In this document: positions 1-44,164 of the stretch, piece after piece | Layout of the letters: every line of letters begins with the position of its first letter | How positions within the stretch are numbered: the stretch's first letter is position 1 | Program-made: the position numbers and the translations under genes | NCBI GenBank assembly: GCA_902785855.1 | Contig: CADAAJ010000014.1 | Coordinates: forward strand, 1 to 44,164 | Source of the DNA: an uncultured Methanobrevibacter sp. | GTDB lineage: Archaea; Methanobacteriota; Methanobacteria; Methanobacteriales; Methanobacteriaceae | Length of the DNA stretch: 44,164 nt | Direction: 5' to 3' | The notes under the pieces: model-generated | The model's input: only the letters and a program-made list of their open reading frames with translations | The model's database searches: none | What the model was told of the DNA's origin: nothing

Positions 1-98
1 GTTGCTTCAGCAACAAGTTCTTGGTCTTCTTCACTAGCTCCCAATTCTTTTAATATTTCTTTTACAAGAGCCATTTCTTTATCTTTCATTATTTTCAT
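1..98 (-). CDS. Probable malate/L-sulfolactate dehydrogenase (LDH2/MDH2 family), N-terminal fragment
   Basis: Only the first 32 codons lie in the window; the gene runs off the left edge. The start ATG at 98 sits 4 nt after a strong AGGAGGAG ribosome binding site that overlaps the purM stop codon, so it is co-transcribed with purM. The visible N-terminus (MKIMKDKEMALVKEIL, then an acidic GASEEDQ stretch) resembles the first helix of the LDH2/MDH2 NAD(P)-dependent dehydrogenases, which include malate dehydrogenase and the ComC sulfolactate dehydrogenase of coenzyme M synthesis. From memory, Methanothermobacter has such a gene next to purM and the CPSF gene. No catalytic residue is visible, so the family assignment rests on a short match and gene order. 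Confidence 0.5.
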   Translation of the reverse strand, partial: MKIMKDKEMALVKEILKELGASEEDQELVAEA

Positions 99-108
99 TT
101 TTCTCCTC

Positions 109-1128
109 CTAGTATTCAATCACGTCATTATTAAAAGTTTTCACTGTAATTTTATCATTATCAGTTACTTTACCAATAATTTGGCATTTACAATATTCTT
201 TTAGAGTATTCATTATGTTGTCAGCTTCTTTTTCATCACAAATAACAACAAATCCTACACCCATGTTGAAAACTTTATACATTTCTTTAATATCAACATT
301 TTGCTCATAAATTAATTTAAATATTTCTGGAACTTCTGGTAGATTATTAATTTCATAACCTACACCTTTTTTCAAACGTCTGAGGTTTGTAAATCCTCCT
401 CCGGTTATATGTGCAAGTCCATTAATATCATATTCTTTTTCAAATAATGCAACAATAGGTTTAACATAAAGTTCTGTTGGTCTAATTAATTCTTCACCAA
501 TTGTAGTTTTACCATTTGGCATTTTATCATTAATATCTAATTTAGCATCATCAAACAGTGCTTTTCTTGCTAAACTATATCCATTAGAATGAATTCCATT
601 ACTTTCAATACCTATTAATACATTTCCTGGACTTATATTTTCTCCAGTTATGATTTTATCAATATCTACAAATCCGATTCCGGTACCTGCAAGATCAAAA
701 TCTTTAATGATTCCAGGTAATGATGCTGTTTCTCCTCCAATTATTGCAATTTTTGATTCATTTGCACCTTTTACAAGGCCTTCAGCAATTTCTGCAGCTC
801 TTTGAGGATCAGGTTTTTCAACAGCAAGGTAGTCTACTAATGCTATTGGTTCTGCACCAACACATAAAATATCATTAACTACCATTGCAATACAGTCAAT
901 ACCTACAGTATCGTATTTGTTCATCATTTCAGCAATTAAAATTTTACTTCCAACACCATCAGTACTCATTGCAATAGCTTTGTCACCTAATTTAACTAAA
1001 GCAGCATAATGACCACTGTCGGTGATTATATCTCTACATTCTAATGTTGATTTAAGTTTATCTGCTAATTTTGATACAGTTGCAGCTTCTAAATCAATGT
1101 CTACACCAGATTCTGAATAAGTAACCAT
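109..1128 (-). CDS. purM: Phosphoribosylformylglycinamidine cyclo-ligase (AIR synthetase)
   Basis: Cytoplasmic enzyme of de novo purine synthesis that closes the imidazole ring of FGAM to give AIR using ATP. The 339-residue length is normal. Family features are visible: the start ([16 protein letters not shown]), the DGVGSK motif near residue 57 that helps bind [12 protein letters not shown] near residue 135, [13 protein letters not shown] near residue 177 and the [14 protein letters not shown] segment near residue 240. A GGGTG-type ribosome binding site precedes the ATG. It lies 74 nt downstream of fttA in the same direction, and that gap holds an AT-rich TATA-like stretch (about 1186-1197) that could give it its own promoter. 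Its stop codon overlaps the ribosome binding site of the next gene. Confidence 0.95.
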
Positions 1129-1202
1129 TTTTTACACCCTATTGTTTATCTAAAGTAATTATTTAATTAGTAATATTTTTGTTTTATATAATATATAATT
1201 CT

Positions 1203-3116
1203 TTAATGTATTCTTACACAATCTAAATTAATTGGAGTTTTAGTTTCGATTTTATAACTTCTGTGGATTGATGAAGCTAAATCTACTGCCTTATATGGAT
1301 CTCCATGGCAGGTTATTACTTTGTCAGGTCTTGGATTAAGTCTTTTCACATATTCCATTAGTTGTCTTCTATTTGAGTGTCCACTAAATCCATTAATTGT
1401 TTTAACTTCCATTTTAACACAGAATGGTCTTGTTCTTCCATCTTCATCTTCAAGAGGAATTTCTTTCCATCCTTTTTGGACTCTTCTTCCCATTGAACCT
1501 TCAGATTGATATCCTACAAATATTAATGTGTTTCTTTCATCTTCACATAACCATTTGAAGTATTCAACTGAATTTCCTCCAGTTAACATACCTGATGTTG
1601 ATAAAATAATGGCAGGTTCTCTACTTTCAACAATTTCTTTTCTTTGATCGTAATTTTGAACCTTTTTAAACATATCTGAAACAAATGGGTTTCTACCCAT
1701 ATGGAAGATTTGGTCTCTTAAATCTTTACTTAAATATTCTGGTCTTGCAGTGTGAATTGCAGTTGCTTCCCAGATCATTCCGTCAATGTAAATAGGAACT
1801 TCTTCAATTAATCCGTGTCTCATATATTCTTCTAAAACAACCATAAGTTCCTGTGCTCTTCCTACTGCAAATACTGGAACTAATATTTTTCCACCACGTT
1901 TAAGTGTTTTGTAGATTGTTTTCATCATTTCTTTTTCTGCATTATTTCTTGATGGTTGGACATCTTCTCTTCCACCATATGTACTTTCCATTATTACAGT
2001 TTCAGCACGTGGGAAACGTATGGTTGCAGGTTCAAGTAATCTTGATGGTTCATATTTGAAATCTCCAGTATATACTAAATTATGAGCTCCGTCTCCAATA
2101 TGCATGTGGGAAATTGCTGAACCTAAAATGTGTCCTGCATTGTGAAGTGTTAATCTTATATCTGGGGATATGTCAGTTACTTCACCATAATCCAATGTGA
2201 TTGTATTTTTAATTGCTTGTTTAACATGTTTTGATGTGAAAGGTAATGGATTACCTTCTCTGTGAGCAATATCTAAGTGGTCAAATTGTAATAATGTTGT
2301 TAAATCTCTTGTTGGGGTTGTACAGTATACTGGTCCTTCATATCCGTAATGGTAAAGGTATGGTACAAATCCACAATGATCTAAGTGAGCATGAGATATA
2401 ATAACTGCGTCTAATTCTTCAATTGAAAATTCTGGAGCATTTAAGTAAGGAAATGCATTTTTATTATCGGATGCTGCAACATTAACTCCACAATCTAATA
2501 AAACACGACTATTTGGTGTTTGTAAAAGCATGGATGAACGTCCTACTTCTTTAAATCCGCCCATTGAGGTAACTCGGGCCCAATCATTTGGATATTTACT
2601 TCCTTGGTGAATTTGACGTCCAAGACGTTGTAATAATTTTTTCCTATCTTTACTACTGTTCTTTTGAATAGTTCTAATTTTTCCAATAATGTCTGAACTA
2701 ATTGGAGGGGTTCTTAATATTTTAGGTGCCCATCCAGTATTTTTAACAATACTTCTTGATGTTACACCATATTTTCCAATAACAAGACCTGGTTTTTTAG
2801 CAGTAATTACTACTTCACAAGTAACAGTATCAAAGTAAATATCTGTTATTTCAGCTCCTTCTGGAACAATTTCATGAATTTTATTAATTGTGTCTTCTGG
2901 TTCAAGTAAAGCACTTTTGTCAGATCTAATAATAATTCTTTTTCTAAGTTCTTTAGCAAGTGACCTTATAAGATCACCGTTTTCAGTTATAATTTCTGGA
3001 TTTTTAGTATAAACTACTACTTCAGGTCCTTCAAATTCAACTTTTGAAACCTGAATTTCATTAGGTAGTTTATCTAAAATCTCTTTTTTAATTTCATCTA
3101 AAATATCTGAAGTCAT
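1203..3116 (-). CDS. fttA: Transcription termination factor FttA / aCPSF1 (KH plus beta-CASP metallo-beta-lactamase RNase)
   Basis: Archaeal homologue of the eukaryotic CPSF73 nuclease. The family cleaves nascent transcripts behind RNA polymerase and drives termination at U-rich sites. Two N-terminal KH-type domains cover roughly residues 1-145, with a GKYG turn near residue 112. The metallo-beta-lactamase core follows, with the zinc motif HAHLDH near residue 242, then a beta-CASP domain and the late motifs SGMLTGG and [11 protein letters not shown]. The 637-residue length is typical. The gene lies between psmB and purM, an order I recall from other Methanobacteriales. A TATA-like AT-rich stretch near 3203-3213 and an inverted repeat lie upstream. 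The several hairpin plus U-tract sites in this window are plausible substrates, though that is inference. Confidence 0.93.
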
Positions 3117-3150
3117 ATAATCCCTTCAAAAAAAGTGAGTGTATAGAATA

Positions 3151-3193
3151 GTTTGTAAACGCTATAAGCTATAATTAGTTAAATTTTACAAAC
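3151..3193. promoter_or_regulatory. Inverted repeat between psmB and fttA
   Basis: In the 129-nt gap between psmB and fttA, GTTTGTAAA at 3151-3159 is mirrored exactly by TTTACAAAC at 3185-3193. A second pair, AAAAAGTG near 3129-3136 and CACTTTTT near 3200-3207, lies outside it. The repeat sits between a TATA-like stretch and the fttA start on the minus strand, so it could be an operator or an mRNA leader hairpin. Palindromes of this size are not rare in such AT-rich DNA. Confidence 0.35.
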
Positions 3194-3245
3194 CATTTAC
3201 ACTTTTTATATTAAAAAAATAGTTAGTTATGAAAAATTAGTTTAA

Positions 3246-3860
3246 TTATATTTTATCAAGAATCTTATTAATTTTTTCATTGTCTAACATTTCAAAGCCA
3301 TCTTTATCTACTTTAGCAACTAAATATCCATTACCTGAAAATGTGTCACGTTCAGCAGCTGCTCTAATGGCTCTTATTGCAATTTCAATTCCTTCATTAG
3401 TTGTTAAGTCATCTCTAAATCTGTCTTCAAGAACACCGTATGCTACGATGGAACCTGATCCAGTTGAGATATAAGTATCTTCTATCATACCACCAGCTGG
3501 GTCTAATGAATAAAGTGAAGGTTTATCTCCATCCATTCCTCCAAGTAATGTTTGAACATACATTGGTCCTGAACGTAATATGTTTGCAGTTAATGATGCA
3601 GCTGCTTTAACACTGATTTCATCATTATTTCTCATTTGATATAATGATACTTCTGCTTCAATAACTTTCATTAAACTTTGAGCATCTCCAACGGAACCAG
3701 CTATGGTTGTTACAATATGATCGTCAATTTTAAATATTTTTTCTGCAACTTTATGAGCTACAAGGTTTCCCATACTAGCTCTTCTTTCGCTTGCAAATAC
3801 AACTCCGTCTTTACAAGTAATTCCAACGGTTGTTGTACCTTCTAATATTTTATCATCCAT
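3246..3860 (-). CDS. psmB: Proteasome beta subunit (catalytic)
   Basis: Forms the inner catalytic rings of the archaeal 20S proteasome in the cytoplasm. The first 8 residues (MDDKILEG) are a propeptide, and autocleavage after Gly8 exposes Thr9 as the N-terminal nucleophile. Counting from that threonine, Glu17 and Lys33 of the catalytic set are in place (SERRASMG and then AEKIFK). The SGSGS turn near residue 132 is also typical. At 204 residues it has normal length. A GAGGTG ribosome binding site precedes the ATG, and the start region is divergent from taw2 across an AT-rich intergenic stretch of about 180 nt containing TATA-like motifs for both directions. Confidence 0.95.
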   Translation of the reverse strand: MDDKILEGTTTVGITCKDGVVFASERRASMGNLVAHKVAEKIFKIDDHIVTTIAGSVGDAQSLMKVIEAEVSLYQMRNNDEISVKAAASLTANILRSGPMYVQTLLGGMDGDKPSLYSLDPAGGMIEDTYISTGSGSIVAYGVLEDRFRDDLTTNEGIEIAIRAIRAAAERDTFSGNGYLVAKVDKDGFEMLDNEKINKILDKI

Positions 3861-4043
3861 TTAAATACACCTCATATAAGTATTTAAAATATATCTTATT
3901 TCAACTACTCATAGGTTAATACAACAAAATAAATTAATTTTTAATTAATTTTATTTAAAATCAGAATCAATTAATTAGTATAAAACTAACAATATTAATA
4001 TTTGCTATTAGAATATATAAACTTTTCTTTTAGAGGTGTGTTA

Positions 4044-4772
4044 ATGAAATATAAAAAAATTGGTGATATCTTAATTTTAGATAATAATTCCTCACAGGAA
4101 GATTATGAATCATTATCTAAAAAACATAATGTTAAAACAATAATGAAAATTGACCATATTGAAGGAACTAAAAGAGAACCAGTTTTCAAAATTCTTTATG
4201 GTAATGATACACAGACAATAAATAAAGAAAATGGATGTTTATTTAAACTGGATTTGGCGAAGGTGATGTGGTCTAAGGGAAATAATAATGAAAGATTAAG
4301 AATAGCTAAATTGGTTGAAGATGATGAAACTGTATTGGACATGTTTGCGGGTATTGGTTATTTTTCTATTCCTATTGGTGTGCACTCAAATGCAGAAAAG
4401 ATCATATCAATTGAAATTAATCCAAATTCTTATAATTTTTTATGTGAAAATGCTAAATTAAATAAATTAGATAATCTAATTCCTGTTTTAGGTGATTGTA
4501 TGGTCGAAACTCCTAAATTTAAAGCAGACAGAATTGTTATGGGTTATGTTAAAACAACTCATCACTATCTTAATGTTGCAATTAATAGTTTAAATAAAGG
4601 TGGAATTATCCATTATCACGAAACGGTTCCAGAAAAATTAATTGATATAAGGCCTATTGAAAGGATTAAAAATGAATCTGGTAATCGGGATGTTGAATTG
4701 TTGAATTTAACAAAAATAAAAAAATACTCTCCTGGAGTATGGCATGTTGTTGTTGATGCTAGGATAAATTAG
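4044..4772 (+). CDS. taw2: tRNA(Phe) wyosine aminocarboxypropyltransferase Taw2 (Trm5/Tyw2 family)
   Basis: A Rossmann-type enzyme that uses SAM. Taw2 transfers the 3-amino-3-carboxypropyl group onto demethylwyosine at position 37 of archaeal tRNA(Phe). The SAM site DMFAGIGYFSIPIG is near residue 100, and the later motif reads VMGYVKTTHHYL followed by GGIIHYHETV. Trm5 methyltransferases usually have an NLP motif there, so GY points to Taw2 rather than Trm5. I chose ATG 4044 over the upstream possibility at 4002 because a TATA box (ATATATAAA, about 4013-4021) is centred 27 nt before it and GAGGTG lies just ahead. With this start the protein has 242 residues. The 3' end overlaps the convergent cofG end by 14 nt. 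Trm5 is the main alternative. Confidence 0.8.
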   Translation: MKYKKIGDILILDNNSSQEDYESLSKKHNVKTIMKIDHIEGTKREPVFKILYGNDTQTINKENGCLFKLDLAKVMWSKGNNNERLRIAKLVEDDETVLDMFAGIGYFSIPIGVHSNAEKIISIEINPNSYNFLCENAKLNKLDNLIPVLGDCMVETPKFKADRIVMGYVKTTHHYLNVAINSLNKGGIIHYHETVPEKLIDIRPIERIKNESGNRDVELLNLTKIKKYSPGVWHVVVDARIN

Positions 4773-5844
4773 ATATTTTATTTAAAATTTTTTCATTTAA
4801 CCAGATATCATTAATGTATTTTTCATAAACACACAATCTTTCAACCAATTCAAATCCTGCATCTTTTGTAAGATTTTCAAGTTCATCAATTCCTGGCCAT
4901 GGTGATGTAATATTCACAAAATCCGGGCTAACTGGTGAAACTCCTCCCCAGTCATCTGCACCGCATAATAAAAATATTTGTGCGGTGTCTTTGTTTAAAT
5001 TAGGAGGTACCTGAATACTAACATCAGTATCTTTAAACACCAAACATCCAGCAATAACAGTTCTAATCATATCTAAAAAATTAGGTTCTGGGAAGTTTTC
5101 CATTTCAATACCTGGTATTGGGGTAAAATTTTGAATAATGACTTCTTGAATATGTCCATATTTATCATAAATTTCTCTAATTTTTAATAATGAATCAGCT
5201 ATTTCCTCTTTTGTTTCACCAATTCCAATTAATATACCAGTTGTGTATGGAATTTTAAGTTTTCCAGCATTTTCGATAGTCTCAATTCTTAATTCCGGAT
5301 TTTTTCCTGGACTTTTTTTATGTGCTGGTAAATCCATTAATCTTTTTGATGAATTTTCAAGCATTAATCCCATTGAAGCATTTACTTCTTTTAGTCTTTT
5401 TAAATCTTCATAACTATAGTTTCCACCATTTGTATGTGGTAATAGGGTGGTTTCATCTAAAGTCATTTGACATATATCAACAACATAATCTGTCATTGTT
5501 TCATATCCGTATTCTTTTAATTTTAATTGTACAATTTCTTCTTCATCTGCATCTTCACCAAAAGCAAACATAGCTTCTTTACATCCATATTCTTCAGCTT
5601 TTTTCAAACTTTCTAATATTTCTGTTTTACTTTTTAAAATTATTGCTTCTGGATTAGTAGAATCCTTTTTAAAATTACAATATCCGCAGTCATTTCTGCA
5701 GATTTCAGTTATTGGTATAAAAATATTTTTAGAATAAGTAATAAGATTATTCTCCTTATTTTCAGTTTGAGACATGTATTTTACAATGTCATGTCTTGTT
5801 GAATTTAAAATTTGGAGAATATCTTTTTTATTTAATTTAGGCAT
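4759..5844 (-). CDS. cofG: 7,8-didemethyl-8-hydroxy-5-deazariboflavin synthase subunit CofG
   Basis: Radical SAM half of FO synthase. With CofH it builds the deazaflavin chromophore of coenzyme F420 from tyrosine and a flavin precursor. The iron-sulfur motif CRNDCGYC near residue 50 matches CxxxCxxC, followed by the family-typical NFKKD. Later conserved stretches are FGEDADEEE, TGILIGIGET and VPPNLN. ATG 5844 was preferred over the GTG at 5856 because it falls directly after the stop of the preceding gene (TAA-T-ATG), a normal coupled arrangement; it gives about 361 residues. It is the last gene of mptA / unknown / cofG, so methanopterin and F420 synthesis are probably co-regulated here. Its end overlaps the convergent taw2. 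Confidence 0.9.
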   Translation of the reverse strand: MPKLNKKDILQILNSTRHDIVKYMSQTENKENNLITYSKNIFIPITEICRNDCGYCNFKKDSTNPEAIILKSKTEILESLKKAEEYGCKEAMFAFGEDADEEEIVQLKLKEYGYETMTDYVVDICQMTLDETTLLPHTNGGNYSYEDLKRLKEVNASMGLMLENSSKRLMDLPAHKKSPGKNPELRIETIENAGKLKIPYTTGILIGIGETKEEIADSLLKIREIYDKYGHIQEVIIQNFTPIPGIEMENFPEPNFLDMIRTVIAGCLVFKDTDVSIQVPPNLNKDTAQIFLLCGADDWGGVSPVSPDFVNITSPWPGIDELENLTKDAGFELVERLCVYEKYINDIWLNEKILNKISNLS

Positions 5845-5845
5845 A

Positions 5846-6286
5846 TTATTCTTCACGTTTTGAAACAGTAACTTCTACATATAATGGTGGAAGTTCGTGT
5901 TTATCTTCCCATATAGCTATTACAACATCATAAGATGGAAGTTCAAATACTTTGTATTCGACTACAAGACCCATGGACTCTAATTCTTCTTTCATTCTCA
6001 TAAATCCATGTTTATCTATGGAACTTGTAATTTCTTCATTTTCTTTGATATGTTTGTCACCGGATTTTAATATTTCAGTAATTGTATCTGATGTTGCATC
6101 TATTTCTTTTCCACCTATGATTTCCCCGATTTGTGAAAGTTTTGATTGAAGTTCGTTAATAGGTAGGACTTTCCTAGATTTTCCTCTTACAATTAATATA
6201 TTGTCATTGTCTATTGCAGGTTTTGAACCTTTAAATGAGTCAAAAAAGCCCATTACATCTCCTGCAATTTCATAAGTTTTCTTCAT
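5846..6286 (-). CDS. Conserved methanogen protein of unknown function (possibly DUF2120)
   Basis: A 146-residue soluble protein with no signal peptide, membrane segment or cysteine cluster. It looks like a family I remember from Methanobacteriales under the label DUF2120, starting with a KTYEIAGDVMGFF-type helix followed by GSKPAIDNDNILIVRG, but I cannot confirm the label. It lies 11 nt after mptA and one base before cofG, so it is very probably co-translated with two coenzyme-synthesis enzymes. That context suggests a role linked to C1 carriers but proves nothing. A second ATG at 6252 has a better ribosome binding site (AGGAGATGTA) and would give a protein 11 residues shorter; family similarity favours the longer start. 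Confidence 0.6.
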   Translation of the reverse strand: MKKTYEIAGDVMGFFDSFKGSKPAIDNDNILIVRGKSRKVLPINELQSKLSQIGEIIGGKEIDATSDTITEILKSGDKHIKENEEITSSIDKHGFMRMKEELESMGLVVEYKVFELPSYDVVIAIWEDKHELPPLYVEVTVSKREE

Positions 6287-6297
6287 TAAATCAGATC

Positions 6298-7236
6298 CTA
6301 CATATTTAATTCAGATTTTAATTCACCAAGGGTGGTTACTTTTTCTGCAAATGCGTTGTGTCTGTGAATACTTTCATGATTTTCTTGACGTGATGTTATT
6401 AAAGTGTCGTCTGGAAAATCAGAGTACAAATTAACTATTTTTTCCATCATGTTTCTAACACAATCTTCAACAAAAACAGGTTTTCTGTGTGCATTCATAA
6501 CAGTTGCATTTTCATCTGGTCTTTTAAGTAATTCACATACTGGTGAACTCATTGAACTTTCAATAATATCAATGATATCTTCTGCTTCAACTTTTTTGTT
6601 TTCAGGAACTTCGATTAATAGTGTTCCAACACCTCTTTGGTTGTGTGAAGCAAAAGTTACAGTATCTAATACTTTTTGAGTGGTTTCTTCATCTAAAAAT
6701 TCTAATAATTTATTTTTATCTGATTCTCTTACAGATTCTTGTGCACAAGGGCAAACTGTCATTCCAATTACTTCTGCACCAATACTTTTTCTAATTTCAA
6801 TATTCCCATTTTCATCTCTAAATCCAATAGCTTTAGCTTTTAGTTTAGCTGTTTCCTGGGCATTATTCTTGGTTACAGGGGATGTTCTCATAAACATGAA
6901 ATCTGTTGTCATTGAAATTTCAACACGTTTAGCATATTCATGTTTACTCATCATTTTATCAACTATTTTTGCACACAATGATTCAACATCAACAGTTGAG
7001 TCTTTAGCTACAGTTTCGAGAACTTCACTAATAGCTTCCGGGTTCCTAGACATATGCACTCCTTTTTGGTCATTTGGTAAATCTACAAATGCATCAAAGG
7101 TTGGCAATAGAATTATAGGTCTTTTTTTTGTTCTGTCTAATTGTAATAATTTTTTTACTCCAGTAACACCTACTCTTGTGAGTTTGATAGGTATATTTGG
7201 AGCATCGTCTTGAGTATCGGGTAAGCAAACTGCCAA
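6298..7236 (-). CDS. mptA: GTP cyclohydrolase MptA (FolE2-like, methanopterin pathway)
   Basis: First committed enzyme of methanopterin synthesis, converting GTP to a 7,8-dihydroneopterin 2',3'-cyclic phosphate with a mononuclear metal. The start PDTQDDAPNIPI, the metal-site motif GVHMSRNPEAI near residue 60, and MTVCPCAQESVRE near residue 160 are diagnostic of MptA/FolE2. Length of 312 residues is normal. The start codon is TTG at 7236 behind GAGGTT; no ATG in frame would keep the conserved N-terminus. A TATA-like element (AATATATAAA near 7290-7300) and a short palindrome lie upstream. It heads the mptA / unknown / cofG operon. Confidence 0.93.
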   Translation of the reverse strand: MAVCLPDTQDDAPNIPIKLTRVGVTGVKKLLQLDRTKKRPIILLPTFDAFVDLPNDQKGVHMSRNPEAISEVLETVAKDSTVDVESLCAKIVDKMMSKHEYAKRVEISMTTDFMFMRTSPVTKNNAQETAKLKAKAIGFRDENGNIEIRKSIGAEVIGMTVCPCAQESVRESDKNKLLEFLDEETTQKVLDTVTFASHNQRGVGTLLIEVPENKKVEAEDIIDIIESSMSSPVCELLKRPDENATVMNAHRKPVFVEDCVRNMMEKIVNLYSDFPDDTLITSRQENHESIHRHNAFAEKVTTLGELKSELNM

Positions 7237-7258
7237 TTTAATAACCTCATATTTAATT

Positions 7259-7303
7259 AATAATATTTAATATTATTATTTCACTTTATTTATATATTTG
7301 TTA
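7259..7303 (-). promoter_or_regulatory. mptA promoter region with 19-bp palindrome
   Basis: On the minus strand a TATA-like AATATATAAATA lies near 7290-7303, about 25 nt ahead of a perfect palindrome at 7259-7277 (9-bp arms AATAATATT around one central base). The palindrome would fall at or just after the transcription start, a usual place for a repressor site. It consists only of A and T, so chance origin is possible. The whole gap between lrp and mptA (7237-7409) has no other recognisable element. Confidence 0.4.
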
Positions 7304-7409
7304 TAAAAATCTAATTTTTTTGTAAAATTAATATAATATAGTAAAATATTTATTACATCATTTTGTATAAAACATTATTTTGTTATAAAAAAATTTAAAA
7401 AAAAATAAA

Positions 7410-7886
7410 TTATAAGATGTTAGAAGATCCCATATCTTCTTTAATAACATCTAATACAGTTTGAGTATAAGTTCTTTCTATAATTGGGTCTTTTAATAAT
7501 TCTTTAATAAATCCATTTAATTCGTTGGTGTTTCTGAATTTAGCAATTAAAAATGCATCATATTCTCCAGTAACATCATAAATTCCAACAACATTTTTAT
7601 TAAAGAATGTTTTTTCTTCCCAATTTTTAAGTTTACCACCTTTAACTCTAACACCGATGATTGTAGTTAAAACGAATCCTAATTTTTCATGGTCTATAAC
7701 TGGTGAAAATTTTTTAATTACACCAGATTTTACCATTTTGTCAATACGATTGTGAACAGTTCCAACAGAAACATCTAAACTACGTGAAATTTGTCTGTAT
7801 GATGTTCTTACATCTTCATTAATGATTTTGAGTATATTAACATCGGTATCATCTAATTTTACAACATTATCTTTAGTTTTAACCAT
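7410..7886 (-). CDS. Lrp/AsnC family transcriptional regulator
   Basis: A 158-residue DNA-binding regulator. The N-terminal winged helix-turn-helix occupies about residues 10-60 (LDDTDVNILKIINEDVRTSYRQISRSLDVSVGTVHNRIDKMVKSGVI region), and the C-terminal half has the RAM/AsnC ligand-binding fold (FVLTTIIGVRVKGG, then VVGIYDVTGEYDAFLIAKF). Such proteins form dimers or octamers and respond to amino acids. It has its own 243-nt upstream region containing a candidate palindrome, which would suit autoregulation. It is not tightly coupled to mptA (173 nt away), so its targets cannot be read from the sequence. Confidence 0.9.
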   Translation of the reverse strand: MVKTKDNVVKLDDTDVNILKIINEDVRTSYRQISRSLDVSVGTVHNRIDKMVKSGVIKKFSPVIDHEKLGFVLTTIIGVRVKGGKLKNWEEKTFFNKNVVGIYDVTGEYDAFLIAKFRNTNELNGFIKELLKDPIIERTYTQTVLDVIKEDMGSSNIL

Positions 7887-8129
7887 ACTTTTTCTCCATT
7901 CAATTGTTATAATAAAATAACTTGTTATATTATACTAATCTTTTTTATATTATTTAAACTTTATATTATTTTAACATATTTTTGGAAAAATTTATAATTT
8001 TTTGTAGTACCGATGTTACAATATAAAATTATTATAAAATTAATTAATAATTATTTTTTAATATTATGTATTTAATATGGAATATGAATATTATTGAATA
8101 TTTTATAATTTTTGTGTGAAATTATAAAT
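7887..8129. promoter_or_regulatory. Intergenic region upstream of the Lrp gene with candidate operator
   Basis: A very AT-rich 243-nt gap with no gene. At 8002-8021 TTGTA and TACAA flank 10 bases (GTACCGATGT), the only GC-containing block of the gap. Lrp-family operators are often short inverted repeats of this kind, and the site lies about 116 nt upstream of the lrp start. A TATA-like run near 7930-7960 could serve lrp. The operator call is inference. Confidence 0.3.
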
Positions 8130-9290
8130 TTATTTAGATAAATTATTCAAAATATCTTTTATTTCATTAATTTTAGCATCACATTTGATTCCTAGAGGAT
8201 TATAATGTGTTTTTGTAGTTAAATAACCTTCATTTTTGAGTTTATCAAAAATTAAGTCAAGTTTAGGTGCACTAATCTTTAAAGATTTGCATATTGCATG
8301 TGCATCATAAAAAGTTGCTGGGCCATCTGATTCTTCAAGGCATAAATTCAATAATTTTAATGCTTCTTTTTTAGTATTTATTTTTTTATTTTCAGTTTCA
8401 TCAATCATTAATTTTATAAATTCACTATCTTGAAGGTCACCTAACCATAAAGGACCGGCATGAATTAATTTTTCACCGCAAACAGGACATTTATCATCTA
8501 TTACTGTTGCAAGACCTTTTGAAGTTTGGCGGTGTAGACAATGTTTACAATGACTAATATATCCAATATTTTTTAGTGATTTGTCACATTTTTTAGGGCC
8601 TTTTTTAACTTCTATGTATAATCTCATATAATGTTCAGTACTATGGGACATTTTTACTTCAATATATTTTCCATATTTTGAAAGAGTTAATGCAACAAAA
8701 CCTGCTAATATTCTAATTCCTGTTTCGTGACAATATTCACTTTTATATGGTTTTGCATTATATTTCCTAATGCAGGGAGCTTGATAAGTTCCACATAATG
8801 CAGAGGTATCTGTTGCAGTAACACATAAAAGAGAATTTCTGCGTGCACAATATCCTGCAGAATCAATGAATGGAGAAGGTGTTCCAAAAGGATCTATATC
8901 AATAACATCAAATTCTCCTCTTTTTAATCTTAAAAACATACTTGCATCATGTTGTGAAATTTCGATGTTATCTAAATTATTCAAATCAATATTGTGCTGT
9001 TCATAATAATTTGCTGTTTCACTTATATCGTTAATATAAACATGTCCAACACCATCAATCTCATTTTTATAACGAATTCCTCTAATACCACTTCCACCAA
9101 ATAAATCACAAATATCTATTTCTCTTTGTTCTTTTTTTTGGAATGCTTGGATTGCAAGTATTGATAAATCTCTATTTAATTCCATATGAGGGTTATAAAA
9201 AACAGGTGCTTCAGATGATACTTTTTCAAATTCCGGAAATTCGATTTTTGTCAATCCTTCTTCAATTCTTTTAATTTTATAATTTTGCAT
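8130..9290 (-). CDS. trm1: tRNA (guanine26-N2)-dimethyltransferase Trm1
   Basis: Methylates N2 of G26 in tRNA using SAM, acting in the cytoplasm. The N-terminal domain starts ITKIEFPEFEK-like and includes APVFYNPHMELNRD. The SAM motif DLFGGSGIRGIRY is near residue 63, and the catalytic DIDPFGTPSPF near residue 131 is diagnostic for Trm1. A zinc-binding region follows (CKHCLHR then CPVCGEK, about residues 249-278). The C-terminal 100 residues form the usual winged-helix part. Length 386 is typical. There is no clear ribosome binding site at the ATG, and an AT-rich element about 26 nt upstream fits a leaderless mRNA. Confidence 0.94.
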   Translation of the reverse strand: MQNYKIKRIEEGLTKIEFPEFEKVSSEAPVFYNPHMELNRDLSILAIQAFQKKEQREIDICDLFGGSGIRGIRYKNEIDGVGHVYINDISETANYYEQHNIDLNNLDNIEISQHDASMFLRLKRGEFDVIDIDPFGTPSPFIDSAGYCARRNSLLCVTATDTSALCGTYQAPCIRKYNAKPYKSEYCHETGIRILAGFVALTLSKYGKYIEVKMSHSTEHYMRLYIEVKKGPKKCDKSLKNIGYISHCKHCLHRQTSKGLATVIDDKCPVCGEKLIHAGPLWLGDLQDSEFIKLMIDETENKKINTKKEALKLLNLCLEESDGPATFYDAHAICKSLKISAPKLDLIFDKLKNEGYLTTKTHYNPLGIKCDAKINEIKDILNNLSK

Positions 9291-9327
9291 TAATTATCAC
9301 GCATTTTTTTTAATAATTATGTAATGT

Positions 9328-9357
9328 TTTAAATATTATTAGATTTAAATATTATTA
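9328..9357 (+). repeat. Tandem 14-bp direct repeat in the trm1-degT promoter region
   Basis: TTTAAATATTATTA occurs at 9328-9341 and again, identically, at 9344-9357, with two bases between the copies. The second copy lies 22-35 nt before the ATG of the DegT gene and overlaps the expected TATA position. It may be two binding sites on one face of the helix or a simple AT-rich duplication. Confidence 0.5.
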
Positions 9358-9378
9358 TAATATACAATGGTGATATAA

Positions 9379-10482
9379 ATGTCAGATATTAAAGTTCCTA
9401 TTGCAAAGCCAATCATTGGAGATGAAGAAATAGATAATGTAGTTGAAGTTTTAAAATCAGGGATGATTGCTCAAGGTCCAAAAGTTGAAGAATTTGAGCA
9501 AAAATTTGCTGATTGGGTTGGAGCTGAATATGGTATAGCGGTTAGTTCAGGTACTGCTGCTTTACATGTTGCTTTACTTTCATGTGATATTGGTGTGGAT
9601 GATGAAGTAATTACCTCTCCATTCACTTTCATTGCAAGTGGGAATTCTATTTTATATACTGGTGCAACTCCTGTTTTTGCTGATATTGATTTAAAAACAT
9701 ATACATTGGATCCTAATTCAATTGAAGATTTAATCACTGAAAATACTAAAGCTATTATGCCTGTGCAGTTATATGGTCAAGCTGCTAATATGGATAAAAT
9801 TAATCATATTGCTGAACAGTATGGTTTGATAGTTATTGAAGATGCAGCTCAAGCTCATGGGGCCATATGCAATGGTTCTAATGTAGGAACTCTTGGAGAT
9901 ATGTCCTGTTTTAGTTTTTATCCTACTAAAAATATGACTACTTCGGAAGGTGGTATGATTACTACTGATGATGAAGAATTAGCTGAGAATGCAAGATTAT
10001 TCAGGGCACATGGAGCTTATGCAAGATATAGGCATGATGAATTGGGATATAATTATAGAATGACTGATATTGCAGCAGCTATTGGTCTTGCTCAATTAGA
10101 TAAAATTGATGACTTTAATAATGCTAGAATTGAGAATGCTAAATATTTAAATGATGGTTTAAAGGATGTTGATGGAATTGTAACTCCTTATTGTGCACAC
10201 GGATCAAAACATGTATATCACCAATACACAATTCGTGTTGAAAATGGAGACCGTGATGATTGGGTTGATTTAATAAATGAATATGGTGTAGGAACTGGTA
10301 TTCATTATCCAATTCCATTGTATTATCAACCAATTTATAGGACTTTTGGTATTGAAGGAGATTGTCCAAATTCTGAATTTGCAGCAGATAATGTAATTTC
10401 TCTACCTGTTCATCCTTCTTTAACAAAAGAAGATTTAGATTTAGTCATTGAAGCTGTTAAAAAAGCTTCTGATGAAATCTAA
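9379..10482 (+). CDS. DegT/DnrJ/EryC1/StrS family PLP-dependent sugar aminotransferase
   Basis: A 367-residue PLP enzyme of the family that aminates nucleotide-linked keto-sugars for surface glycans. Conserved segments are SSGTAALHVAL near residue 55, ITSPFTFIASGNSI, EDAAQAHGA near residue 155 (the Asp that contacts the PLP ring) and SFYPTKNMTTSEGGMI near residue 181, in which the lysine is the PLP-binding residue. The C-terminal YHQYTIRV and IPLYYQP stretches are also typical. The likely product is an amino sugar for pseudomurein or surface glycan, but substrate cannot be told. It stands alone, with GGTGAT before the ATG, and overlaps the convergent next gene by 4 nt. Confidence 0.9.
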   Translation: MSDIKVPIAKPIIGDEEIDNVVEVLKSGMIAQGPKVEEFEQKFADWVGAEYGIAVSSGTAALHVALLSCDIGVDDEVITSPFTFIASGNSILYTGATPVFADIDLKTYTLDPNSIEDLITENTKAIMPVQLYGQAANMDKINHIAEQYGLIVIEDAAQAHGAICNGSNVGTLGDMSCFSFYPTKNMTTSEGGMITTDDEELAENARLFRAHGAYARYRHDELGYNYRMTDIAAAIGLAQLDKIDDFNNARIENAKYLNDGLKDVDGIVTPYCAHGSKHVYHQYTIRVENGDRDDWVDLINEYGVGTGIHYPIPLYYQPIYRTFGIEGDCPNSEFAADNVISLPVHPSLTKEDLDLVIEAVKKASDEI

Positions 10483-10787
10483 TTTTTTAACATTTTTTCA
10501 ACGGTGCTAACTTTAGCATCTAATGTTCTATTTTCTAAATCTCTTCTATCATCTATTTTTATCACAGTATATACTCTTCCAATTCCTAGTTTAAAAATTG
10601 TTTCTTGGGCATTGGCTATGGCATCGTATAATTCTTTTAAATTTTCTGCTTCTATTTGTGTTCCCATTCCTGTTAACTGATAATTTAGCCCTGAATCTTT
10701 AATAGATTGAACTGCAGCAGTTACATATTCTTTACATTCTGTAGTTTCACTTCCGACTGGTAATATTGCAAAATCACATGTTATCAT
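10479..10787 (-). CDS. MTH1187/YkoF-family thiamine-binding-like protein
   Basis: A 102-residue ferredoxin-fold protein of the MTH1187 family (formerly DUF77). Members bind thiamine or a related small ligand at a dimer interface; the cellular role is unclear. The start MITCDFAILPVGSET, the central YQLTGMGTQIEAENL and the late GIGRVYTVIKIDDRRD are characteristic. It is a single gene: its end overlaps degT by 4 nt and the 56 nt upstream separate it from the divergent tRNA thiolase gene. A GGTGAAAAATT segment precedes the ATG and may act as a weak ribosome binding site. Confidence 0.85.
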   Translation of the reverse strand: MITCDFAILPVGSETTECKEYVTAAVQSIKDSGLNYQLTGMGTQIEAENLKELYDAIANAQETIFKLGIGRVYTVIKIDDRRDLENRTLDAKVSTVEKMLKN

Positions 10788-10843
10788 AATTTTTCACCTT
10801 TTGGTAAAATTATTTATTTATCTTTGTATAAATTAATTTAGTA

Positions 10844-11695
10844 ATGGTTAAATTAAACAAAGATGAATTCAATGAAAAGATTTTTAAAAGAATTAATAAA
10901 TTAATCGAAGATTATAAATTAATTAACGAAGGTGAATTAATAGCTATTGCATTATCTGGTGGTAAAGATAGTGTTTTAACATTACATGCTCTTAAAAATT
11001 ATCAAAATTATTTAAACTTTGATTTAGTAGCAATTAGTGTTGATGAAGGAATTGACGGATATAGACAACACGGTATTGATTCAGCTGTTAAAAATGCCAA
11101 GGATTTGGATATTGAATTAATTCAAAAATCTTTTAAAGATGAAGAAGGATTTAATTTAGATGATATTTATCATGAATTTAAAAGTGCATGTATTCCATGT
11201 GGAGTTTTTAGAAGAAATATTTTAAACAAAACTGCCTATGAAGTTGGGGCTTGTAAAATTGCCACTGGTCACAATCTTGATGATGAAATTCAATCTTTTT
11301 TAATGAGTTTTGCACGTGGAGATACAATAAAATTTTCTAAATTTGGTCCGGAACTTGATGTAATTCATCCGAAATTAATTCCAAGAATTAAACCATTATG
11401 GAATACTCCAGAAAAAGAAGTGGGTATGTGGGCGGTTTTAAACAATATTGATATTCATCTTGATGAATGTCCTTATTCTCATTTATCCCTGAGAGCAAAA
11501 ATTAAAGAATTTTTAAATGTTAGTGAAGACCGATATCCGGGTATAAAGAATAATGTAATGAAATCATTCAATCAAATTTTAACATTTGAAAATGATATTT
11601 CAACTAATCTTAATGAATGTGAACGATGTGGTGAACCTACTTCGTCACATATTTGTAAAGCCTGTGAGTTAAAAGAAGAGTTGGGTGTTGATTAA
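10844..11695 (+). CDS. tRNA 2-thiolation-type ATP pyrophosphatase (TtuA/Ncs6 family)
   Basis: PP-loop ATPase that adenylates tRNA uridine (position 34 or 54) for sulfur insertion. The PP-loop ALSGGKDSVLTLHAL is near residue 37, CIPCGVFRRNIL with paired cysteines near residue 122, and ATGHNLDDEIQSFLMSFARGD near residue 146. A C-terminal zinc ribbon CERCGEP...CKAC closes the protein. The N-terminal zinc ribbon present in many TtuA/Ncs6 proteins is absent, and an in-frame stop 15 nt upstream rules out a longer start. No ribosome binding site is seen; a TTTATTTAT element about 29 nt before the ATG suggests a leaderless mRNA. TtuA and Ncs6 subtypes cannot be separated here. Confidence 0.82.
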   Translation: MVKLNKDEFNEKIFKRINKLIEDYKLINEGELIAIALSGGKDSVLTLHALKNYQNYLNFDLVAISVDEGIDGYRQHGIDSAVKNAKDLDIELIQKSFKDEEGFNLDDIYHEFKSACIPCGVFRRNILNKTAYEVGACKIATGHNLDDEIQSFLMSFARGDTIKFSKFGPELDVIHPKLIPRIKPLWNTPEKEVGMWAVLNNIDIHLDECPYSHLSLRAKIKEFLNVSEDRYPGIKNNVMKSFNQILTFENDISTNLNECERCGEPTSSHICKACELKEELGVD

Positions 11696-11721
11696 GAGTA
11701 AAGATTTAAATCTTTACTCTT
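11694..11721. terminator. Perfect 28-bp palindrome, shared terminator of two convergent genes
   Basis: Bases 11694-11707 (AAGAGTAAAGATTT) are followed directly by their exact reverse complement to 11721. The palindrome contains the stop codons of both facing genes (TAA at 11693-11695 and, on the minus strand, at 11716-11714). It is symmetric, so it can form a hairpin in either transcript. No long U-tract follows on either strand, so termination efficiency is uncertain. Confidence 0.65.
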
Positions 11722-13549
11722 GCACTGTTGTTGATTTTCTAACTGTATTTGTAGAATATGTTGCTTGGTAATAAACTGTTTGTCCAACATTAAGTTTTTC
11801 AAGTTCTGATTTTTTAATTGTTACTTTTGCAATACCTTTTTTGTTTGTTTTTGCTTTGTATGTTTTTTCGTTAAATTTAAACTTAATTTTTTTGCCTTTT
11901 TGTAGTTGTTTATTTTTTTTCAATATTGCTTTTAATGTAATTTTTTTTGCTGATTTTTTAACTTTAACGGGTTGGAGTGATAATTTTGTAGTAGGTATTA
12001 CTTTAACAATGAATGTTTTTGAGTAAAAATCATCTTTTCCATAGTATAAAACTTTTATTAGATGTGTTCCAGGTTTTAACTTGGAAATAACTTTACTTAC
12101 TTTTTTCTTTGATAATGGCATATTTTTATAGTATTCATGGTCTATGTATATTCCAACTGTACCTTTATTTGGTTTTCCTTTGAAGTTTACAGTAATGCTC
12201 TGTCCATATTTAATTTTTTCATGATTAACATTTGCAGAATAACCTTTACTATTTTTTTTAACTTCAATATCCATTATTTCATCATTATAATCATCCATAA
12301 TATTAAAAAGTACATAACTGCTTGTGTAATTTCCTATTGTATATTCTATAAGACAGTGATGTCTTCCTTGGGATAATGATTTCAATGGTATACTTGCATG
12401 ACCATCTTTTATGGTAACTGTCAGAATTTCATCTTTTTTAGTAATGATTGGTCTTTCATCATCAAAAGTATAATCAGTAGTTACTTCATATAATGTTACA
12501 GTACCTGTTGTTCCTAGAGGTGCGGTTAGTATTATGTATTCTTTTTCACCAATTGACATAGAGTCGTCCCATCTTATTTTTGGAACAACTTCATAAGTAC
12601 GATTTATAACTTCATTTGGATATTTTGCATCAGAATATTCTGCAAAAACAGTGTATTTTCCAATTAAATTTTCAGTTGATATTTTTAACTGAGCTTTACC
12701 ATTAGAAACTGGAACATTATATTTTTTACCATTAAATGTATATATTACATTACCAGTTGCATCTTTTGGTAATAAAACAGTTAATGTTAAAGTTTTTGGC
12801 CATTCGACTTTATATTGAATCATATTAAACTCATATGTTGATTTAACTTTCTTTTCTAAAATATATGGTTTATCTGATCCTGTTTGATTATAAACAACTT
12901 TGATGTTATAATCTTTATATTCTCTTTTTAGATTTAGTTCACTCCATTTAATTGATTTAAAAAATTCATTTATAGTTTCATTGTAATATTTAATGTCATC
13001 CACATAAATTGTTATTTTCCCACTTATATTGCCGTGTATGGATATAATTTCAGATGAATCTTTTGTAATCATATTTTGTATTCTGATTTGGGGATATATA
13101 TTAACTGTTTTATTTTTAATAATTGAAGGATTTGTTCCATCAAAATATTTTACAGATAAATTATATGTTCCTACTCCTAATCTTGGAGTTAAATCATCTT
13201 TTTTAACAATATAACAAGGAGTTTTGTAATATTCCTCATCATATAATGAAGATATTTCTTTATTTAACAATTCAGTTTCTCCATTTGATACGCTAAGATT
13301 TCCTGATAATTTTTTATTATGTGAATCTATATGAACTATAGGTTCATTGTCATAGGTATTAACATCATGGAAATAAATTTCAATGTCTTCAGGTTCTTTA
13401 AGAGTATCTTCTTTTTGAACTTTTAAGGTTTCTTCAGGAATTGCAGTTTTTTGAAGAGGTTCTGTCTGGTCAACGTCTTCTGCTGCACTGACAATACCTA
13501 AAGCAAAAATAAATATTAAAAACATTGCTAATAGATATTTAAATTTCAT
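11714..13549 (-). CDS. Secreted adhesin-like protein with Ig-like repeats
   Basis: A 611-residue exported protein. Residues 1-22 (MKFKYLLAMFLIFIFALGIVSA) form a signal peptide with a basic start, hydrophobic core and AxA-like end. The rest is a series of beta-sandwich Ig-like modules with Asn/Thr-rich strands (GNISGKITIYVDD, TGTVTLYEV, KPNKGTVGIYID). The last 90 residues are lysine-rich (KGKKIKFKFNEKTYKAKTNKKG) and resemble the end module of Methanobrevibacter adhesin-like proteins. No C-terminal membrane segment or LPxTG motif is seen, so attachment may be through wall binding. A GGGAGGAAAAT ribosome binding site precedes the ATG. Which ligand it binds is unknown. Confidence 0.8.
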   Translation of the reverse strand: MKFKYLLAMFLIFIFALGIVSAAEDVDQTEPLQKTAIPEETLKVQKEDTLKEPEDIEIYFHDVNTYDNEPIVHIDSHNKKLSGNLSVSNGETELLNKEISSLYDEEYYKTPCYIVKKDDLTPRLGVGTYNLSVKYFDGTNPSIIKNKTVNIYPQIRIQNMITKDSSEIISIHGNISGKITIYVDDIKYYNETINEFFKSIKWSELNLKREYKDYNIKVVYNQTGSDKPYILEKKVKSTYEFNMIQYKVEWPKTLTLTVLLPKDATGNVIYTFNGKKYNVPVSNGKAQLKISTENLIGKYTVFAEYSDAKYPNEVINRTYEVVPKIRWDDSMSIGEKEYIILTAPLGTTGTVTLYEVTTDYTFDDERPIITKKDEILTVTIKDGHASIPLKSLSQGRHHCLIEYTIGNYTSSYVLFNIMDDYNDEIMDIEVKKNSKGYSANVNHEKIKYGQSITVNFKGKPNKGTVGIYIDHEYYKNMPLSKKKVSKVISKLKPGTHLIKVLYYGKDDFYSKTFIVKVIPTTKLSLQPVKVKKSAKKITLKAILKKNKQLQKGKKIKFKFNEKTYKAKTNKKGIAKVTIKKSELEKLNVGQTVYYQATYSTNTVRKSTTVQE

Positions 13550-13628
13550 TTTATTTTCCTCCCCTGTTTTTATATATTGTAATATTTATTTTTCATTATT
13601 TAATTATTTCTTTGGTATTTAATTTGTA

Positions 13629-13745
13629 ATGGTTATATATTGTGTATATCATATCATTGAACTAAATTCTATTCTAGAGGTTGCTTCAAGAGGTGGGGAT
13701 AGAAATGGAGTAGCTGGTCACATGCTTTATTTGGTTTTGAAATGA
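13629..13745 (+). other. Short ORF or gene remnant in a 310-nt intergenic region
   Basis: The 13550-13859 gap between the adhesin-like gene and the cation exchanger holds one 38-codon frame from ATG 13629 to TGA 13743-13745. Its second half (EVASRGGDRNGVAGHMLYL) is richer in G and C and looks more protein-like than the surrounding DNA. There is no convincing ribosome binding site. It may be the tail of a decayed gene or a chance ORF. Nothing else recognisable lies in the gap apart from the upstream sequence of the adhesin-like gene. Confidence 0.25.
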
Positions 13746-13859
13746 AACATCATTATTTTAAATATAAGAATATATGGATTAAAAATGTTCAAGTTTTAGT
13801 ATAAAATAAAATATGTTTTAGTGAAAATCATTGTATTTAATGGTTTCACTATTTTTTTT

Positions 13860-14804
13860 TTAATTTCTTAATATTGCAAATATCATATATGCGATAAATA
13901 ATGAAACTAATATAAATCCTTCTTTTTTATCAAATTTCTCTTGTGTTCTTGCGAAGACATAACATAATACTGTTACAAATATCATTAATGCAATATCAAC
14001 AATCATTGATTTTTGTAAGACTATTGGGCTTATTGTACTACTTGCTCCAAGTACAAATAAAATATTAAATATGTTTGATCCAATAACATTTCCTATAACT
14101 AACTCGTTTTCATCTCTTTTTAAAGCAGTAAGTGAAGTAACAAGTTCAGGTAAAGAGGTACCTATAGCAACAATAGTCAAACCTACTAATGTTTCACTCA
14201 TTCCAAGTGTTATTGCTATGGATGAAGCACTGTCAACTACAAAGTTTCCACCAAGAACAATTCCGATAAATCCAATAATAATATAAATTATACTTCTTAA
14301 AGGTGTTAATTTTGCTTCATCAACATATTGTGATTCAACTGATTTTCTTGCTGTATAAACAAGATATCCAACATATCCTATAACTAAAAGAAGTAATATA
14401 ATACCTTCGATTCTTGATATGTTCCAGTTTAATACAATAAATCCGGATAATAATATAGTTATTATCACTAAAAAAGGCAAATCTTTTTCAAGAAGTTTTC
14501 TTCCAATTTGTAATTCATTTAAAAATGCACATAAACCAATAATTAATAATATATTAAAAAGATTACTTCCAATTACATTACTGACAGCCATTGCATTATT
14601 TCCGGTCAGTGATGAGGTAATTGAAACTGCTGCTTCAGGAGCACTTGTTCCAAATGCTACAATTGTAAGTCCTACAATAATTGTGGGGATTTTTAAAATA
14701 GATGCAACACTACTTGCTCCATCAACAAAAAAGTCAGAACCTTTTATTAAAAATACAAATCCTGCTATCAATATAACAAATTGAATTAAAATTCCGGCAT
14801 CCAT
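13860..14804 (-). CDS. Na+/Ca2+ exchanger-type cation antiporter (CaCA superfamily)
   Basis: Integral membrane antiporter of 314 residues with about ten hydrophobic segments. The two alpha repeats are clear: GLTIVAFGTSAPE with SNVIGSNLFNI in the first half, and GLTIVAIGTSLPE with GNVIGSNIFNI in the second. These acidic and serine/asparagine residues form the ion sites. The family (YrbG-like) swaps sodium or protons for calcium across the cell membrane; the exact ions are not predictable. It begins 3 nt after the CorC-type gene, so the two are surely one transcript, pointing to shared work in cation balance. Confidence 0.9.
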   Translation of the reverse strand: MDAGILIQFVILIAGFVFLIKGSDFFVDGASSVASILKIPTIIVGLTIVAFGTSAPEAAVSITSSLTGNNAMAVSNVIGSNLFNILLIIGLCAFLNELQIGRKLLEKDLPFLVIITILLSGFIVLNWNISRIEGIILLLLVIGYVGYLVYTARKSVESQYVDEAKLTPLRSIIYIIIGFIGIVLGGNFVVDSASSIAITLGMSETLVGLTIVAIGTSLPELVTSLTALKRDENELVIGNVIGSNIFNILFVLGASSTISPIVLQKSMIVDIALMIFVTVLCYVFARTQEKFDKKEGFILVSLFIAYMIFAILRN

Positions 14805-14807
14805 AGT

Positions 14808-16121
14808 TTATTCCTCTGTTATTTCAGGACCTGAATCACTTACAAGAACTTTATCAATTTGATGCCCATCAATATCAATTATTTCAAATGTGAATCTTCC
14901 ACATTCGTATTTATCTTCTTCATTTGGTATTTTTCCACTTAAACTTAAAATAAATCCTGCTAATGTAGTGTAATTATCTTCTTCTTCATTAGGTAAATTT
15001 TCTTTAAGTTCAAATAATTTTTTAAATCTATCAATTGGGTATCTACCGTCAATTAACCAGGTTCCATCGTTTCTCTGTACTGCTTGAGGTTCATCTTCTT
15101 CATCAATACCTGGAATATCTCCAACAATTCCTTCTAATAAATCGTTTAATGTAATTAAACCTTCAACACTTCCAAATTCATCAACAACAAGGGACATGTG
15201 AACATATTCCTGGTTTTCTTTAAATTCTCTTAATAGTTCAAGTGTTTCTAGGTTTTCAGATACAACTAATGGTTCTTTTACAATTTTATTTATATCAAAA
15301 TTTTCTTCACTAAACATTAAAGAAAGAATATCTTTGGCTTGAACAACTCCTATAAAATCATCCAATTCTCCACTGGATATTGGGAATATGGATCTTCTAC
15401 TTTCAATAATTTTAACTTTATTTATTTGTTTGTCATCTTCTAAATTAATCCAGATGATTTCATTACGAGGAGTCATAATGCTATCGACTTTTTGGTCATC
15501 AAGTTTAAATACTCTTTGAATAATGTCTTCTTCCTCTTGTTCTATTGTTCCATCTTCTCTTCCTTCTTTAATCATCAGTTCAATTTCTTCTTCAGTAACA
15601 CGGTCTTTATTTTTATTTTCAATTCTCATTAACCATAGTAAGAAACTGCTGGATTTAGCAAGAATAAAACTAACTGGTCTTGCAATTTTTGAAAGTATTA
15701 CCATGCTTTTAGCAACTTTAAGTGAAACTTTTTCCGGTTCGTTTAATGCAATAACTTTTGGTACAATTTCACCTATTACCAATGTTAAATAGGTTGTTAC
15801 AACAACAACTATAATGATACTGATTAAATCATTGTATGGTAAAAAGGATATTAATCTTGAAAGGGGTTCAGATAATGTTACTCCTCCAAATGCCCCTGTT
15901 AATACTCCGATTAATGATATTCCTATTTGAACTGTTGATAAAAATTCGTTAGGGTCTTCAAGCAAGTCAAAAACAATTTGAGCTTTTTTATTTCCTTCTT
16001 CTAAATATTTTTGTAATTTTGCTTTTCTAACAGATACAACAGCAAGTTCGGCCATTGACAGATAACCTGTAAGTATTATTAAAATTAATATTATAATTAT
16101 CTCGAGTGTCGTTCCAATCAT
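14808..16121 (-). CDS. CorC/HlyC-type membrane protein (CNNM/DUF21, CBS pair, transporter-associated domain)
   Basis: A 437-residue membrane protein. Residues 1-190 form the DUF21/CNNM transmembrane domain with an export-like start (MIGTTLEIIIILILIILTG) and helices near residues 60-130. Two CBS motifs cover about 205-330 (VDSIMTPRNEIIWI and FIGVVQAKDIL). The C-terminal 80 residues are the CorC_HlyC domain (DGTWLIDGRYPIDRF, TTLAGFIL). The family is linked to magnesium/sodium export or regulation of cation transport. It is coupled to the exchanger gene downstream and lies 23 nt after the DUF1922 gene, so the three may form one operon. Confidence 0.9.
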   Translation of the reverse strand: MIGTTLEIIIILILIILTGYLSMAELAVVSVRKAKLQKYLEEGNKKAQIVFDLLEDPNEFLSTVQIGISLIGVLTGAFGGVTLSEPLSRLISFLPYNDLISIIIVVVVTTYLTLVIGEIVPKVIALNEPEKVSLKVAKSMVILSKIARPVSFILAKSSSFLLWLMRIENKNKDRVTEEEIELMIKEGREDGTIEQEEEDIIQRVFKLDDQKVDSIMTPRNEIIWINLEDDKQINKVKIIESRRSIFPISSGELDDFIGVVQAKDILSLMFSEENFDINKIVKEPLVVSENLETLELLREFKENQEYVHMSLVVDEFGSVEGLITLNDLLEGIVGDIPGIDEEDEPQAVQRNDGTWLIDGRYPIDRFKKLFELKENLPNEEEDNYTTLAGFILSLSGKIPNEEDKYECGRFTFEIIDIDGHQIDKVLVSDSGPEITEE

Positions 16122-16144
16122 TTTTAACAGACCATTAAAACTAA

Positions 16145-16357
16145 TTATAAGTCACTAGCTAATCTAAAGCCAGTGTTTCCATATATTTTATCTTGCATTT
16201 CTTGAACTGCCAAGGATGCATCTTCTCTTGTAGCTACTTTTTTGAATATTCTCCTTGATTTTACTTTAATTGTTTTTCCACAAACACATTTCCGGGTAGC
16301 CACTCCTTCCTTTGCATATAATGCACGTCCGCAGTCACAACGAAATATAAGATACAT
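16145..16357 (-). CDS. DUF1922 zinc-ribbon protein (MTH1184-like)
   Basis: A 70-residue protein similar to MTH1184 of Methanothermobacter, whose structure is known but whose function is not. Four cysteines (FRCDCGR and RKCVCGK) form a probable metal-binding ribbon in the first 30 residues; the rest is a basic then helical tail. I chose the ATG at 16357 because the MYLIFRCDCGRALY start matches the family; the longer frame to 16399 adds 14 residues of AT-rich leader sequence. It lies between the TraB-family gene and the CorC-type gene, in the same direction. Confidence 0.85.
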   Translation of the reverse strand: MYLIFRCDCGRALYAKEGVATRKCVCGKTIKVKSRRIFKKVATREDASLAVQEMQDKIYGNTGFRLASDL

Positions 16358-16421
16358 AATTTTTTTCCATTTAAAATTAATAGTAATTATATTATTCACG
16401 ATATATTATTTAAAAGTTTAC

Positions 16422-17600
16422 TTATCCACCAAACATTTTGATGAATAGTGGTATGAAAACTTTTGATGGTAAAATTACTAATGTTGCTATACTAACTCCT
16501 AAATTAGTTCCAACAACTACTAATAATATTCTAAATATATTATTTCCCCATAAGTCTCTAAAACTTTCCATATGGGCTAAGTTCTTAATATCACTTTGTC
16601 TTACTTTTCTATATTTGGCTTCAACTAATCCTGAAAACCATCCTGCTGCAAGTAATGGGTGAATTATTGTTAAAGGAGCAACTAATCCTCCAACGATTGC
16701 TGAAATTAATTTGGAACCTGATAGGATCGATCCAATGAATCCCATTAGCATACTTATTGCAAAAAATTCATATAGGTTCCAGGTTATATTTATCCCATTA
16801 ATAAATGCCAGAAAAAATATCACAACGAATAATATTGGTATCATTGCAAGGATAATTTTAGTCCATGGAATTCCTTTTTTATCATCAATTACTTCTAAAT
16901 CACTAAATTTTGGTAGTGTTTCGGGATGGTCTAGATAATTTTCTATTCCAGGTTTGTGTCCTGCTCCAACAACAGCAATTACATGGTCCTGTTGTAAATT
17001 CATTATTTTTCCTGCAAGATATGCATCTCTTTCATGAACAAGAACTTCGTATACACTAGGTGCTTCATCTTTAAATATTTCCATTAAATCATCTAAATTT
17101 TCAGGATTTTTTAATTCTTCCACATCAATATCCTCTTCATCTCCATGACCTAAAGCTGAAGCAATTAACCCGAACATAAATTTAGCTTTTTCAATAAATC
17201 CCATTTTATTCAAAGCTCTTTGAAGAGTTATATTAACATCTCTGTCTATTAATGCTATTGGAATTCCTAAATCTTCACTAGCTTCAATTGCACCAATCAT
17301 TTCAGAACCTGGTGCCACATCAAGATCTGCCCCAATTTTTGATTGGAAATAACTTAGAAGTGTACTTGTAAAAAATAACCCTACTTTATTTTCTTTAATT
17401 ATTTTAGTGACTGAGATAGAATCATCTTCTTCAATACCATTCATCTGATTTTTTAAACGTGTATATCTACCGATATCTAACTCAATTGCTACTACTTCGG
17501 GATGCTGTTCGTATATTGCATCTTTTACTTCATTTACACTTTCTTCAGATACATGGGCAGTACCTATTATAGTTAAACATTCTCTTTTCAAAAAAAACAC
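16422..17600 (-). CDS. TraB/PrgY-family membrane protein
   Basis: A 392-residue protein with a soluble N-terminal TraB domain and a C-terminal membrane part. Conserved points in the TraB domain are LTIIGTAHVSEES near residue 9, VAIELDIGRY near residue 36, ALIDRDVNITLQRAL near residue 126 and VVGAGHKPGI near residue 211. Four or more hydrophobic segments follow from about residue 250 to the end. In enterococci the relatives quench peptide pheromone and in eukaryotes they sit in organelle membranes; the archaeal role is unknown, possibly a membrane hydrolase. It ends 22 nt before the longer DUF1922 frame and appears to lead the minus-strand cluster. Confidence 0.85.
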   Translation of the reverse strand: MFFLKRECLTIIGTAHVSEESVNEVKDAIYEQHPEVVAIELDIGRYTRLKNQMNGIEEDDSISVTKIIKENKVGLFFTSTLLSYFQSKIGADLDVAPGSEMIGAIEASEDLGIPIALIDRDVNITLQRALNKMGFIEKAKFMFGLIASALGHGDEEDIDVEELKNPENLDDLMEIFKDEAPSVYEVLVHERDAYLAGKIMNLQQDHVIAVVGAGHKPGIENYLDHPETLPKFSDLEVIDDKKGIPWTKIILAMIPILFVVIFFLAFINGINITWNLYEFFAISMLMGFIGSILSGSKLISAIVGGLVAPLTIIHPLLAAGWFSGLVEAKYRKVRQSDIKNLAHMESFRDLWGNNIFRILLVVVGTNLGVSIATLVILPSKVFIPLFIKMFGG

Positions 17601-17654
17601 ATCTTGTATATATTAATAATTCTAACTAATATTATGAAGTTTAAATATATAAAG

Positions 17655-18344
17655 TTAATCTTTGTATAATATCAATTCTTTATTTTTATATATTGCAACA
17701 TTATTTGTTATATTCTTTTGAAGGCAAAAGTCAACATCTTTTTTATATCCAAGTTCAATTAATCTTTTTCCTGATTTTGAATTTAAAAAGGCTTTTTCAA
17801 CTAATTCGGTGTCTCTACTTGCTAATATTGCTGCTTTTGCATATTCACTTAATTCATAATTCTTTAAGTTTTTACAAATCCAAAATAATATTTCTCCTGA
17901 TGCTAAAAAGTCTTCAATAGCAAATTCGCCTTTCACACCTGCCATAACAACATCAATATGATTTGAAGCTAGTTTGGAGCTTATTTTACCTGTGGATCTT
18001 CCATTTATCATACTTCCAACCAACACTTTTCCAGACATATTTTCAAGTATTCTGGTTCCATTACTGGTTGTTAATATTAATGTGTCTTCATCACTGTTAA
18101 ATTCATTTAGTTTTGATGGTGAATTTCCAATATCAAATCCTTCAATTTTTGCTCCTCCACGCTCTCCTGCAAGAATTCCTCCTAATTTATTTTTTAATTC
18201 AAATCCTTCTTCGGGAGTAAAACAGGGGATAACTTTTTTAAAATTATTTAAAGCAAGTGTTATTGTGGAACTAGCTCTAAGAGCATCAACCATTATTGAA
18301 ACATCACTACTTTGACTTTGTTCAAAACTTAATGTTACTTTCAT
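17655..18344 (-). CDS. comB: 2-phosphosulfolactate phosphatase (coenzyme M synthesis)
   Basis: Removes phosphate from 2-phosphosulfolactate in the phosphoenolpyruvate-derived route to coenzyme M, in the cytoplasm, with magnesium. Family motifs are IMVDALRASSTITLAL near residue 18, LAGERGGAKIEGFDIGNSPSKL near residue 55, and LTTSNGTRIL near residue 90. The start at 18344 (MKVTLSFEQ) was chosen over 18383 because the latter would overlap the divergent gene and adds a non-conserved leader. The minus-strand TATA (TTTATATG, 18372-18365) is centred about 25 nt ahead of this ATG, which fits a leaderless mRNA. The protein has 229 residues. Placement near the mcr cluster fits its role. Confidence 0.92.
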   Translation of the reverse strand: MKVTLSFEQSQSSDVSIMVDALRASSTITLALNNFKKVIPCFTPEEGFELKNKLGGILAGERGGAKIEGFDIGNSPSKLNEFNSDEDTLILTTSNGTRILENMSGKVLVGSMINGRSTGKISSKLASNHIDVVMAGVKGEFAIEDFLASGEILFWICKNLKNYELSEYAKAAILASRDTELVEKAFLNSKSGKRLIELGYKKDVDFCLQKNITNNVAIYKNKELILYKD

Positions 18345-18381
18345 AATATTATATATTGAATAATCATATAAAGTTATTATC
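18345..18381. promoter_or_regulatory. Overlapping divergent promoters of comB and the 172-residue gene
   Basis: Only 37 nt separate the two start codons. The minus-strand TATA for comB is at 18365-18372, close to the plus-strand start, and the plus-strand TATA-like ATTATATATTG at 18347-18358 lies close to the comB start. Each TATA centre is 25-29 nt from its own ATG. Both mRNAs would then be leaderless, and polymerase binding at one promoter would occlude the other. Confidence 0.55.
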
Positions 18382-18900
18382 ATGAAGATTATTACAACAC
18401 CGATGTGTGAAGAAATTGTAAAATTGGCAGGAATTTCAGATTATATTATTAATAAACATCCTGATGACGAAAATGGTGATTTAGCGATTGTACTTTCAGA
18501 AAGTAAAGTTGAAATGGATAGTATTGCTGTTAAGATTAATACTCCAAAACAGGTTTTTGAAAGTATTAAAAAAGTTTCAAAAATTGCAGGTAATGAAATT
18601 GATGATGAAAAAATTTCTTCCTTTTTTAAAGATTATCCCCTTTGTCTTAAATATTTAAATTCACATTTTAAAAGGGATATTAATGTTAAAGTTTATTCTC
18701 AATTTTTAAAAGATATTGTTTCAGATATTGGATTTAATATAGTTTCAGATGATTTTAAATATGTTATTTATCCGGATTATTTAAAAAATACTGTTGTTGA
18801 AAGTGATAATTTGGTTGAAATACCTTCACACAATGAAATTTCTAAAAATCCTTTTGAAAAAATAGAGTTGAGATATGGGATTTTAGAAAATTTAATATAG
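18382..18900 (+). CDS. Uncharacterised protein upstream of methanogenesis marker 7
   Basis: I do not recognise this 172-residue protein. It has no signal peptide, membrane segment or clear catalytic motif. A single CEE near residue 9 and another Cys near residue 93 are the only cysteines. The first half reads as an alpha/beta domain (ITTPMCEEIVKLAGI, then LAIVLSESKVEMDSIAVKI) and the second is Lys/Asp/Tyr-rich. It lies 50 nt before mmp7 on the same strand and shares a promoter region with comB, so a role near coenzyme M or Mcr maturation is possible but unproven. It does not clearly match what I remember of marker 17, which neighbours marker 7 in Methanosarcina. The ATG is fixed by the TATA 29 nt upstream. 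Confidence 0.7.
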   Translation: MKIITTPMCEEIVKLAGISDYIINKHPDDENGDLAIVLSESKVEMDSIAVKINTPKQVFESIKKVSKIAGNEIDDEKISSFFKDYPLCLKYLNSHFKRDINVKVYSQFLKDIVSDIGFNIVSDDFKYVIYPDYLKNTVVESDNLVEIPSHNEISKNPFEKIELRYGILENLI

Positions 18901-18922
18901 AATATTATTTATAAATAATATT
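18901..18922. promoter_or_regulatory. Perfect 22-bp palindrome upstream of mmp7
   Basis: Bases 18901-18911 (AATATTATTTA) are followed by their exact reverse complement. The palindrome starts right after the stop codon of the preceding gene. Its centre (TTTATAAA) is a good TATA element, about 38 nt before the mmp7 ATG, which would leave a leader of about 10-15 nt. It could be a promoter with overlapping operator, or a hairpin ending the upstream gene. Confidence 0.45.
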
Positions 18923-18950
18923 ATTATTGCATTTTTTGAGAGTTGTTAAT

Positions 18951-19874
18951 ATGTATGAAACATTAACATTTACTGGTGGAGTTCACAAAAGTGAAGAAAT
19001 TAAAGAATTAATTGAAGATTTGGGAGGATTTATTCTTCAGGAAAGCGTTCAACAAATGGAATTGGTATTAAATATGGCTGTTCCTTTAGAGGATGTTGAT
19101 AGGATTAAAGATAAATCCAAAGATTTATTAGCTAAATTATCTGTTGCTCCTATGGCCGGTTCTGAAATAGCTATTATTTCACCAACACTTGCAAGACATC
19201 ACTTACCACATGCTGCCTGTGATATTTCTGAATATTTAAGGGAGTATGGTGCAAAAGATAATATGATAGGTCTTGCTCGTGGAGATGGAAAAGGAACTTC
19301 TGGCATAACTGAAGAAGAAAAATCTTTAATTGAGGAACATGATATTGCTGTTTTTGCATTAGGCAGTTTTGAAAATTGTATTAAAGAAAAAGCATTTTTA
19401 TATGATGATATTGATATTCCAGTAATTGTTACAGGTGCTCCTGAAATTGATGTTGATGAACTTCCTGGTGCTGATGCTTATGTTGGAGGTTTAGGTAGAA
19501 TTCCTCGAAGACTTAGAAGAGGTCCAGATATCAGAGCACTTGATAAATTAGTAGAAACTATTGAACAAATTCTCAATGATAAAAAACGCGAAATGTCTCT
19601 TGATGCTCCATTAGTTCCATCTATTGTTGTTAAAAATGCAATTGAAAATCAGGTTAGAGAAATTAAAGAGGTTATTTCTCCCGCTCCAGTAACTTCACAA
19701 TTGGACGGAGTACGTGTTAAATTAAATTATGATAATTATGCTGATGTAATAGCTAATGTTGTTATTGACGGTAAAAAATTATCTGAAATTGCTGAGATAA
19801 AAAAATCATTTATGTATGATTATATTTTGGTAAAAATTAATAGTGAGAGTTCTCTTGTTGAGGATTCTAATTAA
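18951..19874 (+). CDS. mmp7: Methanogenesis marker protein 7
   Basis: A 307-residue protein found in methanogens. From the literature, marker 7 is part of the ATP-dependent complex that activates methyl-coenzyme M reductase by reducing its nickel F430, together with McrC and other markers. The start [17 protein letters not shown], the [23 protein letters not shown] region near residue 80 and [23 protein letters not shown] near residue 185 are what I recall for the family. The ATG at 18951 is preferred to the TTG at 18927, since conservation begins there. A T-rich tract directly after the stop may end transcription. It is 6 kb from mcrBDCGA. Confidence 0.8.
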
Positions 19875-19912
19875 TTCTTTTTTTAAATACTAATTTCAAC
19901 TTTGTATAAAAG

Positions 19913-19927
19913 GGGGATATAATCCCC
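19913..19927 (-). terminator. GC-rich hairpin terminator after the membrane glycosyltransferase gene
   Basis: GGGGAT at 19913-19918 and ATCCCC at 19922-19927 flank three bases. Read on the minus strand it lies just past the gene stop at 19933 and is followed by a CTTTTATAC stretch. Such a GC-rich stem is unusual in this AT-rich sequence. Confidence 0.6.
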
Positions 19928-19932
19928 AAGTG

Positions 19933-21456
19933 TTAATTTTCTGTGTTGTTGACTTCAGGTTCTTTAACTGTTAGCTTTGATATTTCAATTCCCTGATCAG
20001 ACAGCAAGGTAGTTTTATTGATTTGCGGACTCAAATTCAGGTCTCCCCAAGTCATAATATTGACTAAATAGAAATGCCTATTCGTATTGTTTATAACGAG
20101 GTTTGATATATCATTTTCCTGTATGTCCTTGAAATTGAATGTCTGATGTAGTTGTTTTGACGTTTTATTAAAGACATAAGTATATTTAATACAATATGTG
20201 TCCACTCTATCAGAATAATCTAGGAAATATATTTCTCCGTTTGGCCTTGCCAGAATAAGTGATGCATTTTCATCCTGTGTTATTTCATTGAATAGGTTTT
20301 CTTTAGCCATTCCTTCATTATACATTGTGATGTTGGAACTTATCATGTATCCTGTTCCTACAATCAGAAGTAGACATATAAGGGCAAATGTATATTTCAT
20401 TATCTTTTTATCTTCAATTTTATTTGTTAGAATTGAGATTGAAAGCCATAAAACCGCTGAAGCAGGAATTAAATATCGGGCAAGCAGTATAGATTTATAT
20501 GTAAGAGACACGACAAGAGCAAATACAATTGTTCCCACATAAACTCCAAGACCTGTTAGGAGATATAAGTTGTCCACATTGTATTTATCAGTTAGTTGCT
20601 TTTTATACATGTATATGATAGCAAGAAGTATCAAAATTGCAATACAGGCAAAGAAGATGTTATTACAATATGCATAGTATCCAAAGTCCTCTATAAGTGA
20701 TTGAATAGTAATTCTAGGGACCCAAAATCCTTGATGAATTGCATTCAATTGAGCAAAAAGAGTTAAAATCCAATAGGCATATAAAAGAACTCCAGCTACA
20801 ATAGAAATGCATAGATTTCTAATTTGGCTTCTGTTTTTAAAAATGACATACCATATTAAAATCAAAAACAGACATGCTGCAGAAATCGCTGCAAAATAAT
20901 GTGTATATGCGGCTAACACGGATGCAATGGTAACAATCACCCAGTATTTCAAGTCTCCTTTTGTATATATTTCCTTTGTATAGATGAAAGCTATAAGCAT
21001 AAAAAGGATTGCCCAACTATACATTCTTGCTATGAGGAAATAAAAGAAAAACTGACTCATTACGCCAAGTGAGAACATAAAAAGTCCTGTGGTCAGCCAT
21101 CCATACTCTTTTCTAATTTTAAAATAGGAAATGAGCATGATAATTGCATAGGGGATTATAGAAACTATTCTTACTGCATAGATGCTGTGAGGTGAGATCC
21201 CAAAAAAGCCAAAAACAGTCATTGCGAACTTAAGTATTAGATAATACAATGGCGGATGCACATCGGCTGCAGTAAGGCTTATCATTTCACCTACATCGAA
21301 ATTAATAAGTGTTAGTGTGAAATACTCGTCAACATGCAAAATAAGATGGTCAAGGGGTGTTATAAGCATGTAAATAAGTATTATAAAACTCGCTGTGAAA
21401 AAAAACTTTCCAATAATATCCTTATTTTTTCTGTCAAATTCAAAATTAATCCCCAT
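19933..21456 (-). CDS. Membrane glycosyltransferase, GT39/ArnT-like (GT-C fold)
   Basis: A 507-residue protein with about eleven hydrophobic segments. The first outer loop carries HVDEYFTL near residue 41, and DVHPPLYYLILKF near residue 66 is the motif of lipid-linked sugar transferases of the GT-C class. These use polyprenyl-phosphate sugars on the outer face of the membrane to modify glycans, lipids or proteins. The soluble C-terminal tail (from about residue 390) is typical. No ribosome binding site is visible; a TTTATTATA element about 28 nt before the ATG suggests a leaderless mRNA. It is the first of four envelope-glycan genes inserted between mmp7 and mmp10. Confidence 0.82.
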   Translation of the reverse strand: MGINFEFDRKNKDIIGKFFFTASFIILIYMLITPLDHLILHVDEYFTLTLINFDVGEMISLTAADVHPPLYYLILKFAMTVFGFFGISPHSIYAVRIVSIIPYAIIMLISYFKIRKEYGWLTTGLFMFSLGVMSQFFFYFLIARMYSWAILFMLIAFIYTKEIYTKGDLKYWVIVTIASVLAAYTHYFAAISAACLFLILIWYVIFKNRSQIRNLCISIVAGVLLYAYWILTLFAQLNAIHQGFWVPRITIQSLIEDFGYYAYCNNIFFACIAILILLAIIYMYKKQLTDKYNVDNLYLLTGLGVYVGTIVFALVVSLTYKSILLARYLIPASAVLWLSISILTNKIEDKKIMKYTFALICLLLIVGTGYMISSNITMYNEGMAKENLFNEITQDENASLILARPNGEIYFLDYSDRVDTYCIKYTYVFNKTSKQLHQTFNFKDIQENDISNLVINNTNRHFYLVNIMTWGDLNLSPQINKTTLLSDQGIEISKLTVKEPEVNNTEN

Positions 21457-21594
21457 AATATTACATTAAGCATAGAATATAATAAATGTTTTCTAAAGTT
21501 AATTTGTTGTTTTTTAAAAATAGGACTAATTGAATTTAAATTAATTGTTGAATAATACTTTAATAATTAAGCCTTTCTAAGATTAGTTGTTGTT

Positions 21595-22371
21595 TTACAG
21601 AATAGAATCTACAAACTCGCTGTATGTTATGAAAGCATGATTTTGATCTTTAAGCATCTGAATTAAATGGTCCAGTCTTTGAACCATCTTTTGTCCACTG
21701 TTTCTTCTTATTATAAATGGTATCTTAAATTCAGGATGATTATTTAACTCGTAGAACTCCCATGGGTGGAAATATGTGGTGAAATATTTGTCTTTTTTCA
21801 GGGTGCGGCGAACCATTTTATGGTAGATATTTTCAGGGAGATTATGTAGTGACAGCCAAAAGAGGGGGAATCTCATTGTTGGAGTTACTGAAGCAGGGAT
21901 TTGAACTACACCATCCTTTTTGAAATATGTTCTGGGAGTGTTCAGGTTCATATATCTTCCTGGAATGAAAGCAGGGTTAAGAGATGAGTTGTATGTATAT
22001 CCAATATTATGAATTTCACTATCCTTTACAGGAAACATCCTTGGCTGACGGTAGCCCTTTACTTTCGTATTGGTTATTTTTTCTAAAATTTCTTTTGATT
22101 TTGAAAGGTCACTTTCTTTAGGCTCAAAGTGGTCAACCCCATGTGATGCAATTTCATGTCCGTCGTTTAGTATTCTTTTCATTGTTTTTGGAGCATTTAT
22201 AGCAAAATTTGCTGTACAAAATAATGTTGCCTTAACATCATTTTTTTTAAGGATATCTAAAATAATGTTTGTTCCTTCAACAGACACTTTCATGCCTTTC
22301 TCAAGTGAATAGTCGACTCCATGCTCTCTTGGTACATCAAACTCTTCAATATCAAAACTTAACAGTATCAT
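21595..22371 (-). CDS. Polysaccharide deacetylase (NodB/CE4-like)
   Basis: A 258-residue hydrolase that removes acetyl groups from N-acetylated sugars with a metal. The first motif is LLSFDIEEFDVP at residues 3-14 (Asp as base), the second HGVDHFEP near residue 79 (metal-binding histidines), and the third GYRQPRMFP near residue 107. The C-terminal TTYFHPWEFYELN near residue 195 carries the last histidine. This arrangement resembles the DUF3473-associated polysaccharide deacetylases involved in surface glycans. No signal peptide is present, so it acts inside the cell or on lipid-linked sugars. AAGGGAAATA before the ATG gives a moderate ribosome binding site. Divergent from the GT2 gene. Confidence 0.85.
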   Translation of the reverse strand: MILLSFDIEEFDVPREHGVDYSLEKGMKVSVEGTNIILDILKKNDVKATLFCTANFAINAPKTMKRILNDGHEIASHGVDHFEPKESDLSKSKEILEKITNTKVKGYRQPRMFPVKDSEIHNIGYTYNSSLNPAFIPGRYMNLNTPRTYFKKDGVVQIPASVTPTMRFPLFWLSLHNLPENIYHKMVRRTLKKDKYFTTYFHPWEFYELNNHPEFKIPFIIRRNSGQKMVQRLDHLIQMLKDQNHAFITYSEFVDSIL

Positions 22372-22539
22372 TATTTCCCTTTTTTCAAACCAAATATCTA
22401 TAATTTTTAATCATTGAATAAATTTAAGTTAAAATATCTTATCAAAATCAAAGTATAAAAATTTATTCCGAAAAGTCTTGTTGTCAAAATCAGAATATTA
22501 TTAAAAATTATTTATACCAACAATGATAAAAATTTTAAC

Positions 22540-23466
22540 ATGGAATTGTTGAGTATTATTGTACCGTGTTATAATGAAGAGAAAACTGTTGAAATGTTTT
22601 TTGATGAACTTCGAAAGACATTAGTTGGCATTAATTATGAAGTTTTGTTTATAAACGATGGTTCTCAAGATAGTACTCTTGAAAAATTAAGGGAATTGGC
22701 TGATTCAAATTTAAATGTTAAATATATTTCATTTTCAAGAAATTTTGGAAAGGAATCTGCAATTTATGCAGGTTTGACTATGGCTACAGGTGATTTGGTT
22801 GGTCTCATGGATGCGGACCTTCAGCATCCTCCAAACCTTCTACCAAAAATGATCGAAGCAATCAATGAAGGTTATGATGTTGCAGCTGCAAAAAGGGTTT
22901 CAAAAAAAGGTGAACCTATAATAAATTCATTGGGATCCAAATTATTTTATAAGGTGTTTAATTCTATTTCAAGTGTAAAACTTGTGCCTGGAGCAACAGA
23001 CTATCGTGTGATGACACGTCAAGTAACTGATGCTGTGATGCGATTGAATGAATACAACAGATTTTCAAAGGGACTTTTCCAATGGGTAGGATTTGAAACT
23101 AAATGGATTGAATATGAAAACATCCAAAGGTTTGCAGGAGAGAGCACATGGTCAGTTGGAGACCTCACCAGATATTCTATTCGGGCCATTGTTGCATTTA
23201 CAACACTTCCTCTCTCAATTTCAATAGTTCTGGGATTCATAATTTCAGCACTTGCATTCATTTATCTTCTGTTTATTATAGTGAAATATATATTATATTC
23301 AGATCCTGTTCAGGGTTTTGCAACAACAATGTGTGTAATACTGTTTTTGGGAGGTATGCAAATGATTTTAATCGGAATATTAGGCAAGTATCTGGAAAAC
23401 ACATACAATGAAACAAAGAATCGTCCAATTTTTATTATTAAGGAGACAAATATTGATGATAAATGA
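22540..23466 (+). CDS. GT2 glycosyltransferase, dolichol/undecaprenyl-phosphate sugar synthase type
   Basis: A 308-residue enzyme that loads a sugar on polyprenyl phosphate. The GT-A domain shows SIIVPCYNEEKTVEMFFDEL near residue 5, FINDGSQDSTLE near residue 41, and the metal/nucleotide-binding DADLQHPP near residue 92. Two membrane segments (about residues 230-250 and 265-285) anchor the C-terminus, as in GtrB and PglC-like relatives. The ATG has no ribosome binding site but a TTTATA box 27 nt ahead, fitting a leaderless mRNA. It overlaps the GtrA-like gene by 11 nt; the pair is the normal GtrB-GtrA arrangement, where GtrA probably flips the lipid-linked sugar. Confidence 0.88.
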   Translation: MELLSIIVPCYNEEKTVEMFFDELRKTLVGINYEVLFINDGSQDSTLEKLRELADSNLNVKYISFSRNFGKESAIYAGLTMATGDLVGLMDADLQHPPNLLPKMIEAINEGYDVAAAKRVSKKGEPIINSLGSKLFYKVFNSISSVKLVPGATDYRVMTRQVTDAVMRLNEYNRFSKGLFQWVGFETKWIEYENIQRFAGESTWSVGDLTRYSIRAIVAFTTLPLSISIVLGFIISALAFIYLLFIIVKYILYSDPVQGFATTMCVILFLGGMQMILIGILGKYLENTYNETKNRPIFIIKETNIDDK

Positions 23467-23851
23467 TTGGATAAAGTTGGATAGAGAACTGATATTGTAT
23501 GTAGTTTTTGGAGCATTTACATTTTTTGTAAATCTCATAAGCTATTTTTTCTTTGCGAATCTAATAGGTATTAATTATTTAGTTTCAAATGCTATAGCAT
23601 GGTTTTTATCAGTGCTTTTTGCATATATAACCAATCGGAGATGGGTGTTTGAAAGCAGGAGTCCGAATATTTTAAAGGAAATGTCTCTCTTTTTTGGAGG
23701 TAGGATATTTTCCGGTGTTGTAGACATGTTTTTGATGTATGCTTTCATTGATCTTCTTGTATTTGACAGTTCAATATCAAAAATCGTTGTTCAAATCATT
23801 GTGATAGTTTTAAACTATATATTCTCAAAACTGATTGTCTTTAAAAAATAG
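23456..23851 (+). CDS. GtrA-like membrane protein
   Basis: A 131-residue protein with four hydrophobic segments and the GtrA pattern: a first helix starting ELILYVVFGAFTFFVNLISYFFF, then AWFLSVLFAYITNRRWVF near residue 55, and a closing NYIFSKLIVFKK. GtrA proteins are thought to flip polyprenyl-phosphate-linked sugars across the membrane. The ATG at 23456 lies 10 nt after AAGGAG and within the end of the GT2 gene, so translation is coupled. The sugar would then feed the GT-C enzyme or a similar transferase. Confidence 0.88.
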   Translation: MINDWIKLDRELILYVVFGAFTFFVNLISYFFFANLIGINYLVSNAIAWFLSVLFAYITNRRWVFESRSPNILKEMSLFFGGRIFSGVVDMFLMYAFIDLLVFDSSISKIVVQIIVIVLNYIFSKLIVFKK

Positions 23852-23936
23852 GTCAACAAAAATTCATTTAATAGACTTTTTTGCTAACAACAAAATCAAA
23901 AAAATAAAAATAGGGTAATTAATATTGGATATTCGC

Positions 23937-25193
23937 TTAAATTTTAGAAGGTTTTAATTTCATTCCAAAGAAATTAATTGCATCCACTAAATCGTTAAAA
24001 TCTTCTAATTCTCTTTCTATAACGTTTTCATCAGTCATATCAATACTTAATTCTCCATCAACAGTTAAAGTATCTGGGCCACGACCAATTACTCTTTCAA
24101 TACCATCTGCACATAAAATTCTTTCTGCATCAAGCTGATGGATAAATGATCTGCCTGGTATAATTACAGATTCTTTCAATTGATTTAAATCAATATTTTC
24201 CAAATCTTCTTTTGTAATTAAACAGGCTATTTCTTTTTCAACACCTATAACATTAACACTGTCAACTTCTAGTTTTTTAAATATTTTAGAAATATATGGT
24301 TCAGCTATTTTTGATGTGATGATTGTTGCTTCACCGGTTACAGGTTTTATAAACTGTAGGAATACTTCATTTTCATCTTTAGCTATTGCAAATGGTCCGC
24401 CAGTTTCCGGATCACATAGTGGTGTTCCACTTACTCTAAAATTATACTCTGAATTAATTTGTTTTACTAATTCAGCAAAATCTTCTACTGGTTGTGATTC
24501 TATTCCTTTTATTATAGGTTCATTACCTAATATCAGACCTTCATTGAATGTATTTGCAAATCTCATTAAAAGCATTCCTTTTGCACCCCATTCTTCTAGA
24601 TTATCACAGGTTTGCCTTAAAACATCTCCATCATTAACTCCAGGAATTATTACAGTAGCACCTGTTAAATCAATATTTTCACAGAATATTTTACATGCTT
24701 TAAGTGCTTCTTCAGGATTTTTATCTTTTACCCATTCTTTTCTAAGTTGTGGGTCTGATGAAAAAACAGTAAATGATACTTCTTTAACACCATTATTAAT
24801 TAATCTTGCAGCCACATCTGAATCGCTTATTCCTTTTCCACTTGTGTATCCAAGTATTGATGAAATTGAAAATTGATTTAGATTATCAGTTAATGTTTCT
24901 AAGTGTGGATAACAACTTATATCTCCTCCTCCACTGATATATGCACTTATTTCACCCTGTGCTTGATTCATCATTAAAGCGGTTTGTATCTGGTTTATTA
25001 CTTCAAAAGGAGATTTAAATTCGCTTTGTGTTTCAGATATGCCTTTACTGCACCTTTCACAACCAATTTTATTTGGTAAACAATGTGCACATCCGAAACT
25101 TTTAATTTCTTTTACCTTTCTAAAATAACAGTATTTACAAAAACCGTTACAATCTTTTCCAGGTATTCCTCCCACATCAGCTACAAGTTGCAT
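23937..25193 (-). CDS. mmp10: Methanogenesis marker protein 10 (Mmp10), Mcr arginine C-methyltransferase
   Basis: Radical SAM and cobalamin-dependent enzyme that installs 5-C-methylarginine in the alpha subunit of methyl-coenzyme M reductase. The iron-sulfur motif CNGFCKYC is at residues 15-22 and a further cysteine set (GCAHC...GCERC) lies near residues 34-48. GAVIIPGVNDGD-type and TPLCDPETGGPFAIA segments (near residue 280) are family features. Length 418 is normal. It is divergent from mcrB across a 484-nt gap. No ribosome binding site is seen; TTTATAAATAAA about 29 nt ahead of the ATG suggests a leaderless mRNA. Its substrate loop in McrA is missing from this sequence (see mcrA). Confidence 0.92.
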   Translation of the reverse strand: MQLVADVGGIPGKDCNGFCKYCYFRKVKEIKSFGCAHCLPNKIGCERCSKGISETQSEFKSPFEVINQIQTALMMNQAQGEISAYISGGGDISCYPHLETLTDNLNQFSISSILGYTSGKGISDSDVAARLINNGVKEVSFTVFSSDPQLRKEWVKDKNPEEALKACKIFCENIDLTGATVIIPGVNDGDVLRQTCDNLEEWGAKGMLLMRFANTFNEGLILGNEPIIKGIESQPVEDFAELVKQINSEYNFRVSGTPLCDPETGGPFAIAKDENEVFLQFIKPVTGEATIITSKIAEPYISKIFKKLEVDSVNVIGVEKEIACLITKEDLENIDLNQLKESVIIPGRSFIHQLDAERILCADGIERVIGRGPDTLTVDGELSIDMTDENVIERELEDFNDLVDAINFFGMKLKPSKI

Positions 25194-25560
25194 AATATTT
25201 TATTTTTAATTTCATTTTATTTATAAATAAAGGTAAATTTTTAAGACTAAATTTTTTATTACTTTTAGTATTATTTATTACTATCAATGTCAAAAGTAAT
25301 AATTTAAATTTTTTCTTTAATTTTAAAATATAACTTTTAAATTATTTTATTTCTTATTTAATTATTATATTAAGAATTTTAATTAATAATTTTAATAATT
25401 AATCTTTTATATTATAAAAAATAATTTTTAATTAACTTTTAAAAGTATTACTTTTAGTGATATTTTTCTTAAATTTGAAAACTTTTATTATAGTTTATAT
25501 ATTTTTCTAAATTTTTTCATGGGTAATCTTTATATTATATCTAATTTAAAATAAAATTTG
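25194..25560. promoter_or_regulatory. mmp10-mcrB intergenic promoter region with repeated TAAAAGTAAT-type motif
   Basis: The gap is extremely AT-rich. ATTACTTTTAGT occurs at 25258-25269 and again at 25447-25458, and the mirrored AAAAGTAAT at 25292-25300. The second copy forms a 17-bp perfect palindrome at 25440-25456. Two TATA candidates for mcr follow: TTTATATATTTT at 25494-25505 and TTTATATTATAT at 25529-25540; the second would start RNA near 25560. The repeats could be operators for mcr, mmp10 or both. Confidence 0.5.
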
Positions 25561-25644
25561 TATACCATATGGCTGGCTATTGCAAAAACTTGCTTTGTAG
25601 CTTAACTCAATTTGGTAAAAAATTTTACCATTGAGAGTGGTATA
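25561..25644 (+). ncRNA. Possible structured leader of the mcr mRNA
   Basis: Three helices can nest in the predicted 5' leader. An outer helix pairs TATACCA (25561-25567) with TGGTATA (25638-25644). Inside it, GGCTA/TAGCT-type pairing (25575-25579 with 25598-25602, one G-U) plus GCAA/TTGC (25582-25585 with 25590-25593) make one arm. The other arm pairs CTCAA with TTGAG and TGGTAAAA with TTTTACCA (25606-25635, two-base bulge). This is a three-way junction ending 21 nt before the AGGAGG ribosome binding site. The structure is read by eye; no known riboswitch was recognised. Confidence 0.4.
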
Positions 25645-25677
25645 TTACTTAAACTCTATTTATTTAGGAGGGAAAAA

Positions 25678-26960
<1,283 letters not shown>

Positions 26961-26995
26961 TTAATTTAAACAAATCTAATTTTGAAGGTAGAAAC

Positions 26996-27451
26996 ATGGA
27001 TATTGAGATATTTCCTTATAGGGTTCTTGGAAGTGACACAACAGAAAAGTTGTTAAATGACTTAGAATCTATTGAAGATGTAAGAAGGACTGTTATTCAT
27101 GGTCCAAGATTTCCAAAAACAGAAGAAACTTTACCTCCTCAATATAGGGAACGTAGAGTAATTAATGTTAATGGTGAAGATGTTGTCCTACAAGTTAAAA
27201 CTGGTAGAATTTTCGTTGAATTAACATTAGAATCAACTATTAAGGAAATTGAAGAAATCTGTAATAAACATATTCCATATGGTTTTGATATTAATCAAGA
27301 TAGAACAAATTATATTAGAAAAGAACAAACTGTTTCTGATAGAATTAAATATGGGGATATGGATTTACCAGATAATTTAGTTGGAATGACTGATCAATAT
27401 TCTAGTTTTGAAGACCATGTGAAAATTATTAGAAAGGATGACTTTGATTAA
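26996..27451 (+). CDS. mcrD: Methyl-coenzyme M reductase operon protein D
   Basis: A 151-residue small protein conserved in mcr operons. It is not part of the mature enzyme; it associates with Mcr during assembly. The start [22 protein letters not shown], the [22 protein letters not shown] segment near residue 36 and the C-terminal [19 protein letters not shown] are as expected. A GAAGGTAGAAAC leader precedes the ATG. It begins 35 nt after mcrB and ends one base before mcrC. Its codons are T-ending and lack the strong bias seen in mcrB, mcrG and mcrA, consistent with lower output. Confidence 0.93.
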
Positions 27452-27452
27452 T

Positions 27453-28052
27453 ATGATAGGACGTTGCACTCACGTAGTAGATTGTAGGGAAACAAGCGGT
27501 ATGGGAAAAGGTGGAAGTTTAGCTCAAAGAGGTACTTTCGCTGAATGTGGTACTGATGTTTGTGCAGTTGCTATGTCTCCTGGACGTAGGCACATTACTA
27601 AACCTGTTTGTGAAATTACTTTTGGATTACGTGAAGCTAATGTTTTAACAAGTACTATGGTTTTAAATGCTGGTGCTGGTGTTCCTCATGATGCTCCTGC
27701 TTCTGGTGGTACTTTGTTTGGACTTACTGATAAGGAAGTTGAACAAATGCGTAATTTTAAATTACTTGTTATTCACCTAGGAGGAGTTGCAAATCATATT
27801 ATTTACAAAGCAAGATTAATTCTAAGGAATGTCAATAAACACTGTATTATTATATGTGAATCACCAGTTGATTGTGAAGATTTTGCTAAAATTGGAGTAA
27901 AAACTTCCAAGGTCATGCCAACTGAAGGTAATGTTAAAACTGAAGGAACTATCGATGATATTGTTACAGGTGTTATCCGTGGTGAAACAATTTCACAGGA
28001 AAAATTAGATGAAATTATTAGAAAAGTTAAATTAGCATTAGGAGATGCATAA
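27453..28052 (+). CDS. mcrC: Methyl-coenzyme M reductase operon protein C
   Basis: A 199-residue protein that, from published work, belongs to the complex activating methyl-coenzyme M reductase. Diagnostic points are [32 protein letters not shown] at the start, [23 protein letters not shown] near residue 43 and [15 protein letters not shown] near residue 75. The ATG at 27453 follows one base after the mcrD stop, so translation is coupled; the upstream in-frame start at 27438 lies inside mcrD and is not conserved. mcrG starts 2 nt after its stop. As with mcrD, its codon use is unoptimised. Confidence 0.94.
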
Positions 28053-28054
28053 TT

Positions 28055-28813
28055 ATGGCACAAATTTATCCAGGTACTTCTCAGGTTGCTCAAAATAGAA
28101 GAAACTTTTGTGACCCAGACTATGAGTTAGAAAAGTTAAGAGAAATCTCTGATGAAGACGTAGTAAAAATATTAGGTCACAGAGCTCCAGGTGAAGAATA
28201 TAAATCAGTTCACCCACCATTAGATGAAATGGATGAGCCTGACGACATTGTAAGAGAATTAGTAACCCCTATTGATGGTGCAAAAGCTGGGGACAGGATT
28301 AGATACATTCAATTCGTAGACTCTATGTACTTTGCTCCTGCTCAACCTTACTTAAGAGCAAGATCTTACTTATGCAGATGGAGAGGAATTGATACTGGTA
28401 CTTTATCCGGAAGACAAGTTATCGAAGCAAGAGAAAGAGATATCGAAAGATTATCCAAAATCCTCTTAGAAACTGAATACTTCGATACCGCAAGAACCGG
28501 TATTAGAGGTGCAGGTGTACACGGTCACTCTTTAAGATTAGACGAAAACGGTTTAATGTTTGATATGCTCAGAAGACAAGTATTCAACAAAGATACCGGT
28601 AAAGTTGAAATGGTAAGAGACCAAATTGGTGTTGACTTAGATGAACCTGTAGTCTTAGGTGAACCATTAGACGAAGAAACATTAAAAGCAAAAACCACTA
28701 TTTACAGAATAGATGGTGAAGCATACAAAGATGATAAAGAAGCTGTTGAAGTATTACATAATATTCACGTTTCCAGATCCTTTGGTGCATTTGATCCAAA
28801 CGCAGGATGGTAA
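28055..28813 (+). CDS. mcrG: Methyl-coenzyme M reductase gamma subunit
   Basis: Gamma subunit of the hexameric enzyme, cytoplasmic. The 252-residue protein is full length. Conserved stretches are [33 protein letters not shown] at the start, [18 protein letters not shown] near residue 38, [20 protein letters not shown] near residue 85, and [13 protein letters not shown] near residue 150. The ribosome binding site AGGAGAT lies inside the end of mcrC. Codons are strongly C-ending. Unlike mcrB and mcrA, no gap is seen. mcrA starts 5 nt after its stop. Confidence 0.96.
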
Positions 28814-28818
28814 TTAAC

Positions 28819-30428
28819 ATGGCTGATAAAAAATTCTTAGATGCAATGAAAAAGAAATTCAGTGAAGATCCAACTGAAAAAAGTACCCAATTTTATAACA
28901 TGGGTGGTTGGAGACAATCTGAAAGAAAAACTGCATTTGTAAATGAAGGTAAAGAAATCGCTAAGAAAAGAGGAATCCCAATGTACAATCCTGACATTGG
29001 TACTCCTTTAGGTCAAAGAGCTTTAATGTCTTACCAATTATCTACTACTGATACTTTTGTAGAAGGTGACGATTTACACTTTATTAACAACGCAGCTATC
29101 CAACAAGCTTGGGATGACATTAGAAGAACTGTTATTGTAGGTTTAAACACTGCTCACAACGTTCTTGAAAAAAGATTAGGTATTGAAGTAACTCCTGAAA
29201 CTATTACCAATTACCTAGAAACTGTAAACCACGCTATGCCTGGTGCAGCAGTTGTTCAAGAACACATGGTAGAAACTGACCCATTAGTAGTACAAGACTC
29301 ATATGTAAAAGTCTTTACTGGTGATGACGAATTAGCTGACGAAATTGACTCAGCATTTGTTTTAGACATTAACAAAGAGTTCCCTGAAGAACAAGCTGAA
29401 GCTTTAAAAGCTGAAGTAGGTGGAGCTGTATGGCAAGCTGTAAGAATTCCTTCCATTGTAGGAAGAGTTTGTGATGGTGGTACTACCTCCAGATGGTCTG
29501 CTATGCAAATCGGTATGTCAATGATTTCTGCATACAACCAATGTGCTGGTGAAGGAGCTACTGGTGACTTCGCATACGCATCCAAACACGCAGAAGTTAT
29601 TCACATGGGTACTTACTTATCGGATTCATGGCAGATATCTGTCAAGCTTCCAGAGTTAACCCTGACGATCCAGTTAAAACCACTTTAGAAGTAGTAGCTT
29701 TAGGTGCTGCTTTATACGACCAAATTTGGTTAGGTTCTTACATGTCTGGTGGTGTAGGATTCACTCAATATGCTACTGCAGCATATACTGATAACGTATT
29801 AGATGACTTTACTTACTATGGTAAAGATTACGTAGAAGACAAATACGGAGACTTATGTTCCGCACCTAACAACATGGATACTGTTTTAGATGTTGGTACT
29901 GAAGTTGCTTTCTACGCATTAGATCAATACGAAGAATACCCAGCTTTACTTGAAACTCACTTCGGTGGATCTCAAAGAGCTTCCGTTATTTCCGCTGCAG
30001 CAGGTGCTTCCACTGCATTTGCTACTGGTAATGCACAAACTGGTTTAAGCGCATGGTACTTAGCTATGTACTTACACAAAGAACAACATTCCAGATTAGG
30101 ATTCTACGGTTACGATTTACAAGATCAATGTGGTGCTGCTAACGTATTCTCCATCAGAAATGATGAAGGTTTACCACTCGAAATGAGAGGACCAAACTAC
30201 CCTAACTACGCAATGAACGTAGGTCACCAAGGTGAATACGCTGGTATTGCACAAGCTCCTCACGCTGCTCGTGGAGATGCTTGGGCTTTCAACCCATTAA
30301 TCAAAATCGCATTTGCTGATAAAAACTTAGTATTCGACTTCAGTAAAGTTCGTTCTGAATTTGCTAAAGGTGCATTAAGAGAATTCGAACCTGCTGGTGA
30401 AAGAACTGCTATTACTCCAGCAAAATAG
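28819..30428 (+). CDS. mcrA: Methyl-coenzyme M reductase alpha subunit, disrupted by a 46-nt gap
   Basis: Catalytic alpha subunit. Codons 1-267 are intact to HMGTYL; the frame is then wrong and runs on to a stop at 29686-29688. From 29622 another frame encodes [12 protein letters not shown] and the complete remainder, including the [13 protein letters not shown] segment, the GGSQ methyl-Gln site and GYDLQDQC with the thioglycine and methyl-Cys positions. The missing family segment is 16 residues (PVRRARGENEPGGVPF-like) at 268-283. Adding 46 nt restores the frame and gives 551 residues. The lost loop holds Arg270 and the methylated Arg271 of the M. marburgensis enzyme. The start is ATG 28819, not 28807, which lies inside mcrG. 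An assembly error is most likely. Confidence 0.94.
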
Positions 30429-30440
30429 ATAGATAAACAC

Positions 30441-30473
30441 ATAGATGGGTGTTTTTTCACCTATCTATTTTTT
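30441..30473 (+). terminator. Terminator of the mcr operon
   Basis: An 11-bp stem pairs ATAGATGGGTG (30441-30451) with CACCTATCTAT (30458-30468), with one G-U pair and a loop of six T, followed by TTTTT. It lies 13 nt past the mcrA stop. The strongest hairpin plus U-tract of the window. Confidence 0.8.
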
Positions 30474-30662
30474 AATAAAAGTTTAAGCTTACCTAAAAAA
30501 AGGTTTTAGCAAAACATTTATATTAATAATTTAAAAAAATATACTATGCAGTAATTTTTGATATTATTGCAATTTTATATGATTTTTGTATGGAACGAAA
30601 ATCAAGTTCATTTCACGTTTATTAAATGATCAATTTAATAAAAAATATGGAGGAAAAAAATT
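30474..30662 (+). promoter_or_regulatory. mtr promoter and leader with 10-bp hairpin
   Basis: TATA candidates are ATTTATATTAAT near 30517-30528 and TTTTATATGATT near 30570-30581; the second would start RNA near 30605. TTTATTAAAT at 30618-30627 and its exact complement at 30633-30642 form a hairpin with a 5-nt loop, ending just before the GGAGG ribosome binding site of mtrE. The hairpin is all A-T in its stem, so weak. Confidence 0.45.
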
Positions 30663-31496
30663 ATGGACCCTGTAACATTAGGTGTAGTTGCATTAATGGG
30701 TGCAGTTGAAAGTAACCCTAACTCTCAAGTTCAACTTGCTCCACAAATGGGACATTTACACCGTATGATAAACAAGGCGGCTTCTGGTGAACCAGTCGCT
30801 TATGGTGTTTGGTGTGGTGTTGCTGGTGCTATTGCATATTTAGCAATCACTTTAGGTGTTATGCCTATCGTAGCTATTGCAATGGGTGCTTGTGTCGCTG
30901 CTTTTGTTCACGCTATTTATACTGTTACATCCCACATGGGAAGGATTGTTGGACAATCACAATTCGAACAACCATTGTTCATGGATGTATTGACTCAGTC
31001 TTTAGGACCTATTGTAGGTCACGGATTTATAACTAGTTTCTGTATTGTTGGAATTTCATACTTAATGACTATTCCTATTAACTTTGGCGAGCCTTTACAC
31101 GTATTCCCAATTCCACTTTTAGCAATGCTTTGGGGTATTGCTCTTGGTTCTATTGGATCTGCAACTGGGGACGTTCATTATGGTGCTGAAAGTGAGTATC
31201 AGAAATTCGAATTTGGTGGAGGTACCCCTGTAGCTATTCAAGGGGATATTGTTACTAAAGCTCCATTAGGTGCTAAAAACTCTATGGATGTAGTAAACTT
31301 CTGTGCTAAATTTGGTGGACCATTAACTGGTTTTTGTTTCGGTCTCGTTGTATTCTTTAGTTTCTGGAATACAGTAGTATTTGGAATATATGGTGGTATT
31401 GTTGTAGGTATTTTAATTATCATCTTATTAGTTATTCTTAATGATAGATTAGAAGTATTTGCAAGAAACCAATATGGACCATATGAGGAAGATTAA
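30663..31496 (+). CDS. mtrE: Tetrahydromethanopterin S-methyltransferase subunit E (possibly shortened)
   Basis: Membrane subunit of the sodium-pumping methyltransferase. Six or more hydrophobic segments are seen; conserved stretches are NPNSQVQLAPQMGHLHR near residue 18, SATGDVHYGAESEYQ near residue 165, and NRxEVFARN-type end. The 277 residues are about 18 fewer than I recall for the family. The N-terminus reads MDPVTLGVVALMGAV directly before ESNPNSQ, whereas relatives have an AATIAGAAEDLESD-type stretch between them. The reading frame is intact. It may be a third small gap like those in mcrB and mcrA, or true variation. GGAGG precedes the ATG. Confidence 0.93.
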   Translation: MDPVTLGVVALMGAVESNPNSQVQLAPQMGHLHRMINKAASGEPVAYGVWCGVAGAIAYLAITLGVMPIVAIAMGACVAAFVHAIYTVTSHMGRIVGQSQFEQPLFMDVLTQSLGPIVGHGFITSFCIVGISYLMTIPINFGEPLHVFPIPLLAMLWGIALGSIGSATGDVHYGAESEYQKFEFGGGTPVAIQGDIVTKAPLGAKNSMDVVNFCAKFGGPLTGFCFGLVVFFSFWNTVVFGIYGGIVVGILIIILLVILNDRLEVFARNQYGPYEED

Positions 31497-31508
31497 GGAG
31501 GTTCGATT

Positions 31509-32210
31509 ATGGATCCTATTACATTAATTTTATTCATCGCAATAGGCGGTATTATGATTGGTGCTGGTGTGCACTTTATTCCTGTAGGAGGTGCTCCTGC
31601 TGCTATGGCTACTGCTACTGGTGTAGGTACTGGTACTGCTATGTTAGCTGCTGGTGCAGGTTTAACTGGTCTTATTACTGCTGCTACTATGACAGGTGAA
31701 CCATTCTATATTGTTGGTATAGGTGGTGCTATAGGTGCTATGATAATGATGGGACTTACTATGCTTATTGCTAACATCATATATGTATATGGTGTAGGTG
31801 TTGTTCCTGCTGCATCTAAAGTAACTACTGACTGGATTTCAAAACGTAACCAAGAAAAGTATAAAACTCCTGGTACTGAAGGTCACGGAGTACCTCTCAC
31901 TTCATTTATAAGTGGTCTTATAGGTGCTTTCTTTGGTGGTTTCGGTGGTGGATTAGTATACTACGGTATCAACACTGCTGTAAATGACAGTACTTTTATT
32001 GTTGACCCAACTATAAGTATTGGTTTAGCTGCTATTTTAGGTGTAGGTGTGTTCTTTATTAACGCGGTAATTGCTTCTTATAATATTGGTGGTACCATTG
32101 AAGGTATGCACGATCCAAAATTCAAAAGAATTGGAACTGGAGCACTTGCATGCGCTATCGCATCTGTCGTTGTTGGAATATTTTGTATTATTTTAACTGG
32201 AGGTTTCTAA
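31509..32210 (+). CDS. mtrD: Tetrahydromethanopterin S-methyltransferase subunit D
   Basis: A 233-residue integral membrane subunit with about six glycine- and alanine-rich helices, part of the core that couples methyl transfer to sodium export. The start MDPITLILFIAIGGIMIGAG, the VHFIPVGGAPAAMATATGVGTGTAMLAAGAGLTG region and the hydrophilic loop WISKRNQEKYKTPGTEGHG near residue 115 are as expected. Length is normal, so no gap here. AGGAGG precedes the ATG, 12 nt after mtrE. mtrC follows with its ATG directly after the stop codon. Confidence 0.95.
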   Translation: MDPITLILFIAIGGIMIGAGVHFIPVGGAPAAMATATGVGTGTAMLAAGAGLTGLITAATMTGEPFYIVGIGGAIGAMIMMGLTMLIANIIYVYGVGVVPAASKVTTDWISKRNQEKYKTPGTEGHGVPLTSFISGLIGAFFGGFGGGLVYYGINTAVNDSTFIVDPTISIGLAAILGVGVFFINAVIASYNIGGTIEGMHDPKFKRIGTGALACAIASVVVGIFCIILTGGF

Positions 32211-33026
32211 ATGTCTGCTGGTGGAAGTGCTGACGGTGCAGCTGCAGGTGCAGTAAGTTCAACTCATTTGTTATTATTAGGCCTCGTCGGCGGTTTAATT
32301 TGTATTTATTTATCCGGCTTTTTTGATGAAGTTTTAGGTTCAGTTATCGCAGGTATTGGTGCTGTTTTAGCTATTATATGGGGAGCAGATGCTATCCGTA
32401 GAGTTGCTAGTTATGGTTTAGGTACTGGTGTACCATCTATTGGGTACATGTCTTTATCTGTTGGTGTTATTTCCGTTTTATCCGGTATTAGTTTATCAGG
32501 TCATTTTGATAATATATTTATTGGACCTATTGCTAGTTTAATTATCGCTGCTATTATCGGTGCTGTTATTGCAGTTTGTGCTATTAAAATTGTAGGTATG
32601 AAAATTCCTATTATGATTCAATGTACTATTGAAATTGCTATGGCATCATGTATAGCTATTTTCGGATTTTCTGTTGGTATTGCAGGTAGTTATGACATGG
32701 TATCAATTTATGAACATGTTGTTGCAACCGGATTTATTGCTGTATTATTTATTATGTGTACTATGGCTATCCAACACCCATTCAATGCATGTTTAGGACC
32801 TAATGAAGATCAAGTAAGAACTCTCAAATGTGCAGCATCTACTGCATTTTTAGCATTAACTGTTACTGGTCTTTTATCCGTTACTACAGGCGGATTAGGT
32901 TGGTTCGTTGTATTCATCATTGGTTTAATTGGTTGGATTATTTCATTTAGATCATTTGTCTTAGCTTCATGTAATGATGCAGCTTCAACAAAATGGGCTG
33001 GTTTATGGCCTAAAGTAGAGGAATAG
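32211..33026 (+). CDS. mtrC: Tetrahydromethanopterin S-methyltransferase subunit C
   Basis: A 271-residue integral membrane subunit with about seven hydrophobic segments, in the MtrCDE membrane core. The hydrophilic loop MAIQHPFNACLGPNEDQVRTLKCAAS near residue 185 and the short N-terminal Gly/Ala tail before STHLLLLGLVGG are typical. The ATG follows the mtrD stop with no gap; the GGAGG ribosome binding site is in the end of mtrD. mtrB is 17 nt downstream. Confidence 0.95.
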   Translation: MSAGGSADGAAAGAVSSTHLLLLGLVGGLICIYLSGFFDEVLGSVIAGIGAVLAIIWGADAIRRVASYGLGTGVPSIGYMSLSVGVISVLSGISLSGHFDNIFIGPIASLIIAAIIGAVIAVCAIKIVGMKIPIMIQCTIEIAMASCIAIFGFSVGIAGSYDMVSIYEHVVATGFIAVLFIMCTMAIQHPFNACLGPNEDQVRTLKCAASTAFLALTVTGLLSVTTGGLGWFVVFIIGLIGWIISFRSFVLASCNDAASTKWAGLWPKVEE

Positions 33027-33043
33027 AATAGGAGGAATTAAAT

Positions 33044-33373
33044 ATGGCTCAAATGTTACCTATGGTACAAATTATACCTGATATGAATTTGGCTTATGAT
33101 CCTGTTACTGGGATTGTTGGAGCATCTTTAGGTTCAGGAGTTGTACTCCTATCCATGGATGAAGTAAGTGAACAAGTAGCAAAAGTAGAATTAGCTGCTG
33201 ATGCATTAATAGATTCTTTAGATCCTTATACAAGTCCTGTTGATTCATTCCCTGGAAGAGCTGGTGCTCATGTTACTTCAGGGTTATTAACTAATGCAGT
33301 ATATGGATTTTTATTAGCTACATTTATTATTTTTGCTGCATTACCTATATTACAACTTTTGGGGGTTTTATAG
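33044..33373 (+). CDS. mtrB: Tetrahydromethanopterin S-methyltransferase subunit B
   Basis: A 109-residue subunit with a single C-terminal membrane helix (residues about 86-107, VYGFLLATFIIFAALPILQLLG). The soluble part starts MLPMVQIIPDMNLAYDPVTGIVGAS and carries GSGVVLLSMDEVSEQVAKVE and SFPGRAGAHV, as in the family. AGGAGG lies ahead of the ATG. The mtrA ATG comes directly after its stop. It belongs to the stalk-like small-subunit set around MtrA. Confidence 0.94.
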   Translation: MAQMLPMVQIIPDMNLAYDPVTGIVGASLGSGVVLLSMDEVSEQVAKVELAADALIDSLDPYTSPVDSFPGRAGAHVTSGLLTNAVYGFLLATFIIFAALPILQLLGVL

Positions 33374-34090
33374 ATGGCTGATAAAAAAGCTCCTGCAGAT
33401 GGCTGGCCAGTTATCAGTGGGGATTACATTGTAGGTGATCCTGAAAGCCCTGTTGCAGTTACAACATTAGCTTCTCACATTGAAGCTGAACTTACTGGAG
33501 CAGCAATCGCAGGCCCATGTAAAACAGAAAACTTAGGAGTAGAAAAAGTTGTTGCAAATATTATTTCAAACCCTAATATTCGTTTCTTAATATTAGCTGG
33601 TGCTGAAGTACAAGGACATATTACTGGTCAAAGTTTTATTGCATTATATGAAAATGGTGCAGACCCAGATAAAAAGAAAATTATTGGTGCAACTGGTGCT
33701 ATTCCTTTCGTAGAAAATGTTCCACTTGAAGGTGTTGAAAGATTCCAACAACAATTAGAAATTGTTGATTTAATTGACACTGAAGATGTTGGAGCAATTC
33801 AAGCAAAAATTAATGAATGTGTAGAAAAAGATCCTGGTGCTTTTGAAGAAGAAGCTATGGTTATTTCTGTTGAAGGCGACGATGATGATGAAGATGAAGG
33901 TGAAGCAATTAAAGTAGTTTCCGCTGAAACCGCTTTAATCGAAGCTAGAATCAGAAACATCAACACTAAAATCGATATGATTGGTGCTATTCAAAGAAAT
34001 ATGGCTGGTAATTATGCTGGTAAAGTTCAAGGTATAATGATCGGTTTAGCTTTTACTTTGATTGTAGGATTTTTATTCTTGATGATTTAA
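33374..34090 (+). CDS. mtrA: Tetrahydromethanopterin S-methyltransferase subunit A (corrinoid protein)
   Basis: Carries the cobamide that accepts the methyl group from methyl-tetrahydromethanopterin and passes it to coenzyme M. The 238 residues match the family. His82 in [10 protein letters not shown] is the expected lower cobalt ligand (His84 in M. marburgensis numbering). An acidic linker ([10 protein letters not shown] near residue 172) leads to a helix and a single C-terminal membrane anchor ([17 protein letters not shown]). Translation is coupled to mtrB; the GGGGG just upstream lies in the end of mtrB. The cobY gene downstream fits its need for cobamide. Confidence 0.96.
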
Positions 34091-34103
34091 GGAGGAAGAG
34101 ATT

Positions 34104-34310
34104 ATGGTAGATATTTCTAATAAACCAAATATTACTGGTATGAAAAAAGCAGCTGATGATGCTGAATACAGTTCAAAACTTCTTGCAAGAGAAGGTAAAC
34201 TTTTCGCAGCTTTACTTTCAACTAGATTTAAAGGTTTTGCTCTCGGTATTTGTTTAGCTTTACTTTTAATCGTAATCATTCCTTTTATTGCAGCAGCATT
34301 AGGATTCTAG
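34104..34310 (+). CDS. mtrF: Tetrahydromethanopterin S-methyltransferase subunit F
   Basis: A 68-residue subunit: a soluble helix ([27 protein letters not shown]) and one C-terminal membrane helix ([23 protein letters not shown]). It resembles the C-terminal part of MtrA, as known for the family. Strong AAGGAGGAAG ribosome binding site 13 nt after mtrA. Member of the mtrEDCBAFGH operon. Confidence 0.93.
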
Positions 34311-34323
34311 AGGGGTGTTATTT

Positions 34324-34563
34324 ATGAGTGAAGAAAATTCAATACCTCAAGTTATGGTTTCCACAGATGATTTCCATGATGCAGTTAACAGATTAGATGA
34401 TGCAGAAGAAAAAGTTGATTTCACTGTTGGAGAATATTATCAACGTTTAGGTCAGCAATCTGGTAGAGATGTTGGTATTTTATACGGTATTATACTTGGA
34501 TTAATTATTTTAGTTGTAGCTATTAAATTCGGTTTAACTACAATGATGTCAACCTTATTATAG
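34324..34563 (+). CDS. mtrG: Tetrahydromethanopterin S-methyltransferase subunit G
   Basis: A 79-residue subunit with a soluble helical part ([24 protein letters not shown]) and a C-terminal membrane helix ([21 protein letters not shown]). The ATG at 34324 was preferred to the TTG at 34315 because of its spacing from GAGGGGTG at 34310-34317. It is 13 nt from both neighbours. Function within the complex is structural. Confidence 0.93.
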
Positions 34564-34576
34564 GAGGTTTATACTT

Positions 34577-35515
34577 ATGTTTAGATTTGATAAAGAACAA
34601 GAAGTTTTTGATTTCGCAGGAGTCAAAATGGGAGGTCAACCTGGAGAATACCCTACTGTATTAGCTGGTACTATTTTCTACGGTGGACACAATATTATTG
34701 ATGATGAATTAACTGGAGCTTTTGATAAAGCAAGAGCAGAACAATTAGTAAATGATATGGCTGAAATTTCAGATGTTACAGGTAACCCATATATTGTACA
34801 AGTTTTCGGTCAAACAGAAGAAGCTATTGTTAAATATATTGAATATATTGGTGAAATTTGTGATGCACCTTTCCTTATAGATTCAACTTCCGGTGATGCA
34901 AGAGTTGCTGGTGCACAATACTCTGATGAATCTGGATTAACAGAAAGGGCTATTTACAACTCAATCAATATGGCAGCAGATAAATCTGAATTAGAAGCAC
35001 TCGCTGAAACTGACATTAGCGCTTCCATTATCTTAGGATTCAACCCAATGAATGCTACAGTTGATGGTAAAATGGCAATGTGGGAAAACGGTGACGACGG
35101 TGCTTACGAAAAAGGTTTACTTGAAGTAGCTGCTGACTGTGGTATTGACAAATTCATGATGGATACTGCAGTTACTCCATTAGGTCAAGGTGCAGGTATT
35201 GCTGCAAAAACTTCATTTGCAGAAAAATCCAAATGGGGATACCCTGTTGGTTCTGGTATTCACAATGTACCTTCCGCATGGGATTGGTTAAGAGACTACA
35301 AAAAAGCTGGTCACAAAGATGCATTTACTGTTTGTGATATTGGTGCTAACATCGTACAAGTAATGTGTGGTGGAGACTTCGTTCTCTTTGGACCTATTGA
35401 AAACGCAAACATTGCATTCCCAGCAGTAGCTCAAACTGATATGTTCATCAGTGAAGCTGCAGCTGATATGGGTACTGAACCTGTAGAAGGTCACCCAATG
35501 AACAAATTATTATAG
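34577..35515 (+). CDS. mtrH: Tetrahydromethanopterin S-methyltransferase subunit H
   Basis: Soluble catalytic subunit that transfers the methyl group from methyl-tetrahydromethanopterin to the MtrA cobamide. The TIM-barrel protein has 312 residues, normal length. Conserved points are MFRFDKEQEVFDFAGVKMGGQPGEYPTVL at the start, FYGGHNIIDDE near residue 36, PFLIDSTSGDARVAGA near residue 95, and GAGIAAKTSFAEK near residue 215. AGGAGG precedes the ATG. The stop is inside a terminator hairpin. C-ending codons are common, marking high expression. Confidence 0.96.
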   Translation: MFRFDKEQEVFDFAGVKMGGQPGEYPTVLAGTIFYGGHNIIDDELTGAFDKARAEQLVNDMAEISDVTGNPYIVQVFGQTEEAIVKYIEYIGEICDAPFLIDSTSGDARVAGAQYSDESGLTERAIYNSINMAADKSELEALAETDISASIILGFNPMNATVDGKMAMWENGDDGAYEKGLLEVAADCGIDKFMMDTAVTPLGQGAGIAAKTSFAEKSKWGYPVGSGIHNVPSAWDWLRDYKKAGHKDAFTVCDIGANIVQVMCGGDFVLFGPIENANIAFPAVAQTDMFISEAAADMGTEPVEGHPMNKLL

Positions 35516-35554
35516 ATTGGATTATTTCTAATCTATATTTTTCTTTCTTTTTTT
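35511..35554 (+). terminator. Terminator of the mtr operon, overlapping the mtrH stop codon
   Basis: TATAGATT (35511-35518) pairs with AATCTATA (35530-35537), enclosing an 11-nt loop that can add a few inner pairs. A U-rich run (TTTTTCTTTCTTTTTTTT) follows. The first arm contains the mtrH stop codon. Confidence 0.75.
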
Positions 35555-35625
35555 GAAATTTATTTAATAAAATTTATATTATTATAAAAAGATATTATTA
35601 CTTAATTGTAATTGAGGTTTTAATA

Positions 35626-37095
35626 ATGTCTTTTTTAAGTAAAATTTTTAATAAAGGTCCTAAACCTGTTATTGCTAAATCACGTGAAGGTAATTTAGCA
35701 TCTTTAACTGCTCAACAGGCTGGTCCTGCAAGTCCTGGTGCTGTTAAAAAGCCAGATGTATTTTATGTAACTGCTTCTGTGGAATTAGGTAATACTACTA
35801 CTAAATGTATTGTTATGGCTACAAATTTGAATACTAGTGAGTCTTATTTACTTAATAAAACTGTTAAGATGACAAGAGATATCAGACCACCTAAACCTTC
35901 AGAGGAAGTTTTCGGTAAAACTGTATGGGGAATTGAATTATCTAAAGAGGCTGTAACTGAAATGGTTAAAGACACTGTTTTAGAAGCTTTAAAGAAATGT
36001 AATGTTGACAAAGAAAAGGATTTGGATTTTGTTGTTAGATCAACTGGTGTAACTGCTGGTTTTGCTACTGCTGAAGAAGCAGGTCAACTTATTATTGCTT
36101 TGGCTGACGGATGTCTTGAAGCTGATATTCCGCCTCGTAAAATGTCTCCTGCAATGGGTATTTCTCAACTTCCTGAAAAATTGCAGAAACATTCTTTATT
36201 GGAAAATATTCTATTTGATGGTGCTGTTGTTAGTGTTGTTCCACCTAAAGGTAAAGAAACTGTTGCAAATGAGATGGAAGGAGAACTTGTTACAGCAGGT
36301 ATTAAATTAGGTGCTAAATGGACTGATGTGGATTATAGAAATCCTTGTGTTTCTCTTGACTTTGGTTCTACATTAGCTGGACGTATTGTTGATGATAATC
36401 ATCCTTATGCTAATACTGTTGGTAACTTTTTAGGTTTAGCTGGTGTTGTCAGCGATTCTATTGCAAGAGGATCTGGTAAAATTGATAAGAAAAATGGTGC
36501 TGCTTTAGATTTATATTCAGATAAGGCTATTAAAAAGGCTAATCACAAAAAAGCTGAAGAAAATTCATTGGAAGCACATAAATTAATCAATATTTCTAAA
36601 GTTCCTAAAGGTGTTGACAGATTCGGTACTGTTCCTTTAAATCCTGAAGCTGCTGAAAAAGCAGGTACTACTTTAATAGGTTGTGATGTTGGAGTTAATG
36701 GTGATAAACTTCCTGAATTAATGGATTTAGGTGCTCAGTTTTATGATGAAGATGGTCTTCCAACTTTATTATCTACTTTAGATTATGTAAGTACTAATAT
36801 TGTAACCAGAGTTTTAGATGTTGCATTTGAAGAAAATGTTATTGTTCCTGGATCTGCTTTAGGAGTTACTGGTAGAGCAGGTATTACTGGTAGAAAACCT
36901 GAACTTATTTTAAAGGCTGTTAATGATAAATTTGAGGATGTTGTTTTTGTTGAAGATGGTCTTGCACTTGGTTCAGCTATTATGGCAAGGTGTATGAATT
37001 CAATGGGAACTCCTAAATTCCCTATTGGTGGTCATCAAGGTGGTAAATGCATTCTTAAAGATCGTATGAAAATGGCTGGCGGTAAGTTCGCTTAA
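35626..37095 (+). CDS. mmp14: Methanogenesis marker protein 14
   Basis: A 489-residue soluble protein restricted to methanogens, usually just after mtrH. The fold appears related to the ASKHA/RamA-activator type: VTASVELGNTTTKCIVMATNL near residue 48 and VSLDFGSTLAGRIVDD near residue 243 look like the two phosphate-binding loops of an actin-like ATPase. That would fit a role in keeping a corrinoid protein such as MtrA active, but it is inference. Codons are mostly T-ending. The gene has its own AT-rich upstream gap of 70-110 nt with AGGTTTT near the ATG. cobY follows 20 nt later. Confidence 0.78.
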   Translation: MSFLSKIFNKGPKPVIAKSREGNLASLTAQQAGPASPGAVKKPDVFYVTASVELGNTTTKCIVMATNLNTSESYLLNKTVKMTRDIRPPKPSEEVFGKTVWGIELSKEAVTEMVKDTVLEALKKCNVDKEKDLDFVVRSTGVTAGFATAEEAGQLIIALADGCLEADIPPRKMSPAMGISQLPEKLQKHSLLENILFDGAVVSVVPPKGKETVANEMEGELVTAGIKLGAKWTDVDYRNPCVSLDFGSTLAGRIVDDNHPYANTVGNFLGLAGVVSDSIARGSGKIDKKNGAALDLYSDKAIKKANHKKAEENSLEAHKLINISKVPKGVDRFGTVPLNPEAAEKAGTTLIGCDVGVNGDKLPELMDLGAQFYDEDGLPTLLSTLDYVSTNIVTRVLDVAFEENVIVPGSALGVTGRAGITGRKPELILKAVNDKFEDVVFVEDGLALGSAIMARCMNSMGTPKFPIGGHQGGKCILKDRMKMAGGKFA

Positions 37096-37115
37096 AAATT
37101 TCATTGTGGTTTCTC

Positions 37116-37724
37116 ATGATTTATGCAATTTTGATGGCTGGAGGTAGAGGTACTAGACTAAAAGTTCCTGTTGAAAAACCTCTTTTCAAATTACATGAGA
37201 AACCTTTAATTAAATATGTACTTGACAATTTAAATTCATCTAAATTAGTCGACGAAATAATTATTGCGGTTAGTCCAAATGTACCTCAAACTATCAAATA
37301 TCTAAATTCTATAGATGGGGATTTTAAAATTTTAGATACATCCGGTGAGGATTATCTTACGGATTTATCATATATTCTTGAATATTTTGAGAAAAAATCA
37401 AAAGAAGACATTTTAATTTTTATTAATGCTGATTTACCTTTTATATCTCATGAAACAATTGATTTTGTTTTAGATTATTATTTAAATTCCAGTAAAGATG
37501 CATTATCTGTTTTAGTTCCTGTTGAAATTTTCACTGATTTGGGCCTTGATTACACATATGATTTTGAGGGCAATGTTCCTTCAGGGTTAAATGTTTTGAG
37601 AAGTGAAAATATTGTTCAGGATGAAGATCAGTTAGTTTTAAAAAAAGTTGAATTGGCTTTAAATATTAATACTATTCCAGATAGTGAAATTGCAGAAAAG
37701 TTATATTTTAAATATTATCTTTAA
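37116..37724 (+). CDS. cobY: Adenosylcobinamide-phosphate guanylyltransferase (archaeal CobY type)
   Basis: Activates adenosylcobinamide phosphate with GTP during assembly of the cobamide lower loop. The nucleotidyltransferase motif AILMAGGRGTRL is at residues 4-15, followed by EKPLFKLHEKPLIKYVLDNL, and the metal Asp is in FINADLPF near residue 110. The ATG at 37116 (MIYAILMAGGRG) is preferred over 37104, which adds four non-conserved residues. Length 202 is normal for the archaeal enzyme, which is unrelated to bacterial CobU. Its position after mtr and mmp14 fits cobamide supply for MtrA. Confidence 0.88.
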   Translation: MIYAILMAGGRGTRLKVPVEKPLFKLHEKPLIKYVLDNLNSSKLVDEIIIAVSPNVPQTIKYLNSIDGDFKILDTSGEDYLTDLSYILEYFEKKSKEDILIFINADLPFISHETIDFVLDYYLNSSKDALSVLVPVEIFTDLGLDYTYDFEGNVPSGLNVLRSENIVQDEDQLVLKKVELALNINTIPDSEIAEKLYFKYYL

Positions 37725-37776
37725 ATATGATGAAGTTAAATAGTTTATATAAATGAATTAGTTTTCAGGTGATTTA

Positions 37777-38043
37777 ATGGAAAATAAACAAATTCCTAAA
37801 AGAGAAGAAAAATTATGGAGCGAAATTAAAAATTACCAAGTAGCTACTAACAATGCAAGAATTCTTGGTGTATTGGATGAGCTCATTATCAATGAAAAAA
37901 CTGGAAAAATTGTAGATATTGCAATTAGAGTCGAAAGTGACCGTAATATTCATGTTAAAGGGGCTAAAAGAAATGGTGACTTGTTATTAGTTCCTTTTGC
38001 TAAAGTAGAAAAAGTAGGCGAATTTATTATCGTAACTGAATAA
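37777..38043 (+). CDS. PRC-barrel domain protein
   Basis: An 88-residue beta-barrel protein. The core NNARILGVLDELIINEKTGKIVDIAIRVESD is a typical PRC-barrel strand pattern, and LLVPFAKVEKVGEFIIV closes the barrel. Archaeal stand-alone members are common, and some take part in cell division or RNA binding; its role here is open. AGGTGATTTA precedes the ATG. The stop codon lies in the loop of a terminator hairpin, and it starts 52 nt after cobY, with a TTTATATAAA element in that gap. Confidence 0.82.
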   Translation: MENKQIPKREEKLWSEIKNYQVATNNARILGVLDELIINEKTGKIVDIAIRVESDRNIHVKGAKRNGDLLLVPFAKVEKVGEFIIVTE

Positions 38044-38066
38044 TTTCAGTTATATCTTTTTTTTTT
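38033..38066 (+). terminator. Terminator overlapping the PRC-barrel stop codon
   Basis: TAACTGAA (38033-38040) pairs with TTCAGTTA (38045-38052), loop TAAT, followed by a run of ten T at 38057-38066. The stop codon TAA is in the loop. Confidence 0.78.
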
Positions 38067-38087
38067 AATTTTATTTTATATGGTCTG

Positions 38088-38130
38088 TTAACTATTTATA
38101 GTTAATAGGTTAAAAATAATGTTTATATTA
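38088..38130 (+). promoter_or_regulatory. suf promoter with upstream palindrome
   Basis: TTAACTAT (38088-38095) and ATAGTTAA (38098-38105) form a perfect palindrome with two central bases. A TATA-like GTTTATATTATT follows at 38119-38130, about 25 nt before the sufC ATG at 38149. The palindrome is therefore placed like an operator just upstream of the core promoter. AAGGTGATTTT just before the ATG is a possible ribosome binding site. Confidence 0.45.
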
Positions 38131-38148
38131 TTCGTATAAGGTGATTTT

Positions 38149-38907
38149 ATGTTGCTTGAAATAGAGAATCTGGCTGTTGAAGTAGCTGGAAAAAAAGTTT
38201 TAAAGAATATTAATCTTTCAATTGAAGAAGGAGAAACTCATGTTCTTTTAGGACCTAATGGAGCAGGAAAAAGTACATTATTCTTAACAATTTTAGGTTT
38301 TCCACAATATAATGTTGTTCAGGGTTCTATTAAATTTAAAGGTCAGGATATTACAGAATTATCCACAGCTGAAAGAGTAAAGTTAGGTCTTGGTGTAAGT
38401 TTCCAGACTCCTCCTTCTATTAGAGGAGTTTCTGTTAGGGATTTATTAAAAATTGAATCTCATCAGGATATGGATGAAGAATTAAATCCAAGAATGCAAG
38501 AATTAGCTAAACAACTCAAATTTAGTGATGAATTTTTAGACAGGGATGTTAATTATGGTTTTTCTGGTGGAGAAGTTAAACGTTCTGAAATTTTACAGTT
38601 ATTAGCTCAAATGCCTGATTTCACCATGTTTGATGAACCGGATTCTGGTGTTGATATTGAAAATGTAGAATTGTTAGCTTCTGAAATTGGAACTTTATTG
38701 GATAAAGATAAACCGCAGCGTAGTAGAAAAAGAAGTGGTCTTTTAATTACTCATTTAGGTTATATTTTAAACTTTGTAAGTGCTGATAAAGCTCATGTGT
38801 TGATGGATGGTGTAATTTCTTGTTCAGGTAATCCTACAGAAATTCTTGAAGATATTAGAAAAAATGGTTTTAATGGATGTGTTGAGTGTGCGCAATGTTT
38901 ACAATGA
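38149..38907 (+). CDS. sufC: Fe-S cluster assembly ATPase SufC
   Basis: ABC-type ATPase of the SUF system, cytoplasmic. Walker A GPNGAGKST is near residue 38, the Q-loop SFQTPPS near residue 83, the signature FSGGEVKRSEI near residue 137, and Walker B FTMFDEPDSGVD near residue 158; LLITHLGYIL is the switch region. The end CVECAQC carries three cysteines (CVECAQCLQ), typical of the archaeal form. It overlaps sufB by about 20 nt, so the two are co-translated. Mcr maturation enzymes, hydrogenases and polyferredoxins encoded nearby all need Fe-S clusters. Confidence 0.93.
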   Translation: MLLEIENLAVEVAGKKVLKNINLSIEEGETHVLLGPNGAGKSTLFLTILGFPQYNVVQGSIKFKGQDITELSTAERVKLGLGVSFQTPPSIRGVSVRDLLKIESHQDMDEELNPRMQELAKQLKFSDEFLDRDVNYGFSGGEVKRSEILQLLAQMPDFTMFDEPDSGVDIENVELLASEIGTLLDKDKPQRSRKRSGLLITHLGYILNFVSADKAHVLMDGVISCSGNPTEILEDIRKNGFNGCVECAQCLQ

Positions 38908-40123
38908 TGCTGAAAGAGCTAAAAATAAGAAAGCAGCTCTTGGAGCAGATATTACAATAGAAAACTTTACTGATGAAACAGTTAATGCAATTGATATGAT
39001 TGATGATTTGGATGATTTAGGAAAACAGACTAAAAAAGATCTTTTAAAAGTTGGTGTTGACACCGATGAAAATAACAGATCAGGTTCTTTTCTTCAAGTT
39101 GACCAGAGTAATATTTTCACTAATAACTCCATGTCTGATTCTGTTGAAGTCATGAACATTGGTGTTGCACTTGATAAATATAATTGGTTAGATGAATATC
39201 TTTGGAATGTTGTAAAACCTGATGCAGATAAATACACAGCAAAAACTGCTTTACGTGAAGAAAAAGATGGTATTACTAGTGGTTATTTTGTCAGATCTCT
39301 TCCAGGTACTCGTGAAGTAATGCCTGTTCAGGCTTGTATGTTTATTAGTGATGAAGACATTATGCAAACTGCTCACAATGTTATTATTGCTGAGGAAAAT
39401 TCAGAGTTGCATTTAATCACTGGTTGTGCTACAGGAGATGACATATCTTCTGCAATGCATGTTGGTGTTTCTGAGATGTATTTAAAACCAGGTTCCAAAA
39501 TTACTTTTACAATGGTTCACAACTGGGCAGAACAAGTGGAAGTACGTCCTAGAACTGGAGTTAAAGTTGGAGATAATTCTACTTATATTAATAATTATAT
39601 TTTAACAAGTCCTGTAAGTACTTTACAATCTTATCCTACTGCTTATTGTGATGGTAAAAACTCAAGAGCTATTTTCCAATCTATTCAGGGCGGTAAAAAA
39701 GATTCTATTATTGATGTGGGTTCTAGAGTACTTTTAAATGCTGAAGGTGCTAGGGGAGAAGTTATTTCAAGAGCAGTATCACAGGATGAATCTAAAATTT
39801 ATTCAAGAGGGCATCTGTCAGGTACCGTTCCTGATGTTAAAGGACACTTAGAATGTCATGGATTAGTTTTATCTGATGATAGTCTTATTTATGCAGTTCC
39901 TGAGCTTGAAGCTAGTTCTGCAAATCTTGAAATGTCTCACGAAGCTGCAGTTGGTAAAATTTCCGAAGATGAAATTAATTATTTAACTTCTCGTGGAATT
40001 ACTGAAGAAGATGCAGAATCAATGATTGTAAGAGGATTTTTAAACATTGATATTACTGGTCTTCCAGAAGAATTAGCTGAGCAAACTCAAAATATGATTG
40101 ATATGAGTTTAGATGGAATGTAA
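38888..40123 (+). CDS. sufB: Fe-S cluster assembly scaffold SufB/SufD-like protein
   Basis: Partner of SufC; methanogens often have one SufB/SufD-like protein. The parallel beta-helix core shows VMPVQACMFISDEDIMQTAHNVIIAEENSELHLITGC near residue 145, then NWAEQVEVRPRTG and GARGEVISRAVSQDES. The C-terminal helical part (EAAVGKISEDEINYLTSRGITEEDAE) carries the conserved SRGI/ARGF-like segment. The start is uncertain: GTG 38888 fits the conserved beginning, but ATG codons at 38864 and 38873 inside sufC are possible. With 38888 it has 411 residues. The stop lies inside a terminator hairpin. Confidence 0.88.
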   Translation: MRNVYNDAERAKNKKAALGADITIENFTDETVNAIDMIDDLDDLGKQTKKDLLKVGVDTDENNRSGSFLQVDQSNIFTNNSMSDSVEVMNIGVALDKYNWLDEYLWNVVKPDADKYTAKTALREEKDGITSGYFVRSLPGTREVMPVQACMFISDEDIMQTAHNVIIAEENSELHLITGCATGDDISSAMHVGVSEMYLKPGSKITFTMVHNWAEQVEVRPRTGVKVGDNSTYINNYILTSPVSTLQSYPTAYCDGKNSRAIFQSIQGGKKDSIIDVGSRVLLNAEGARGEVISRAVSQDESKIYSRGHLSGTVPDVKGHLECHGLVLSDDSLIYAVPELEASSANLEMSHEAAVGKISEDEINYLTSRGITEEDAESMIVRGFLNIDITGLPEELAEQTQNMIDMSLDGM

Positions 40124-40146
40124 TTCCATTCTTCTTCTTTTTTTTT
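40113..40146 (+). terminator. Terminator overlapping the sufB stop codon
   Basis: ATGGAAT (40113-40119) pairs with ATTCCAT (40123-40129) around GTA, followed by a U-rich stretch (TTCTTCTTTTTTTTT). The stop codon TAA is at the loop edge (40121-40123). Confidence 0.72.
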
Positions 40147-40196
40147 CAAATTTTGTTTTATAGTATATAAACTTTTTGGCTTTATTTTCTAAGTAA

Positions 40197-40271
40197 CCTT
40201 TATATTAATTATTAATGAAATATATTATTCAGTACATAATGTAATGCTGAGCTAGCTCATTAAGTACATAA
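40197..40271 (+). promoter_or_regulatory. mvh control region: palindrome between direct repeats
   Basis: In the 290-nt gap between sufB and mvhD, AGTACATAA occurs at 40231-40239 and 40263-40271, exactly 32 bp apart. Between the copies is the perfect 12-bp palindrome TGAGCTAGCTCA (40248-40259). The GC content of this block stands out. CTTTATATTAA at 40197-40207 is a TATA candidate that would start RNA at about 40230, so the block is either at the start site or in the leader of the mvh mRNA. Confidence 0.5.
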
Positions 40272-40350
40272 AATTGTGTTTTAAGGTATGCCTAAACTGG
40301 TATTCCTTGAAAAAAGATTTTAAAATTTTTTAAAAAACTTTAAAATTTGG

Positions 40351-40377
40351 TTTTGGAAGACAAATGTTTTCTCAAAA
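40351..40377 (+). promoter_or_regulatory. Hairpin in the mvhD leader
   Basis: TTTTGGAAGAC (40351-40361) can pair with GTTTTC and CAAAA (40366-40371 and 40373-40377) around a tetraloop AAAT, with one bulged T and one G-U pair. It lies 20-25 nt before the GGAGGAG ribosome binding site of mvhD. It may stabilise the mRNA; no U-tract follows, so it is not a typical terminator. Confidence 0.4.
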
Positions 40378-40413
40378 TCGTAAAAAAAATATTTATAGAG
40401 GAGGAGAGACTCT

Positions 40414-40839
40414 ATGGCTGATGATGTAAAAATTGTAATGTTTTGTTGCAACTGGTGTTCCTATGGAGGAGCAGACACAGCTGGTACTGCAAGGATGCAA
40501 TACCCACCGAATATTAGAGTTATTCGTGTAATGTGTTCTGGAAGAATTGACCCACAATTTGTTTTAAAAGCATTTAAAGAAGGTGCTGACGGGGTATTTG
40601 TAGCTGGATGTCACATGGGTGACTGCCACTATGATGCTGGTAACTACAAATTAGATCGTAGAATGAGATTAATTTATAAATTAGTTGATGATATGGGAAT
40701 TGGAAAAGAAAGAGTTCACCACGACTGGATTTCCGCATCCGAAGGTGAAAAATTCTCTGAAGCTGTTAAAATGATGGTTAACAGAATCAAAGACTTAGGT
40801 CCAGCTCCATTAAAACAACAATTAGATGCAGAAAAATAA
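40414..40839 (+). CDS. mvhD: F420-non-reducing hydrogenase iron-sulfur subunit D
   Basis: Links the Mvh hydrogenase to heterodisulfide reductase HdrABC, passing electrons to HdrA. The 141-residue protein carries a [2Fe-2S] cluster. Cysteine motifs are [12 protein letters not shown] near residue 11, VMCSGRIDP near residue 37 and [15 protein letters not shown] near residue 60. A very strong GAGGAGGAGAG ribosome binding site precedes the ATG. First gene of mvhDGAB. Codons are partly C-ending. Confidence 0.95.
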
Positions 40840-40855
40840 ATTGGAGGAGTTTTTT

Positions 40856-41782
<927 letters not shown>

Positions 41783-41783
41783 A

Positions 41784-43211
41784 ATGGTTAAACTTACTAT
41801 GGAGCCTGTCACTCGTATTGAAGGACACGCTAAAATTACTGTGCATCTCGACGATGCAGGAAATGTAGAAGAAACAAGATTACATGTTATGGAATTCAGA
41901 GGTTTCGAAAAATTCTTACAAGGTCGTCCTGTTGAAGAATTAGCAAGAATTGTACCTAGGATTTGTGGTATTTGTGATGTACAACACCACTTAGCAGCTG
42001 CAAAAGCAGTTGACCAAATTTTCGGATATGATGATAATGAAATTTTGCCTGCTGCATACAGAATGAGAGAAATTATGAACTGGGGTTCATACATGCACTC
42101 TCACGCACTTCATTTCTACTTCTTAGCAGCACCAGATTTAATCATTCCAAATGGAACTAGAAAAACTAGAAATGTTTTCCAAGTTATTAAAGACATGCCT
42201 GATGTTGCACTTCAAGCTATTAACATCAGAAGAAATGGTTTAGAAATTGTTAGAAAAATCGGTGGTCGTCCAATTCACCCTACTTCCTCAACTCCTGGAG
42301 GTATTTCTACTGAATTAGATGCTGATACTCAAAAAGATTTACTTGAAAGAGCAAAAACAAATGTTGAATTAGCTCAAGCTACTTTAGATTTAGCTCTTCC
42401 TGTATTTGAAGAAAACATTGATTTAATTTCCTCATTAGGTAATTTCGGTGACACCAGACACTGTGGTCTCGTAAAACCTGATGGTACCTGGGATGTATAT
42501 AATGGTAATGTAAGAATCAAAGACAAAGATGGAAGTGACTTACTCGAATACAGAAACGAAGAATACACTGACATCGTTGCTGAACACGTTAAACCTTACT
42601 CCTGGTTAAAATTCCCATACATTAAAGAAATGGGTTATCCTGAAGGTATTTACAGAGTTGCACCATTATCTAGGATTAATGTTTGTGACGACATGCCTAA
42701 AGAAGCACCTCTTGCACAAGAAGCTCTTAAAGCTTTCCGTGACTCTTTCGGATATGCTCAAGCACCATTATTATTCAACTATGCTAGACTCATAGAATTA
42801 TTAGCATCTGCTGAATGTGCTGCTGCAGCATTAGAAGAAGATTTATCTGGTCAAAAATTCCCAGATGAATTAGAAAGAACTGAAGGTAAAGGTGTAGGTA
42901 TTGTTGAAGCTCCTCGTGGTACTTTAATCCACCACTATGAATCTGATGAAAATGGTTTAACTAGCAAAGCTAACATTGTTGTTGCTACAATCCAAAACAA
43001 CCCGGCTATGGAAATGGGTATTCATCAAGTTGCTAAAGATTACATCAAACCTGGTGTAGAAGTAGATGATAAAATTTTCAACTTAATGGAAATGGTTATC
43101 AGAGCTTACGACCCATGTTTATCATGTGCTACCCATACAATGGATAGTCAAATGAGATTAGCTGAAGTAGATATTGTAGACAGTGAAGGAAACCTCATTA
43201 AAAAATTCTAA
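41784..43211 (+). CDS. mvhA: F420-non-reducing hydrogenase large subunit
   Basis: Catalytic [NiFe] subunit, 475 residues. The N-terminal metal ligands are in RICGIC (Cys61 and Cys64) and the C-terminal ones in DPCLSCATH (Cys445, Cys448, His451). The last 24 residues after His451 would be removed by a maturation protease once nickel is inserted, as in the family. No selenocysteine codon is used. The start [15 protein letters not shown] is typical. GGAGGAG ahead of the ATG overlaps the mvhG end. mvhB follows 21 nt later. Confidence 0.96.
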
Positions 43212-43232
43212 ATTTAAGGGGGTTTTTTATAA

Positions 43233-44164
43233 ATGATTGTATTTAATGAAGATGGCTGTATTAAATGTGGAGCTTGTGAAGGTACTTGCCCTACATCAGC
43301 TATTGATGTAACACCTAACGCAATTATTCACTGTGACACTTGTGGTGAAGAACCTAAATGTGCAGATGTTTGTCCTCAAGGAGCATTAAAAGTTGAACAA
43401 TACGAAATTGTTGATGGTGTTGAACAAGCAAGATTAGTATTCAATTCAGTTTTATGTGATTCCTGTGGTAAATGTGCTGAAGTTTGCCCACAAGAAACTA
43501 TTAAAGTTACTGGTGAAAATTTAAAAGAAGTTGAAGGTTTCTGTGTAATGTGTCAAAAATGTGTTGACATTTGCCCAGTTGATGTAATTGGTATTCCTGG
43601 TGTTAAAGAACCTGCTGAATATGATTTAGACCTTAAAGGCAAAGGTCCTGTTTACATCCAAAATTGTGTTGGATGTGGAACTTGTGTAGATCCTTGTCCT
43701 GTAAGTGCTATTACTCTTGATGAAGTTGGAAGTCCGGTTACTGTAAATGATGATTGTATTAGATGCGGATTATGTTCTCAAACTTGTCCTTGGAATGCAA
43801 TTTTCATTGCTGAAAAAATACCTGTCAAACGTTCAAAAGAAATTGAATCATTCACTTTTGATTCAGCTAAATGTATTGGTTGTAACACTTGTGTAGAAGC
43901 ATGTCCTGGTGACTTTATTTCTGCTAATAGTGCAAGTTTAACTGTTGCAATTCCAAGTGTATGTGCTGCATGTGGTTTATGTGTAAAACTTTGTCCTGTT
44001 GATGCATTAGATATTAATGTTGAATGGGGTGAAGGTGCACCTGTTGATGCAGAAGGTATTGGAAGAGATGTTGAAAAATGTGACTTTGTCGGTGCATGTG
44101 CAAACAAATGTCCTACTGAAGCTATTCGTGTAGTTACCAAAACCGGTATGCTATGCCCTACTTT
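43233..44164 (+). CDS. mvhB: Polyferredoxin MvhB, 5' part
   Basis: Electron carrier made of tandem ferredoxin domains, the last gene of mvhDGAB; it runs off the right edge. ATG 43233 follows AAGGGGG. In the 310 codons present I count eight standard CxxCxxCxxxCP-like clusters (CIKCGACEGTCP, CDSCGKCAEVCP, CVGCGTCVDPCP, CIRCGLCSQTCP, CIGCNTCVEACP and so on, one with a longer spacing, CDTCGEEPKCADVCP) and a ninth odd one (CDFVGACANKCP), in which the second cysteine is replaced. The family usually has twelve [4Fe-4S] sites. No stop occurs to the end of the window. Confidence 0.94.
   Translation, partial: MIVFNEDGCIKCGACEGTCPTSAIDVTPNAIIHCDTCGEEPKCADVCPQGALKVEQYEIVDGVEQARLVFNSVLCDSCGKCAEVCPQETIKVTGENLKEVEGFCVMCQKCVDICPVDVIGIPGVKEPAEYDLDLKGKGPVYIQNCVGCGTCVDPCPVSAITLDEVGSPVTVNDDCIRCGLCSQTCPWNAIFIAEKIPVKRSKEIESFTFDSAKCIGCNTCVEACPGDFISANSASLTVAIPSVCAACGLCVKLCPVDALDINVEWGEGAPVDAEGIGRDVEKCDFVGACANKCPTEAIRVVTKTGMLCPT

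Follow-up and report, generated by a model that had tools for sequence, protein, structure and literature searches.

The closest described counterparts of the gene analysed here are the McrA proteins of Methanobrevibacter and its relatives (TIGR03256; PDB codes 5a8k and 1mro). Arg271 is methylated in the enzyme from M. marburgensis, and a passage of PMC7581889 attributes this modification to Mmp10. For Methanosarcina acetivorans, a passage of PMC8070964 describes the methylarginine as dispensable for catalysis; this bears on the methyl group and says nothing of the loop itself. The DNA analysed here (the window) is a stretch of 44,164 nt from an uncultured Methanobrevibacter sp., and it agrees with these systems in its flanks, in the order of the operon and in the adjacent mmp10, however, its assembled letters are without 46 nt that hold the Arg270/Arg271 loop.

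Mis-joins and collapsed-repeat deletions are a kind of error that occurs when drafts are built from mixed short reads. The window resembles them in that the losses fall in conserved genes and in that its operon is also the place where sister assemblies break, and differs from them in that none of its three joins bears an N. A further comparison is offered by the damaged mcrA genes of the rumen Methanobrevibacter records RUG11657 (locus L072) and RUG11990 (locus L053), where there is likewise an internal loss in an otherwise good mcrA, but the losses differ from that in the window in size (156 nt in frame and ~83 nt out of frame, respectively) and in their positions in mcrA.

The first mcrA frame of the window opens with the ATG at 28819 and reads to codon 267 (...HMGTYL), beyond which the letters are out of frame until a stop is reached at 29688. 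The open frame of the second half extends from the ATG at 29628 (MADIC) through 30428. In place of the one open frame above the TIGR03256 cut-off that is expected of a functional McrA, the two frames match separate parts of this NCBIfam model of 548 positions (Table 1) with 489.6 and 515.2 bits, each alone below the curated cut-off of 767.75. Alignment with G013, a complete genome and the nearest at mcrA among 60 relatives searched (92% identity), and with the relative G008 gives a gap of exactly 46 nt after base 29619. The intact McrA of G013 has 551 amino acids and aligns without gaps to PDB entry 5a8k up to residue 309, and the lost segment, which reads PVRRARAENELGGVPF in the genus Methanobrevibacter, therefore holds Arg270 and Arg271. 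The loop with Arg270 and the methylated Arg271, a further mark of functional McrA, is thus absent, and two other marks are present, i.e., the location in mcrBDCGA beside mmp10 and purifying selection. The original prediction, made from the letters of the window, had described the same architecture, and its reading of the frames, the 46 missing nucleotides, the two arginines of the lost loop and the length of 551 residues for the reconstructed protein are all borne out by the open frames and by the comparison with G013, G008 and 5a8k.

Table 1 Features of the mcr region in the window (coordinates are positions in the window)
Feature	Coordinates	Strand	Model or basis
mmp10, intact; its enzyme methylates the arginine of the missing loop	23937..25193	-	TIGR03278, 582 bits, cut-off 350
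mcrB up to its own junction; frame stops at 26826	25681..26820	+	TIGR03257 positions 1-378 of 433
mcrB junction, 49 nt of G013/G008 absent, frameshift near the C-terminus	26820..26821	+	alignment
mcrD, mcrC, mcrG open frames	26996..28813	+	above curated cut-offs (TIGR03260, TIGR03264, TIGR03259)
mcrA first part, codons 1-267, in frame	28819..29619	+	TIGR03256 positions 1-266
mcrA junction, 46 nt (PVRRARAENELGGVPF loop with Arg270/Arg271) absent relative to relatives	29619..29620	+	
mcrA second part, other frame	29620..30428	+	TIGR03256 positions 284-548
mtrE frame, 277 aa, in-frame loss near the start	30663..31496	+	TIGR01113, above cut-off; match from residue 16, profile position 27
mtrE junction, 48 nt of G013/G008 absent, in frame	30708..30709	+	alignment

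It had also been claimed that no other defect is present. This holds inside mcrA and fails for the neighbours, where mcrB and mtrE carry lesions of the same kind. The losses from mcrB (49 nt), mcrA (46 nt) and mtrE (48 nt) all lie within 4 kb, and a single mcrA event can hardly account for three losses of 46–49 nt so close together. Elsewhere in the window, positions 11677–13860 and 19888–23959 give no alignment of at least 300 nt when compared with G013 and G008 in their syntenic regions, and these two stretches may be lineage-specific insertions.

The loop motif is present in 70 of 70 rows from relatives that span the mcrA site, a set that includes MrtA paralogues and some genomes entered twice and that corresponds to 65 distinct aligned sequences; it was derived from 112 tested loci, of which 97 aligned and 73 spanned the site, three of the latter being the loopless window itself. 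The exact mcrA junction, with at most two mismatches allowed, is found in one of 67 genomes of the genus, which is the window's own. A search pattern for the loop, which overlooks some true loops (e.g., that of G019), is present in 25 of these 67 genomes and has no match anywhere in the draft genome that contains the window (G000; 137 contigs, 95.3% complete, 2,155,436 bases). A second intact mcrA or mrtA, the search for which had been proposed with the original prediction, was not found in this draft; a single match to the McrA N-domain and a single match to the C-domain are both located in the window. The mcrA junction has no match in the viral contigs searched, which says little.

For both parts of mcrA, dN/dS relative to five relatives is 0.04–0.15, within the range of intact relatives (0.03–0.24 for G013 compared with the other four), and a search for internal stops in both parts found none. 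As judged from these substitutions, mcrA appears to be free of decay or relaxed selection. An old pseudogene, which had been regarded as unlikely from the outset, is ruled out by these values together with the lack of internal stops.

The sequence around the mcrA junction is shared among relatives to an unusual extent: over a 76-nt segment that covers the junction, 36% of the pairs of relatives have identical letters, a value above that of 99.6% of the 5,713 segments of the region. By the same measure the mcrB and mtrE junctions are at percentiles 86 and 96. When mean identity is used instead, the percentiles for 76 nt are 97 for mcrA, 93 for mcrB and 64 for mtrE (48 for mtrE over 46 nt). The argument from sharing is thus strong at the mcrA junction, and at those of mcrB and mtrE it is moderate or weak.

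The draft was compared with G013 over 714,623 of its bases, the window included, and ~2.06 of the 2.54 Mb of G013, of which 328,693 nt aligned under the filters applied. In this aligned sequence there are only three deletions of at least 40 nt with clean flanks, and all three are in the window. Clean deletions of 18–39 nt number five (39, 34, 31, 22 and 19 nt), and there is one insertion of 22 nt. The 39- and 31-nt deletions each fall where a long frame has its stop codon, i.e., at a gene end, the 34-nt deletion is inside a stop-to-stop frame of 99 amino acids, and the 22-nt deletion is under no frame longer than 47 amino acids. The 19-nt deletion removes part of the anticodon region of tRNA-Val(GAC) on contig C9 (L136:8378-8430), and ARAGORN detects this tRNA in G013 and leaves it undetected in the G000 stretch. 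A search of the whole draft retrieves only nucleotides 1–33 and 52–72 of tRNA-Val(GAC), and a full-length copy is present in five of five other genomes. Lesions like that in mcrA are thus observed at further conserved loci of the same assembly, namely mcrB, mtrE and tRNA-Val. Contig C66 of the draft contains an extra stretch that is 84% identical to tRNA-Val, and counterparts of this stretch exist in the other genomes.

Other assemblies of the genus break at the mcr operon. The McrA domain PF02249 is detected in 31 of the 67 genomes (22 of the 37 good ones), in some of them apparently via an Mrt-like copy alone (e.g., G015), and mmp10, which is located ~0.5 kb upstream of mcrB, is above its cut-off in 61 of the 67. 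The 36 genomes in which PF02249 was not found include five rated 99–100% complete (G006, G036, G066, G067 and G070). Among these 36, mmp10 is full and in a scorable orientation in 20, on the opposite strand and unscorable in 11, and not above the cut-off in five. In all 20 scorable genomes (21 matches) only 82–4,323 nt separate mmp10 from the contig start upstream of it, which is short of the end of mcrA (~5,348 nt by the spacing in the window); the contig thus starts inside or just before mcr.

Among 80 named loci, 69 have an mcrA frame of at least 544 amino acids, 10 have a frame that runs to the end of the available DNA, and one (L053) is short. Other internal mcrA deletions are present in two of the 80. 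In RUG11657, whose locus L072 is one of the 10 with a frame that runs to the end of the DNA, the in-frame loss (L072:3629-3630) is joined at ATGGGTACTTACTTA, where the same conserved block has its left edge, and in RUG11990 the loss shifts the frame (L053:4041). In G076 the loop pattern follows 22 nt after the start of a contig, and this start would be at the same block edge as the join in L072 if its letters are as in the relatives. The gap rule returned no clean deletion of at least 18 nt in 137,822 aligned nucleotides of 24 named loci, a count that the losses in L072 and L053 escaped by the splitting of their alignments; such losses are therefore not common.

On the circumstantial evidence available, the loss in mcrA is best explained by contig ends that were wrongly joined across conserved segments of the draft, a reading to which we assign a probability of about 95%. 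Other conserved genes of the same draft have similar missing pieces, and the mcrA loss is therefore assigned to the assembly. The missing active-site piece is almost certainly an error of genome assembly and not biology; most likely, the mcrBDCGA operon of the living cells is ordinary and intact. The original prediction had treated the loss as a property of the gene; this does not survive the losses in mcrB, mtrE and the tRNA and the breaks of sister assemblies at mcr, which point to a property of the assembly. The draft is probably a MAG. Related species hold long identical mcr stretches in common, such stretches are collapsed in short-read graphs, with contigs ending slightly inside them, and the contig ends would then have been joined with omission of the unresolved middle; here we infer that the sample contained related strains, and also the exact step at which the assembler failed.

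Several more specific arguments and causes were considered and discarded. Runs of N in other stretches of the draft (4, 61, 13 and 43) were dropped as proof of scaffolding, since masking also gives N; the distance in G013 is ~144 nt across the run of 61 and ~47 nt across the run of 43. Deletion driven by microhomology is rejected because the three window junctions have no shared end base, by reading of the alignment; the tRNA-Val junction shares one base and the L053 junction about four. A cause that fixes the size of the loss, as could be imagined for 46, 48 and 49 nt, is countered by the 19 nt of the tRNA, the ~83 nt of L053 and the 156 nt of L072.

Within mcrA alone, a real and very recent deletion would look identical. 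A young pseudogene of this kind, in a strain that is no longer methanogenic or is dying out, is in agreement with the single junction, the otherwise clean gene and the finding of no second McrA in the draft, however, it requires separate deletions in mcrB, mtrE and the tRNA, and the mcr genes show no relaxed selection. To our knowledge there is, moreover, no replacement for MCR in hydrogenotrophic methanogens, and we regard such a pseudogene as very unlikely. Should the lineage nevertheless be real, with mcrB and mcrA freshly disrupted and with mmp10 and the other mcr/mtr genes kept, it would represent a methanogen that is losing methanogenesis, which we hold to be more improbable still.

That the contig runs through mcr, where the scorable McrA-less sister assemblies break, would fit a mixture of strains from which a minority deletion variant was assembled instead of the intact majority, but a single variant must then carry all the lesions together, and the occurrence of the junction in just one of the 67 genomes also speaks against a mixture, the chance of which we place below that of a lineage in the course of losing the pathway. 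Least probable of all, to the point of being negligible, is a short MCR that functions without the Arg270/Arg271 loop by means of frameshifting. Both halves of mcrA do look as if they are under purifying selection, and the loss in mtrE is in frame, however, mcrB is frameshifted as well, with loss of its C-terminus, mmp10 is intact although its target is the lost loop, and every site-spanning row from the relatives retains that loop.

The finding is ordinary in its cause, and the loopless mcrA almost certainly does not exist in the organism itself. It is useful as a caution against inferring metabolism from the mcrA of such a draft; surveys that trust the presence or intactness of mcrA there would count too few methanogens or report active-site variants that do not exist.
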